Assembly (NCBI GenBank): GCA_018656645.1
Contig: JABHZL010000054.1
Span: 1-53,718 of the forward strand
Direction of reading: 5' to 3'
Source: Phycisphaerae bacterium
Lineage (GTDB): Bacteria > Planctomycetota > Phycisphaerae > Phycisphaerales > SM1A02
DNA: 53,718 bases
How positions within the stretch are numbered: the first letter of the stretch is position 1; each line of letters begins with the position of its first letter. Of this stretch, positions 1 to 53,718 are shown one piece after another. The notes beneath the pieces were generated by a model, which did not search any database, was not told where the DNA came from, and saw only the letters and a program-made list of their open reading frames with translations. The position numbers and the translations under genes are program-made.

Positions 1-17
1 GTTGATCGCGGGTCAGG

Positions 18-23
18 TACGAT
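18..23 (+). promoter_or_regulatory. -10-like box of miaA, leaderless type
   Basis: TACGAT ends 7 nt before ATG at 31. A transcript starting the usual 6-8 nt after a -10 box would begin at or within one base of the start codon. The -35 region lies outside the window. Weaker than the other examples because the hexamer is less canonical. Confidence 0.4.
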
Positions 24-30
24 GGGTGGA

Positions 31-972
31 ATGCGACCGATCATTCTGATTCTTGGACCAACAGCGGGAGGAAAAACCTCTCTTGCGATTGAATTGGCAA
101 ATTCACTTCCAGATGGAGGTGAATGCGTATGCGCTGATTCAATGCAAATTTATACACAGATGGATATCGGCACTGCAAAACCAACAAAAAATGAACAAGA
201 AGCAGCGCCACACCACCTCTTCGATATGATTGACCCATCAACGCAGGGGTTTACCGTTGATTCATGGCTCACCCTTGCAAACAAAACAATTGAAGAAATT
301 CGAAGCAGAGGAAAATGGCCCATCGTTGTAGGTGGAACGAATCTCTATGTGCAAAGTCTTTTGTTTGGAATGTTTGAAGCACCAAGCGCTGACCCACAAC
401 GCCGCGCTGAACTTGATGAACGAACCAACGATGAACTTCGAGAAATACTCCAATCACTTGACCCAGTAGCAACAACTCGAATTCACATCAACGACAGGCG
501 TAGAACAATTCGTGCCATCGAAGTTTCTGAAATCACGGGCAAGCCAATTTCTGAACAACAATCCCAGTGGAATGGGCAAACACCTCGGGAAGATTCACGG
601 ATCATAGGGCTCGATTGGGCGGTTGGGAAAATCAATCGCAGAATCAACAAACGAGTCAAATTGATGATGGACGAAGGGTTACTTGAAGAAGTCAAATCGC
701 TTCAACATGAACTTTGCCCACAAGCTGCCGAAGCACTCGGGTACAAGCAGTTGCTCGAACATCTCAGGGGTGAATGTGACCTAGAACACGCAGTGGAGAG
801 AATCAAGATTCTCACCCGCAGATATGCAAAAGCACAGCGTACTTGGCTCAAAAAGTTCAAAGTACTCCCAAGAACGCATTTTATTGAAATTAGTGAAAAA
901 CAGCCTCAAGTCATTGCAAAAGAAGCACTTATGCATGCTATTGAGGGCTCTTCTTCTCATAATGACGCTTGA
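31..972 (+). CDS. miaA: tRNA dimethylallyltransferase
   Basis: Transfers a dimethylallyl group from DMAPP to N6 of A37 in tRNAs that read UNN codons; cytosolic. The 313-residue protein has the N-terminal P-loop GPTAGGKTS (residues 9-17), the ADSMQIY substrate motif shortly after it, and GGTNLYVQSLL near residue 105, all in family order and at normal length. An in-frame ATG nine bases upstream (22) is possible, but I choose 31: it gives the usual MiaA N-terminus (a few residues before the P-loop), and a -10-like TACGAT (18-23) ends 7 nt before it, as at other genes of this window. No Shine-Dalgarno is visible. It is followed by topA after 97 bp. Its substrate is a product of the MEP pathway, whose genes ispG and dxs lie nearby. 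Confidence 0.95.
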   Translation: MRPIILILGPTAGGKTSLAIELANSLPDGGECVCADSMQIYTQMDIGTAKPTKNEQEAAPHHLFDMIDPSTQGFTVDSWLTLANKTIEEIRSRGKWPIVVGGTNLYVQSLLFGMFEAPSADPQRRAELDERTNDELREILQSLDPVATTRIHINDRRRTIRAIEVSEITGKPISEQQSQWNGQTPREDSRIIGLDWAVGKINRRINKRVKLMMDEGLLEEVKSLQHELCPQAAEALGYKQLLEHLRGECDLEHAVERIKILTRRYAKAQRTWLKKFKVLPRTHFIEISEKQPQVIAKEALMHAIEGSSSHNDA

Positions 973-1069
973 CAGATCCTGAGAATTCGTTCAAATATCC
1001 CGCCATCGACCCCCATCATGCCGATGGTACGGGCGTACCGCTCCAACTATCCTTTATAGAGAACGAATT

Positions 1070-3703
1070 TTGGCCAAGAAGAAAACAACGAAAAAAAAGA
1101 CCACGAAGAAAAAAACTAAGGTAGTGGATGCCTCTGGTAAGCAACTTGTAATCGTCGAATCCCCTGCCAAAGCAAGAACGATCAATCGTTACCTTGGTGA
1201 TGATTTCGTCGTGACTGCTTCTGTAGGGCACGTTCGCGATTTGCCACCACGTGCACCCAAAGGGGTCAAGCAACCAGTACCCGGTGTTGACCTAGAACAT
1301 GATTTTGCACCGACCTATGAAATTGTCAAGGGCAAAGGAACACTCATCAAAGATCTCAAAAAAGCTGCTAAATCTGCTTCTGCAGTTTGGTTTGCAAGCG
1401 ACCTTGACCGAGAAGGAGAAGCAATCGCGTGGCATCTTGCTGAAGAACTTAAAATTGATCCTGCAAAAGCAAAGCGAGTGATCTTCAACGAAATCACAAA
1501 AAAGAAAATTTCTGAAGCGTTTGAAGCGCCGCATCCAATCAATATGGAGTTTGTAAATGCACAACAAGCAAGGCGAATTCTTGACCGAATCGTTGGATAC
1601 CAAGTTTCCCCTCTACTTTGGAAACGTGTCGCAGGTGGATTGAGCGCGGGCCGCGTGCAATCTGTTGCTGTTCGAATTATTGTCGAGAAAGAAAAACTCA
1701 TCGAAGCACATATTCCTGATGAGACTTGGGATGTCACTGCAAGATTTGCAATGGACCAACAGAATGCAACAAAAGTTGCTCCGTTATGGAAAGCATTTCT
1801 TGAAACAAAAGATGAACGAGGCAAAACTCCAACAAAGAAACGACTCAATGAATTCCTTGCACAACATGGGGGTGTAGAAGGAACGCTCGTCGAACTTGGT
1901 GGTAAACCATTTAAAGTTGGAAGAAAAGCAGATGCACACGATGACCTCTCAAAACATCAAAAAACTTTACAAGATGTTGCCACAGAAGTAGGTCTAGAAA
2001 ACATTCAACTAGTTCTCACCGAGAATCCTGATGGCAAAGGTCCTGCAAAAGATAACATTTCATTGTGTGGCAGTATTGCTAATGGAGTTACATACAAAGT
2101 AAGAAATCTTGCGCACAAAGAAACAACTGTTCGGCCTCCAGCACCTTTTATTACATCTTCATTACAAGCCTCCGCTTCAACTGTACTGGGATTTGGTGCC
2201 AAACGAACAATGCGTGCCGCGCAAGCACTGTACGAGGGCATTCGAATCAAAGGCGAAGGACAAGTTGGATTGATCACATATATGCGTACTGATTCAACAA
2301 ATATCTCTGGCGATGCCATCGCATCTGCACGAAGTTTTATTGATGAATCATACGGTTCTGCTTACCTTCCAGAAAAACCAAACTTTTACGCTTCATCAAA
2401 TAAATCTGCTCAAGAAGCACACGAAGCTATTCGCCCAACTGATTCGCATCGACATCCTGATAATCTTCCTGCAAGTATGGACGAAGATCAACGTCGTTTA
2501 TACCGATTGATTTGGTCTCGCTTTGTCGCATGCCAAATGACGAATGCAAAATGGAACCGAACAGAAATTTTCATGATTCGTGATGACAAGAACACGGGAG
2601 CAATCTTCAAAACTGCCGGCAGAACCCTTGCATTTGATGGTTTTTACAAAGCGAGTGGTGTTCCATCATCAGATTCCGAACAAAATTTACCTGATCTTCA
2701 AGAAAGCGATCCCCTATACCCATTCGATATTGCAACAAAGCAAGTTTTTTCATCTCCTCCATCGAGATACAGTGAAGCTTCTTTAATTAAAGAGCTCGAG
2801 AAACAAGGGATTGGTCGACCATCAACGTATGCATCAATTATTGATGTCATCCAACGTAGAAACTACGTTGAAAAAATCGATCGATCATTTTGGCCAACAG
2901 ATCTCGGAGTTGTTGTGACCGAGAAATTAATTGAAGCATTTCCAATTTTGATGGGCGTTGAATACACAAGATCTCTAGAAGAAAGACTTGACACCATTGC
3001 CGAAGGTGATATTGGTTGGGTCGAAATGCTCCACGATTTTTACGGACGTTTTAGTGCTCGTTTAGAAACAGCATACGAAGAAATGTCGCACGCGAAGGCT
3101 GCGATGGAACCAGCCATCTATAAGTGTCCAGAGTGTGGAAGCCAAACCGCATATCGGTTTGGAAAAAACGGGCGGTTCCTCACGTGCGGCGCTTACCCAG
3201 ATTGTAAATATGCCGCACCGATCGATCGAAAGGGAAGACCAACACTACCAGAGCGTGTAGATGTTGCGTGCCCAGAAGATGGATCAGCAATGGAAAAACG
3301 AATTGGACGCTTTGGTCCATTCTTGGCATCCGTCAATTACCCAGATATTAAAACATGTGTAAACCTTGATAAAAAAGGTGGCATCAAATATCCAACCCCA
3401 CCGCCTCTTCAAGTCGATTCACTAAGTTGTGAAAAATGTGAAAAATCGATGTACCTCCGACGCGGGAAAAAAGGACCTTGGCTTGGCTGTTCAACTTTTC
3501 CAAAGTGCAAGGGACGCATGGGCTGGAAATCGCTAGAAGAAACTGTACAAAGTGAACTTGAAGCGGCACTAGAATTGCATGAACAAGAACACCCTCAAGT
3601 TATTATCAAACAAATGGATGGCACTGAAATACCAGAGGGCACACCTGTCACGGATCTCCTTCTTCCGGGTAGTGTTGCTGAACTTGAATTGTTTGAAGCT
3701 TAA
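1070..3703 (+). CDS. topA: DNA topoisomerase I (type IA)
   Basis: Relaxes negatively supercoiled DNA through a transient 5'-phosphotyrosine link. The 877-residue protein begins with a TTG codon and a lysine/threonine-rich tail (residues 3-17), followed by the Toprim domain: VESPAKA near residue 29 and the acidic SDLDREGEAIAWHL motif near 115. The active-site tyrosine is Tyr404 in LITYMRTDST. The C-terminus carries zinc-ribbon modules. The first (CPEC...C...C) and third (CEKC...C...C) keep four cysteines, while the middle one (CPEDG...) has lost most of them. No ATG lies between the upstream stop region and the Toprim core, so TTG is the best start; a TATAGA box lies 9 nt before it. Independent of miaA upstream by spacing. 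Confidence 0.96.
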   Translation: MAKKKTTKKKTTKKKTKVVDASGKQLVIVESPAKARTINRYLGDDFVVTASVGHVRDLPPRAPKGVKQPVPGVDLEHDFAPTYEIVKGKGTLIKDLKKAAKSASAVWFASDLDREGEAIAWHLAEELKIDPAKAKRVIFNEITKKKISEAFEAPHPINMEFVNAQQARRILDRIVGYQVSPLLWKRVAGGLSAGRVQSVAVRIIVEKEKLIEAHIPDETWDVTARFAMDQQNATKVAPLWKAFLETKDERGKTPTKKRLNEFLAQHGGVEGTLVELGGKPFKVGRKADAHDDLSKHQKTLQDVATEVGLENIQLVLTENPDGKGPAKDNISLCGSIANGVTYKVRNLAHKETTVRPPAPFITSSLQASASTVLGFGAKRTMRAAQALYEGIRIKGEGQVGLITYMRTDSTNISGDAIASARSFIDESYGSAYLPEKPNFYASSNKSAQEAHEAIRPTDSHRHPDNLPASMDEDQRRLYRLIWSRFVACQMTNAKWNRTEIFMIRDDKNTGAIFKTAGRTLAFDGFYKASGVPSSDSEQNLPDLQESDPLYPFDIATKQVFSSPPSRYSEASLIKELEKQGIGRPSTYASIIDVIQRRNYVEKIDRSFWPTDLGVVVTEKLIEAFPILMGVEYTRSLEERLDTIAEGDIGWVEMLHDFYGRFSARLETAYEEMSHAKAAMEPAIYKCPECGSQTAYRFGKNGRFLTCGAYPDCKYAAPIDRKGRPTLPERVDVACPEDGSAMEKRIGRFGPFLASVNYPDIKTCVNLDKKGGIKYPTPPPLQVDSLSCEKCEKSMYLRRGKKGPWLGCSTFPKCKGRMGWKSLEETVQSELEAALELHEQEHPQVIIKQMDGTEIPEGTPVTDLLLPGSVAELELFEA

Positions 3704-3727
3704 TCTTCACACTTTCTACTTGCAGCG

Positions 3728-3733
3728 TAGAAT
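3728..3733 (+). promoter_or_regulatory. -10 box of ispG, leaderless type
   Basis: TAGAAT ends exactly 6 nt before the GTG start at 3740. A TTCACA hexamer 16 bp upstream is a good -35 (five of six matches to TTGACA). No Shine-Dalgarno is present, so the transcript is predicted to begin at the start codon. Confidence 0.6.
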
Positions 3734-3739
3734 GTCTGT

Positions 3740-4927
3740 GTGAATCAAAAAAACACGAGACAAATTCAAGTAGGCGATGTCACTATTGGTGGCGGTGCTC
3801 CTGTCTCAATCCAATCAATGACTTCGGGATACACCTACGAAATTGACGCATGTATTGCTGAAATACATCGACTTCAAGCGGCTGGTGCGGACATTGTGCG
3901 AGTTGCAGTTCCACAAAAATCAGATACTGCAGCACTACCGGAAATCCTCAACCAAGTAACAGTTCCTATCGTTGCAGACGTACACTTTCATTACAAGCGT
4001 GCGCTTGAATCAATCTCTGCTGGCGTTCATAAAATTCGACTAAATCCAGGAAACATAGATGATGAATCGCAAGTTTGCGAAGTCATTGATGCGTGCAAAG
4101 ATGCTGGAATCCCTATACGAGTTGGTGTCAACGAAGGGTCAGTCGTCGAACGGAAGGACAAACAGAAAAGACAAAAAGAACTTGCATCATTTTTTGCTGA
4201 CCGCCACCAAGGACATCTTCTAGCGATGATGATTGTAAAACTTGAAGAATACATCGAACTATTTGAAAAGCAGAATTTTCACGACATTTGCCTCAGTGCA
4301 AAACTTATGGATGCACGATTAGTTATTGATATCTACGAAGAAATTTCTAAACGTTTTGATTACCCCTTGCACCTCGGGGTCACCCATGCTGGTCCAAGAG
4401 AAACTGGCGCAATCCGTTCGATCTCAGCACTTGGCTCGCTTCTTTCTTCTGGAATTGGTGACACCATTCGAATTAGTTATGCGAGCGATCCTGTCTTCGA
4501 AGTTGAAGATGCTGTCGAATTACTGAACTGCCTTCATCTCAGAGAGCGAGTTGGTGCTGAATTGATTGCATGTCCAAGTTGTGGAAGAATCCAAGTCGAT
4601 TTATTTACACTCGTAGAAGATGTAAGAAAACAACTAGAAAAAGACATCGTACTTCCACTCAAAGTTGCTGTCATGGGATGTGTTGTGAACGGCCCCGGGG
4701 AAGCAGAAGGCGCGGATGTTGCTGTTTTTGCTGGCGATCGCAGAGGTATTATCTATGTGCAAGGTGAAAAAGTTGCAAACGTCAGTGAAGATGAAATTCT
4801 AAAACGGCTACTTGTTGAGTGCAACGCTTTGCAAACACGAGTTCGTAACGGTGAAACGAAACTTGGCGAAAAGACAATTGCAATTACTCCCCCTTCTGAA
4901 TTAACCGTAGAGGGGGAAGCGCATTGA
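3740..4927 (+). CDS. ispG: 4-hydroxy-3-methylbut-2-enyl diphosphate synthase
   Basis: Penultimate MEP-pathway enzyme: reductively opens the cyclic diphosphate MEcPP to HMBPP using a [4Fe-4S] cluster and an external electron donor. The 395-residue protein has the N-terminal TIM-barrel opening (SIQSMTSGYT, then ADIVRVAVP), the ADVHFHYKRAL motif, and the C-terminal cluster ligands Cys278 and Cys281 (CPSCGR) and Cys314 (GCVVNGPGE). This is the two-domain bacterial form without the plant-type insert. Start is GTG; an ATG eight bases upstream runs into a stop at once. Its last bases overlap the TTG start of the pilin-like gene by four bases (TTGA), so the two are probably co-translated although functionally unrelated. 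dxs and a prenyl synthase lie 3-5 kb downstream. Confidence 0.96.
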   Translation: MNQKNTRQIQVGDVTIGGGAPVSIQSMTSGYTYEIDACIAEIHRLQAAGADIVRVAVPQKSDTAALPEILNQVTVPIVADVHFHYKRALESISAGVHKIRLNPGNIDDESQVCEVIDACKDAGIPIRVGVNEGSVVERKDKQKRQKELASFFADRHQGHLLAMMIVKLEEYIELFEKQNFHDICLSAKLMDARLVIDIYEEISKRFDYPLHLGVTHAGPRETGAIRSISALGSLLSSGIGDTIRISYASDPVFEVEDAVELLNCLHLRERVGAELIACPSCGRIQVDLFTLVEDVRKQLEKDIVLPLKVAVMGCVVNGPGEAEGADVAVFAGDRRGIIYVQGEKVANVSEDEILKRLLVECNALQTRVRNGETKLGEKTIAITPPSELTVEGEAH

Positions 4928-5838
4928 AAAAATTCAGAACATTTGGTTTTACACTTGTCGAAATTCTTGTTGTGCTTGTCGTGATAGCAGTTCTTATTGG
5001 TCTACTTTTCCCTGCACTAAAAGGAAGTATTGCAAGAGCAAAGAAAACAACTGAACTCAATGCAATCAGGCAAGTTGGTGGGGCGTGGGCAATGTATTCC
5101 ATAGCAAACCTTGATCGATTAATGCCCGGACATCTCACAACGAGAATTCAAGAACGTTGGGATGTTGCATGGGCATATCCAGATGAATCGCTCGTTCCTC
5201 CAGCTCCTTTTTATCAAGAAGACGATCCAAACATTGCAGGTCCATATCCATGGCGGCTTCTTGATCGACTGAACTATCGGTGGGAAACATTGATTGATTA
5301 TAAAAACCCAGCGTGGAATGCGATGCAAGTTGTTGAACATGCTGAAGAAATAGCAACGCAACCAGCATTTGGATACAACGGTTATTATCTCGGTGGTTTT
5401 TGGGAAACAGATGGTCACTTTCATGAACCAAAACTAAAATTTTCCAAAGCATTGCTTCAACATGGTCAAGTAGAGAATGTAGTTGCCCGAGTAGCAAGTC
5501 AAATTACTACACCCACGAATATGATCGTGTTTTGCAGTAGTTTTCATGCACAACCCGGAGAACACCGCAATTTACTCGATGATATTGATGGATCTTACCT
5601 CGCTGTTCCACGTATTCTTGCAAACGTGGTGCAGTGGGAACCACGTGAGAATGGTGTCGAAGCATTTGTTGATACAAGTCCCCCTCTTGGCCGTTACAAC
5701 GGACTACCTGCAATTTTCTTTGCTGATGGACATGTTGATGACGTTCAGATGTACGACCTCGCAGATCAAAGAATGTGGATTCCTAAAGCACGAGATATGG
5801 GGAACACGCCCGCACATGATTTTTCACACAGTGAGTAA
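4924..5838 (+). CDS. Prepilin-like (type II pseudopilin) H-X9-DG protein
   Basis: Surface or periplasmic pilin-like protein of 304 residues. Residues 1-30 form a class III signal: a short basic leader, then FGFTLVEILVVLVVIAVLIG with the Glu at +5 and a hydrophobic helix, as recognised by prepilin peptidase. The body has no catalytic motif I recognise. Near the C-terminus FADGHVDDVQ matches the H-X9-DG type ending of the large planctomycete families of prepilin-like proteins (DUF1559 relatives), whose function is unknown. The TTG start overlaps the ispG stop (TTGA) and a purine-rich GAGGGGGAAG lies 6-15 bases upstream. Tail-to-tail with the TraB gene, 22 bp apart. Confidence 0.85.
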   Translation: MKKFRTFGFTLVEILVVLVVIAVLIGLLFPALKGSIARAKKTTELNAIRQVGGAWAMYSIANLDRLMPGHLTTRIQERWDVAWAYPDESLVPPAPFYQEDDPNIAGPYPWRLLDRLNYRWETLIDYKNPAWNAMQVVEHAEEIATQPAFGYNGYYLGGFWETDGHFHEPKLKFSKALLQHGQVENVVARVASQITTPTNMIVFCSSFHAQPGEHRNLLDDIDGSYLAVPRILANVVQWEPRENGVEAFVDTSPPLGRYNGLPAIFFADGHVDDVQMYDLADQRMWIPKARDMGNTPAHDFSHSE

Positions 5839-5860
5839 ATAACAACGATGCGAAAGGTTG

Positions 5861-7153
5861 TCACTGTTCTGATGAGTTTTTTTCAACCTCTTGCGCTTTG
5901 TACATCTGATATTTGAGCATAAATCGCATTCGAGTCATATCGCTTGCATCAAGCAACGATTCTCTAGGATCGACGCTCATCGAAGAGAACCACTTGTCTT
6001 CTACAGGTGTATATCCAAACAATTTTTCCATTCTTTGTGCTAGGTCAACCATGTGACCCGCTCCGTAGAGTATTCCAATAGATGAAACATCTTCTGCAGA
6101 ATCTAATACTGCCGCAAGGTCTGAAAGAACTTCCGTGTTTCGGTCAACAATAATGACTTTGAGGAGTTCTGGTTCTATTCCTTGCATGAGTTGAGTATCA
6201 GCCATCGACAAGACCTCGATCATCAGCAACCGAGCTGTTGCCGATACACCACCACCAGAAAGTGCATCAAGGAGAGGAATAACCTGCATCATGCTGTTTG
6301 CAATTTTTGCAGCAAAAGATGCACCAGTGATTGTGTCTAACAACGCGGTGTCCGCCCCGCCATCCTCCAATTTTTGTTCAACTTCGTCGATCGTCAAATC
6401 GCTCACAAACCAATTTGGTTCTTCGTATGGCAGCATATCAAGTTGGAATGCAAGACCAAGTGAATCGGCCATAGTTTGTTGAATATTATCACTAGGTTTT
6501 TCAGTTTCTTTTTCGATGTCTTCTTCAGTAAACTCTTCATCAAAAGATGCAATCTCAACCGTTCTCGTTTCGATCAGGTCAGCGGCTTCTCCTTCTCCGC
6601 CTTTCTTTCCATCTAAACCAAAACTTGTAAAGGTTATTGTTCCCAACTCTTCATCTGAATCAATAACAATTGGGTTTTCCCAAGCATCAACTGAAACATC
6701 ATCTAACCAACCCGAAAGACGACGATCCAAAATGGACGCATCGGTTATCACATCATCCATTGTCATTGGCAACAATTCAATTTCTTTTGCTGCTGCTCCT
6801 GCGGAATCTGCAACAAAAACCAAAGATTTTTTTGTTGTTTCAATTCTTTCTTCAGGTGTATCTCCCATAGGTGGGCGAGAACCACTTGGACGGACAGATT
6901 CATAAAGCACCACGTCTAAACTTTCAAGCAATGATGCAACTTGTTCGTAAAAAGATTCGTCTGCTATATGCGCAACTCCAACGAGCCAAACATCTGGGCG
7001 CCCTTCTGCAGCATAGCGGCGAGAAACTACTTCCAACGAAACAATATTGTCTCCGTTTACTCTTCGTGTCCATTGTTGTGCTGGTTCTGCCACAACAGGC
7101 TTGTCATCAAATAACACTGTTGTTGCAAGTGCAAGTGTACAAAACAAGATCAT
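5861..7153 (-). CDS. TraB/GumN family protein
   Basis: A 430-residue protein with a short hydrophobic N-terminus that looks like a signal peptide or anchor (ILFCTLALATTVLF). The TraB/GumN fold is suggested by VWLVGVAHIADESFYEQV (about residues 55-72), VVLYESVRP just after it, and the C-terminal ILYGAGHMVDLAQRM near 375. Family members include the plasmid TraB pheromone-shutdown protein, GumN and Tiki-like proteases; the conserved His and Glu residues may bind metal, but the bacterial role is mostly unknown. An acidic stretch (about residues 165-225, including EEFTEEDIEKETEKP) separates the two conserved parts. Its ATG overlaps the stop of the ExbB-like gene (ATGA), so the two are translationally coupled. 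Confidence 0.8.
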   Translation of the reverse strand: MILFCTLALATTVLFDDKPVVAEPAQQWTRRVNGDNIVSLEVVSRRYAAEGRPDVWLVGVAHIADESFYEQVASLLESLDVVLYESVRPSGSRPPMGDTPEERIETTKKSLVFVADSAGAAAKEIELLPMTMDDVITDASILDRRLSGWLDDVSVDAWENPIVIDSDEELGTITFTSFGLDGKKGGEGEAADLIETRTVEIASFDEEFTEEDIEKETEKPSDNIQQTMADSLGLAFQLDMLPYEEPNWFVSDLTIDEVEQKLEDGGADTALLDTITGASFAAKIANSMMQVIPLLDALSGGGVSATARLLMIEVLSMADTQLMQGIEPELLKVIIVDRNTEVLSDLAAVLDSAEDVSSIGILYGAGHMVDLAQRMEKLFGYTPVEDKWFSSMSVDPRESLLDASDMTRMRFMLKYQMYKAQEVEKNSSEQ

Positions 7154-7797
7154 GATTCATTTCCTTTCTTGGAGTTCACCTCTTCATGAGAAATTCCCTG
7201 CTGAGCTGCAGCAATAATCATCTCAAGTCGACCAATTGTTTGGGAGGCCCACCCTCGAAAAAGCATATAAGGGAATAGAGTCACCAACGCAACGATCAAG
7301 CCAAGTGCTGTGGTCAGTAGTGCTGCTGCGATGCCCCCAGCAACATCGGATGGATCGGTGAGTGTTGCTTGGTCACCGAGCAATCGAAATGACGCAATAA
7401 TTCCCATCACAGTACCGAGAATACCAAGAAGCGGAGCGGCAGTGATAATTGTCGATAAAGCAACCATGAAACGATCTAGCCTAGGTCGTTGCCGCTCGAC
7501 TGCTTCAAGTGCAACTGCATCGCTTGCACCTTGAGAAATCAAAGCATTTGCAACTTCACCGTAAGGAGAACCATCTCTTCGAGTTAGTTTCCTCACAGTT
7601 TCTTTATCACCCGATCGAAAAGCAATATTCATTTTTTCCAACCGGCGTAAATTTCCCCGCCCGCCCATCAACAACCAAAACCAAACGCGTTCAAGAATCA
7701 AGGTCAAACTAATGACGCTCAATACAAAGAGTGGAATCATGACGATTCCACCACGATTGATCAATGAAGTCAGATCATCAATTCCAGTATCTACCAT
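7150..7797 (-). CDS. MotA/TolQ/ExbB proton channel family protein
   Basis: Inner-membrane proton channel subunit of the ExbB/TolQ type, 215 residues, usually the pentamer that powers an ExbD/TolR rod. Three membrane segments are visible: GGIVMIPLFVLSVISLTLIL (about 13-32), STIITAAPLLGILGTVMGII (about 120-139) and AAALLTTALGLIVALVTLF (about 160-178). LLGILGTVMGII is the family signature. The open frame extends 27 codons further, but ATG 7797 is preceded by TATACT ending 6 nt before it and gives the normal short N-terminus; the extension would also run through the 33-bp repeat. There is no ExbD/TolR gene beside it; instead it is coupled to a TraB/GumN gene. Confidence 0.88.
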   Translation of the reverse strand: MVDTGIDDLTSLINRGGIVMIPLFVLSVISLTLILERVWFWLLMGGRGNLRRLEKMNIAFRSGDKETVRKLTRRDGSPYGEVANALISQGASDAVALEAVERQRPRLDRFMVALSTIITAAPLLGILGTVMGIIASFRLLGDQATLTDPSDVAGGIAAALLTTALGLIVALVTLFPYMLFRGWASQTIGRLEMIIAAAQQGISHEEVNSKKGNES

Positions 7798-7803
7798 ACG
7801 TAG

Positions 7804-7809
7804 AGTATA
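7804..7809 (-). promoter_or_regulatory. -10 box of the exbB-like gene, leaderless type
   Basis: On the minus strand TATACT is followed by six bases (CTACGT) and then ATG at 7797. No Shine-Dalgarno sequence precedes the ATG. I see no good -35; the GTACC-T-GGTAC palindrome of the intergenic repeat sits just upstream of that region. Confidence 0.6.
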
Positions 7810-7829
7810 TGTTGTGATTTTCAATAGAT

Positions 7830-7886
7830 GTACCTGGTACGAGACCAAGTACAACGCCGAGTCCAAGACCAAGTACAACGTCGGGT
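7830..7886. repeat. Intergenic repeat, palindrome plus two 20-bp units
   Basis: The divergent exbB/prenyl-synthase spacer holds GTACCTGGTAC (7830-7840, a perfect 5-bp palindrome around one base), then GACCAAGTACAACGCCGAGT (7843-7862) and GACCAAGTACAACGTCGGGT (7867-7886). The two 20-mers differ at 2 positions and have a 24-bp period. The palindrome plus the first unit reappears between kefB and tauE at 44709-44741. Confidence 0.75.
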
Positions 7887-7894
7887 GCAGCGTG

Positions 7895-7900
7895 TAAAAT
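7895..7900 (+). promoter_or_regulatory. -10 box of the prenyl synthase gene, leaderless type
   Basis: TAAAAT ends exactly 6 nt before GTG at 7907, with no Shine-Dalgarno. The second unit of the intergenic repeat ends 8 bp upstream and would occupy the -20 to -35 zone of this promoter. Confidence 0.6.
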
Positions 7901-7906
7901 CTAATT

Positions 7907-8800
7907 GTGAAACCTCAATCAACAGAAAAACCACCAGACCAGGTCGAAAAGGCTGCTTTTATGGTCGAGCCAGAACTTGCTCGAAGAATCAAGGTTGCGC
8001 AACTCCCGAAAAACTTAGAAAGCGCTGCCCTCTACGCTGTGAGTGGTGGAGGAAAACGTGTCAGACCCGCCCTCGCGCTTCTTTGCTGCGAAGCTGTCGG
8101 AGGGTCATGGAACGATGCCATGGGCGCTGCAATTGCTGTCGAATACATCCACTGTTTTAGCCTAGTACACGACGATCTACCGTGTATTGACAATGATGAT
8201 CTGCGAAGAGGAAAACCCACTCTTCATATCCACACAAATGAAGCGATGGCTGTGCTCGCCGGAGACTTGCTCCTCCCCCTCGCCATGCAGCAGATTTCCC
8301 AAGGTTCACTCTCTCCAGATCTTGAAACACAACTGTGCCAGACACTCTCCAAAGCAACTGTCGACATGGTTGGTGGGCAAGTCTACGACACACTTGGTGG
8401 ATTACCTGAGCACTTCGATGATCTTAAGGGACTAGAGAGTATTCATCGAAATAAAACTGGATCGCTCATACATGGTGCATGCAAAATGGGCGCGCTCTGT
8501 GGAAACGCATCTGTAGATCAACTTCAAGCAATTGACACATTTGGGCATTCCATAGGGTTGATGTTCCAAATCGTTGACGATCTCATCGATCTTCACAGCC
8601 CTACCCACCATGTTGGAAAAGCAACTGGGAAAGATGCTGCCGCAGGAAAAACAACATATCCCGGCGTGCTTGGCGTAGAAAAATCCAAAGAAACGATTGA
8701 AAAACTAAAAAAACAAGCTGAAACTGCACTAGAACCGCTAGGAAATGCAGGAAAGACTTTACAAACTTTCAATGTTTGGATGGCTTGCCGCACAAGATGA
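7907..8800 (+). CDS. ispA: Polyprenyl diphosphate synthase (FPP/GGPP type)
   Basis: Condenses DMAPP/allylic diphosphates with IPP to short-chain (C15 or C20) prenyl diphosphates, the precursors of quinone tails, undecaprenyl carriers and carotenoids or hopanoids. The 297-residue protein shows GGGKRVRPALALL (about 46-58), the first aspartate-rich motif DDLPCIDNDDLRRGKPTLH (about 89-107) and the second, FQIVDDLIDLH, near 222. The two-residue insertion in the first motif (DDxxxxD) is typical of bacterial FPP synthases, which is why I use ispA; GGPP synthase (crtE/idsA) is an alternative that sequence alone does not settle. Starts with GTG, leaderless by the promoter position. dxs follows 21 bp downstream. 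Confidence 0.92.
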   Translation: MKPQSTEKPPDQVEKAAFMVEPELARRIKVAQLPKNLESAALYAVSGGGKRVRPALALLCCEAVGGSWNDAMGAAIAVEYIHCFSLVHDDLPCIDNDDLRRGKPTLHIHTNEAMAVLAGDLLLPLAMQQISQGSLSPDLETQLCQTLSKATVDMVGGQVYDTLGGLPEHFDDLKGLESIHRNKTGSLIHGACKMGALCGNASVDQLQAIDTFGHSIGLMFQIVDDLIDLHSPTHHVGKATGKDAAAGKTTYPGVLGVEKSKETIEKLKKQAETALEPLGNAGKTLQTFNVWMACRTR

Positions 8801-8803
8801 TCG

Positions 8804-8809
8804 TACAAT
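8804..8809 (+). promoter_or_regulatory. Possible internal -10 box before dxs
   Basis: TACAAT lies between the prenyl-synthase stop and dxs and ends 12 nt before ATG 8822. It would give a leader of about five bases with no Shine-Dalgarno site. It may supplement read-through from the upstream promoter. Confidence 0.4.
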
Positions 8810-8821
8810 ACACCCCTTGGC

Positions 8822-10768
8822 ATGGAACTTATCTACCTCCCAAAAATTGAATCCCCTGCTGATCTTCGCAAGATCTCGGTAGACGAACTCCCAATTCTCG
8901 CTAAAGAATTACGGCATGTCATTTGCGAACAAGTCAAGGAGAGTGGTGGCCACCTAGCCCCAAACTTAGGTGTTGTGGAATTGACGATCGCTCTACATTA
9001 CGTCTTCGACTTCGCCCATGATCGACTCCTTTTCGACGTTGGGCACCAATGCTACACACACAAATTACTCACAGGTAGATTCCCATTATTAAGCAAACTT
9101 CGCCAACGAGGTGGGATGTCTGGATTCCCAAATCCCGATGAATCACCTTATGATTTGTTCACTGTCGGTCACGCTGGAACTGCGATTTCAACAGGCGTCG
9201 GCATGGCTCGCGGTGACACACTCAGTGGTGAAGCGTTCGATCCAGCTAATAATGAAAAAGGTCGTCACGTCGTTGCGTTTGTTGGTGACGGTTCTATCGT
9301 AAACGGTGTTGCAATGGAAGGCCTAAATAATGCAGGCACTTTAAAAAGGCAATTCCTCGTCGTCCTCAACGATAACGGCATGAGCATCGCCAAACCTCAA
9401 GGTGCAATTTCCTCATACTTTGATCACCTTAGAGTTGGCACTACTTATCGTTCGCTTAAACAAACTGCAAAAAATGTCATGGACAAAATTCCTGGTGGCT
9501 CTGTGCTTGGTGATTTTTCTCACCGTATGACTGAGATGATGAAAGATGCTATCTCCGCAGATTCATGGTTTGAACATTTTGGTCTACTTTCTGTTGGTCC
9601 AATTGATGGGCATGACCTGCCTTCACTTATTAATGCACTCATAGAAGTAAAAGATGTTGACAGGCCTCTCTTGCTACATGTTCATACAACAAAAGGAAAA
9701 GGGTTTTCCTATTCGGAAGATGACGCGACTGCATTTCATTCTCCAAAACCTTTTGAAGTCATCAAAGACAAAATCAAAGTTCATTCTAGCGGGCGAAGTT
9801 TTACTGCTGCATATGCAGAGGCAATGACAGTTCTTATGGAGCATGATGAGCGCATCGTCGCTGCAACTGCAGCGATGCCAGATGGCACAGGGGTTGATAA
9901 ATTACTTGAAAAATTTCCAAACCGCGTTTGGGATACTGGGCTTTGCGAATCTCATGCATTCGACATGCTTTCGGGAATGGCAAAAACTGGATTTAAACCA
10001 TTTTTTGCTGTCTATTCAACTTTTTTACAACGGGCATTTGACCAAGCTTTTCAAGAGTCTGCCTTGCAGGGTTTGCCGGTTCGATTATGTTTAGATCGCG
10101 CTGGCGTTGTCGGCGGCGATGGTGCCGTACACCATGGTTTTTGCGACATTGCACTCCTACGTGTTCTTCCAAACGCAGCGCTCATGGCAGCGATCGATGA
10201 ACCAACACTAAATGCCGCGCTCGCCTTTATGACTGGATATGAATCTGGTCTAAGTGCTGTCCGCTATCCAAGAGACGCGGTTGCCAACCAAAATGGAACC
10301 TGCGAACCATATGTACTTGGTAAGGCACACCAATTGCGATCAACAAATAACCCTGACCTTGCGATACTCGGTTTCGGTGTACCAACGATTGCTGCCCTTG
10401 AAGTTGCCGAGCAACTTGATGGTGCCCATGCGATTGACGTATACGATGCACGTTTTGCCAAACCTGTTGATGGTGAATTACTTGAAAAACTTCTCACGAA
10501 TGATATTCCAATTATCACCATTGAAGATCATTCCATCACAGGCGGTTTTGGCGCAGCCGTTTTAGAAGAAGCGTCAAACAAAAAACTTGACACATCATTA
10601 ATTACCAGACTCGCTCTACCCGATCGATGGATCGGACATGGTTCAAGGGCGCAACAACTTCGAGAAGCTGGCATTGACGCTGAAGGCATCGCTCGTTGTG
10701 TTTCACAAATACTTACTGAGCGACCAACTTCCGTGTCAACCATTGAACAACCAATCACAGGTGGATAA
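8822..10768 (+). CDS. dxs: 1-deoxy-D-xylulose-5-phosphate synthase
   Basis: First step of the MEP pathway: thiamine-diphosphate-dependent condensation of pyruvate and glyceraldehyde 3-phosphate. The 648-residue protein has family length and order: SGGHLAPNLGVVELTIALH (about 42-60), DVGHQCYTHKLLTGR (about 72-86), the ThDP/Mg motif GDGSIVNGVAMEGLNNA (about 155-171) ending in NDNG, the pyrimidine-binding centre from about residue 325, and a transketolase C-terminal domain from about 515. It is directly downstream of the prenyl diphosphate synthase, so entry and exit of the isoprenoid route are probably co-transcribed. The start ATG is the only one consistent with the family N-terminus. Confidence 0.97.
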   Translation: MELIYLPKIESPADLRKISVDELPILAKELRHVICEQVKESGGHLAPNLGVVELTIALHYVFDFAHDRLLFDVGHQCYTHKLLTGRFPLLSKLRQRGGMSGFPNPDESPYDLFTVGHAGTAISTGVGMARGDTLSGEAFDPANNEKGRHVVAFVGDGSIVNGVAMEGLNNAGTLKRQFLVVLNDNGMSIAKPQGAISSYFDHLRVGTTYRSLKQTAKNVMDKIPGGSVLGDFSHRMTEMMKDAISADSWFEHFGLLSVGPIDGHDLPSLINALIEVKDVDRPLLLHVHTTKGKGFSYSEDDATAFHSPKPFEVIKDKIKVHSSGRSFTAAYAEAMTVLMEHDERIVAATAAMPDGTGVDKLLEKFPNRVWDTGLCESHAFDMLSGMAKTGFKPFFAVYSTFLQRAFDQAFQESALQGLPVRLCLDRAGVVGGDGAVHHGFCDIALLRVLPNAALMAAIDEPTLNAALAFMTGYESGLSAVRYPRDAVANQNGTCEPYVLGKAHQLRSTNNPDLAILGFGVPTIAALEVAEQLDGAHAIDVYDARFAKPVDGELLEKLLTNDIPIITIEDHSITGGFGAAVLEEASNKKLDTSLITRLALPDRWIGHGSRAQQLREAGIDAEGIARCVSQILTERPTSVSTIEQPITGG

Positions 10769-10771
10769 AAT
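10766..10771 (+). promoter_or_regulatory. -10 box of the GATase gene, leaderless type
   Basis: TAAAAT ends exactly 6 nt before ATG 10778. A TTGAAC element 17 bp upstream, inside the 3' end of dxs, is a fair -35, so this is one of the better complete promoters of the set. It overlaps the dxs stop codon (TAA at 10766-10768). Confidence 0.6.
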
Positions 10772-10777
10772 CTCCCC

Positions 10778-11506
10778 ATGGCAATTTTAATTATTGAACA
10801 CAGTGAACGAACAGGTTCCGATCGACTTGGAATGCACCTTAGAAACGGTGGGCATCTTCTCAAAGTAGTTCGTGTACATCTTGGTGAAAAATTGCCATCA
10901 GATTTACATGGCTTAGATGGCATCGTTTCTTGCGGTGGACCACAGGCTCCTGATTGTGATGAACCATGGGTGGAACAAGAACTAACTTTGTTACGAGCAG
11001 CGGATGAAGCAGATCTTCCTATTCTTGGTATTTGTCTTGGTTGCCAACTACTCGCCCGTGCGCTCGGTGGAACCCTTTCACACCTTTCCAAACCAGAACT
11101 TGGCTGGTTCAACATTACCCTTTCACCAATTGGTCGCGAGCATCCTCTTCTTGCTGGCCAACCATGGTGTGGTCCACAATTTCATTGGCACCACTGGCAA
11201 GTTGAAACTCTTCCTGAAGGAGCTACCGTTCTAGCATCAAATGAAAATTGCAACATTCAAGCATGGATGAAAGGCGTAAATACGTTCGCTGTACAGTTCC
11301 ATCCAGAATGTGAACGTGGAACAGTTACTGATTGGATCAACGATGATTTGCGAACACTTCACGAGTATTCAATAGATTCGCAAACTATTGAAAGTGATTC
11401 TGACAGGTTCTTTCCTGATTACGTAAGACTCACAGAAAGATTCTTTGATGCGGTTTCGCAAATACTCATGCCGATGTCATCAAGGTTTACACGGCAAAAC
11501 GTGTGA
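10778..11506 (+). CDS. Class I glutamine amidotransferase-like protein
   Basis: A free-standing GATase1 domain of 242 residues, of the GMP-synthase-like branch. The catalytic triad is visible: the nucleophile Cys in GICLGCQLLARALGG (about residues 86-100) and His/Glu in FAVQFHPECERG (about 171-182). It lacks the ATP-PPase half of GuaA and any synthetase partner in this window, so it may hydrolyse a gamma-glutamyl compound or serve an unseen partner, as suggested for similar orphan GATases. The stop overlaps the GTG of the next gene (GTGA), which couples it to a methyltransferase. Function beyond amidotransferase/hydrolase is not assigned. Confidence 0.85.
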   Translation: MAILIIEHSERTGSDRLGMHLRNGGHLLKVVRVHLGEKLPSDLHGLDGIVSCGGPQAPDCDEPWVEQELTLLRAADEADLPILGICLGCQLLARALGGTLSHLSKPELGWFNITLSPIGREHPLLAGQPWCGPQFHWHHWQVETLPEGATVLASNENCNIQAWMKGVNTFAVQFHPECERGTVTDWINDDLRTLHEYSIDSQTIESDSDRFFPDYVRLTERFFDAVSQILMPMSSRFTRQNV

Positions 11507-12129
11507 GCGATTCACCACACTATCTTCAGCCATATCAAGAAGCTGTAGAAAATTACGGCGGAACTTTTGATGCGACTCTTTGGCATTCTAAAGAAGGACA
11601 GGTAAAACGGTTTGAAGTTTTTTGTAGTTTTGCCAATTTTGCAAACCATTCGATTCTTGATGTAGGCTGTGGCATTGGCGATTTTGCTCAATACCTTATC
11701 GAAAAACAAATAAACTATTCTTCGTTCCATGGCATCGATGCGATGGCAGAAATGATCAACACCGCAAACACTCGCTCTTTCCCAAATGCAAGATTTTCTG
11801 TTGTAGATATTGTAAAAACCCTCGATGATCTTCCTCGTGTTGATTGGATTACATGTTCGGGCACGCTCAATGCAATGGGTGAACCGCTCGCGATCAAAAT
11901 CATAGATAATCTTTATGCTCACTGCACACTTGGGCTCGCTTTCAATTTCCTATCAGACCAGTCTCGACGCGACCCAAACTCTGAATCATTAGAACCTGCT
12001 TCCAGATTCCACACAGTCGGAATTTTAGAACACGTGTTGCAAAAAACTCCACATGTGGCGTTCACCCAAACGTACATGGAAGGACACGATGCAACAATTG
12101 TCATGACAAAAAATAAGTTGGATCAATAA
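11503..12129 (+). CDS. Class I SAM-dependent methyltransferase
   Basis: A 208-residue Rossmann-fold methyltransferase. Motif I (SAM-binding) is ILDVGCGIGDFAQYL at about residues 50-64, followed by an acidic loop FHGIDAMAEMI (about 74-84) and a SVVDIV segment near 98. There is no substrate-specific motif I recognise. GTG start, four-base overlap with the upstream GATase, so probably the same pathway; what is methylated is unknown. Followed by 176 bp without a gene. Confidence 0.8.
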   Translation: MSDSPHYLQPYQEAVENYGGTFDATLWHSKEGQVKRFEVFCSFANFANHSILDVGCGIGDFAQYLIEKQINYSSFHGIDAMAEMINTANTRSFPNARFSVVDIVKTLDDLPRVDWITCSGTLNAMGEPLAIKIIDNLYAHCTLGLAFNFLSDQSRRDPNSESLEPASRFHTVGILEHVLQKTPHVAFTQTYMEGHDATIVMTKNKLDQ

Positions 12130-12271
12130 ACAACCCCCGAACCCCGCAGGTTATGTTCATCAACCGAAGACCAATGAAGCTGTAATTGGCCTTCAATGGA
12201 GATCAAGTTCACTTCTTGTAAAAAACAACACGAAAAAAGGCACTATTTTTTGGTTTTATACAATCATGCCC

Positions 12272-12277
12272 TACAAT
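12272..12277 (+). promoter_or_regulatory. -10 box of sppA
   Basis: TACAAT at 12272-12277 with TTGGTT 16 bp upstream; a second TACAAT lies at 12259-12264. Unlike the leaderless promoters this one is followed by a leader of about 22 nt carrying a Shine-Dalgarno site, GAGGAG at 12291-12296, nine bases before the sppA ATG. The rest of the 12130-12305 spacer shows nothing recognisable. Confidence 0.5.
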
Positions 12278-12305
12278 ACGGCGAAACCCATGAGGAGAAG
12301 AATCA

Positions 12306-13328
12306 ATGGAACCATCAACAAATAATTCGCCAACAGAACGCCCTGCAACCATACGTGTCTTAGCAACAAGCGGAGGTTTTCGCACCTTTGTTGCTTTTTT
12401 TGCCGCAATGCTACTCTTTGTAGTTGTATTTTTGATCGGCGTTGGCACAGGCGTTACCGGTTTTGCTGCAGCCATCGAAGACAAGGGCTCAGTCAGTGAA
12501 TCCACCATGTACAAAGGAAATACATCATCAATTGCCGTTCTAGACATTTCGGGCGGCATTAATGGATCTACATCTTCGTACGCCACTGCTGCTGTAAATA
12601 AAATCCTTGACAATAAGCACATAAAAGCGGTCGTTCTTAGAGTTGATTCACCTGGTGGTGGAGTTACCGCTTCAGATGAAATTTGGAATGAAGTGCAACG
12701 ACTCAAAAAAGCACAGTTACCTGTTATTGCAAGTTACGGTGGGGTTGCTGCTTCAGGTGGTTATTATATTTCTTGTGGTAGTGATTACATCATGGCGCAA
12801 GAAACTACGATCACAGGATCAATTGGCGTCATTGCTAATATCATGACATTCCAAGAAACTTTAGAAAAACTTGGAATCAAACCAATCACGCTCATCGCTA
12901 AAGATTCGCCACAAAAATCTGTCGCAAACGATGTGTACAGAAATTGGACTGTAAAAGATAAACAAAAAGTAACTGGCTTCTTAGACGCTGCGTACAGTGT
13001 CTTTCTCAAGCGTGTCCAAGAGGGACGTAGCCACGTCATCAAAGATCCAAAAACAATTGAAGGTATTGCCAATGGCTCGGCTTACACTTCAGAAGAGGCG
13101 CTTGAAAACGGATTGATCGATGGAATCGGTTATCTCTCAGATGCGATCTCGATTGCAGTGAAACAGTCTAATTTGCAAAATGCTGATCCCACTATTCTTC
13201 GTTATTCACCTCGCAAAGGTGGCTTTGGATCGATGTTCGGTGCATCCTCAACTCCACCAACTACTGAACAACTAAAAACTCTTCTTCACGAACTATCGTC
13301 TCCAGATTTACAGTACTTGTTCAACTAG
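12306..13328 (+). CDS. sppA: Signal peptide peptidase SppA
   Basis: Membrane serine protease of the ClpP/crotonase fold that degrades signal peptides left in the membrane; 340 residues, the short (single-domain) type. One N-terminal membrane anchor, VAFFAAMLLFVVVFLIGVGT (about 22-41), then the protease domain: AVVLRVDSPGGGVTASDEIW near 110-129, the nucleophile Ser150 in GVAASGGYYISCGSDYI, the oxyanion-side TTITGSIGVI, and the general base candidate Lys199 in IAKDSPQKS. Ser/Lys spacing matches the Bacillus type. ATG is preceded by GAGGAG. The next gene follows after 15 bp. Confidence 0.93.
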   Translation: MEPSTNNSPTERPATIRVLATSGGFRTFVAFFAAMLLFVVVFLIGVGTGVTGFAAAIEDKGSVSESTMYKGNTSSIAVLDISGGINGSTSSYATAAVNKILDNKHIKAVVLRVDSPGGGVTASDEIWNEVQRLKKAQLPVIASYGGVAASGGYYISCGSDYIMAQETTITGSIGVIANIMTFQETLEKLGIKPITLIAKDSPQKSVANDVYRNWTVKDKQKVTGFLDAAYSVFLKRVQEGRSHVIKDPKTIEGIANGSAYTSEEALENGLIDGIGYLSDAISIAVKQSNLQNADPTILRYSPRKGGFGSMFGASSTPPTTEQLKTLLHELSSPDLQYLFN

Positions 13329-13343
13329 AAACGGATTAGAAAA

Positions 13344-15395
13344 ATGTATATGAAACTTCTTTCGGTGGCATGCATTGCCGCCTGCGCTATCGGTTCGCCC
13401 AAACAACCTCATGACATTACTGCAATTGATGTCGACCATGCAATCCAACGAATCAAAACTGAACTCCTTGACAGGTTTGACGAAGAGAGAGGTTGGGAAC
13501 CGGAAGTCAATCACACTAACTGGCTCAGCAAAGGTCTTGGTGGATCAACAGCAATAGCAACTCTCGCACTTCTGAGCGCGAACGAATCACAACATTCACG
13601 CATACTCAAAACTGCATTGCAACACATTGAAAGTGTCAAAACTCCAAGCACGTATGTATGCTCGTTGAAAATAATGATTTACAGTAAGTTATCACCACGT
13701 TTCGACAAACAATTAAAACTGAATGTTCGTAGGATTGTCGAATCTATGAACAGGTCAGGAAGCTGGGGATACAATAGTGAACCACCAATTTCAACTGAAA
13801 CTGCATCTCCGATTATTCGTCGGTTCGCATCCGTTGCGCTTTTGGAAGCACATCGAAAAGGAATCCGTATACCCTCTGCTTGCTTTGGTGCAATTGCAAC
13901 AACGCTTATACAAACACAGCACGTTGATGGGGGTTGGTCACACGCTCAAGAAGAAACGGCACCAAATGCAACGGTTGCTGGCTTTAATTGTCTACTCGGT
14001 GCTGATGAAGTACTTGGCGAATCACTTTCAAAAACAAACCGTCAAATCATGCAGCGGTCGCTGCAACAATCACTCGATTGGCTTAATAAAAATTACACGC
14101 CAAAAAACAATACAGGCGGAACGGCAATGACGACCTACCTTTGCGGATTAGAGCGAGCAGCCATGAGTTGTGGTCTTGATCAGCTTCGTGAAAGTGACTG
14201 GTATCGCAATGGAGTTGCTGCAATCCTTAAAGCACATTGCGCATCAAAAAACACAGTAAAAGGAAGCACTGTAAATCTTTCTTTTGCTTTACAGTTCTTA
14301 ACTCAAGGGAGAGTTCCTCTTGCACTTGTCGAACTCCGAGCAATTAAAACATCACTCGACCCCATTAGGCTTTCTCGCAAAATTGCCACATCAGTTTCTA
14401 ATCAAATTGAACAAACACTCAGTTGGCGAGTAATCACAACAGATGACAACGTACATCGTTGGCTCCAAGCACCACTTCTTCTAGTACAGGACCCAGATGC
14501 ACTTCCAGAAAACCAAGACGTTATGCGAGAATATCTTGATCTCGGCGGTTTGCTTCTATTGTTTGGTGACAAAAACAATGCTCAGCTTTTTACAACATAC
14601 GCTTCTGAGATTTGTCCTCAATCGGTTCATAACGCAACCCGAAAAAAACATTGGTCGCTCAACTTGATTCAAAATGCAGAAGGAATACAAATTGATAGTT
14701 GGAACGATGGCGTGCGAGATCGAATAATTCTTGTACGACAGGATCCACAAAAATATAGTTCGAAGAAGCAAACACAACTTACTAAAGCCGTTGTCAATAT
14801 TTGTTGTGGAGCAGCAGAGCTTTCTAAATGGAGAACAAGATTGTCACAACAACAAATAGAACTAGATCGAGATGCAATTGTTCTCGCCATGCACGAAGGT
14901 CACTGGGATGTTGAGCAATTGGGGCTTAGGAAAATTGGTATGACATCAAAGCCACTTAATCAACTCTCACCTTCACAAATAGCAATTGTTGGTGGAATTA
15001 ATGCAGATGATGCAACCGACAAACTTGCATCAGATGTGATTTCCTTTGCAAAAGATGGCGGTTTTGTAATCATAGAACCAATTGGCGGTCTTAGCGATTT
15101 CGTCCCATCAATGCGAACTAACATTGGCAAACGGCTTTCGACTTCAATCGAACCAGACAGCACACTTGTTAGAAAAATGCAACCCGTTGGGTTTCGTGGA
15201 TGGACACTACGAAACAACACAGTCGTCACATCACCACTTGTTGCTCGAGTTGGAAGTGGGCAAATTATTTTCTTAGATGGCGATATTCGAACAGCTCTCC
15301 TTGGACAGCCCATGTGGGGCATCCATGGTTATGACACGCAAACAAGCATTGCGTTACTAGATGCAGTTTGTGAGCGTGTAAGTGGAGCACATTGA
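13344..15395 (+). CDS. Secreted squalene-cyclase-repeat / DUF4159-like protein
   Basis: A 683-residue exported protein. Residues 1-18 are a signal peptide (KLLSVACIAACAIGSP). The N-terminal half has alpha-helical repeats like prenyltransferase/squalene oxidase repeats: NWLSKGLGGSTAIATLALL, SGSWGYNSEPP and the QHVDGGWSHAQEE motif near residue 195. The C-terminal half (from about 375) has two Rossmann-like stretches, LQAPLLLVQDPDALPEN...YLDLGGLLLLFGD and FAKDGGFVIIEP, reminiscent of DUF4159, a pairing common in planctomycetes. No catalytic aspartates of a true cyclase are evident, so a structural or binding role is likelier. ATG 13350, two codons in, is an alternative start. It follows sppA by 15 bp. 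Confidence 0.65.
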   Translation: MYMKLLSVACIAACAIGSPKQPHDITAIDVDHAIQRIKTELLDRFDEERGWEPEVNHTNWLSKGLGGSTAIATLALLSANESQHSRILKTALQHIESVKTPSTYVCSLKIMIYSKLSPRFDKQLKLNVRRIVESMNRSGSWGYNSEPPISTETASPIIRRFASVALLEAHRKGIRIPSACFGAIATTLIQTQHVDGGWSHAQEETAPNATVAGFNCLLGADEVLGESLSKTNRQIMQRSLQQSLDWLNKNYTPKNNTGGTAMTTYLCGLERAAMSCGLDQLRESDWYRNGVAAILKAHCASKNTVKGSTVNLSFALQFLTQGRVPLALVELRAIKTSLDPIRLSRKIATSVSNQIEQTLSWRVITTDDNVHRWLQAPLLLVQDPDALPENQDVMREYLDLGGLLLLFGDKNNAQLFTTYASEICPQSVHNATRKKHWSLNLIQNAEGIQIDSWNDGVRDRIILVRQDPQKYSSKKQTQLTKAVVNICCGAAELSKWRTRLSQQQIELDRDAIVLAMHEGHWDVEQLGLRKIGMTSKPLNQLSPSQIAIVGGINADDATDKLASDVISFAKDGGFVIIEPIGGLSDFVPSMRTNIGKRLSTSIEPDSTLVRKMQPVGFRGWTLRNNTVVTSPLVARVGSGQIIFLDGDIRTALLGQPMWGIHGYDTQTSIALLDAVCERVSGAH

Positions 15396-15473
15396 ACCCC
15401 AAGGTGATGGGTGCATAACTAAACTCACTTACAGCAGCGCACATACTCGGCTCGTTTTAGTATTTTTGGTAGA

Positions 15474-16457
15474 GTGTCATTGAGACCCATGAAGCACACA
15501 TCTCTTGCATCATTTGCGATCACAATCATCATTGCAACAATGTGCGGCGCTTGGATTTCACACAATAACGCAGAAGAAGCTGACATTCAAAGATTACTGA
15601 GTTCAACAGCAACAATTGATCAACTAGCGGGTATCGAAAAAATAAAACATGAATCATTTGATTCTCTTGTAAATCGGCTTAGTCCCCTCCTAGAGAGCGA
15701 TCCAAAAGTTGCAAACAGCGCTTGCAATGCACTTGTGCAATGTGCCTTTCGAGAATCGTGCGTCCACCAACTTGACCAACTACACATCCGCCCAACATTA
15801 CTTGAATCTGCGAAGTGGTGGAATACAAAAAAAACAAAAAGTTTATCTAATCCAGAAAATTGCGCACTCGCCTGTGATAAAAACGCAAGCCCTTGGCTTC
15901 GGCGACTCGCAGCTTTACATTGCGACTCTCTTGACTCTGAATGTCTCGATGAATTACAAACGATGCCATTGGTCGATCGAGACGGTAGCATTCTCCTCTC
16001 CACACTTGCCTTGCACAAACATTCTCTGTCTTCTAAAACTTCCTTGTGGAATACAAGTATTGATATTGACCAAAGAAAAATATTTATTCTGCTTCAAGGC
16101 CTTGCAAAAAAAAGTCTTCGACACACCGATTCAGACCCAACGGTGCAACATATTTCAAAAATTCTCACCAATAAGAATGGAATCCTTGCATGGCGATCAA
16201 TGCACTTAACAAATGGTCTTATCGATCCTGATATTTTTCTCTCTGGATTAATTGTTGATCAAGTGGCTTTCTTGCAACTATTGGTTGAGTCTGCGCAAGC
16301 TAATCTCTGGCAACATCCTGAGCATCCAGTTGAACTTGCAAGAATTTTTGTGCCAGAAATTACTAGTGTTCTGCCAGAATCTTTACTTCTTTCAAGTGAA
16401 AACAGAGTGAAATGGTGGAACTTATTCGCTTGCGGACTTTTGATTGAAGAGCGATGA
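15474..16457 (+). CDS. Exported helical-repeat hypothetical protein
   Basis: A 327-residue protein I cannot assign. The N-terminus contains a signal peptide or membrane anchor (SFAITIIIATMCGAWIS), and residues 35-130 look like alpha-alpha (HEAT-like) repeats: LAGIEKIKHESFDSLVNRLS, then VANSACNALVQCAF. Three starts are possible: GTG 15474, TTG 15480 and ATG 15489. TAGTAT at 15458-15463 ends 10 nt before the GTG, and the ATG gives the tidiest signal peptide (MKHTSLASF), so the true start may be 15489. It sits between the DUF4159-like protein and a thioesterase, one base upstream of the latter, and is probably in one transcript with it. Position and export suggest a link with the DUF4159-like protein. 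Confidence 0.65.
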   Translation: MSLRPMKHTSLASFAITIIIATMCGAWISHNNAEEADIQRLLSSTATIDQLAGIEKIKHESFDSLVNRLSPLLESDPKVANSACNALVQCAFRESCVHQLDQLHIRPTLLESAKWWNTKKTKSLSNPENCALACDKNASPWLRRLAALHCDSLDSECLDELQTMPLVDRDGSILLSTLALHKHSLSSKTSLWNTSIDIDQRKIFILLQGLAKKSLRHTDSDPTVQHISKILTNKNGILAWRSMHLTNGLIDPDIFLSGLIVDQVAFLQLLVESAQANLWQHPEHPVELARIFVPEITSVLPESLLLSSENRVKWWNLFACGLLIEER

Positions 16458-16458
16458 T

Positions 16459-16860
16459 ATGTGCATGAAAGCAACCACAGCATTAAGCGTAATAATGATG
16501 CCAAAAGATGCTAATATTTATGGCACTATTTTTGGTGGAATTATTCTTTCCTATATTGACCAATCAGGATATGTAGAAGCCAGAAGACATGGTCTACATC
16601 GGTGGGTCACCGCTTCTATTGATAGAGTTGATTTCAAAGAACCTGTTTTTGTTGGAGATGTTGTTCACTTTATCACACAAACCTCTACAACCGGAACATC
16701 TTCCGTTGTTATTGACGTGAAGGTTGAAGCAGAACGTTTTGACACCGGCGATCATGCATTGGTTACAGAAGCAACGCTTACAATGGTCAGTGTCTGTGAA
16801 AAAGGTAAACCCATTCCATTCACAGGACCACCAACAGTCGAAGCGAAGGATGTGACATGA
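16459..16860 (+). CDS. Acyl-CoA thioesterase, hotdog fold (YciA/BACH type)
   Basis: Hydrolyses acyl-CoA thioesters; 133 residues, one hotdog domain. VIMMPKDANIYGTIFGGIILSYIDQSGYV carries the family opening with N and GG before the central helix (YciA: PxDxNxxGxxFGG), and VDFKEPVFVGDVVHF is the second conserved strand region. The open frame continues upstream to a TTG at 16444, which overlaps the previous gene; ATG 16459, with GAAGAG six bases upstream, or ATG 16465 is more likely. The stop overlaps the purN ATG (ATGA). Substrate chain length cannot be told. Confidence 0.88.
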   Translation: MCMKATTALSVIMMPKDANIYGTIFGGIILSYIDQSGYVEARRHGLHRWVTASIDRVDFKEPVFVGDVVHFITQTSTTGTSSVVIDVKVEAERFDTGDHALVTEATLTMVSVCEKGKPIPFTGPPTVEAKDVT

Positions 16861-17441
16861 CCCTTTCTCTTGGTGTACTTTTTAGTGGTGGTGGGCGGAC
16901 CATCCTAAATTTACTCGATTACATTGACCGCGGAGACCTTGATGCAACGATTGATATAGCAATTGCATCAAGAGAAAACATATCTGGTATTGATCGGCTT
17001 AACGAAAGAGGCCTTGACGTTGCAATTGCTAAAGTTGGTGCAATGTCTGGTGATGAAGCAGATTCTCGTACAAATGTATGGCTAGAAGAGACAAAACCAG
17101 ACCTCATCTGTCTCTGTGGGTATTTACGGCTCTTAGTTATTCAACCGTGGATGGAGGGCAGGGCTCTCAACATTCACCCCGCCCTGCTTCCGGCCCATGG
17201 CGGGAAAGGTATGTATGGCATGCGAGTTCACAAAGCAGTTCTTGAAAGCGGAGATCTCACCTCGGGCTGCACCGTGCATCTCGTCGATGGTGAATATGAT
17301 CATGGATCAACAATTTTGCAGTTGACCTGCGATGTCAAGCAAGATGATTCTCCTCAAACACTCGCAGAAAGAGTTTTTTCCCTTGAATGCGAAGCCTATC
17401 CGGAAGCAATCAAGCAATTAGTCGCAACTCTGCAACCTTGA
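16857..17441 (+). CDS. purN: Phosphoribosylglycinamide formyltransferase
   Basis: Third step of purine synthesis: formyl transfer from 10-formyl-THF to GAR. The 194-residue protein has VLFSGGGRTILNLLDYI (the usual SGxGxN loop, here SGGGRTIL), then DLICLCGYLRLL, the catalytic Asn-His in LNIHPALLPAHGG (about 109-121), and the catalytic Asp in GCTVHLVDGEYDHGS (about 140-154). The loop after LLPA differs from the common FPG-type sequence, reading HGGKGMYGMRVHKAV. It overlaps the thioesterase stop by four bases. purD, the preceding step, lies 33 kb away on the other strand. Confidence 0.92.
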   Translation: MTLSLGVLFSGGGRTILNLLDYIDRGDLDATIDIAIASRENISGIDRLNERGLDVAIAKVGAMSGDEADSRTNVWLEETKPDLICLCGYLRLLVIQPWMEGRALNIHPALLPAHGGKGMYGMRVHKAVLESGDLTSGCTVHLVDGEYDHGSTILQLTCDVKQDDSPQTLAERVFSLECEAYPEAIKQLVATLQP

Positions 17442-17442
17442 C

Positions 17443-17448
17443 TATGAT
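17443..17448 (+). promoter_or_regulatory. -10-like box before the DUF502 gene
   Basis: TATGAT, just after the purN stop, ends 9 nt before ATG 17458. It would start the DUF502-hpf-ptsN transcript with a leader of about two bases; no Shine-Dalgarno site is visible. Confidence 0.4.
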
Positions 17449-17457
17449 GCACCTTAG

Positions 17458-18363
17458 ATGAGCTCAAATAAAAAAACTCCTTCAGCAAAGCCCAAACGAG
17501 CCTTTCTCCGAGGACTAGCCGTTCTTCTTCCTTCTGTGTTGACGCTGTGGTTGATGGTGAAGGCATATCAATTTATTGATTCTGCAATCGCGCAACCAAT
17601 TAACGGTGGCATAAAAATGCTCGTCGTACAAACACCAAACTATTTTCCTGGTGCAGCAGATTATTTTGCCATTGGTCCAAACGAAAAAGAACTCCACGAA
17701 GCAGCTCTTCAACAAGAACTTTCTATAACTGACAAAAAAGAAATGCGATCACTTACTATCGAACTTCGTACGCAATCTGTTAACAAATGGTGGGACGCAC
17801 ATCGTTGGATGAACTTACTTGGGTTACTTGTTGCAGCGGTGATCGTCTATATTTCAGGCCGACTTGTAGGTGGTTGGCTCGGTCGTGCGGCGTACAAACG
17901 AATCGAAAATATTATGGTGGCTGTACCTGTAATACGAAAAGTCTATCCGTATATAAAGCAACTTGTTGATTTTTTAATCAACGAGAACGACGCGCCAAAA
18001 TTCAGCAGCGTCGTTGCAGTCCAGTATCCTCGAAAAGGTATCTGGTCGGTAGGATTTCTTACAGGTCCAACCCTACAAACCCTTGAAAAACAAACTCCAG
18101 ATTCTGTGACTATTTTTATCCCAAGTTCTCCAACACCATTTACAGGTTATACAATCACTGTCCCCAAAAAAGATACGCTCGATCTTCCTATAACTGTTGA
18201 AGAAGCTATCCGATTCTCCGTCAGTGGCGGCGTTCTCGTGCCAGACCACCAACTTCTGAGCGATACAGGAGTTCCTGCTAGAATAGATACGTCTAACGAA
18301 GATTCCAACGAAGAAAATCATGATGAACCTATGGAACGAGAACCAGAACAGGATCAAACATAA
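17458..18363 (+). CDS. DUF502 family membrane protein
   Basis: A 301-residue inner-membrane protein of unknown function. Two membrane segments stand out: LRGLAVLLPSVLTLWLMVKA (about 20-39) and NLLGLLVAAVIVYISGRLVG (about 118-137), followed by the DUF502 core: IPVIRK-like VPVIRKVYPYIKQLVDFLI (about 158-176), VQYPRKGIWSVGFLTG (about 190-205) and IFIPSSPTPFTGYTITVP (about 220-237). The C-terminus is an acidic tail rich in E/D. A 72-residue stretch between the two helices is longer than in many members. The stop overlaps the hpf start (TAATG), placing it first in a DUF502-hpf-ptsN operon. Confidence 0.85.
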   Translation: MSSNKKTPSAKPKRAFLRGLAVLLPSVLTLWLMVKAYQFIDSAIAQPINGGIKMLVVQTPNYFPGAADYFAIGPNEKELHEAALQQELSITDKKEMRSLTIELRTQSVNKWWDAHRWMNLLGLLVAAVIVYISGRLVGGWLGRAAYKRIENIMVAVPVIRKVYPYIKQLVDFLINENDAPKFSSVVAVQYPRKGIWSVGFLTGPTLQTLEKQTPDSVTIFIPSSPTPFTGYTITVPKKDTLDLPITVEEAIRFSVSGGVLVPDHQLLSDTGVPARIDTSNEDSNEENHDEPMEREPEQDQT

Positions 18364-18686
18364 TGCAGATTAATGTAAGCAGTAAATTATTTGATATGAC
18401 TCCAGCAATCGAAGAGTACATCGTCGGAAAATCAGAAAAACTCACTCGTTTTTTTGATCGCATTGAACAAATAGATGTAAAAATTGAAAAAACAACCCAC
18501 GGATACACGTCTGAAATTATTGCAAATGTCGAACACCACGATCCTATCATTGCGAACAATGAAAATAACGATATGCACGCATCAATCGATGGATGTGTAG
18601 ATCGGGCGGTTCGCCAACTAACCGACCTGAAGTCTCGGCTTCGAGATAACAAACACAATACTCCTACCGGAGGGAACGAGCAATGA
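18363..18686 (+). CDS. hpf: Ribosome hibernation-promoting factor, short form
   Basis: Binds the 30S decoding region and favours inactive ribosome dimers in resting cells. At 107 residues it is the short form, without the dimerising C-terminal domain of long HPF. The fold is recognisable from the N-terminal MQINVSSKLFDMTPAIEEYI and the VDRAVRQLTDLKSRLRDNK helix at 80-98. It overlaps DUF502 upstream and ptsN downstream (ATGA). The hpf-ptsN pairing is the classical companion of rpoN in Proteobacteria, although no rpoN is present here. Confidence 0.9.
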   Translation: MQINVSSKLFDMTPAIEEYIVGKSEKLTRFFDRIEQIDVKIEKTTHGYTSEIIANVEHHDPIIANNENNDMHASIDGCVDRAVRQLTDLKSRLRDNKHNTPTGGNEQ

Positions 18687-19153
18687 AACTACTCGACATA
18701 GTTGTCAAAGATTCAATTATTACGCAACTGAAATCTACTACAAGGGATGCAGCTATTTCCGAAATGATTGATATGCTTGTCTCTGCAGGTGCAGTAAAAG
18801 AAGAACAACGAGACGAATTTGTCAAAGCAGTTATCCGTCGTGAAAACAAGGGGTCAACTGGTTTTGGGCATGGCGTAGCTGTTCCGCATGTAAAGCATGC
18901 AGAAATCAAAAAAATGTATGTCGCTGTTGCAAACAGTGAAGATGGCATTGATTTCAAAGCGCTTGACCGAGAACCAGTGCATTCAATCATGCTTTTGCTG
19001 AGTCCTGAAGATGAACCAGAGAATCACCTTGATGCTATGGAAGCAATCTTCGGAAATCTCAGCCAAGATACTTTCAGGCGTTTTCTCCGCCAAGCTACAA
19101 ATGCTGACGATGTCATCACGCTTCTTTCCGAAGCTGATGCCGCAACACGATAA
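18683..19153 (+). CDS. ptsN: PTS IIA-Ntr-like regulatory protein
   Basis: EIIA-fructose/nitrogen-type phosphocarrier of 156 residues, usually regulatory rather than transporting. The phosphorylated histidine is His69 in STGFGHGVAVPHVKH (residues 58-72), the family signature. LLLSPEDEPENHLDAM near 108 is the usual second conserved block. ATG overlaps the hpf stop and is preceded by a strong GGAGGG eight bases upstream. With HPr 84 bp downstream this gives two members of a phosphorelay; enzyme I is not in the window. Confidence 0.92.
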   Translation: MKLLDIVVKDSIITQLKSTTRDAAISEMIDMLVSAGAVKEEQRDEFVKAVIRRENKGSTGFGHGVAVPHVKHAEIKKMYVAVANSEDGIDFKALDREPVHSIMLLLSPEDEPENHLDAMEAIFGNLSQDTFRRFLRQATNADDVITLLSEADAATR

Positions 19154-19236
19154 CTGCTCCTTCGTTTTCGTTCTTAATCTGAACCCAAGCACAAAATCAA
19201 CCCATAATTCCCATTAATCAATCTCTCTACAAAACC

Positions 19237-19512
19237 GTGCCCATTACAGCAACCATCACAATCAAAATACCAAACCGACTCGGTATGCATGCACGCCCCG
19301 CGACCATGTTTGCTGAAATTGCTGGACAGTTTGAAGCAGAGATCACAGTTGCACACGGAGGCCATGATCCCGTAGATGGTAAATCCATCATGCAATTGAT
19401 GATGCTCGCTGCAACGCAAGGAACTCCACTGGTCATTCTTGCAACTGGTGGAGATGCAGATGCGGCAGTTGAAGAACTAAAATCACTCGTAGCAAACGGG
19501 TTCAACGAGTAA
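19237..19512 (+). CDS. ptsH: HPr-family phosphocarrier protein
   Basis: Carries phosphate from enzyme I to EIIA proteins. The 91-residue protein has the active His18 in RLGMHARPATMFAE and a regulatory-type Ser50 in VDGKSIMQLMML, the place phosphorylated by HPr kinase in other bacteria. GTG start with no Shine-Dalgarno site; a weak TACAAA (19228-19233) is just upstream. It is probably the phospho-donor for the PtsN protein encoded before it (NPr-like role). Convergent with gpsA, 73 bp apart. Confidence 0.92.
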   Translation: MPITATITIKIPNRLGMHARPATMFAEIAGQFEAEITVAHGGHDPVDGKSIMQLMMLAATQGTPLVILATGGDADAAVEELKSLVANGFNE

Positions 19513-19547
19513 TCAAACAATCACTTCCACGGCTATTCTTCTTTGTC

Positions 19548-19582
19548 TATTGTCTAGACTTCGTACGCCTAGATTGACAATA
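19548..19582. terminator. Inverted repeat between convergent ptsH and gpsA
   Basis: TATTGTC (19548-19554) and GACAATA (19576-19582) form a perfect 7-bp inverted repeat, with an inner TCTAG/CTAGA pairing. It lies centrally in the 73-bp spacer of a tail-to-tail pair, where a bidirectional terminator is expected. There is no long T-run on either side, so it is at best a weak intrinsic terminator. Confidence 0.4.
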
Positions 19583-19585
19583 CTC

Positions 19586-20581
19586 TCAAATCTTTTCTGC
19601 CTTCAAATCGCGAGACATAAGACTATCGATTGCACCTCGCATTGGCATGCCTTCATACAAAACTTGATAAACCGCCTCGGAGATTGGCATTTCTACACTG
19701 TATTTTGCTGCAAGTTCTCGCACAGCCTTCGTAGTTGGAACACCCTCAACAACTGAACCCATTGTTTCTTGAATCGTCTCAAGTGTTTCTCCCCTACCAA
19801 GACGCTCTCCACATGTACGGTTTCGCCCATGTGGACTAAAACATGTTGTTGCTAAATCACCTACACCTGCGATGCCAAAAAATGTTTCGACACTTGCGCC
19901 CATCGCAACACCAAGTCTTGAAATTTCTGCAAGCCCTCTTGCAAGCATCGCGGATTTTGCATTGTCTCCTAATTCCATGCCATCACACATTCCTGCTGCA
20001 ATTGCAATTACATTTTTAGTTGCACCAGCAAGTTCAACGCCAAGAGGATCTTGGTGTGTGTAAATACGAAGCCATGGAACGTCAAACAAATTTTGTATAA
20101 GAGTAGCAACCGAAGTATCAATTGAGCTTGCGACCATCGCAGCTGGCTTATGAGCCGCTAACTCAGTTGCTATTGTTGGGCCTGACAACACACATGTTTC
20201 AGAAGTTGTACCAACTAATTCCTGAATCACTTGCGTTGGTCTTAGCAATGAACCTATTTCAATACCTTTGGCAACACTCGCAATTGGAGTCCCCATTGGA
20301 AGGTGCGTACTCAAGCCCGACCAAACATTGCGAACATACTGTGTTGGAATTGCATTCATTGCAACATCAACGCCTGAGAGTGCCAATGCTGCATCTTCGT
20401 ATACTTCGACCTCATCTGAGAGATGAAAACCACCTAAACGGGGTGAAGTCCTCGTCTCGGCTAATTTCTTTACTGCGTCTGGAAATGGCCCCCACAGCTT
20501 GACCTTTGCCCCTCGAGCCACAAGCGCATCTGCCAAAACGAGTCCCATTTGTCCATCCCCTACCAAAGCAACTGTTCTCAT
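19586..20581 (-). CDS. gpsA: Glycerol-3-phosphate dehydrogenase [NAD(P)+]
   Basis: Reduces dihydroxyacetone phosphate to sn-glycerol 3-phosphate for phospholipids; 331 residues. The NAD(P)-binding loop is VGDGQMGLVLADALV at the N-terminus (VGxGxxG with D in place of A/S), then VAKGIE near residue 108, the catalytic Lys in LAGATKNVIAIAAGM (about 180-194), and GDLATTCFSPHGRNRTCGE (about 240-258). The frame extends nine codons upstream, but ATG 20581 starts the Rossmann strand directly, as in the family. A possible product user, plsC, is in the same window. Confidence 0.95.
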   Translation of the reverse strand: MRTVALVGDGQMGLVLADALVARGAKVKLWGPFPDAVKKLAETRTSPRLGGFHLSDEVEVYEDAALALSGVDVAMNAIPTQYVRNVWSGLSTHLPMGTPIASVAKGIEIGSLLRPTQVIQELVGTTSETCVLSGPTIATELAAHKPAAMVASSIDTSVATLIQNLFDVPWLRIYTHQDPLGVELAGATKNVIAIAAGMCDGMELGDNAKSAMLARGLAEISRLGVAMGASVETFFGIAGVGDLATTCFSPHGRNRTCGERLGRGETLETIQETMGSVVEGVPTTKAVRELAAKYSVEMPISEAVYQVLYEGMPMRGAIDSLMSRDLKAEKI

Positions 20582-20658
20582 GATGCAGTCTTTCCTAATA
20601 CTGAGCAAATCGGTGTTCTTTGTGAGCGTCCTGCGGTATCTTACGCGAACAATTGCCC

Positions 20659-20677
20659 TATAAACTACTTATAGTAG
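20659..20677 (+). promoter_or_regulatory. Promoter -10 plus inverted repeat before the P-type ATPase
   Basis: TATAAA (20659-20664) is immediately followed by CTACTTATAGTAG (20665-20677), a perfect 5-bp inverted repeat around TAT. The repeat covers the predicted start of transcription, a typical operator position. A Shine-Dalgarno AGGAG at 20691-20695 serves the ATPase ATG at 20703. A metal-responsive repressor is plausible but not shown. Confidence 0.45.
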
Positions 20678-20702
20678 GTAGGAATTGCACAGGAGCCTTT
20701 TT

Positions 20703-22715
20703 ATGACTGATCAACCCATAAGTGAACCACTAACAATGCCTGATATGGATGCCATGCAGGGCGCGATGAAACTTGAACGCCGCCTACTCGTTGCCCTTGG
20801 AGGTGGTGTTTTACTAGCAGTTTCGTGGATTTCAAGCCTACTTGGGGCCCATACCTTGGCTTCGCAGATTCCTGCAGCACTTGGGTCAATTATTCTTGTT
20901 ATTCCTCTCCTTCGAGGATCATGGGCTGAAGTCAGTAAGGGGAAACCTTCTAGCGACGCACTCGCCTCGCTTGCTGTCCTTGCAGCACTCTCAGCAGGCA
21001 TGTATCTCGCTGCAGGTTTTCTTGCACTCTTCCTTTGGATGGCAAACCTCATTTTAAGCCGAACAGCGTGGGGCGCACAACGTGCGATCCGCGATCTTGT
21101 TGACCTCACGCCTGGGCAAGCTCGTTTATTCAAGAATGACACAGAAACAATGATGCCAGTCAAAGATGTTGAAGTTGGCATGGTTGTTCGTGTTCGTCCT
21201 GGTGAGAATCTCCCTGTTGATGGCACAATTATTTCAGGAAGCAGTGATATAAACCAAGCGTCTCTAACTGGTGAAGCTGTACCTGCAGAAGTCAGTAAAG
21301 GTACTCCTGTCTATGCGGGCACGACAAACTTAACAGGTCAAATCGATGTTGAAGTAACTGCCGTCGCTGGAGACACCACAATCGGTAAAGTTGAATCGCT
21401 CATCCGAGAAGCCGAATCAACAAAAACAAAGCGGCAAGAATTGATCGAACAACTAGCTTCGTATTACTTTTCAATCGTAGTCATGGTTGCAGCAGTTGTT
21501 TGGTTCTTTACAAGCCGATCTGCAGATGAATTCATTCGCGATCAAGCGTCTGTTCGAGCAATCACAGTACTGGTTGTTACATGCCCCGGCGGTTTATTGA
21601 TCGCACACCCCACTGCAATGGTTGCTGCGTTTGCAGCAGCTGCAAGACTTGGCATCATGGTCAAACAAACACGCACGCTTGAGGCTGCTGCAGACATTGA
21701 TACAGTGATTCTTGATAAAACTGGCACACTTACAACTGGGCACTTTGCTGTGAGTCGGTTAGCCCCAGCAGAAGGGATAGAAGGAGCTGCACTTTTGCAA
21801 GCGGCTGCTGATGCTGAACAACATTCCAACCACCCTCTTGCAAAATCGATTATTGACACTGCGACGCAGGCAAGAATTGAACCAACATCTGTCAATGACT
21901 TTGAAGAAGTACATGGACGTGGTGTTATTGCCCACACATCTGATGCAGACGTGTACGCTGGGCGAGGCGCATGGTTACTTGAACTAAATGGTGAGATTGC
22001 TTCCAAAATGAAAGTTGTTGAAGAACGCATTGAAGGAATGTCAAGCGTGCACATCATGCGCGGTTCACAATACCTCGGCGCTGTTGGGCTTGAAGACAAA
22101 TTGCGACCACACGCAGCTGAAGCGATCGAAGATATGCGTCAACATGGTGTTCGTCACGTTTCTATATTTACTGGTGACCGACTAGATGTTGCGAAACGCG
22201 TTGGACAAGCCGTTGCAGTTGACTCTATTGAAGCAGAATGTTTACCAGAAGAAAAACACGAAGAATTACGGTACCTCATCGGTCGTGGGCACAACACTCT
22301 TGTTGTTGGTGACGGCATCAACGATGGTCCAATCCTTGCAACTGCAGATGTTGGCGTAGCAATGGGTCTTTCAGGCAGTGACATTGCAACAAATTCAGCA
22401 GGTGTTGCTTTGATGAACGATGACCTACGCAATATCCCATTCCTTATTGCGCTCGCACGAAAAGCAAAAAGTGTCATTGGGCAAAACATTGGTGCCTCGC
22501 TCGTACTCGCTGTTGTGGGTCTTGCGCTCGCTGCTACTGGTAACATCAATATTTGGTTTACACCGTTTTACTATGCACTTGGATATGTCATCGTGATCGC
22601 AAACTCGCTGCGGCTCATTCGCTTTGGTGAAGATTTCACAGCACATGTTGACTCACAACGACAAATCGAGGCTAGCAGGGTTGCAAAACCAGTGCGGCAA
22701 TTAGCAATAAATTGA
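20703..22715 (+). CDS. P1B-type (heavy-metal) ATPase with a CPG motif
   Basis: ATP-driven metal exporter/importer of 670 residues, inner membrane. The phosphorylated Asp338 is in ILDKTGTLTTGHF, with TGEAVPAEVSKG (actuator) near 190, the nucleotide-domain HP motif in NHPLAKS, and VGDGINDGP near 533. There is no N-terminal HMA domain or His-rich tail. The membrane metal-site motif that is CPC, SPC or similar in known subgroups reads Cys294-Pro-Gly here (VVTCPGGLLIAHPTAMVAA), so the metal cannot be guessed. The C-terminal helix pair ending in VIANSLRLIRFGE is typical of P1B ATPases. The frame extends six codons upstream, but ATG 20703 has AGGAG eight bases before it. Confidence 0.88.
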   Translation: MTDQPISEPLTMPDMDAMQGAMKLERRLLVALGGGVLLAVSWISSLLGAHTLASQIPAALGSIILVIPLLRGSWAEVSKGKPSSDALASLAVLAALSAGMYLAAGFLALFLWMANLILSRTAWGAQRAIRDLVDLTPGQARLFKNDTETMMPVKDVEVGMVVRVRPGENLPVDGTIISGSSDINQASLTGEAVPAEVSKGTPVYAGTTNLTGQIDVEVTAVAGDTTIGKVESLIREAESTKTKRQELIEQLASYYFSIVVMVAAVVWFFTSRSADEFIRDQASVRAITVLVVTCPGGLLIAHPTAMVAAFAAAARLGIMVKQTRTLEAAADIDTVILDKTGTLTTGHFAVSRLAPAEGIEGAALLQAAADAEQHSNHPLAKSIIDTATQARIEPTSVNDFEEVHGRGVIAHTSDADVYAGRGAWLLELNGEIASKMKVVEERIEGMSSVHIMRGSQYLGAVGLEDKLRPHAAEAIEDMRQHGVRHVSIFTGDRLDVAKRVGQAVAVDSIEAECLPEEKHEELRYLIGRGHNTLVVGDGINDGPILATADVGVAMGLSGSDIATNSAGVALMNDDLRNIPFLIALARKAKSVIGQNIGASLVLAVVGLALAATGNINIWFTPFYYALGYVIVIANSLRLIRFGEDFTAHVDSQRQIEASRVAKPVRQLAIN

Positions 22716-22820
22716 TCGCAATGTAACAATTAGACTCCCACTACTACGCTCCAAAATTATCTACTCAGTGCTTCCTGGCGTCCTTAGAATGATTACGAAT
22801 TATTTTTTCTCGTACTTTCG

Positions 22821-23882
22821 TTACGCAATCGTAATTGCGTCGTCCAAATACACATCTTGAATTGCGTTTAGCAATTGCACACCTTCAGCCATCGGACGCT
22901 GAAAAGCTTTTCGACCACTGATCAACCCAGTGCCACCGGCACGTTTGTTAATCACTGCCGTTCGAACTGCCTGACCAAAATCGTCGTCGCCAGAAGCGCC
23001 GCCGCTGTTAATCAACCCTGCACGACCACTGTAACAATTCAACACTTGGTATCGACAAAGATCAATCGGGTGATCTGTACATAAATCACTATACATCCCC
23101 TTGTGGAATTTTCCGAACGAGGAGCCACCCTCATTCATCGCAATGTACCCACCGTTGTTCGTTGCTTGTTTTTGCTTAATAATATCTGCTTCGATTGTAA
23201 CACCCAAGTGATTAGCTTGACCAGTTAAGTCAGCGGATGCGTGATAATCAGATCCATCAACTTTGAAGTCACTGTTTCGAAGATAGCACCAAAGAACTGT
23301 TGCCATTCCAAGTTCATGTGCAAGTGCAAAAGCATGCGCAACTTCTTGAATCTGTCTGCCCGATTCCTCTGAACCATAATAAATCGTTGCACCAACTGCA
23401 GCTGCACCTAAGTTCCAAGCTTCTTCGATGCTTCCAAACATAATTTGGTCAAAATTATTTGGACTTGTCAGCAATTCGTTATGGTTAATTTTGACGATGA
23501 ATGGAATTTTGTGGGCATAATCTCGAGCAACCGAACCGAGTACACCGTACGTACTAGCAACAGCATTGCATCCACCTTCTATTGCCAATTCAACAATTTT
23601 TGCTGGATCGTAATAAGCAGGATTTGGTGTAAATGAAGCACCTGCGGAGTGCTCAATCCCCTGATCAACAGGAAGAATTGAGAGATAACCCGTACCACCC
23701 AATCTACCGTGCCCATAAAGCGAAGCGAGATTTCGCAACGTTTGTGGGTTCCTATCACTATTCTTCCAAGTACGGTCAAGAAAATCCGAACCGGGCAATT
23801 GGAGAATATCAGATGAAATAATCGCCTCGTGTTCAAGCAGATTTGCAGCTTCAGCGCCAAGATAGTCAGTAGTCTTCGTCAT
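22821..23882 (-). CDS. Class I fructose-bisphosphate aldolase (DhnA/FbaB type)
   Basis: Schiff-base aldolase cleaving fructose 1,6-bisphosphate to DHAP and G3P; 353 residues, cytosolic. Family marks are [15 protein letters not shown] near 70, [15 protein letters not shown] near 130 and the C-terminal [13 protein letters not shown] and [20 protein letters not shown], whose phosphate- and Schiff-base-region residues match the archaeal-type class I enzymes. The open frame extends eight codons upstream; ATG 23882 is preferred because TAGGAGT lies just before it on the minus strand. The last codons form a perfect 6-bp hairpin (22824-22839). It stands divergent from the FG-GAP protein. Confidence 0.93.
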
Positions 23883-23899
23883 TGGTTTACTCCTAAGAA

Positions 23900-23914
23900 C
23901 GGGCATAATACCCG
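23900..23914 (-). promoter_or_regulatory. -10 box in an inverted repeat before the aldolase gene
   Basis: Minus-strand TATTAT (23910-23905) sits inside CGGGCATAATACCCG (plus strand), a 4-bp inverted repeat. The transcript would have a short leader of about 16 nt including TAGGAG. This aldolase promoter is therefore of the ordinary, Shine-Dalgarno kind. Confidence 0.45.
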
Positions 23915-24057
23915 CAAAAGTGCTGCTCTATCTACCCTAAATCAACATTGGAAAAATCAATTTAACTTCGTGTGGTTTTTTGCATCTTTTTCTTCGTTAT
24001 CGCGTATCTATGGTGTATTCTATTAGTTTAAAATCACCTTATCTCAGGTGTTCAGAT

Positions 24058-25425
24058 ATGCCAAGTAAAACACTCATTTTTCTACTATCAGCCGTATGTT
24101 CCCTCAGTTGGGTAACACCACTGCATGGTCAAAGTTCGCTATCCCCCACAATAAGCACATGGAATGATCATTTCGGGGATAGCATCTCATCAGATGGTAT
24201 CTGGTTAGCTGTTGGCGCACCTCAGGATTCAAGCGAAGCATCTCTTCGTGGATCAGTCCACATTTATTGGGATAACGGTGGTACGTGGACACATCACCAA
24301 CGACTTTCGCCAGTACCTGTCCCAGAATCTGGTGAAAATATTTTCTTTGGAACTTCTGTTTCGCTTGATGGCGACTGGTTAGTCATCGGAGCTCCTGGTG
24401 ACGATGAATCTGGAGTAAACGCTGGGGCCGCTCATGTTTATCAAATAAATGGAGATACAGGTTTTTGGGAAGAAACTAACAAACTCTTTTCTGCAACGCC
24501 CGCAACGAATGATCACTTAGGAACTTCGGTTTCTATCGATTCAAACTCTGGCCTCGCAGTTGTTGGGCAAATAAATGGTTTCGGAACAGGAGTGCTTCAT
24601 CCGTGGATTATCGAAGAGGGAACGTGGTCAGCGCTAGAATCAATCTCAAACCCTATAGGTGAAACAAACACTAAATTTGGTGTTTCAATTGATCTTGAGG
24701 GAGATACATTAATTGCGGGCGCACCTCTCGAAGAAGACGGTAAAGGAAGTGTTTGGGTTTTAACATTTAATACTAATCAGAATGTATTTGATATCAGTGC
24801 AAGATTACAACCAAATAGTGATGTTCAAGCGCCACACTTTGGTACCTCCGTCGATATTTCTGGCAATTCTATTGTTGCAGGATCTCCTCATGATGGCAAC
24901 GGAGAGGAAAATGGTGGCGCAGCCTATTTATTTAGAAATAATGGAAGTGGTTGGATTTCTAAAGACAAATTTGAAGGGTCTAGCACAACAGCAGGAGATG
25001 CTTTTGGCAGCAGTGTGCATCTTGCAAACAATTCCGTTGTAGTTGGCGCCCCATTCCACGACACAGAAATAGGCGATGCGTATGCTTTCGACGTTACGGG
25101 ATCAACAGCAGTTGAAATCATTCAATTGTTACCCTTTGATGGCATCGCTGATGGTTACTTTGGGCGTAGATGTCATATTGCCAACGATTCTATTTTCGTC
25201 AGTTCTTTAGCATTTAGCCATACTGAACTTCACTCTGGGAAAGTATATATCTACGATTCCATTGTCATGTTTGGCGATTTAGATTTTGACAACGATCGTG
25301 ACATTGAAGATTTGTTACTTTTAATTTCATTTTGGGGACCATGTTCAAACAGTTGCGCAGCTGATTTTGACCAAAACGGTGAAGTAGATATAAACGATTT
25401 ACTCACTTTCATTCAAGTTTGGTAA
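24058..25425 (+). CDS. Secreted FG-GAP beta-propeller with dockerin-like C-terminus
   Basis: Exported protein of 455 residues. A signal peptide (LIFLLSAVCSLSWVTPLHG) ends near residue 24. It is followed by about seven FG-GAP/integrin-alpha-like repeats with the pattern FGxSVxxxGxxLxVGAPxD...GxAYxF, for example FGTSVSLDGDWLVIGAPGDD, HFGTSVDISGNSIVAGSPHD and FGSSVHLANNSVVVGAPFHD, giving a probable seven-bladed propeller. The C-terminus has two dockerin-like EF-hand repeats, DLDFDNDRDIEDLLLLISFWG and DFDQNGEVDINDLLTFIQVW, ending exactly on W, the planctomycete sorting-type dockerin. Role: cell-surface adhesion or binding, unproven. The ORF extends 26 codons upstream, but ATG 24058 gives the signal peptide; TAAAAT lies at 24029-24034. 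One base separates its stop from ggt. Confidence 0.85.
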   Translation: MPSKTLIFLLSAVCSLSWVTPLHGQSSLSPTISTWNDHFGDSISSDGIWLAVGAPQDSSEASLRGSVHIYWDNGGTWTHHQRLSPVPVPESGENIFFGTSVSLDGDWLVIGAPGDDESGVNAGAAHVYQINGDTGFWEETNKLFSATPATNDHLGTSVSIDSNSGLAVVGQINGFGTGVLHPWIIEEGTWSALESISNPIGETNTKFGVSIDLEGDTLIAGAPLEEDGKGSVWVLTFNTNQNVFDISARLQPNSDVQAPHFGTSVDISGNSIVAGSPHDGNGEENGGAAYLFRNNGSGWISKDKFEGSSTTAGDAFGSSVHLANNSVVVGAPFHDTEIGDAYAFDVTGSTAVEIIQLLPFDGIADGYFGRRCHIANDSIFVSSLAFSHTELHSGKVYIYDSIVMFGDLDFDNDRDIEDLLLLISFWGPCSNSCAADFDQNGEVDINDLLTFIQVW

Positions 25426-25426
25426 A

Positions 25427-26989
25427 TCAGAATCCAACTGCTTGACCATCTCGACGTTGGTCACTTGCTCCTACTAAACCATCTCGTAATCGATATACCG
25501 TTTGACCACCACCAAATGCAACGGTGTGTTCCTTAGCAATTTCAAGTACATGCCCTCGCTCTCGTAAACCTGCGTACACTTCTTCAGGAAAACCTTGCTC
25601 AATCGCAACTTTCCTGCCCCCGAGCAATTTCCATCTCGGTGCATCTAATGCAGCTTGTGGATTTTGATTTGCAAAAAGTATTCGACATGTCACTTGCAAG
25701 TGGCCTTGTGGCTGCATTGGACCACCCATGACACCAAAAGCCATTCGAGGTCCGTCGTTGTCACAAAGCATCGCTGGAATAATTGTATGAAATGGACGCT
25801 TTGACGGACCGGCGCAATTTGGGTGATTTGGATTACTTGAAAAACCAAGACCTCTATTTTGCAAAGCGATGCCTGTGTTTGGAACCACGATTCCACTTCC
25901 AAAACCTTCAAAGTTACTTTGAATAAATGAAACAAGCCTGCCGCTTGCATCCCCTGCAGCTAAATATACCGTTGAACTATATCGAGGTAGTGTTGTTTGG
26001 TCACAATCACTTGCAGTTTCAGAAATAGTAGCAGCATGCTGTTTAAGCCTCTCAACTTCTAATAAATCTTCGCAAGTTCCAGAGATCTCAGGATCAGCGA
26101 CAAACGCATGAGCATCTGCAAAGGCGCGTTTCATCGATTCAATTTGTAGATGTAGTGTGTCAGAAGTATCACAAGAAAGGTCTTTGTCTAACAACTGCAA
26201 TATCCCAATAGCAATTAACGCAGCAATTCCTTGCCCATTTGGAGGGAGTTCGTAGAGTGTGTGTTCACCACAATGTACTCCAATTGGATCAACCCATTCA
26301 CAGTTGTGTGAGGCGAGATCGTCAGAACGAAGAAAACCTCCTTCATGCAATGCGGCATCGTGCATGCACTTCGCTAATCGACCGCAGTAAAAGGATTCTC
26401 CGCGTGTGTCAGCAATTTCCTGCAAGGTCTGTCCATGATCAGGAAGCGTGACTAGATCGCCAACAGAGGGAGGAATACCGTTGGTTGTAAAAGTTTCTTG
26501 CCACGAAGTAAAACCTTTGTATCTCGTAACACCCCTTGCCCACCCTGCCGCCGTTTGCCTTGAAACATGAAATCCATCGTTTGCGTATTTCAAAGCGGGT
26601 TCAAAAAGTGTTTTGAAGTCAAGGGCACCGAATTTTTCAGAAAGTGCAACCCATCCAGAAACTGCCCCAGGAGTTGTAACTGGGGACCATCCTGTGGATG
26701 TAATTTCTCCACCGTTACACAAGGCTGGTGATTTTCCAGAAGCATTCAATCCATGCAAGCCATTTTGATCACCAACAATCGCAAAAGCATCTGATCCAAT
26801 TCCATTTGCACATGGTTCAACCACAGTTAATGCAATTGCACCAGCAATCGCTGCGTCAACCGCGTTACCGCCTCGGCGTAGCATTTCTAGCCCAGCCTGC
26901 GCAGCGAGTGGCTGTGAAGTTGCAACTACATTGTTTGCAATGACTGCTTCTCTGCGGGAAGGATAAGGTAATGACCAATCAAAACTCAT
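25427..26989 (-). CDS. Gamma-glutamyltransferase family protein, no signal peptide
   Basis: Ntn-hydrolase of the gamma-glutamyltranspeptidase family, 520 residues. The precursor normally cleaves itself before a Thr that becomes the nucleophile; here Thr340 in YSSTVYLAAGDASG aligns with it. N-terminal VATSQPLAAQAGLEMLRRGGNAVDAA is the family opening, NGIGSDAFAIV follows, and the C-terminal MGGPMQPQGHLQ is also conserved. No signal peptide precedes it, so unlike the classical periplasmic enzyme it should be cytosolic (compare YwrD-like proteins). It overlaps mnmA by ATGA and so is in an operon with it. Confidence 0.88.
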   Translation of the reverse strand: MSFDWSLPYPSRREAVIANNVVATSQPLAAQAGLEMLRRGGNAVDAAIAGAIALTVVEPCANGIGSDAFAIVGDQNGLHGLNASGKSPALCNGGEITSTGWSPVTTPGAVSGWVALSEKFGALDFKTLFEPALKYANDGFHVSRQTAAGWARGVTRYKGFTSWQETFTTNGIPPSVGDLVTLPDHGQTLQEIADTRGESFYCGRLAKCMHDAALHEGGFLRSDDLASHNCEWVDPIGVHCGEHTLYELPPNGQGIAALIAIGILQLLDKDLSCDTSDTLHLQIESMKRAFADAHAFVADPEISGTCEDLLEVERLKQHAATISETASDCDQTTLPRYSSTVYLAAGDASGRLVSFIQSNFEGFGSGIVVPNTGIALQNRGLGFSSNPNHPNCAGPSKRPFHTIIPAMLCDNDGPRMAFGVMGGPMQPQGHLQVTCRILFANQNPQAALDAPRWKLLGGRKVAIEQGFPEEVYAGLRERGHVLEIAKEHTVAFGGGQTVYRLRDGLVGASDQRRDGQAVGF

Positions 26990-28074
26990 GAGACTTTTTC
27001 AATCCATCCGCCGACAATTACTTTACTTCCTTGGTAACAGACGACGGCTTGCCCTGGAGCACCTCCACGTTGTGGTGCGTCAAATACAACTTCGATTCTC
27101 ATATCAGTCACTCTGACTTTTGCTGGGGCATCTTTAGAGTTGTAACGAATTTGAGCGGTACAGCGCATCCAATCTGTTGGCTTCTCAATAAGCCAATTCG
27201 CATCTTTTGCATACACGACGTTGCAATTAAGTTGTTCCTCACCGCCAATTGTCACAGTGTTGAGATCTGGATCTTTTGCAACAACATAGACTGGTTTGCT
27301 CATTGCAATGCCTAGCCCACGCCTCTGACCAATTGTATATTTTTGGTGACCTTTGTGCGTTCCTACAACATTTCCTTCAGTATCAAACACTTCTCCACAT
27401 TGCATACTTCCTGGAGTTCGTTTTGCAATTATGTTTGCATAATTATCATCAGGAACAAAACAAATGTCTTGAGAATCTGGTTTGTTTGCAACAGGCAAGT
27501 CAAATTCTAATGCAAGCTTGCGTACATCATCTTTTTGAAGATGCCCAATTGGCAATAGCATTTCTGCTAGCCGTTCTCGAGTTGCACCAAATAAAACGTA
27601 ACTTTGATCTTTTGAATCATCTGCACCTCTGTGTAATTCCGCCCCTGTAGTCGTATGTAACACTTGTGCGTGATGTCCAGAGGCTACAAACTCAGCACCA
27701 ATAGTTTTTGCGTACTGATGCAGTCGGCCAAATTTCAGCCAGTCATTACATCGAACACAAGGATTTGGTGTTCTTCCAGCATTGTATTCATCAACAAAAT
27801 AATCAATGATGCGTCCAAAATCATCTTTGAAATCAAGGGCGTAAAATGTTGCGCCAAGTTTCGCGCAAACATGTCGTGCATCATGCGCATCATTGATAGA
27901 ACAACACCCTTTGTGTTTTATTTCAAGTTGTTGCTCTTGATCCGAAGAGAGTTCTTCTCCAACATTTCCCAATCGCATAAAGCACCCAACAACTTCGTGC
28001 CCCTCCTGCTGCAGGAGTGCTGCTGCAACTGAAGAGTCTACCCCACCAGACATTGCCATCAGAACTTTTGCCAT
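26986..28074 (-). CDS. mnmA: tRNA-specific 2-thiouridylase
   Basis: Makes s2U34 in tRNA for Lys, Glu and Gln using ATP and a relayed sulfur; 362 residues. P-loop AMSGGVDSSVAAALL is at residues 7-21, the first catalytic cysteine is in NPCVRCNDWLKFG (about 101-113), ASGHHAQ and KDQSYVLFG follow, and the second catalytic Cys is in DSQDICFVPDD. About 20 extra residues, including KGCCSIND, lie near 50-60. TAAAAT ends 6 nt before ATG, so it is predicted leaderless. It shares a 47-bp divergent spacer with the RNase HII-like gene, and ggt is its downstream operon partner. Confidence 0.96.
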   Translation of the reverse strand: MAKVLMAMSGGVDSSVAAALLQQEGHEVVGCFMRLGNVGEELSSDQEQQLEIKHKGCCSINDAHDARHVCAKLGATFYALDFKDDFGRIIDYFVDEYNAGRTPNPCVRCNDWLKFGRLHQYAKTIGAEFVASGHHAQVLHTTTGAELHRGADDSKDQSYVLFGATRERLAEMLLPIGHLQKDDVRKLALEFDLPVANKPDSQDICFVPDDNYANIIAKRTPGSMQCGEVFDTEGNVVGTHKGHQKYTIGQRRGLGIAMSKPVYVVAKDPDLNTVTIGGEEQLNCNVVYAKDANWLIEKPTDWMRCTAQIRYNSKDAPAKVRVTDMRIEVVFDAPQRGGAPGQAVVCYQGSKVIVGGWIEKVS

Positions 28075-28080
28075 TTTAGT

Positions 28081-28086
28081 ATTTTA
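28081..28086 (-). promoter_or_regulatory. -10 box of mnmA, leaderless type
   Basis: Minus-strand TAAAAT followed by six bases (ACTAAA) and ATG at 28074. No Shine-Dalgarno. It faces the rnhB promoter in a 47-bp spacer. Confidence 0.6.
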
Positions 28087-28108
28087 GCCTTAAATTGCTT
28101 TGTACCGC

Positions 28109-28114
28109 TATCAT
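28109..28114 (+). promoter_or_regulatory. -10 box of the rnhB-like gene, leaderless type
   Basis: TATCAT ends 7 nt before ATG 28122. No Shine-Dalgarno. The -35 zone of this promoter overlaps the mnmA promoter on the other strand. Confidence 0.55.
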
Positions 28115-28121
28115 TCACGAT

Positions 28122-29084
28122 ATGTTGGTGTATGCAGGTATTGATGAAGCGGGATATGGTCCGATGTTCGGCCCACTTTGCGTTGGCGCATCAGTAATGG
28201 TTCTGGAAAATTACGACCCCTCTCAAGGTGAACCTGACCTTTGGGAAATTCTGGGCGATGCAATTTGCAAAAAAAGAAGTGACCGTCGCAAACGAATTGC
28301 GGTCAATGATTCAAAAAAACTCAAATCCAGTTCAACTCCGAAAGGATTAAAGCATTTAGAACGAGGCGTTTTGTCTTTTTTGAGTACCACAGGCCAAGCA
28401 ACTCCAAAGGTAGATAGTGAATTTTTTGACGCCATTCATGGCACACTTAAACAAAATCCTTGGACAACATTACAAACAAATTTGCCCCTTGCAGTAGACC
28501 CCGATTCGTTGCTAATAGACATTGCTTGCCTTGCACGTGATTTACTAAAATCAAATGTTCGTTGTGATTTGTTATTGTGCAAAGCAATTGATGTAGAGGA
28601 TTACAATTCTCGCACCAATTTAGCATCTAAAGCTACACTTAATTTTGCGACTGCCATGCAACTTGTAGAATCGATTGCAACAAAATTTCCAACTGAACAC
28701 CCTCGAATCATGATCGACCGCCACGGTGGTCGCATTCGCTACCGTCAAGATTTACAGCAAGCGTGGCCAGAAGCAAAAATTCAAATACTTGTTGAAAATA
28801 ATGAGATGAGCCGCTACCGGCTTGATATCGATGGACGAAAAGTCACCATGACATTTGCTTCAAAGAGTGATGAAAAACATATGCCAGTCGCCCTTGCCTC
28901 TATGGTTGCGAAATTCACCCGCGAACTCCACATGCTTCGATTCAATAAATATTTCGCTACGCTTGTCCCTGATATCAAGCCAACAGCGGGATATGTCCAA
29001 GATGGCCGTCGATTTCTCAAAGAAATCGAACCGATCCTCGCAGAAAACAACCTCGCTCGCAAATCACTCATCCGCAATTCGTAA
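28122..29084 (+). CDS. RNase HII-like protein with altered signature
   Basis: Member of the RNase H fold closest to RNase HII/HIII, 320 residues. The opening YAGIDEAGYGPMFGPLCVGA matches the HII start IDEAGRGP, with Asp8 and Glu9. Further parts are VNDSKKLKSSS, MIDRHGGRIRYRQDL near 200 (third acidic residue) and the C-terminal ALASMVAKFTRELHMLRFN, which matches the ASIVAKVTRD helix. The junction-sensing Arg (GRG in HII, Lys in HIII) is Tyr12 here. A typical HII is about 200 residues, and the extra 100 or so residues are in the middle (about 90-190). Ribonuclease activity is therefore uncertain. ATG 28122 is chosen over upstream TTG 28095 by its TATCAT box and the fold. Confidence 0.7.
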   Translation: MLVYAGIDEAGYGPMFGPLCVGASVMVLENYDPSQGEPDLWEILGDAICKKRSDRRKRIAVNDSKKLKSSSTPKGLKHLERGVLSFLSTTGQATPKVDSEFFDAIHGTLKQNPWTTLQTNLPLAVDPDSLLIDIACLARDLLKSNVRCDLLLCKAIDVEDYNSRTNLASKATLNFATAMQLVESIATKFPTEHPRIMIDRHGGRIRYRQDLQQAWPEAKIQILVENNEMSRYRLDIDGRKVTMTFASKSDEKHMPVALASMVAKFTRELHMLRFNKYFATLVPDIKPTAGYVQDGRRFLKEIEPILAENNLARKSLIRNS

Positions 29085-29200
29085 CACCGATCTGCCAAGA
29101 AATATCCTCCTTACTACACTTCAGCAACCATCACCTTTTGCATATTAGGTACACTTTTTCGCTAAATATGGACGTTTGAAGTAAAAATGCAAAAAAGATG

Positions 29201-29228
29201 TTGACGAAGGATTTTGTATTGATACAAT
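29201..29228 (+). promoter_or_regulatory. fusA promoter
   Basis: TTGACG (29201-29206), 16 bp, TACAAT (29223-29228): the best sigma-70-type promoter in the window. Transcription from about 29235 would give a leader of almost 300 nt before fusA. Confidence 0.75.
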
Positions 29229-29234
29229 GTGGGG

Positions 29235-29532
29235 CTTGCCACTGTTTTTGACGATCGGCGTCAATTTTAAGTTGGCTCAATTGGGCGTTTCAGCGGAAAA
29301 GGAGATTTACCGTTGCAAGAAGATGACGAAGAAGACGCCCGGCTGCATTAACGGCTTTCCCAAATGGGAAGTAACCCGAATGTGAGTCGGGTCAAATGTG
29401 AATATTTAGTGCAGCCAATCATTCGATTGGTGAAGAAATTAAAAAACAGAAATCAAGTCGCCTTTGGTAGGCGATCATTGTTATTGAAAAGAAACGCTAC
29501 CGTTCATTGTTGTAGCAAAAAGGTGAATTACC
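29235..29532 (+). ncRNA. Hairpin-rich 5' leader of fusA (candidate structured RNA)
   Basis: This 298-nt stretch, without a large gene, has five perfect hairpins in order: TTGACG/CGTCAA (29248-29264), TTCCC/GGGAA (29357-29370), ACCCGA/TCGGGT (29374-29392), CCAATC/GATTGG (29415-29430) and TCGCCT/AGGCGA (29458-29474); a GCTC/GGGC stem at 29275-29286 is imperfect. It starts at a strong promoter and ends with AAGGTG before the fusA ATG. I do not recognise a known RNA family. A cis-regulatory leader controlling EF-G is the simplest idea; a stand-alone small RNA is the alternative, although no terminator is visible. Confidence 0.5.
29313..29351 (+). CDS. Possible acidic leader peptide (12 aa)
   Basis: TTG start with AAGGAG (29299-29304) eight bases upstream, encoding MQEDDEEDARLH and a TAA. 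It lies inside the fusA leader. Seven of its first eleven residues are D or E. Such a short frame can arise by chance, but the ribosome-binding site is one of the best in the window. A 20-codon ATG frame (29325-29387) overlaps it in another frame and has weaker support. Confidence 0.25.
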   Translation: MQEDDEEDARLH

Positions 29533-31644
29533 ATGGCTTTAGATCTAAACAAAGTAAGAAATATCGGCATTTGTGCCCACATCGATGCTGGCAAGACAAC
29601 AGTAACCGAACGCGTGTTGTATTACACAGGCAAAAGTTACAAAATCGGTGAAGTACACGAAGGTACCGCAACAATGGACTTCCTTGAGGAAGAACAAGAA
29701 CGTGGCATCACTATCCAATCTGCTGCGACAACTTGTCCATGGGAATTTGATGGCGACACCTACACAATCAATCTGATCGATACTCCCGGCCACGTAGATT
29801 TCACTATTGAAGTTGAACGATCAATGCGTGTCCTTGACGGTGCAGTTGCAGTCTTCGATGCAAAAGAAGGCGTTGAAGCACAATCCGAAACGGTTTGGCG
29901 CCAAGCAGATCGCTACAACGCCCCCCGCCTATGCCTCATCAACAAGATGGATAAAATTGGTGCTGACTTTGAATTCAGCTACAACACTGTCCGTGAACGC
30001 CTAGGCGCAAATGCCGTCGCTGTACAACTTCCAATCGGTGCTGGCGATACATTCGAGGGCATCATTGACCTCATTGAAATGAAAGCCTACTACTTTGACA
30101 GTAGTGAAATGGGTGCAGTTGTAGAACAACGAGAAATTCCAGACGACATGCGAGAAATGGCTGAACTCTGGAAGCATGACATCGTTGAAAGAATCGCTGA
30201 ACTTGATGATGAACTCACCGAACTCTACATTGAAGATGAAGCTGCAATCACACCTGATCAACTCAAGGCTGCACTCCGTCGTGCAACCCTTGAAATGCGG
30301 GCTTTCCCAACATTCTGTGGCTCAGCACTCAAAAACATTGGTGTGCAACGCGTTCTCAATGGCGTCATTGAATATCTTCCAAATCCAACTGAAGTTCCAG
30401 ATGTTCAGGGTACAAATCCAAAAGATGAAAGTGAAAAACTAACTCGTTCACATAACGATGACGCTCCTTTCTCAGGTCTTGTATTCAAAGTAGTCAACGA
30501 TTCACATGGTGACCTCACTTATGTTCGTGTTTATTCTGGCCGTCTTGAAAAAGGTAGTCGTGTGCTGAATCCAGTGAATGGTCGAAAAGAAAATGTTTCA
30601 CGAATTTACGAAATGCATGCGAAAGATCGCCAAGCACTTGACTTTGCTCCTGCAGGAACAATTGTTGCTGTTATTGGTCTGAAAAACTCTGGCACTGGTG
30701 ACACACTTTGTGACGTTAACAATCCAATTGTGCTTGAACGAATGCACTTCCCTGACCCAGTGATTTCAATGTCAATTGAGCCAATTACAAATGACGACAA
30801 GAAAAAACTTGGCGAAGCGCTCACTACTATCACACGCGAAGACCCTTCTTTCCGTGCACGATATAACGATGAGACTGGCGAAACTATTATTTCGGGCATG
30901 GGTGAACTTCATTTAGAAATCGTGAAAAACAAACTCACACGTGATCTCAAAATCGGCGTGAACGTTGGTACACCTCGTGTAAGTTATCGAGAAACAATTA
31001 CTGCTGTTGCTGAAAATGTTCGTGGCAAATTTGTCAAACAATCTGGTGGTCGTGGTCAATTTGGTGACGTTGTTCTCAACGCACGCCCAATGACAGAAGC
31101 AGAAGCAAAAGAACAAGAACTCAACATGAAAAATGGTGTCGTCTTTGTTGACAAGATCAGCCATGGTTCAATTCCACGTGAATACATTTCTTCGGTTGAA
31201 GCAGGTGTCCGGGCAGCAACTGCTTCTGGCATTCTTGGTGGGTACCCACTTGTGAATGTTTGTATTGAACTGATCGATGGTTCGTATCATGAGGTTGACT
31301 CAAGTCAAGTTGCTTTTGAACAAGCTGGTGCTCTGGGTTGCCGTCAAGCATGCACGCAAGCAAAACTTGCGCTTCTTGAACCAATTATGAAAGTAATAAT
31401 TACGACTCCAGATGAATTCTTTGGCTCAGTCAGTGGCGACCTTGCTAGTAGACGTGGTCAGATCAACGACTCTGAAGTTCGCGGCGTCGTTCGAATCATC
31501 AATGCTGAAGTTCCACTTTCAGAAATGTTTGGTTACACAACCGTCTTGCGTGGTATGACGCAAGGTCGCGCTTCCTCCACAATGGAACCATCCGAATATA
31601 AACTCATGCCAGAAGGTCTCAAAAAGGAAGTTTTGGCTTCGTAA
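29533..31644 (+). CDS. fusA: Elongation factor G
   Basis: Ribosomal translocase GTPase, 703 residues, full family length. G1 is AHIDAGKTT (15-23), switch [11 protein letters not shown] near 86, NKMD near 141 and the [11 protein letters not shown] segment in domain III near 455; domains IV and V follow to ending [16 protein letters not shown]. It keeps all GTP-binding elements. AAGGTG lies just before the ATG. It is not next to rpsL, rpsG or tuf as in the ancestral str operon; its neighbours are the RNase HII-like gene and ribD, and it has its own promoter and a long leader. Confidence 0.97.
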
Positions 31645-31674
31645 CGCTCAAAGTAGCGTACTATATCTAGGCAC

Positions 31675-32739
31675 ATGCCTAAAATAATTTCAGATTTTAT
31701 GCTCCATGCCCGTGAACTTGCTGTTCGCGGGCATGGTTTCGTTGAGCCCAACCCAATGGTTGGTTGCGTCCTTGTAAACGACCAAAATAAAATAGTTGGT
31801 ACTGGATATCACGAAAAGTGTGGTGAAGCACACGCAGAAATCAACGCACTAAACGCAGCAGGCCCACTTGCAAAAGGTGCAACCGCGTACGTCACGCTTG
31901 AACCATGCAACCATCAAGGCAAAACTGGTCCATGTGCCCAAGCACTTATTGATGCAGGAATTTCTAAAGTTGTGATCGGTTGTGCAGATCCAAACCTAGA
32001 AGCAGCTGGTGGCGGGACATACCTTGCAACCAACGGCGTCGAAGTCGTTTATATAGATGATGAACTGTGTAAAACAATACTTGCACCGTTCCTTCATAGA
32101 ATAAGGACTGGATTTCCATGGGTCATCTGTAAATGGGCACAAACTGCTGATGGGTACATCGAAACCCCCGAAGGAGAAGACCCTTGGATCAGTTGCGAAG
32201 GAAGTCAACAGTTGGTGCACGAAGAACGGGGCCGAGTTGATGCAATTATTGTTGGTATTGGAACAGTTGTTGCAGATAACCCTAGTCTTACAGTACGAAA
32301 TGCAGAAGCACATCGGACACCTCTCCGAGTCATCGTTGATCCCACACTTAGGCTACCGCACAATTCGACTGTACTTGACGGAGAAGTTCCAACACTCATA
32401 GCACATGGGAAAAATGTGGACAAAACAGCGTTTACAAACTATCCCGTTTCTTTTTTAGAGTTGCCAGAAGTAGATGGATCTCTCGACCTTCGCCCTCTTC
32501 TAACACATTTGGTCAATAAATATGATGCAACAAATGTCATCGTTGAAGGCGGTAAAACATTGTTTGAGCATATCTTCAATCAGCAACTTGCCAACGAGCT
32601 CTGGATCTTTACCTCACAAAGAACAATTGGCAATGAGAATCTTAAAAACATGACGCAACTGTTTAACGCATGGGATTGCATCCTTGAAAACAAGCAACCT
32701 TGCGGGAACGATTTGGTTTGTCGATACCACGTGAAATAA
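31675..32739 (+). CDS. ribD: Bifunctional riboflavin biosynthesis protein RibD
   Basis: Deaminates and then reduces the pyrimidine intermediate of riboflavin synthesis; 354 residues. The deaminase zinc site is His53-Ala-Glu55 (GEAHAEINAL) with Cys78 and Cys87 in EPCNHQGKTGPCAQA. The reductase half, from about 150, shows VDAIIVGIGTVVADNPSLTVR and the C-terminal IVEGGKTLFEHIF. ATG start 30 bp after fusA; a TATATC/TACTAT -10-like cluster (31659-31667) lies between, so it may have its own promoter. The rest of the rib genes are not in the window. Convergent with the DUF4340 gene, 12 bp apart. Confidence 0.95.
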   Translation: MPKIISDFMLHARELAVRGHGFVEPNPMVGCVLVNDQNKIVGTGYHEKCGEAHAEINALNAAGPLAKGATAYVTLEPCNHQGKTGPCAQALIDAGISKVVIGCADPNLEAAGGGTYLATNGVEVVYIDDELCKTILAPFLHRIRTGFPWVICKWAQTADGYIETPEGEDPWISCEGSQQLVHEERGRVDAIIVGIGTVVADNPSLTVRNAEAHRTPLRVIVDPTLRLPHNSTVLDGEVPTLIAHGKNVDKTAFTNYPVSFLELPEVDGSLDLRPLLTHLVNKYDATNVIVEGGKTLFEHIFNQQLANELWIFTSQRTIGNENLKNMTQLFNAWDCILENKQPCGNDLVCRYHVK

Positions 32740-32751
32740 ATTGACCGCGCG

Positions 32752-34059
32752 TCAGTTTATTTGTGTAAACGGAACAAGCACTTCGCCAGCATCTGCAGGA
32801 TGAAGGCGCAATACATTTTCGCCGTTGTCTAAAATCCACGAACCGTCTTCCTGCTTTGCAACACGTACCGTGTCCATTGGCATACGATCGTAGCCTTCTA
32901 AGGTGATTGTTGCTACTTGTAACTTTCGAGGGTATGGACCAATTGCAACTGATACTGGATGCGATTCGAGAATCCATAAAAGTAATGCTCGCACATCCTC
33001 TTGTTCAATAACTTTATCGCCGCGTGTTTCATCAACCCAAGTTTCTAATTCTCGGCGTAAGATTGTGTCCTTATCCTTGGACGCAATGCGAATTCTTTTT
33101 ATATCAAAAGGAGATACACCACTACCTGTTGGTGCAGCAATTATTTCAGCAGATGGAAATAATTGTGATAAATCATCCCAATGCATGCTAAAAACCATTG
33201 GCGTGTTTTCTAATTTGACATATCGATTCTGAGAACCAGCCGAAACTCGACCTCCAATAAGAATTGTTTGCGTATCGCCATTTGAATTTGTAATTGCAAG
33301 TGATGCTCGTGGAGAAAGAAGAGAAAACAACGCAAGGTCTTCAGGTTCATCGGCCACAAATGAACCAAGTTTCACAGACGCCAAACGTCCAATCCACTCT
33401 GTGAGTACATCCTTATGGACTCTAGCAGAAACTGGTTCTTGAATCATCCACTCCCCACTCAAACGACTCAGTGAAAGCACGTCGTCATCGATTTGTCTCT
33501 CAATGCTTTCTGCATCAACTGCAAGTTCTGGGAATAAACGTATATCTCGCCAATACCTATGGTCGGTGTCAAGAGCAAGGCGGTGTAACGATTGAGTAAC
33601 TGTCACTGGGTCCCCACCATCAACTGCAGCGTACGCTTTACCACCAAGAGTCATACGACCAAATGTAACCTTGATTGATTCATCGTCAGTAGCAAGTGTG
33701 AGGCTATTTGATTCTTCACCAAGACCTAGCGTTTCTTTTGTAACATTTCCTTCTACAACACCGAGTTGCAGCACACTTAATGCTCGATCGATTAAGTGCA
33801 GTATCGAATTTGTATCCATTCTGCATGTGAATGGATTCGTTTGCCACCAAACTCCATCTCTCCGTTCAAAAAGAAGTTCTTCGTCTCCCTTGTGCAATGT
33901 GATCTTTTTAACATCACTTTGTTCCACTAAACCTTGTGGTAACAACAAAGAAATTTCGTCTCGTTGATCAATGGTTTCTACAGAACGTTGCCACATCGAA
34001 AAGCCAGAAAGCAATAGTGCTAAGAGAACCAAAAACCAAACATGTACTGTGCGAATCAT
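32752..34059 (-). CDS. DUF4340 protein, accessory to Gld-type ABC transporter
   Basis: Membrane-anchored periplasmic protein of 435 residues. One N-terminal helix, VHVWFLVLLALLLSGFSMW, then repeated DUF4340-like segments: VKKITLHKGDEELLFERRDG, SVLQLGVVEGNVTKETLGLG and YRDIRLF-type blocks, with a similar repeat further on. No catalytic residues are seen. It is last in a three-gene operon with an ABC ATPase and a GldFG-like permease, the normal context of DUF4340 proteins. The frame extends 27 codons upstream; the ATG overlapping the permease stop (ATGA) with AGAGGAAAG before it is the start. Substrate of the transporter is unknown. Confidence 0.8.
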   Translation of the reverse strand: MIRTVHVWFLVLLALLLSGFSMWQRSVETIDQRDEISLLLPQGLVEQSDVKKITLHKGDEELLFERRDGVWWQTNPFTCRMDTNSILHLIDRALSVLQLGVVEGNVTKETLGLGEESNSLTLATDDESIKVTFGRMTLGGKAYAAVDGGDPVTVTQSLHRLALDTDHRYWRDIRLFPELAVDAESIERQIDDDVLSLSRLSGEWMIQEPVSARVHKDVLTEWIGRLASVKLGSFVADEPEDLALFSLLSPRASLAITNSNGDTQTILIGGRVSAGSQNRYVKLENTPMVFSMHWDDLSQLFPSAEIIAAPTGSGVSPFDIKRIRIASKDKDTILRRELETWVDETRGDKVIEQEDVRALLLWILESHPVSVAIGPYPRKLQVATITLEGYDRMPMDTVRVAKQEDGSWILDNGENVLRLHPADAGEVLVPFTQIN

Positions 34060-36731
34060 GCGGCTTTCCTCTTTATCGATGCAACTCCAGAAATGGTCAG
34101 AATTAAAGCGGGTATTCCAAGTACTAATACAACCATCCAAACCACATACGCAGTGTGTGATAGTCCTTCGATTCTACTTGACTGCTTCCCGATGGGACTT
34201 GCAGCAATCCAATCATCTAAACCTGCAAGCCACTCTACTGATGACAATAAAAATTCACTGTTACCCGGATTTGCCATCGTTACTTGACCATCGCCTAATT
34301 GGGAAGCTCTATCCGATGCCCATGAAAGCAACCAGCCACCAGAACCAACAACGATTGCCCTCGCTTCATCGTTGTACACAACTGCATTTGCAATTGATAC
34401 TTCACTTTGAAGCCTAGCCTTTCCTGTCGCATCCGTTTCAGCAGCCCAATTTTCATCTAGCCAACGATCTTCATCGGGCATAATTGCTAGCAGAGATTCC
34501 CCGCCGTCAAGTTCTAATGGCAACGGCATATACATTCGCCGCGAATCGACCGCTCTAGCAATTACATGATCACCAACTGTATGATCGATCAATTGGGCAC
34601 GTTGTATGTAAAGTTGTTGTGGACCAGTTGCAACTTGTTGCAGAACAACCTTCGATGTGTTTGCTTTTACACCCAATTGCATGAGCAATTTCGCCCATGG
34701 ATCAACTTGTCCGTATCTTGGCAACAAACTTGGTTGCACGTTCACCATGATCGATTCGTTCCCTGCAAGTAACCCACTTACTGCATCAAGTAAAGTTTGT
34801 TCACGTTGTGATATTTCTAAACCAGCTCTGCTTGAGGGGGGAATAACTACATACACAACTGGTCCATCTTCTAGGGAGGGTCTCGCATTGTCTGCAGGAA
34901 TCCATTCTAAAACTCTAAACCGGCTCGATTCTAATAATCCTCGCACTGCTGAAATATCAACTCCATCTTTATGTTTTGTTACTAAAGATTCCTCTTCTGC
35001 ATGCACGAACACAACTTGTGGAATCACTGGGGAATCAAGGGATCGCAATGCTGATGAGATAATTTGTTCACCGCGGAATCGTTGATCTTGCGAAATCCCA
35101 CTTGTTGACCTTCTGGCAGGAAATAGTAAAGATGCAGATATCATCATTGCCCGAGTTGGTGACATCAAAATTGCACCCTGCCCTTCCGTCAGTTGCATGG
35201 CTAGTTCACCAAATTCTAATCTACCAAGTCTTCGAAGCGCATCATCAGATTCTGCCAATTTCGTTGCCATCGTTTCAAACGCTGGCGCTTCTTCACTTGC
35301 AACAAGTGCGAATTCAGCGCTTCTATTTTCTCCTAACCACCACGCAACCTCTGAAAGTTCACGGGACCACCGACCGTTTGCGGCTGCAAGAATATCACGA
35401 GCAACAGCAAGCCTTGGCAATGGTTTTGAAACATCAACGTACATCGCCTTATCAACTTCATCGAGAATCAGCGTCCCGTCACGACCAAGCATTGCCAGAG
35501 ATGTTGTCAACGTTTGCAATGTTTCAAATTCTTTTGGAGTCACGGCAAGTTGAGAAACAAGTTCAGACCATGCAGATTCACTTGAAGCAAAGGTCATGAG
35601 TTCTTGGAATATTTTGATCCCATTATCGATTGTTTCCTCTGCGCCCTGCAGCTCATCGCTGTAAATTGTCATTAAATCTTGCAGCAGTACTTCATACGCA
35701 TCCATCGAAGATGGATTTGCTGGATCAATACGAGTAACAGACATCATTTCTGATGCATCTTCGTACCTGCGAAGTACTTCATCCACTTGTTTTGTTGCAG
35801 ATCTTCCAGACAATGTTTCATCCATGAGAACAACAATTCGCCATGGTTCATTGAGTGCACTTAAAAATGTAGTTGTTTGATCACTCAGTGTATAGCGTCT
35901 AGAACCAGTGGCATCTATCCTAGTTCGAAATTGTTCTTGTAAGGCAAGTTCGTTTATTGCAACAAGCGAAGCAATCAATGAAACTCCGCAAACAATTACT
36001 TTTGTCAATTGCAATGAAGATCGTCGTGTTCGGTCTACTGTGAACGATGCAAGCAAGGTCATCACAATAATAATTGAAAGAAAATAGACAACACCTGAAC
36101 TGTCTAGAAGCCCTATCGAAAAGGCGCTCGTGCGAAGATCTGGGTCAAAGGCGAACACAATATCTGCGAATCGAGAGGGAATGAGAGTTGGTATTACTTT
36201 CGTTCCAAGTGACAATGTTAACCAGAAAAATGTAGTAACTAGATACGCAACGGTTTGTGATGTTGTAAGCGCTGAAATAACAATACCAGTTGCAACAACT
36301 GCCCCACCTAAAAGAAGCAGCCCTAAGTAGCCACTTAATATTGCCCCATAGTCGGGTTGTGCGTAGAGTTCCAACACGATCACGAGCGGCGTTGTCGTCA
36401 ACAACACAAAGAGGAGAAAACACCATGCAGCGACAAACTTACCTTTCGCAATTTGGAAAGATGAGATCGGAGACGCAAGCAAAAGATCCCACGTTCCAAC
36501 TCGTCTCTCTTCGGCAATCAACCGCATCGTGATTGCTGGGCAAAGCAAAATAAGTAACCAAGCAGAAAAATCGAACACTGGCCGCATCGTCGCTATGCCA
36601 CCTTGATCAAACACACCCGAAACAAACGCAACGGCGCATAAACAAGAAAATAAAGCAGCGACAATCGGTCCTGTTGCAACGCAAAAGAGCAAACGTAAAT
36701 CCCGTCTAAATAGAGCAAATCCACTTTTCAT
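34056..36731 (-). CDS. Fused GldF/GldG-type ABC permease
   Basis: An 891-residue membrane protein combining a permease half and a periplasmic half that are often separate genes (GldF and GldG). Residues 1-240 have six or so helices (for example SAWLLILLCPAITMRLIAEE, GLLLLGGAVVATGIVISALT, VYFLSIIIVMTLLASF), with the ERRVGTWDLLLASPISS coupling segment. Another helix (about 245-265) is followed by RRYTLSDQTTTFLSAL and VDEVLRRYEDAS, the start of the GldG-like domain. A last helix, VVLVLGIPALILTISGVASI, ends the protein. It overlaps the ATPase gene before it and the DUF4340 gene after it by four bases each. In gliding bacteroidetes this ABC complex aids motility; here its role is unknown. Confidence 0.8.
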   Translation of the reverse strand: MKSGFALFRRDLRLLFCVATGPIVAALFSCLCAVAFVSGVFDQGGIATMRPVFDFSAWLLILLCPAITMRLIAEERRVGTWDLLLASPISSFQIAKGKFVAAWCFLLFVLLTTTPLVIVLELYAQPDYGAILSGYLGLLLLGGAVVATGIVISALTTSQTVAYLVTTFFWLTLSLGTKVIPTLIPSRFADIVFAFDPDLRTSAFSIGLLDSSGVVYFLSIIIVMTLLASFTVDRTRRSSLQLTKVIVCGVSLIASLVAINELALQEQFRTRIDATGSRRYTLSDQTTTFLSALNEPWRIVVLMDETLSGRSATKQVDEVLRRYEDASEMMSVTRIDPANPSSMDAYEVLLQDLMTIYSDELQGAEETIDNGIKIFQELMTFASSESAWSELVSQLAVTPKEFETLQTLTTSLAMLGRDGTLILDEVDKAMYVDVSKPLPRLAVARDILAAANGRWSRELSEVAWWLGENRSAEFALVASEEAPAFETMATKLAESDDALRRLGRLEFGELAMQLTEGQGAILMSPTRAMMISASLLFPARRSTSGISQDQRFRGEQIISSALRSLDSPVIPQVVFVHAEEESLVTKHKDGVDISAVRGLLESSRFRVLEWIPADNARPSLEDGPVVYVVIPPSSRAGLEISQREQTLLDAVSGLLAGNESIMVNVQPSLLPRYGQVDPWAKLLMQLGVKANTSKVVLQQVATGPQQLYIQRAQLIDHTVGDHVIARAVDSRRMYMPLPLELDGGESLLAIMPDEDRWLDENWAAETDATGKARLQSEVSIANAVVYNDEARAIVVGSGGWLLSWASDRASQLGDGQVTMANPGNSEFLLSSVEWLAGLDDWIAASPIGKQSSRIEGLSHTAYVVWMVVLVLGIPALILTISGVASIKRKAA

Positions 36732-37633
36732 GCGTGCACCTGCGATTCTTGAATGAGACGAAGATATGTCATTTCGATCGATTCTCCAACTGGTTGAATC
36801 AAGCGAATCAAACCACCTTCTTGGGAGACGATCTTTGCAATCTGTTCACCTGAAATATCTTCACAAATGCAACGTGTCCAATTTTCATCAATCACAGCAC
36901 AAGTTGATGTTGGAAGTTTCGATGCAATGGAATGAGGAGATATTTCAACAGAAACAGAAGAACCACAAGAGCTGAGCGATTCAAACGTTCCGTCAGCGAC
37001 TATTTGCCCATGGCACAAAATAGATACAACGTCACATGTAGCTTCAACTTCTGCAAGATTATGCGATGAATAAAGAACTGCTGCATCAGAAGCAACATCC
37101 TTCACAATCTCGCGAAAGGAAACACTCTGTTCCGGATCAAGACCAGTCGAGGGTTCATCGAGCACAACAAGTTTTGGTTCATGCAGTAATGCCGCGGCAA
37201 GTCCAACGCGCTGTCGGTATCCACGGGATAAGGTTCCAATTGGTTGATTGAGAACATGTGTAATATCACACCGTTGAGACCATTTTTCTATGGCCTGACT
37301 GCGAGTGGTTCGGTCAAGTCCATACACGCGGCTTACATATAAAAGATAGTCGATAGCACGAAGTTCACTTGGTAATGGTGCACCTTCTGGCAAATACCCA
37401 ATGAGACGTTTAGCAAGTACTGGGTCTCGCGAAATATCAATGCCATTAATCAATATGGTTCCCATGCTGGGAGTAAGCACCCCGCAAATCATGCGAAGTG
37501 CCGTTGATTTTCCTGCACCATTTGGGCCTAAAAGACCTCGTATCTGCCCTTTTTGGAGAGATAAATCAACACTCTTCAGCGCGTGAATAGTTGCAAAATT
37601 ACGGGTCAGGTTGGAAGTCTGAAGGATCATCAT
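36728..37633 (-). CDS. ABC transporter ATPase, GldA type
   Basis: Energising subunit of the ABC system, 301 residues. Walker A is GPNGAGKST (about 39-47), the signature LSRGYRQRVGLAAALLHEP (LSxGxxQR type), Walker B KLVVLDEPSTGLDP, and the switch His in LYSSHNLAEVEATCD. The C-terminal 80 residues are the regulatory tail typical of ABC-2 exporters. The frame extends 35 codons further upstream, but ATG 37633 or 37630 gives the normal start MILQTSNLTRNFATIHAL; TAAAAT (37652-37647 on the minus strand) ends 13 nt before it. The stop overlaps the permease ATG. Confidence 0.92.
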   Translation of the reverse strand: MMILQTSNLTRNFATIHALKSVDLSLQKGQIRGLLGPNGAGKSTALRMICGVLTPSMGTILINGIDISRDPVLAKRLIGYLPEGAPLPSELRAIDYLLYVSRVYGLDRTTRSQAIEKWSQRCDITHVLNQPIGTLSRGYRQRVGLAAALLHEPKLVVLDEPSTGLDPEQSVSFREIVKDVASDAAVLYSSHNLAEVEATCDVVSILCHGQIVADGTFESLSSCGSSVSVEISPHSIASKLPTSTCAVIDENWTRCICEDISGEQIAKIVSQEGGLIRLIQPVGESIEMTYLRLIQESQVHA

Positions 37634-37776
37634 GAGGAAGGTGTGGATTTTAGGGCAAAGAAGCCCATAAGTTTCACTGAATGTACCGCAGTTTATCAAG
37701 CAAAAGGGGTCAATACTCCGATGGCATTTCGATTGCATCTTCTAAAAATGGGTGTAGGCTAGGAATAAGTAAGGTA

Positions 37777-39084
37777 ATGGCAACAGCAATGGCAGAAAAA
37801 CGCCAACGATTACAAATTGCGTTCGACGCTACGATCGACCCAAAGATCGCAGAGTTGCTATCCTCACATTTTGAAATCGTAGCCCCTGACCAAGAGAGTG
37901 AATTGATCCTTTCTGGCGGTGGGGCAATCCAAGCAAAAATTAACGCCATTTGCGATGCTGGAATGGAACTTACTCAGTTTGACGCTTCGACCGTTCGATC
38001 ACTTAATGTCGCGCAGCGACTTCGGTTAATGGAAGAAAAAGTCATTCTATACGTACACGACCTTCTTGATATGGATAACTTTGAGATACGTTTGCTTGAC
38101 CAACGCACTGGTGCACTTGAGTTGGTCATTGCAGAAAATCTTTCGCCCCTAAAAATTGGCGAGGTTATTTTTGCAAAAGAGACTGAAAATGGTATTTGTG
38201 GTCTTGTTGCTTCAACGGGGACAAGTTATATCTGCGGCGATGTTGAAGCAGAACCACTCTATAAAACGGGTCTTGACAGTGCCGCCTCTTCACTCACAGT
38301 CCCACTTTGGATGAACGACAAAATCATTGGTGTATTTAACGCAGAATCAAAAACAAAAAATGCATTTGATGAGAATGATCGACGCATGGCTGAAATATTC
38401 GGTCGGTACATCGCAGGCGCAATGCATACGTTAGATCTCTTAGTTGTTGAGCGTTACACTACAAATGAAGAAGTCTCAAAGAATATTCTTACAGAACTTG
38501 AAGAACCCTTGAAACTTATAGCTGACCTTTCAAACAAATTACTTCTAAGTGGAAGTGATGTAGATACTGCAAAGAAACTTGTAGCAGCATCAGAAACAGT
38601 CGAACAACGATTAAAAGCGTGTACCGGTGGACCACAAACAATTTTAGACGCTGACCGTGCAGGTTTTATCCAGGCCGATCCAACGCTTCAAGGTAAGAGA
38701 GTCCTCGTTGCTGATGACGAAGAAGCCGTCCGATTGGGCGTGCGAGATGTCATGGCAAAACTTGGGTTTGAAGTAACAGTTTGTGTAGATGGCACTGAAA
38801 CTTATGAAGTACTGAAGGATTCAAAGGCTGCTGGAACACAATTTGATCTGATTATTTCTGATATTCGTATGCCAGGTCTCAATGGATATGAAGTTTTTCA
38901 TGCTGCTACAGAATTTTGGCCGGATCAAATTGTTGTGCTGATGACTGGCTTTGGATACGACCCCCACCACTCCATCATGCGAGCAAGCCAAGAGGGCATG
39001 CACACAGTGTTGTTCAAACCATTTAGAACCGATCAGCTGATCGAAATTGTGCAAAAAGCTTGCCGAAAAAAGGTCGGCAATTAA
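37777..39084 (+). CDS. GAF domain - response regulator protein
   Basis: A cytosolic signalling protein of 435 residues with the order GAF then receiver. The GAF domain spans about 85-225 (EKVILYVHDLLDMDNFEIRL, GICGLVASTGTSYICGDV, SLTVPLWMNDKIIGVFNAES). A helical linker follows that looks like a dimerisation helix but has no H-box histidine, and there is no ATPase domain. The receiver spans about 305-430, with the phosphoacceptor Asp362 in IISDIRMPG, LMTGFG, and the conserved Lys in LFKPFRT. No DNA-binding or enzymatic output domain is present, so it likely passes the signal by protein contact. The long open frame begins at 37681; I take ATG 37777 (or 37789). Confidence 0.8.
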   Translation: MATAMAEKRQRLQIAFDATIDPKIAELLSSHFEIVAPDQESELILSGGGAIQAKINAICDAGMELTQFDASTVRSLNVAQRLRLMEEKVILYVHDLLDMDNFEIRLLDQRTGALELVIAENLSPLKIGEVIFAKETENGICGLVASTGTSYICGDVEAEPLYKTGLDSAASSLTVPLWMNDKIIGVFNAESKTKNAFDENDRRMAEIFGRYIAGAMHTLDLLVVERYTTNEEVSKNILTELEEPLKLIADLSNKLLLSGSDVDTAKKLVAASETVEQRLKACTGGPQTILDADRAGFIQADPTLQGKRVLVADDEEAVRLGVRDVMAKLGFEVTVCVDGTETYEVLKDSKAAGTQFDLIISDIRMPGLNGYEVFHAATEFWPDQIVVLMTGFGYDPHHSIMRASQEGMHTVLFKPFRTDQLIEIVQKACRKKVGN

Positions 39085-39105
39085 AGATTTGACTCAATTC
39101 GCACG

Positions 39106-39111
39106 TACAAT
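39106..39111 (+). promoter_or_regulatory. -10 box of prmC, leaderless type
   Basis: TACAAT followed by six bases (CTCTAC) and GTG at 39118. No Shine-Dalgarno. A TTGACT lies only 11 bp upstream, too close for a -35. Confidence 0.6.
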
Positions 39112-39117
39112 CTCTAC

Positions 39118-40002
39118 GTGAGCGAAACACAAATAACCAAATGGACGACACGCCTACTCCTTGATTGGATGTACGGGCAATTTAAGACCAAAAAAATCGA
39201 TAATCCACGTTTGATTGCCGAGATGCTCCTCACACATGTACTCGGTGGAGAACGAATTGATCTCTACGCACATGCAGATCGAATTGCAACTGATGCAGAA
39301 CGAAAAACGTTGCGTGAATTTGTGCAACGAGCAATGAAGCACGAGCCAGTGCAATACATTGTTGGAACTGCTTGGTTTTTTGGAATCGAGTTTCAAGTCA
39401 ATAATACGACACTGATTCCCCGAACTTGTACTGAACGCATCGTTGAACAAGTGATTGCTCATTGCAAACTATCTACTGAACCAACATGCAACATTGCTGA
39501 TATTGGAACTGGTACTGGTTGCATTGCAATCACTCTTGCAAACAATATGAAGAAGGCATCCATTGTTGCAACTGACATCTCAAATGATGCGATTGAATTA
39601 GCCAAAACCAATGCGGCAATTCAACAAGTTGACTCCCAAATTTCATTCATGCAAGGCGATGGAGTTGACCCAATTATCGATCTTGATCCATTCGATGCCA
39701 TCTGCTCCAACCCACCTTATATTCCAGACAATGAACTCGCTGAACTTGCTGCAAATGTTCTTGATTGGGAACCAGAATTGGCACTTTCAGGTGGAAAAGA
39801 CGGTTTACGGGTTATCTCAAATATCATCGCCAATGCTCCAAAAAACCTTAAACCTAACGGGCTTCTCATCATTGAAATCGCTTCTTCAACGAGAGACCAA
39901 GCACTTGCTCTTGCGAAAGAAGAATCTGATTTAGTGGACATAAAAATCATTCGAGATGCTTTTGGGGACGACCGTTTTCTAAGGGCAATTCGGCGGGTGT
40001 AG
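39118..40002 (+). CDS. prmC: Peptide chain release factor N5-glutamine methyltransferase
   Basis: Methylates the Gln of the GGQ motif in release factors RF1 and RF2; 294 residues. The helical N-terminal domain contains RMLLTH-like AEMLLTHVLGGERIDLYAHAD and PVQYIVGTAWFFG; the SAM site is IADIGTGTGCIAITLA (about 125-140) and the catalytic motif is SNPPYIPDNE near 199. Ends in IKIIRDAFGDDRFLRAIRRV, as in family members. GTG start, leaderless by its promoter. putA follows 18 bp downstream with its own -10 box. Confidence 0.95.
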   Translation: MSETQITKWTTRLLLDWMYGQFKTKKIDNPRLIAEMLLTHVLGGERIDLYAHADRIATDAERKTLREFVQRAMKHEPVQYIVGTAWFFGIEFQVNNTTLIPRTCTERIVEQVIAHCKLSTEPTCNIADIGTGTGCIAITLANNMKKASIVATDISNDAIELAKTNAAIQQVDSQISFMQGDGVDPIIDLDPFDAICSNPPYIPDNELAELAANVLDWEPELALSGGKDGLRVISNIIANAPKNLKPNGLLIIEIASSTRDQALALAKEESDLVDIKIIRDAFGDDRFLRAIRRV

Positions 40003-40005
40003 TGA

Positions 40006-40011
40006 TAGAAT
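40006..40011 (+). promoter_or_regulatory. -10 box of putA
   Basis: TAGAAT just after the prmC stop ends 9 nt before ATG 40021, giving a leader of about two bases. No Shine-Dalgarno. Confidence 0.45.
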
Positions 40012-40020
40012 GTCGCACCT

Positions 40021-43000
40021 ATGGCATTCTTCAAACGACAATCTAAAGCGGCTGCTCCAACCATTGACCCAAGTGAACGAAACACAAAGAGTGTGTTCGA
40101 TGCAGGGACAGAACAACGAATCTTAGCGATCGGCAGCTTGCTTCTCGACCAAGCTCGATCGAAGAAGCAAAGTTGGCTTTCAACTGCATTCTGGTCTGAC
40201 AAACTCATGGATTGGGCAATGCAAGACGAAGCGTTCAAAATTCAGCTCTTCCGTTTTGTTGATACGTTTCCAATGCTCGTTACCCCAGAACAAGTACACG
40301 AACATCTTATGGATTACCTCACGCAGCCGGATGTAAAACTTCCTCCCGGCTTGGGAATGGGTCTAAAGGCTGGCGGCATAATGCAGGGCACAATGACAAA
40401 AACTGTCACGAGCCAAATTACAAAAATGGCAGAACGATTTATTGCCGGTACTGATGCAGCCTCTGCCCTGCCTTCGCTAGAAAAAATCTGGAATGAAGGT
40501 GTCGCATTTTCAGTTGATCTACTCGGTGAAGCGTGTGTAAGTGATGCAGAAGCAGTGGAATATCGTCAACGATATTTAGACTTACTCACAAATTTGCCAA
40601 AAACAGTTTCTTCCTGGAAAACACAGCATGTATTAGAAAATGATCACTTAGGACCTATTCCAAGAACGAATATCTCTATCAAAATTAGTTCTCTTTTTGC
40701 AAACACCGACCCAATTGCAAATGATGTTTCCATTGATGGTTTGTTCGAAGCGCTTCGACCAATTCTTGAAGAAGCGCAGCGTAACGGCACACTCATCAAC
40801 TTTGATATGGAACAGTTTGAGTATAAAGATTTGACTCTTGATCTCTTTATGCGATGTTGCGATGAAATTGATTTCCCTGCTGGTTTAGCAATGCAAGCGT
40901 ACCTTCGCAGTGGAGATGAGGATGCAAAACGAATCATAGAATGGTCAACGCGAACTGGTCGATGTGTCACAGTCCGACTTGTCAAAGGGGCATACTGGGA
41001 TTACGAAACAATTCATGCTGAAGAAATGGGCTGGCCAGTACCGGTTTGGAGCCGTAAAGTCGATACCGATGCGTGCTTTGAACGAATGGCAGCGCTGTTT
41101 ATCGAATCAACACCTGCAGAAAACGGACAAGGTGGTGTAAAGCTCGCACTTGGTTCACACAACATTCGTTCCATTGCAACAGCAATGGCATTACTCGAAA
41201 AACGTGGGCTTCCCCCTGCCGCGCTAGAACTACAAATGTTACGAGGCATGGCTGATCAACTCAAAGGAGGCGTTCTTAGTGAAGGATTGCGTCTCAGGGA
41301 ATACGTTCCTGTTGGCGAAATGATTCCAGGCATGGCATATTTAGTCCGGCGACTCTTAGAAAATACTTCAAATGAATCTTGGTTACGCAGCAGTTTTGTT
41401 GATGATGCTGATGCAACGGTTCTACTCGCTTCACCACACGTGCAACACCAAGGAATTGATCCCGGTATTGCTCGAATTGAAGACGCACCAGAGAGACATC
41501 ACCTTTCCCCTGCCGTTGAGGGTGTTGGTGATAATAGACCATTCTTTACAGAGTCATACAGAGATTTTGCAATTGCAAAAACACGAGATGATTTTGCGCT
41601 CGCAGTTCATTCTTCCACAATTCCAAAAATATCTCGCGTTGAAACTGTAGAAGAAATGTCTAAAATTGTAGCGCTTGCTGAGGCTGCATTCCCTAGTTGG
41701 CGTGACACTGATCCATTTGTTCGATCACAAGTATTGGTAAAAGCCGCAGCAATCATGCGAGACCGTCGCGACGAAATGTGCGGTGTTGTGATGAAAGAAG
41801 CTGGAAAAACATGGCGGGAAGCAGACGGCGAAGTGTGTGAAGCAATTGATTTTTGCGAATATTACGCACGTATGGCACCAGAACTTTTTGAACGAGATCG
41901 AATTGGAGAATTCATTGGCGAACTCGACCAACAGTTTTACCAACCGCGTGGCGTTGCAGCAGTAATTAGTCCATGGAATTTTCCTATGGCAATCTGTTGT
42001 GGAATGACTGTGGCAGCACTTGTCACAGGGAACTCTGTGATCGTAAAACCTGCAGGCCAAACGGTAGGTATTGCAAAGTATATTTGCGAAATGTTGTGGG
42101 AAGCAGGTGCACCACGTGATGTCCTTCATTATGCCGCAGGTCCAGGTGCTATTGTTGGAGCAGCACTTGTCCGTGATCCACGAATTTCTATCATTGCGTT
42201 CACTGGTTCCAAAGCAGTTGGACTCGACATCCTTAAATCTGCTGGGAATACACCTGAAGACCAACCATTCGTCAAAAAAGTTGTCTGCGAAATGGGAGGC
42301 AAAAACGCTGTGATCATCGATGCTTCTGCAGATCTTGACGAAGCGGTTCTCGGTGTGAGGCAAAGTGCATTTGGATATCAAGGGCAAAAATGTTCTGCAT
42401 GCAGCAGAGCGATTGTTGTTGATTCGGCGCACGATATTTTTCTTGAACGGCTAGTTGAATCAACACGAACATTGGTTGTCGGTGATGTATTAGATCCGAG
42501 TTCTGACATGGGACCAGTTATCGATTCGAAAGCTGCTGACGAAATTCGTTCCTATATTGAAATCGGAAAAACTGAAGGCAACTTAGAACTTGCGGGACAT
42601 GTTCCTGACGGGCTTGATGAAAAAACAGGACGAGATCATATTGGTCCGCACATTTTTTCTGGCATTGAACCACATCACCGAATCGCTAAAGAAGAAATAT
42701 TCGGACCAGTCCTAGCTGTCATGCGTGTCAAAGATTTCGATGAAGCCTTGAAAGTTGCAAATTCATCCGAATACAAACTCACCGGCGGTGTCTATAGTCG
42801 CAAACCTGCGCACCTTGAAAGAGCAAGACGTGAATTTAGAGTTGGCAATCTATACCTCAACAGAGGATGTACTGGTGCGCTTGTCGCGAGAATGCCATTT
42901 GGTGGATTCGGCATGTCTGGCGTAGGATCAAAGGCTGGTGGCAAGGATTATCTATTGCAATTTGTTGAACCACGAGCAATTTGTGAAAACACGATGCGCC

Positions 43001-43023
43001 GCGGTTTTGCACCTGGGCTGTAA
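40021..43023 (+). CDS. putA: Bifunctional proline dehydrogenase / P5C dehydrogenase
   Basis: Oxidises proline to glutamate in two steps (FAD- then NAD-dependent), 1000 residues. The proline dehydrogenase barrel spans about 60-450, with RLVKGAYWDYETIHA, LGSHNIRSIATAMALLE and LELQMLRGMADQL. The aldehyde dehydrogenase half from about 510 shows ISPWNFPMAICCGMTVAALV, VIVKPAGQT, VVCEMGGKNAVIID and the nucleophile Cys791 in GYQGQKCSACSRAIV. It lacks the N-terminal ribbon-helix-helix DNA-binding domain of the enterobacterial trifunctional PutA, so it does not autoregulate that way. Tail-to-tail with kefB with no bases between the stops. Confidence 0.96.
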   Translation: MAFFKRQSKAAAPTIDPSERNTKSVFDAGTEQRILAIGSLLLDQARSKKQSWLSTAFWSDKLMDWAMQDEAFKIQLFRFVDTFPMLVTPEQVHEHLMDYLTQPDVKLPPGLGMGLKAGGIMQGTMTKTVTSQITKMAERFIAGTDAASALPSLEKIWNEGVAFSVDLLGEACVSDAEAVEYRQRYLDLLTNLPKTVSSWKTQHVLENDHLGPIPRTNISIKISSLFANTDPIANDVSIDGLFEALRPILEEAQRNGTLINFDMEQFEYKDLTLDLFMRCCDEIDFPAGLAMQAYLRSGDEDAKRIIEWSTRTGRCVTVRLVKGAYWDYETIHAEEMGWPVPVWSRKVDTDACFERMAALFIESTPAENGQGGVKLALGSHNIRSIATAMALLEKRGLPPAALELQMLRGMADQLKGGVLSEGLRLREYVPVGEMIPGMAYLVRRLLENTSNESWLRSSFVDDADATVLLASPHVQHQGIDPGIARIEDAPERHHLSPAVEGVGDNRPFFTESYRDFAIAKTRDDFALAVHSSTIPKISRVETVEEMSKIVALAEAAFPSWRDTDPFVRSQVLVKAAAIMRDRRDEMCGVVMKEAGKTWREADGEVCEAIDFCEYYARMAPELFERDRIGEFIGELDQQFYQPRGVAAVISPWNFPMAICCGMTVAALVTGNSVIVKPAGQTVGIAKYICEMLWEAGAPRDVLHYAAGPGAIVGAALVRDPRISIIAFTGSKAVGLDILKSAGNTPEDQPFVKKVVCEMGGKNAVIIDASADLDEAVLGVRQSAFGYQGQKCSACSRAIVVDSAHDIFLERLVESTRTLVVGDVLDPSSDMGPVIDSKAADEIRSYIEIGKTEGNLELAGHVPDGLDEKTGRDHIGPHIFSGIEPHHRIAKEEIFGPVLAVMRVKDFDEALKVANSSEYKLTGGVYSRKPAHLERARREFRVGNLYLNRGCTGALVARMPFGGFGMSGVGSKAGGKDYLLQFVEPRAICENTMRRGFAPGL

Positions 43024-44664
43024 TTACAATCCTAACTGTTGCATTACTTGTTCACCGAGCGTTCGTCCTACGCACACTTCTTCATCAACAACAATATCTG
43101 CACCTGAAGAACTTAACAACGTTGCATGTCGAGAATACCTTGCTCTTGCCACGATAGGAATAGAAGACGAAAGCGAACGGACTTGATCGATTGTTTCAAC
43201 AGTTGATCGATAATCTGGCAACGTTGTCACAAGCAATTTTGCTGAACTAATGCCAGCGTGTTCAAGAACATCCCTTCTTTGTACATTTCCTATAAGCGAA
43301 GAAGCGCCATCCTTTCTTGCCTGTAAAACACCCATCGGTCCCATATCAATAACCAATACTTGATTTCCTGATTCCAGCAAAGAGTTGGTTACAGATTTAC
43401 CAGCAACTCCATATCCCAATACGATGACATGGTTCCGCATCGATGCAATGGCATCATCACTTTCATCAACTGGGGTTCTTCCAAGGCTTTTGTCTATCCA
43501 AGTAGCTACCTGTCTTGACCTGCCAATCAATAAGGGTGCGAGGAGAAGCGTTACCAACGACGCACTGATCATGAGTTGAAATACGTCATCAGCAAGAATC
43601 CCTGCTGCAAGTGAAGCAGAACCTAATACAAAACTGAATTCGCCGATTTGGGCAAGACACAATCCGCTTGCAATGGAAACTCTGCGAGGAATATTACATG
43701 TAATTCCTACAATCCACACAATAATTGTTTTTCCAACAACAATTCCAATTGATATTCCAATGACCCAAAGAAAATGATATCCATGTGTTAGCCATGGCAG
43801 GTCTGCAAGCATACCTGTTGTAACAAAGAACAGAGTAAGAAAAATGCTGCGGAAAGGAGCAACATCGCCTCGCACCTGCGCAGCAAATGGTGAACCAGCC
43901 AAAATCATTCCTGCAACAAATGCGCCCAGCGCAGGAGAAGCTCCAAGTTGAAATGCTAACCACATAGCTGATAAACAAGTCACAATACCAACAACAATTG
44001 GCAACTCTGCACTGCGTCGAATAAGAGCTGCCCCAAATACTCTTGGTAATACAAGAACACCTACAAGGAAAATGATGATGAGTAATACTGCAAGTTTTGC
44101 TGCTGCGCCACCGACTAACGTAGCTACAGAGGCATCACCATGCTTTGCGCCAAGGACACCTACAAGAATCATGAGGGGTACAATTGCAATGTCTTGTAGA
44201 ACCAAAACTGTGATTGTTACTCTTCCGTGCGGTGCATCCAATTCTGCACGGTTCTGCAAGACTCTTGCAACAACTGCTGTTGAACTGAGTGCAGCCATCG
44301 CGCCAATAATTATTGAAGTATTTAAATCAACATGGAACAATTGCGAAATTGCCCAAGCTAAAATTCCTGTGCCTAGTACCTGACCCAAACCGAGAAAAAT
44401 GCCACGCCCAAAAAGTTGTTTCAGTTTCTGCCCATCAATTTCTAGTCCTAATGTAAAAAGGAGCAAAGCGACTCCGATTTCAGCCATATCTCTAATCACA
44501 TCCTCGCCTGAGGAAATCCAATTAAGCAAACCGGGACCAACCATCATGCCTGCGATGAGGTACCCCACAACTCCGCTGAGCCCCGCCTTCTCAGCCAAAA
44601 TTCCCAACAATGCTGCAGCTCCTAGCAGAATCGTAATATCACCAACTATGGACCAAAACTCCAT
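43024..44664 (-). CDS. Kef-type monovalent cation:proton antiporter (CPA2)
   Basis: Inner-membrane CPA2 transporter with an RCK_N regulatory domain, 546 residues. Residues 1-380 hold about 12 helices with GLSGVVGYLIAGMMVGPGLL (about 27-46), ALSSTAVVARVLQN (about 119-132) and ASPALGAFVAGMILAGSPFA (about 240-259). The C-terminal part is a TrkA-N domain with the nucleotide loop VIVLGYGVAGKSVTNSLLES near 410. The KefF-binding loop of true KefC/KefB is not evident, so K+ efflux gating by glutathione is not implied. The frame extends two codons to a GTG, but ATG 44664 has TATCAT ending 6 nt before it. Divergent from the TSUP permease; 33-bp repeat between. Confidence 0.9.
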   Translation of the reverse strand: MEFWSIVGDITILLGAAALLGILAEKAGLSGVVGYLIAGMMVGPGLLNWISSGEDVIRDMAEIGVALLLFTLGLEIDGQKLKQLFGRGIFLGLGQVLGTGILAWAISQLFHVDLNTSIIIGAMAALSSTAVVARVLQNRAELDAPHGRVTITVLVLQDIAIVPLMILVGVLGAKHGDASVATLVGGAAAKLAVLLIIIFLVGVLVLPRVFGAALIRRSAELPIVVGIVTCLSAMWLAFQLGASPALGAFVAGMILAGSPFAAQVRGDVAPFRSIFLTLFFVTTGMLADLPWLTHGYHFLWVIGISIGIVVGKTIIVWIVGITCNIPRRVSIASGLCLAQIGEFSFVLGSASLAAGILADDVFQLMISASLVTLLLAPLLIGRSRQVATWIDKSLGRTPVDESDDAIASMRNHVIVLGYGVAGKSVTNSLLESGNQVLVIDMGPMGVLQARKDGASSLIGNVQRRDVLEHAGISSAKLLVTTLPDYRSTVETIDQVRSLSSSIPIVARARYSRHATLLSSSGADIVVDEEVCVGRTLGEQVMQQLGL

Positions 44665-44670
44665 TACCAC

Positions 44671-44676
44671 ATGATA
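44671..44676 (-). promoter_or_regulatory. -10 box of kefB, leaderless type
   Basis: Minus-strand TATCAT, six bases (GTGGTA), then ATG at 44664. The alternative GTG lies inside this spacing, which argues for the ATG. Confidence 0.6.
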
Positions 44677-44708
44677 TACACAACACCTGCATTATTTGCC
44701 CAATAAGA

Positions 44709-44741
44709 GTACCTAGTACAGGACCGAGTACAACATCGGGT
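44709..44741. repeat. Second copy of the 33-bp intergenic element
   Basis: GTACCTAGTAC (44709-44719), two bases, then GACCGAGTACAACATCGGGT (44722-44741). It matches 7830-7862 at 26 of 33 positions and all seven differences are transitions. Like the first copy, it lies in a divergent promoter region, here kefB/tauE. Confidence 0.75.
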
Positions 44742-44759
44742 ACACAATGCCTAGGGCTG

Positions 44760-44784
44760 TGTCAGGTGTGCAGGTGTCAGGTGT
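44760..44784 (+). repeat. 15-bp tandem repeat upstream of tauE
   Basis: TGTCAGGTGT occurs at 44760-44769 and 44775-44784, a 15-bp period. The second copy overlaps the first base of the TACAAT box of the TSUP gene. The position fits a regulator-binding site on one helix face (1.5 turns apart), or chance. Confidence 0.6.
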
Positions 44785-44789
44785 ACAAT
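44784..44789 (+). promoter_or_regulatory. -10 box of the TSUP permease gene, leaderless type
   Basis: TACAAT ends 7 nt before ATG 44797. A GTG three bases upstream of that ATG would leave only 4 nt, so the ATG is preferred. Confidence 0.55.
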
Positions 44790-44796
44790 AGGTGTG

Positions 44797-45621
44797 ATGG
44801 AACCGATTCATGTTGTGGTGTTACTGTTTTTGGGGCTTGGAGCAGGGATTTTTGGAGGGCTACTAGGAATTGGTGGCTCTGTGATCATGATTCCTGTTCT
44901 TGGTTTTATCCTGGGTTGGCCATTTCACTTAGCTCAAGCGGCAGCAATGACGGTTAATCCAGCAGTGTCCCTCACTGCTGCCCTTCGGCATCGAAAGGGG
45001 ATGAACGTCTCAATGCGAACCGTGAAAAAAGTGCTCCCCATTTCGATCATCTGTATTTCTATTGCTGCGTGGTTAAGTAACCAAATTCAAGCCGCCTATC
45101 TAGAAGGAAGTTTTGGTCTTTTCCTACTTTGGGTTTTGTGGGATCAACTTGCAGCCCTTCGCCCTAAAAATGCTAACCAAGAAAATCATAATCCAGAAGA
45201 AACCAATACAACCTGGTCAAGAGCAAGTGTTACCGGCGGCATCACTGGAACCACTGCGGGGCTTCTTGGAATCGGCGGAGGGCTTGTTCAGGTTCCACTT
45301 CTCAATAGAGTTTGCAAACTTCCGCTCCGAAAAGCGATCGGTACATCTTCTGCAATCATGTTTTTTACAGCCTTAATAGGTGCAACAGTAAAAGATATTT
45401 CGCTTTCTGAAATCATTACAAAATCGGATTCAGATATGCACGCAGGCTACGCCCTCATCGGTGCACTTTGGCTTATACCCGGTGCGTTGTTGGGTGGATG
45501 GATTGGTGCAAAACTTTCTACTAGGATGCCAATCAAAGCAATAAGAGTTGTTTTTGCACTTCTTGTCGCATGGGCAGCATTTAAAATGTTCTACTCATCT
45601 GCAAGCGTACTACTTGCTTGA
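44797..45621 (+). CDS. Sulfite exporter TauE/SafE (TSUP) family permease
   Basis: Inner-membrane protein of 274 residues, probably exporting sulfite or another organosulfur anion; substrate not determined. It has the two-fold repeat of the family: LFLGLGAGIFGGLLGIGGSVIMIP (about 9-32) and ASVTGGITGTTAGLLGIGGGLVQVPLL (about 143-169), each followed by a hydrophobic helix, and PGALLGGWIGAKLSTRMP near the end. About eight membrane segments in all. An open frame one codon longer (GTG 44794) exists. Its 3' end overlaps plsC on the opposite strand by 12 bp. Confidence 0.9.
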   Translation: MEPIHVVVLLFLGLGAGIFGGLLGIGGSVIMIPVLGFILGWPFHLAQAAAMTVNPAVSLTAALRHRKGMNVSMRTVKKVLPISIICISIAAWLSNQIQAAYLEGSFGLFLLWVLWDQLAALRPKNANQENHNPEETNTTWSRASVTGGITGTTAGLLGIGGGLVQVPLLNRVCKLPLRKAIGTSSAIMFFTALIGATVKDISLSEIITKSDSDMHAGYALIGALWLIPGALLGGWIGAKLSTRMPIKAIRVVFALLVAWAAFKMFYSSASVLLA

Positions 45622-46299
45622 TCGTCGATCAATATTTTCTCTGCACATCAGACGCAAGGATTCTATTTTAGATTTCAAAAGCTCCAGACCTTCTTTCTCT
45701 CCAAGATCGACAAGTTGTTTTGATGGTATAGGTTTCCCAACTGCTGTTTCAATCCAGCCACGAAACTTGGGCCTACTTCCTGTTGGCCAAACATCAAACG
45801 CGCCTTCAATCCCTATTGGAACTACCATTGCGTCTCCACGACGAATCAGCACCCAAACTCCTCTTTGAAATTCTCCAATTGTGCCATCCTGTGTTCTCAT
45901 GCCTTCTGGAAATAACATCACCGAGCCACCCGCTTTGAGTTCTGCAATCGCACTGCGAATTGCTGCAGTATCGCTTTCGCCACGACGAATTGAAATCACT
46001 CCAAAACCTCGCATCAAAAATGCCAAAATTCCAGAAGAAAAAAGCGTGTCCTTTGCAATTGATTTAAATGGCCGGTCGATTGCAAGACCTCCAATAATTG
46101 GAGGATCTAAGTTTGACTGATGATTTGCAACAAATAAAATAGGCCCAGTCTTTGGGATATGCTCAGCACCGTGGTGACGAAGTCTATAGACAATAACCAA
46201 TCCCCAACTCAAAAGACGAACTACTATTGACCACCAAAACAAAACCCGCCAAATACTACTTCCAGGCGCTCGCCGTTGAATTTGGAACATACCTATCAT
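45610..46299 (-). CDS. plsC: 1-acyl-sn-glycerol-3-phosphate acyltransferase
   Basis: Acylates lysophosphatidic acid to phosphatidic acid, inner membrane, 229 residues. One N-terminal helix (VLFWWSIVVRLLSWGLVIVY), then the HX4D catalytic motif in VANHQSNLDPPII, followed by LFSSGILAFLMRGFGVISIRR and the FPEGMRT motif (ligand-binding block III). It overlaps cmk by four bases (ATGA at 46296-46299), so cmk and plsC form an operon on the minus strand, a pairing seen in many bacteria. The 3' end is inside the tauE 3' end. Confidence 0.92.
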   Translation of the reverse strand: MIGMFQIQRRAPGSSIWRVLFWWSIVVRLLSWGLVIVYRLRHHGAEHIPKTGPILFVANHQSNLDPPIIGGLAIDRPFKSIAKDTLFSSGILAFLMRGFGVISIRRGESDTAAIRSAIAELKAGGSVMLFPEGMRTQDGTIGEFQRGVWVLIRRGDAMVVPIGIEGAFDVWPTGSRPKFRGWIETAVGKPIPSKQLVDLGEKEGLELLKSKIESLRLMCRENIDRRSSK

Positions 46300-46994
46300 G
46301 CGTGATCTAAAGCAGCGAGATGCTCCCGAACAACTTGCTCCATGATGTCAACAACTTCAAGCATTGTTTTGTCAGAAGTATCAATCACTATTGCACTACT
46401 TGGACAAGTGAGCGGGCTATCCTCTCGTGAGGAGTCGATTTTATCCCTAGATGTGATATCGAGAGCAACTGTTTCGGCATCTATATTCGTGCCAGATTCC
46501 TGCAATTGCAGTAACCGGCGTTTCGTTCTTTCTTCCATAGCGGCTTCAAGATAAAACTGAGCTGCCGCATCTGGAAAAACTACCGATCCTTGATCTCTGC
46601 CTTCTGTTACAAGTGTGGGATGATCTTGACTTATTTTTCTCTGTTGCTCAACAAGCACTTTTCGGATTTCAGATTGTTCTGCAACAATCGAAACAACAGA
46701 ACTGACATCAAGATCACGAATGCGAACTGAAATATCCTTGCCTGCAAGTAATATTGGTGGAGGAGATTGAGACCAATCAAACCGAATACCCTGCTCGGTC
46801 ACTAATCTTGCGAGCGTCTGTCCATCACTTGGATCAATACCCTGATCTACAGCGATGACAGCAACCGCGCGGTACATAGCCCCAGTGTCTAAACAATCTG
46901 TCCCAAGACGGCGAGCCAATTCTCTTGCAACTGAAGTTTTACCCGTCCCTGCTGCACCGTCAATCGTTACAACTAAGCGATGATCTTGTGGCAT
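46296..46994 (-). CDS. cmk: Cytidylate kinase
   Basis: Phosphorylates CMP and dCMP with ATP; 232 residues. P-loop DGAAGTGKTSVARELA (about 13-28), the NMP-binding CLDTGAMYRAVAVIA (about 35-49), VTEGRDQGSVVFPDA (here the D of the usual GRDIGTVVFPDA is kept, IG replaced by QG) and TKRRLLQLQ near 155 are the family marks. DITSRDKIDSSREDSPL is the conserved CMP-binding DxxDSxRxxSPL loop. Its start follows the upstream gene by two bases, and plsC overlaps its stop. Confidence 0.95.
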   Translation of the reverse strand: MPQDHRLVVTIDGAAGTGKTSVARELARRLGTDCLDTGAMYRAVAVIAVDQGIDPSDGQTLARLVTEQGIRFDWSQSPPPILLAGKDISVRIRDLDVSSVVSIVAEQSEIRKVLVEQQRKISQDHPTLVTEGRDQGSVVFPDAAAQFYLEAAMEERTKRRLLQLQESGTNIDAETVALDITSRDKIDSSREDSPLTCPSSAIVIDTSDKTMLEVVDIMEQVVREHLAALDHA

Positions 46995-46996
46995 GA

Positions 46997-47764
46997 TTAC
47001 TTCATTTCCTCAAGAGTGGTTTTCATTTGCTTTGCGATTTTTTCAATCTCTTTCAATGGGTGTTTCGAACCGACATAACTTAATGCAATCGAATTTGAAT
47101 AACCAACTTCACGAACCGCAACTAGCCCTTCAACTGGATCTACTTTTTTCTTGCCCTTGCCGCATGGAAAATCTGCGACTACCCCTCCCGCGTAAGGAGC
47201 TAATTTTCGTAAGGTTTCAATAGGGTCGGAAGTTATAGATGCTGCAGAAAATGTTGGTAGAGCACCAATTCTAAATCCACCTATTTTTTTGATCACCTCA
47301 ATCAATTCATCTGGATCAGCTGTATGACCTTCGCAGGGTTGAAGCAGTAGATTAAGATCTAATCGTTCTACATCTCCCATTGCATCACGAAGTTCATCAA
47401 CAATTAAATCAACAGCGTGCTCGTCACTTGGAACTTTAGGCGTAATTGCTACTGCATTACATCCTAAGCGGTTTGCTGCAACAGCCAATCTTTGTATTCG
47501 TTCCCTTGAGGCTTCCCTATCACCAATAAGATCAAGTTGACGGCTGCCTCGAAGAAGCAAACACGGACAGTGTGCTTTGTCAGCAGCATTGCGAAAGGCG
47601 ACGTATTGATCATGCTCCCAACCTGAAAGATGATTCGCATCAACCATCACACCTCGTAGTCCCAATTGATCTGAAGAAATCTGAGGAGAATCAATAACAT
47701 CATACTCACCCTTTTCAATGAGTGGGTTCAGAGATTCGATCGCTAATGTGAGAAGTAAAGTCAT
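46997..47764 (-). CDS. TIM-barrel protein, sugar phosphate isomerase-like
   Basis: A 255-residue cytosolic protein I place only loosely in the xylose isomerase-like TIM-barrel superfamily. Suggestive features are LRGVMVDANHLSGW (about 36-49), a CLLLRGSRQL strand near 68, LAVAANRLGCNAVAITPK (about 92-109) and LNLLLQPCEGHTADPDELIEVIKK (about 137-160), where epimerases usually have a metal-ligand Glu/His pattern. It lies first in a unit with cmk and plsC (two-base gap). The start ATG is supported by the absence of other candidates; TATAGG 10 nt upstream is a weak box. Enzyme activity is not established. Confidence 0.6.
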   Translation of the reverse strand: MTLLLTLAIESLNPLIEKGEYDVIDSPQISSDQLGLRGVMVDANHLSGWEHDQYVAFRNAADKAHCPCLLLRGSRQLDLIGDREASRERIQRLAVAANRLGCNAVAITPKVPSDEHAVDLIVDELRDAMGDVERLDLNLLLQPCEGHTADPDELIEVIKKIGGFRIGALPTFSAASITSDPIETLRKLAPYAGGVVADFPCGKGKKKVDPVEGLVAVREVGYSNSIALSYVGSKHPLKEIEKIAKQMKTTLEEMK

Positions 47765-47811
47765 AAAATCCAGCCCTATAAGATGCCCGAAAGTAGGGGT
47801 TAAGGCGGTAC

Positions 47812-47817
47812 TATACT
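47812..47817 (+). promoter_or_regulatory. -10 box of gcvH
   Basis: TATACT followed after five bases by an ATG (47823) that opens a six-codon frame, MPKRHC and TAA (to 47843). The gcvH start at 47871 is then reached through a leader of about 47 nt and AAGGA (47858-47862). This is a rare case here of a leader with a Shine-Dalgarno site, preceded by a leaderless-style ATG. Confidence 0.45.
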
Positions 47818-47870
47818 CGTTTATGCCAAAGAGGCACTGTTAAAGAATGCCCACCTCAAGGATCTTACTC

Positions 47871-48248
47871 ATGACCACTCCAACTGATTGTCATTTTTCT
47901 GAATCCCACGAATGGTATCGAATTGAAGGCGATATCGTTACTGTTGGAATTACCCAATTCGCTGCCAACGAACTCACTGACATTACATACGTCGAAATGC
48001 AAGATGATGGCACTTCAATTGACAAAGGCGAATCGCTAGGCGAAGTTGAATCTGTCAAAACAACGAGTGATGTTAGTTCTGCATTTGTTGGAGAAATTGT
48101 CGAATCAAACCCCGCCGTTGTTGTTGACCCCTCGCTTCTAAACAGTGATCCGTATGGAACTGGTTGGCTTTGCAAAATAAAAGTCGTAAATGCAAGTGCA
48201 GAGAATTTAATGGATCAATCAACGTACGACAGCAAGTACTCTGTGTAA
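47871..48248 (+). CDS. gcvH: Glycine cleavage system H protein
   Basis: Lipoylated shuttle that carries aminomethyl groups between the P, T and L proteins of glycine decarboxylase; 125 residues. The lipoyl domain is complete: SESHEWYRIEGD at the N-terminus, GITQFAANELTDITYVEM, and the lipoylated Lys in LGEVESVKTTSDV near residue 63. The frame begins eight codons earlier at 47847, but ATG 47871 fits the family N-terminus and has AAGGA eight bases before it. gcvT, gcvP and lpd are not in the window; uvrB starts directly after the stop. Confidence 0.95.
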   Translation: MTTPTDCHFSESHEWYRIEGDIVTVGITQFAANELTDITYVEMQDDGTSIDKGESLGEVESVKTTSDVSSAFVGEIVESNPAVVVDPSLLNSDPYGTGWLCKIKVVNASAENLMDQSTYDSKYSV

Positions 48249-50231
48249 ATGTTTCAACTCGTCAGTGAGTATTCACCAAGGGGAGATCAACCAGAGGCTA
48301 TTGATCAACTTTCCAATTGGATTAAATCTGGCGAAAAACACAATACTCTTCTTGGCGCAACAGGGACCGGAAAAACTTTTACGATGGCGAATGTCATTGA
48401 AAAAGTAAATAAACCGACGCTCATTCTAAGCCACAACAAAACACTCGCAGCACAATTGTTTGAGGAAATGCAAGCGCTTTTTCCTCACAATTCTGTGTCA
48501 TATTTCGTCAGTTATTACGATTATTACCAGCCTGAGGCATACATACCTCAAAGAGATATTTATATTGAAAAAGACGCAGCAAGAAACGACGATCTAGATC
48601 GGCTACGCCTCAAAGCAACGAGTAGCTTAATGACTCGAGACGATGTCATCATTGTTTCATCAGTCAGTTGTATCTACGGTCTTGGGTCTCCCGATTCATA
48701 CCACAACCGGATTGTTGGATTATCACGAGGGAAAACTATCCAACGCCGCGAACTCCTACTCGAGCTTACTGAAATGCAGTATTCTCGAAATGACATCGAA
48801 TTTACGAGAGGCACATTTCGAGTACGTGGAGACATTCTCGAAATTTATCCTGCATACGAACAGTTCGCAGTACGCGTTGAGTTTTTTGGAGATGAAATCG
48901 AACGCATTGAATTGATCCATCCAATTTCTGGCGAAACACTTGCCGAAGAAACAGATGTGTTTATCTTTCCAGCTGTTCATTACGTCATGCCAGAGGAAGG
49001 GCTTCTTCGAGCAGCAAAATCTATTCGGGAGGAACTTAAGGAACGTGTGGAAGAGTTTAAAAGCCAAGGCAAACTCCTTGAAGCACAGCGAATCACCGCA
49101 AGAACGCGATACGACCTAGATATGATTCGAGAAATCGGATATTGCGGCGGAATCGAAAATTATGCAAGACATCTCGAAAACAGGCCAAAAGGAAGTCGAC
49201 CTTTTTGTTTACTTGATTATTTTCGTCACGTTCCAAATCGTGACCCTAATGATTGGCTCATGTTCATCGACGAATCACATGTTACTCTTCCGCAAGTTCG
49301 TGCAATGTATAACGGGGATCAAGCAAGAAAACGTACACTTATAGAGCATGGATTCAGACTTCCAAGTGCCCTCGATAACCGACCACTCACATTTGAAGAA
49401 TTTGAAAACATAACTCCTCAAACTCTTTATGTTTCTGCAACACCAAATGAATATGAACTCAAACGATCACATGGTGAAGTTGCGCAGCAAATCATTCGTC
49501 CAACAGGATTGCTTGATCCGATCGTTGAAGTACGCCCCGCTTCCACACAAGTACCCGACTTATATGAAGCTGCAAGAGAATGTGTAAAAAGTGGTGAGCG
49601 AGTGCTTGTTACGGTTCTAACAAAAAAACTTGCAGAGGATTTGTCCGAATATCTCGACAAGACCGAATTGCAATGTAGATATTTGCACAGTGGTGTTGAG
49701 ACCCTTGAACGCCTCGAAATTTTAAGAGCTTTGCGTGAAGGAAAGTTTGATGTTCTCATCGGTGTAAACCTACTTCGTGAGGGTTTAGATTTACCTGAAG
49801 TTTCGCTCGTTTGTATCCTAGATGCTGACAAGGCAGGTTTTCTTCGAAGCGAAACAAGCTTGGTGCAAACGATGGGGCGTGCTGCACGCCATGTCAAAGC
49901 AAAAGTTATCCTCTATGGAGATAAAATCACACCACAAATGCAAGGTGCGATGGATGAAACAAGTAGGCGTAGAACTATGCAACTTGCATACAACGAAGAA
50001 AATAATATCACGCCTACTTCAATCCAAAAAGCAATCCGAAAAGGCATTGAAAATGAGCTATCTGCAAGGCAAACTGCACGCGAAGCATTCCATGAACATG
50101 GAACAGATAAAGATTTCAATATTGAAGAACGGATTGAATTACTTGAAAAGGAAATGCTCGACGCAGCAGACAATTTAGATTTTGAAAAAGCAGCAACACT
50201 GCGTGATAAAATTAAATCACTTTGTAATTAA
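48249..50231 (+). CDS. uvrB: UvrABC system protein B
   Basis: Damage-recognition helicase of nucleotide excision repair; 660 residues, full length. Walker A GATGTGKTFTMANVI (about 37-51), the beta-hairpin region YYDYYQPEAYIP, DE-box region DWLMFIDESHVTLPQVRAMY (about 330), SATPNEYEL, helicase motifs RVLVTVLTKKLAEDLSEYL, GVNLLREGLDLPE and LVQTMGRAARH. The C-terminal UVR motif DNLDFEKAATLRDKIKSL is present. ATG directly follows the gcvH stop with no gap, so it is read from the gcvH transcript. Convergent with purD, 19 bp apart. Confidence 0.97.
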   Translation: MFQLVSEYSPRGDQPEAIDQLSNWIKSGEKHNTLLGATGTGKTFTMANVIEKVNKPTLILSHNKTLAAQLFEEMQALFPHNSVSYFVSYYDYYQPEAYIPQRDIYIEKDAARNDDLDRLRLKATSSLMTRDDVIIVSSVSCIYGLGSPDSYHNRIVGLSRGKTIQRRELLLELTEMQYSRNDIEFTRGTFRVRGDILEIYPAYEQFAVRVEFFGDEIERIELIHPISGETLAEETDVFIFPAVHYVMPEEGLLRAAKSIREELKERVEEFKSQGKLLEAQRITARTRYDLDMIREIGYCGGIENYARHLENRPKGSRPFCLLDYFRHVPNRDPNDWLMFIDESHVTLPQVRAMYNGDQARKRTLIEHGFRLPSALDNRPLTFEEFENITPQTLYVSATPNEYELKRSHGEVAQQIIRPTGLLDPIVEVRPASTQVPDLYEAARECVKSGERVLVTVLTKKLAEDLSEYLDKTELQCRYLHSGVETLERLEILRALREGKFDVLIGVNLLREGLDLPEVSLVCILDADKAGFLRSETSLVQTMGRAARHVKAKVILYGDKITPQMQGAMDETSRRRTMQLAYNEENNITPTSIQKAIRKGIENELSARQTAREAFHEHGTDKDFNIEERIELLEKEMLDAADNLDFEKAATLRDKIKSLCN

Positions 50232-50250
50232 AGCACTTAGCTTCTTTTTC

Positions 50251-51705
50251 TCATTTTGCGTTCACTGGTTTCTTGTTTAAAACGCGGCATCCGATATCAC
50301 GTCGCCAAAAGGCACCGTCGAATGAAATTTGTTCGCATGCAGCGTTCGCAAGATTTTTTGAAATTTCTAATTCATCAGCAAGGCCTGTCACTCCAAGCAC
50401 CCTACCACCTGAAGTAGTTAGTGTATTCTCAGAGAGGTTTGTCCCTGCGTGAAAAACAAATAGGTTTTCAGATTCAGCATTTTCAATACCCGTGATTACT
50501 TTACCCTTCTCGTATGCACTTGGATATCCCTCACTGCACATCACGACACAGCATGCAACTCTCTCATCAAATGAAATTTCTGCATCTGCAAGTTCGCCCG
50601 AAGCGGTGCGCCATAAAATATCTACAAGATCTCCTTGAAGTCTAACCATAAGCGGTTGCGTTTCTGGATCACCAAATCGGCAATTAAATTCCAACACTTT
50701 TGGACCCGCAGGTGTAAGCATTATTCCAGCATAAAGAACGCCGCGAAACTCTATGCCATCTCGACGCATACCATCAACTGCAGGTACAAGAATTTCCCGT
50801 TCAACAAATTCCATTGCTTCATTATCAAGTAATGGGGCGGGGCTATATGCACCCATGCCACCAGTATTTGCTCCAACATCGTCCTCGCCAACTTGTTTAT
50901 GATCTTGACACAAGTCTAGCACCCAAATCGTACGACCATCCACGAGTGCCAAAACACTCACTTCCTGCCCTTCCATAAACTCTTCAATAAGAATTGTTTC
51001 ACCTGCTTCGCCAAACGCATGGTCGTCCATGATGAGATGGATTGCATCAAGTGTTTCTGCAACTGTATTACAAACGATTACCCCTTTGCCCGCAGCAAGA
51101 CCACTTGCTTTTACTACGCATGGATCAACGCGAGTTTTAAAAATTTTATGTAATTCGTCAGACATTTGAAATATCCAGCGTGGATTGCTAGAAAGGTTAT
51201 CAAGAATGCCCAACACTTCACGGGATAATTCAGGCATGCGGTCGTTTGTGAACTCCCTATCAATTCCTCGCAAAACATATTGCCTTGCAGATGCAGCGTC
51301 CTGGAAAGATCGAGCATCAGCAGTAGGAATCGATGCCTGACGCATCAGTTCTTTCGCATAAGATTTATCTGATTCTATTTTTGCACCATCTTTTGTTGGA
51401 CCAAAGACAAGGCGTTTATCCGTAGAAAGTTCATCTACTATTCCTTCTGCAAGTGGCACTTCTGGGCCCACGACAATCAGATCAATTTCGTGTTTATCAC
51501 ACCAACGATTGAGAAAGAAAATCCTGTCTTTATCCCACGTTTCTTCGCATGGTTCAGCAAGCGAAGCAATGCCTCCGTTGGAGCAATCCGTTGCGTATAA
51601 CTTTCCAAGTTTTGGTGATTGAGATAATTTCCACGCAATCGCGTGTTCGCGACCACCACCACCTATAAGTAACACATTACATTGATCAGGACAGGGATTT
51701 GACAT
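50251..51705 (-). CDS. purD: Phosphoribosylamine-glycine ligase
   Basis: Second step of purine synthesis, ATP-grasp ligase; 484 residues, longer than the usual 420-430. N-terminal VLLIGGGGREHAIAWKLSQSP, then VVGPEVPLAEGIVDEL and KSYAKELM. The ATP-grasp core has VVKASGLAAGKGVIVCNT and LIEEFMEGQEVSVLALVDG, then TGGMGAYSPAPL and LEFNCRFGDPETQ. About 50 extra residues (near 140-190) lie before VVKASGLAAGKGV. The open frame reaches 51735; ATG 51705 (MSNPCPDQ) is taken because TACAAT ends 6 nt before it. The histidine-kinase gene ends 16 bp upstream. Confidence 0.94.
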   Translation of the reverse strand: MSNPCPDQCNVLLIGGGGREHAIAWKLSQSPKLGKLYATDCSNGGIASLAEPCEETWDKDRIFFLNRWCDKHEIDLIVVGPEVPLAEGIVDELSTDKRLVFGPTKDGAKIESDKSYAKELMRQASIPTADARSFQDAASARQYVLRGIDREFTNDRMPELSREVLGILDNLSSNPRWIFQMSDELHKIFKTRVDPCVVKASGLAAGKGVIVCNTVAETLDAIHLIMDDHAFGEAGETILIEEFMEGQEVSVLALVDGRTIWVLDLCQDHKQVGEDDVGANTGGMGAYSPAPLLDNEAMEFVEREILVPAVDGMRRDGIEFRGVLYAGIMLTPAGPKVLEFNCRFGDPETQPLMVRLQGDLVDILWRTASGELADAEISFDERVACCVVMCSEGYPSAYEKGKVITGIENAESENLFVFHAGTNLSENTLTTSGGRVLGVTGLADELEISKNLANAACEQISFDGAFWRRDIGCRVLNKKPVNAK

Positions 51706-51711
51706 CTCAGC

Positions 51712-51717
51712 ATTGTA
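51712..51717 (-). promoter_or_regulatory. -10 box of purD, leaderless type
   Basis: Minus-strand TACAAT, six bases (GCTGAG), ATG at 51705; TTGAAT lies 16 bp upstream as a fair -35. The hexamer overlaps GTAAC-G-GTTAC (51715-51725), an 11-bp palindrome that could be an operator. Confidence 0.6.
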
Positions 51718-51721
51718 ACGG

Positions 51722-53572
51722 TTACTGAAGTTCATTCAATGGAACTTCAATCACACAATGTAAACCATTTTTATTGAAATCTAATATGATTTTTCCATTC
51801 ATTTCATGACCCACTAGACCTTCAAGTAGGGATGTTCCGGTACTTGTAATTCGCTCATTTGGCACTGGTGGACCATCTGTTTCTATCCATGAAAGTTGTA
51901 CTTGATTATCGGGAAGGATTTTCGTGGAAACCAATACATTTCCTGCATCAATCTTTAGGGCCCCGTGTTTCATTGCATTTGTTGCAAGTTCGTGAATCAC
52001 CATACACATCGGTCTAGCTAATACACCAAACAATTCGACATCAGGACCTTTAAACTGGATTTGGCTTCTTGGTCCAACCATATATGGCTGTAATGTCAAT
52101 TGCAGAATATCCCGAAGCCATGCCCCGCTCCACTGAGATTTTGCAAGCGTAGAATGGGCTACCGCAAGGGCATGCAATCGACCATCGAGTGTTTTTGCAT
52201 ATTCCTGGACTGATGTTGCACCTTGTTTTGACAATTCAACAAGGGACATCACCGAGGCAATGTTGTTCTTCACCCTATGATCGAGTTCACGCATCATGAT
52301 CAATTGCTGCTCTTCAAGTTCATGCCTTCTTGTAATATCAACAGAAACTCCAGAAACTCCAACGATTACTTCATCCTCATCTTTGACTGGGGTGAACCAA
52401 GTTTCAAAAATATGATCTCCAATTTTAATCTTCGTATGTGACTCTTCTCCAGCGAGCGCATAGCTCGCATGTTCAAGTACTTCAGGATAATTGCGATAGA
52501 GTTCATACATACTTCTCCCAACAACATCGCCTGCTTGGGCACCCATACTCCCAAGACCAAGCCCCTCGCTCAAAGTAAATATTCCCTCTGTGTCAATTCC
52601 AAACAAAACAACGGGCGAGTGGCTTGTAATCAAACGATATCGTTCTTCACTAGAACGAAGTTTAAATTCTTCCGCTGCTTGTTTCCGATCTTCAATTCGA
52701 CGTTCAATCGATCTTGCGTATCCATTGAGAACAATCGTTGCTTCTAGAATCTCGTTTGGAAGCCAATGCCGAACACCTTGCATAATTTCAAAACATGCAA
52801 ATGCCTCAACAACACCGTTAACTATTGCAGGTACTGCAAGAATTGCGTTCACTGAGCACTCTGCAATAGCCTCAGCAACACCTTGTGGCAAATCTGATCG
52901 ATCACTCGACTCAATTGTAATAGCACCTTCTTTTTCGAGTTTATCTTTCCACCATGCAACTGCTTCCTCAGGAACTTGCGTTGGAAGTTCTGGAGTTTCA
53001 TTATTATCTCGACGTACCCATTCGTGTGTAATAAATGCTCGCCCATCTTTACGAAACCGAACAAGCCTCGATCTATCTACAACAAGCGCAGAACCTAATG
53101 TTTTTAAGAACGAATTAATATTTGCGTTGATATCTCCGCTTTCTAACAAACTTGCAAGACTTGATCGACCTGCAATATGTAATCGTGAAAAATATTCGTT
53201 TGCTCGTGCTTGTGTTCCATCACTGATAAAACCAACAACTTCATGTGCCGCTATTTTTGAAAAACGGAATTCAATCCATCTGTATCTTTCTTTTGCATCA
53301 CGAAATCGATAATAAATTGTTCGCTCTGTAGATTCATCTTTTTCTGATAAAGCCGCAATAACCGCGTCAATATCATTTGGATGAATTCGGCCAATCCACA
53401 AATCTCTTTGTGTGCACAAATCTTCACTTGATACACCAAAAATTGTTGATCCGTTTTCTGTAACTGACCCAGTAAGCCACTCACCCATTTTCTTATCCTT
53501 ATTGAATGCAAGAGAATGGATACCGATAGTAAGTTTGGAGAATGCAATTGATTCTGGTGATGGCTCGCTCAT
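51722..53572 (-). CDS. HWE/HisKA_2-type sensor histidine kinase (PAS-GAF-PAS)
   Basis: Soluble sensor kinase of 616 residues; no membrane segment is apparent. Order: an N-terminal PAS domain (about 25-130, YRFRDAKERYRWIEFRFSKI), a GAF domain (about 150-290, LGSALVVDRSRLVRFRKDG, AILAVPAIVNGVVEAFACFE), a second PAS (about 310-415, RYRLITSHSPVVLFGIDTEG), then the kinase. The phosphorylated His432 is in MRELDHRVKNNIASV; RLHALAVAHSTLAKSQWSG is the HWE-type segment and HELATNAMKHGAL the N-box. The predicted start has TATAAA five bases upstream. No partner regulator adjoins; the GAF-receiver protein at 37777 lies 14 kb away. Confidence 0.88.
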   Translation of the reverse strand: MSEPSPESIAFSKLTIGIHSLAFNKDKKMGEWLTGSVTENGSTIFGVSSEDLCTQRDLWIGRIHPNDIDAVIAALSEKDESTERTIYYRFRDAKERYRWIEFRFSKIAAHEVVGFISDGTQARANEYFSRLHIAGRSSLASLLESGDINANINSFLKTLGSALVVDRSRLVRFRKDGRAFITHEWVRRDNNETPELPTQVPEEAVAWWKDKLEKEGAITIESSDRSDLPQGVAEAIAECSVNAILAVPAIVNGVVEAFACFEIMQGVRHWLPNEILEATIVLNGYARSIERRIEDRKQAAEEFKLRSSEERYRLITSHSPVVLFGIDTEGIFTLSEGLGLGSMGAQAGDVVGRSMYELYRNYPEVLEHASYALAGEESHTKIKIGDHIFETWFTPVKDEDEVIVGVSGVSVDITRRHELEEQQLIMMRELDHRVKNNIASVMSLVELSKQGATSVQEYAKTLDGRLHALAVAHSTLAKSQWSGAWLRDILQLTLQPYMVGPRSQIQFKGPDVELFGVLARPMCMVIHELATNAMKHGALKIDAGNVLVSTKILPDNQVQLSWIETDGPPVPNERITSTGTSLLEGLVGHEMNGKIILDFNKNGLHCVIEVPLNELQ

Positions 53573-53676
53573 ATCACTTTATAAGATACCCGCAATCATG
53601 ATTTCGCCCCTGAGGGACACGCAAACGAACTGCCTACTGAGTCGATCGCTGCGTGCCCCTATAGGTAGTCATTTCT

Positions 53677-53718
53677 ATGCGCCTTCAGAAGTTTTTTTCA
53701 CGGCTATGGCTTCTGCAA
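53677..53718 (+). CDS. Possible N-terminus of a gene leaving the window
   Basis: ATG 53677 opens 14 codons (MRLQKFFSRLWLLQ) to the window edge. The basic then hydrophobic start could be a signal peptide or membrane anchor. A divergent gene is expected here because the histidine kinase starts at 53572 on the other strand. Only the first codons are visible, so this could be chance. Confidence 0.25.
   Translation, partial: MRLQKFFSRLWLLQ

Follow-up and report, generated by a model that had tools for sequence, protein, structure and literature searches.

What is the leader of about 300 nt that precedes the gene for elongation factor G (EF-G) in this member of the Phycisphaerales, and what might it do for the gene? 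In the window (the whole stretch of 53,718 nt that was analysed), fusA occupies positions 29533-31644 of the + strand, encodes 703 amino acids and is assigned to EF-G by TIGR00484, with 922 bits against a cut-off of 659.4. Profile matches place an RNase HII-like gene (28095-29084) on its 5' side and ribD on its 3' side. The RNase HII-like protein, 329 amino acids long, scores low against TIGR00729 (46.9 bits, cut-off 123.3) and reaches 48.6 bits with Pfam RNase_HII; a gene of this kind often adjoins fusA in the host family. As an earlier note on this DNA had proposed, fusA stands apart from the ribosomal-protein genes, the S12 gene being found on a different contig (C68) of the host genome (G000, about 2.0 Mb). 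Both a Rho gene and an L31 gene are encoded in this genome, and no EttA was found there above cut-off. A 607-amino-acid ABC protein frame at G000:C113:4929-6458 scores 322.5 bits, under the EttA cut-off of 806.75, and a further, diverged EF-G-like protein (32% identity) is encoded at G000:C71:75-2075.

Promoter and fold of the leader

The strong promoter claimed in the earlier note is indeed present, and it is listed here with three of the local hairpins of the leader.

29201-29228, + strand: sigma-70-type promoter TTGACG-16-TACAAT, 10/12 consensus positions, predicted transcript start at about 29235
29248-29264, + strand: 5' hairpin TTGACG/CGTCAA; genus relatives have like hairpins with different letters, e.g. 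TTGCGA/TCGCAA (by eye only)
29415-29430, + strand: local hairpin CCAATC/GATTGG, retained in the two closest species (by eye)
29458-29474, + strand: local hairpin TCGCCT/AGGCGA with a weak terminator-like tail (terminator-like site 29457-29475), retained in the two closest species (by eye)

Promoter-like sites numbered 2, against 1.1 expected from shuffles, and the one at 29201-29228 is retained in genus relatives, as judged by eye. Two conserved blocks emerged from a DNA search of relatives, one around the promoter and the other at about 29291-29347. The description of a hairpin-rich leader of about 300 nt also held up, as the sequence (313 nt folded) reaches -93.3 kcal/mol with a z of -3.31 that none of 100 shuffles equalled, and all five perfect local hairpins are of 6 bp (29248-29264, 29357-29370, 29374-29392, 29415-29430 and 29458-29474). 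Equally, no known RNA class could be recognised: a search with 4227 Rfam families gave no match at the gathering threshold across the whole window, and at E up to 10 it gave two matches around the leader, both at chance level.

Across the host family, what is kept is a short upstream open reading frame (uORF) with its own hairpin, S1, and not the five local hairpins; other hairpins turn over. Mean fold z, computed on up to 50 leaders for each segment, was -2.40 for the S1 segment; three further segments of the leader lay between -0.57 and -0.81, and a control segment in the upstream gene gave 0.14. Terminator-like sites in the leader region numbered 3, compared to 0.5 in shuffles; two are on the + strand, their tails are weak, and neither is retained in the rest of the genus (by eye). 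Two out-of-frame short ORFs, 29227-29385 and 29364-29651, showed no conservation when compared by eye only.

A conserved acidic reading frame upstream of fusA

The uORF had been overlooked in the earlier note. It spans 29313-29351, is preceded at 8 nt by the Shine-Dalgarno (SD) sequence AAGGAG, and its 3' end lies within the conserved hairpin.

29299-29304, + strand: SD AAGGAG of the uORF, spacing 8 nt, anti-SD duplex -8.7 kcal/mol
29313-29351, + strand: putative leader-peptide uORF, 12 codons, TTG start, TAA stop, peptide MQEDDEEDARLH

Its codons read TTG CAA GAA GAT GAC GAA GAA GAC GCC CGG CTG CAT TAA. The uORF was present in all 13 genus genomes searched, with peptides such as MQEDDEEDARLH, MQEDEEEARLH, MQEDDDEEARLR, MQEDDEEEAQLH, MLEDDEEEARLN and similar ones, and in 13 of 13 there are acidic residues among the first residues. 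Pairwise comparison of the 12-codon forms found in the genus, eight in number, gave 12 differences at the first, 21 at the second and 72 at the third codon position, of 308, and that of the five 11-codon forms gave 0, 6 and 10 of 100, with the pairs in these counts being mutually dependent. The sole length difference of the uORF in the genus is one codon, and the flanks show gaps of other lengths.

Beyond the genus, we could compare 70 distinct uORFs, in which start and stop types interchange (ATG 40, TTG 28 and GTG 2; TGA 51, TAA 15 and TAG 4). The third base of their Asp and Glu codons was C in 121 cases, A in 84, G in 58 and T in 48, and because acidic codons end in all four bases, a purine-rich RNA is not the thing that is kept. 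Codons 4, 5 and 6 are acidic in 61, 58 and 62 of the 70, a set that was selected for acidity; as these uORFs were selected for acidity and for an SD, such features are not independent evidence there, whereas the genus data are. In the host family, acidic codons begin at codon 3 or 4 in 61 of 62 uORFs, and three to five codons separate the last acidic one from the stop in 54 of 62. At the level of sequence, then, a short ORF with a ribosome-binding site precedes fusA and is conserved as coding, which is what is looked for in a leader-peptide regulator.

Distribution among relatives

To count the uORF in relatives we used a fixed rule (6-16 codons, an SD, three close Asp or Glu residues, and a position 100-450 nt upstream of fusA) on fusA regions drawn from among the matches listed, skipping incomplete fusA starts and leaving out G139 and G087. 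Four of 127 host-family regions were dropped from this count for a wrong or short upstream sequence, and two of 45 order rows were dropped because they fall within the host family. An acidic uORF was then found in 60 of 123 sampled host-family regions, compared to 8 of 2460 shuffles, and in 15 of 43 sampled regions from other families of the order, compared to 12 of 860. Outside the order, where regions came from the rest of the class and from further classes of the same phylum, the count was 0 of 46 (0 of 920 shuffles). Under this strict rule, 63 of the 123 host-family regions are without the uORF. The only other short ORF in the window that satisfies the rule, MGEVEDVM, lies on the minus strand. 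Altogether, 79 automatically called uORFs were reduced to 78 (62 from the host family, 16 from the order), with L083 judged false and L170 assigned an inner start.

Presence of the uORF follows the EF-G tree (fasttree; 108 tips, 63 with the trait) with at least nine changes; the tree used a slightly looser rule than the 60 of 123 count, some genomes entered it twice, and L199 is a probable false positive and L220 a probable false negative. In this tree, L235 (titled Gammaproteobacteria) and L233 (titled Singulisphaera) are placed amid the Phycisphaerales, and they are probably misnamed metagenome-assembled genomes.

Most of the main lineages in the order, though not every one, have acidic peptides, whose letters vary and which share early acidity. 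Besides MPNDEDDDARPR and MQFDEEETARSR, the peptides encoded before fusA include MESIETDDDSGPH and MNDEDD, which, together with MDSSDEDADAGPRP, MDEDEDNSRP, MNDDDEVGPR, MPGDSDNDDDAGC and MLDEGKDARLR, exemplify different lineages. We derived a covariance model of the uORF and hairpin from 41 of the 43 leaders used for counting S1 (below), and it matched 62 of 151 host-family genomes and 26 of 45 genera. Its matches below E 1e-4 number 59; hand comparison showed that 53 of them immediately precede fusA and that the other 6 are on contigs lacking the fusA start, and five weaker matches are located elsewhere. The match at this locus (29299-29392) scores 58.2 bits, with a sequence that belongs to the model's own building set; a second match in the window (38694-38739) is weaker, at 21.7 bits.

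A few individual leaders deserve a separate mention. L092, L097 and L120 have, in the same place, strong-SD short ORFs of other make-up (MVEVSESAGLLT, MDQIKEGNIQAPLR and MPDESVNARLC), perhaps decayed or altered. In L268, an f4 genome, the stop of MNDEDD is now a sense codon, giving MNDEDDFRFTPRP; its neighbours L272-L274 and L281 retain the stop. In L121, L124, L128, L132, L141, L162, L163 and L165, for example, the gap from the end of the RNase HII match to fusA is about 86-200 nt and there is no acidic uORF; L131 and L152, for example, are without the uORF yet have more than 450 nt between the RNase HII match and fusA.

A hairpin that overlaps the end of the reading frame

29337-29392, + strand: S1 hairpin in the register shared across the family, GCCCGGC at 29337-29343 (Ala-Arg-Leu codons) with GTCGGGT at 29386-29392
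29341-29416, + strand: longer stem predicted in this species, 29341-29351 (TAA stop included) with 29406-29416, segment z -6.1

The longer stem encloses the hairpins at 29357-29370 and 29374-29392 and is also part of the minimum-energy fold of the leader. In most host-family leaders, the last uORF codons (GCC CGN ...) pair with a downstream segment that ends in CGGGC or close to it. The earlier note had named conservation and covariation in relatives as the test of the leader, and both were found. In an arm-swap test that needed no anchoring (50 of 60 leaders retained by a similarity cut; L073 and L170 left out), cognate arms reached -19.86 kcal/mol versus -16.44 kcal/mol for swapped ones, a difference that 0 of 2000 permutations equalled, and 43 of 50 leaders beat the mean of their own swaps. 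The same test was null for the 5' part of the uORF with the downstream stretch, for the uORF and for its 3' end with the upstream leader, for the uORF 3' end with the last 70 nt, and for the stretch after the uORF with the fusA start. S1 also ranked best among 214 window pairs scanned (pairs at least 28 nt apart). Six other pairs had z below -4: one corresponds to a hairpin within the loop of S1, another to S1 itself over a shorter distance, and the remaining four involve windows able to overlap or touch in shorter leaders, near which there may be a second local hairpin.

Counting on an alignment of 43 of the 62 host-family uORFs, in which the arms were anchored by complementarity (a procedure that favours structure) and which omitted 13 leaders with other peptide types or unclear S1, together with L172 and five near-duplicates, gave 21 cells altered on both sides and a covariation score of 0.233 versus 0.162, neither of which was reached in 500 shuffles. 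Doubly altered pairs (5 versus 4.5) and further pair types (16 versus 14.9) showed no excess over shuffles in this alignment. Sliding S1 by one column also yielded 21 doubly altered cells, but left 48.8% of cells paired, versus 86.0%. Among 20 leaders outside the host family, swapped without a similarity cut and with a wider arm around the stop, the cognate partner was preferred (3 of 2000; control 921 of 2000), though in the order set of 14 leaders, with a narrower arm, the uORF 3' end was scarcely more paired than shuffles (7.57 versus 7.02 of 14 positions). S1 was not seen in the five MPGD-type leaders L106, L109, L110, L112 and L113 (z -0.3 to +1.5). With one arm of S1 inside it, the uORF overlaps a predicted RNA structure that a ribosome on the uORF would alter.

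What had been described as a leader of an RNA type yet to be named is partly that, being conserved, covarying and unlike anything in Rfam; a purely structured RNA is not supported, as an acidic short frame and one hairpin that includes its 3' end make up the deeply conserved part. The leader is best read as a conserved acidic leader peptide with a hairpin, and not as a structured RNA of unknown type.

Competing pairings, the fusA start and output signals

29283-29340, + strand: competing upstream pairing, GGGCGT at 29283-29288 with ACGCCC at 29335-29340 of the uORF (complementarity, leader fold)
29520-29526, + strand: fusA SD AAGGTGA, -4.3 kcal/mol versus -8.7 kcal/mol for the uORF SD

The upstream pairing could sequester the uORF, and no covariation was seen for it in the host family by the swap test. 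A wider pairing of the transcript 5' end with the uORF is suggested by the genus alignment, where RNAalifold proposed mainly this; it was dropped and is not claimed here, because the swap test gave no covariation for it in the family. RNAalifold on the unanchored family alignment returned no structure.

In uORF-bearing mRNAs, median SD strength was -8.7 for the uORF and -3.1 for fusA; for fusA it was -4.1 in host-family members without a uORF and -4.4 in a more distant set of 51 regions that includes four from the same order. The spacer from uORF to fusA has a median of 194 nt and a range of 140-364 nt, and neither the swap test nor the 214 window pairs gave any conserved pairing with the fusA start. 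The longest T-run between uORF and fusA is at most four in 70 of 78 leaders, so that there is little sign of intrinsic terminators. A Rho signature based on C-richness was considered and discarded as not specific to the uORF, with a median C-G skew of 0.08 in uORF leaders, 0.19 in host-family members without a uORF and -0.06 in the outgroup.

Proposed mechanism and alternatives

We consider it likely that many Phycisphaerales control fusA through a leader-peptide regulator, in which the acidic uORF and S1 set the yield of EF-G. The conserved acidic frame, the covariation of S1, the site before fusA and the contrast between a strong and a weak SD are observed, with the proviso that the search for uORFs required an SD and acidic residues, so that these features were partly selected for. 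From this we infer that the uORF is translated, that a signal is sensed and that a regulatory output follows. By analogy, the uORF would best be read as encoding a leader peptide akin to those of mgtL and mgtQ, which senses ribosomes and controls EF-G; the uORF and its hairpin probably let ribosomes report their own performance, and so set the amount of EF-G.

The strong ribosome-binding site would load ribosomes onto the uORF, which has 6-15 codons, with codons 3-8 being largely Asp or Glu. Given the geometry of the ribosome, and since S1 starts just after the acidic run, the mRNA entry of a ribosome in that run would be at S1, so that during synthesis of the acidic stretch its leading edge might meet the hairpin, the 5' arm of which is the rest of the uORF or begins just past the stop. 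The fate of the ribosome, be it passage, delay or drop-off, could then decide if S1 is open or closed, and the state of S1 would set the yield from the weak fusA start 140-364 nt downstream. If, by analogy, the acidic residues slow or destabilise the ribosome, then ribosome stability or translocation capacity may be what is sensed. Candidate inputs would be EF-G itself, Mg2+, L31 or an ABC-F protein; candidate outputs would be Rho-dependent termination in the untranslated spacer, fusA translation and mRNA decay, among which Rho-dependent termination is slightly favoured.

One specific version, possible though rather doubtful in our judgment, is that EF-G controls itself by a test of translocation: the acidic chain would be made facing S1, recycling would count as well through a stop placed within the hairpin or next to it, and a shortage of EF-G would lead to lingering or drop-off and hence to more fusA expression. 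The logic would be comparable to that of release factor 2, which senses its own stop codon, and, if true, the motor of the ribosome would have an ancient feedback loop, which many lineages of one order have kept. A related possibility, which we regard as unlikely, is a programmed sensor of termination and recycling, where a stop in S1 would slow release or recycling by EF-G and RRF and the acidic run would only tune the process. EF-G does act in ribosome recycling, many leaders have their stop inside the predicted hairpin or at it (folds, by eye), and TGA is the stop in 51 of 70 distinct uORFs; the last codons, however, vary by lineage (ARLR, AGPC, SGPH, and none in MNDEDD), whereas acidity is common.

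The same observations can be set against other explanations. A purely structural RNA leader that binds a ribosomal protein or a ligand, its short frame being a by-product of GA-rich RNA, would explain why S1 covaries and why the leader folds better than shuffles, but would leave third-position variation, a length difference of codon size, the exchange of start and stop codons and the pyrimidine third bases of acidic codons without a reason; moreover, structure is weak outside S1 and, outside the host family, the peptide is acidic though its letters and the hairpin sequence differ, all of which makes this quite improbable. We attach similarly little credence to a leader peptide sensing the supply of Asp and Glu or of their charged tRNAs in the manner of amino-acid attenuators, even though a run of Asp and Glu codons with a hairpin just downstream is what such a device would look like: Asp and Glu interchange within the run, so that no single tRNA is monitored, the controlled gene is that for EF-G, and intrinsic terminators are scarcely seen (T-runs of at most four in 70 of 78). 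Neither the pathway codon run nor the intrinsic terminator of an amino-acid attenuator was found here, T-runs being short in most leaders and the terminator-like sites in the window weak. That about half of the host-family regions manage without the uORF might lead one to think of a chance frame in a spacer, with no function, but the shuffle, outgroup, tree and swap controls largely contradict this, and it is hardly credible. The ribosome-sensing leader peptide hence stays the preferred reading.

Comparison with known systems

Stalling peptides such as TnaC and those of erm type are specific arrest sequences that answer to a ligand. They share with the fusA uORF the combination of a nascent peptide and an RNA structure in a leader; in the fusA uORF, however, the sequence is variable and acidity is what is conserved. 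A closer likeness is found among acidic peptides. According to PMC8092293 and PMC11282234, acidic residues early in the nascent chain destabilise or pause ribosomes, an effect counteracted by L31 or EttA, and mgtQ and mgtL exploit this destabilisation to switch mRNA structure. Like the fusA uORF, mgtQ of the Salmonella mgtCBRU operon is a very short ORF with Asp or Glu near its start and overlapping alternative stem-loops, and its acidic residues were shown to matter in an L31-dependent way; it differs in having Asp2 and Glu5 in 8 codons, in lying between mgtC and mgtB, and in a switch that exposes the mgtB ribosome-binding site (PMC8092293). The fusA uORF, instead, has at least three acidic residues, its own promoter and leader, and the EF-G gene downstream; a conserved pairing that involves the fusA start was not found. 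MgtL, the leader peptide of mgtA, likewise has early acidic residues, and ribosome drop-off on it alters mRNA folding, but it has an EPDP motif with prolines, a Rho-dependent terminator and an Mg2+ transporter as its target (PMC11282234); the acidic runs before fusA are mostly without internal proline.

Leaders are also known, at times, before fusA or its operon in the form of rpsL leaders and the rpsL motif, which differ in being attenuators of the terminator type in streptococci and, in SAR11, a junction of three stems; no acidic uORF is described for them in passages of PMC2965389 and PMC2704228, and the fusA leader analysed here has no Rfam match. A literature search limited to open-licence papers returned no report of an acidic leader peptide before fusA.

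Acidic chains that destabilise the ribosome are tied, in passages of PMC8092293 and PMC11282234, to Mg2+ transporters in enteric bacteria. Compared to these, EF-G would be an unexpected target. The acidity, and not the letters of the peptide, is what is conserved here, before a core translation-factor gene in Planctomycetota known from metagenome-assembled genomes, which suggests that ribosome destabilisation is more widely used as a gauge of translation. It might indeed be one answer to the problem of matching EF-G to ribosomes once fusA was separated from the S12 gene, and about 70 distinct natural sequences are now available to probe what makes such destabilisation work.
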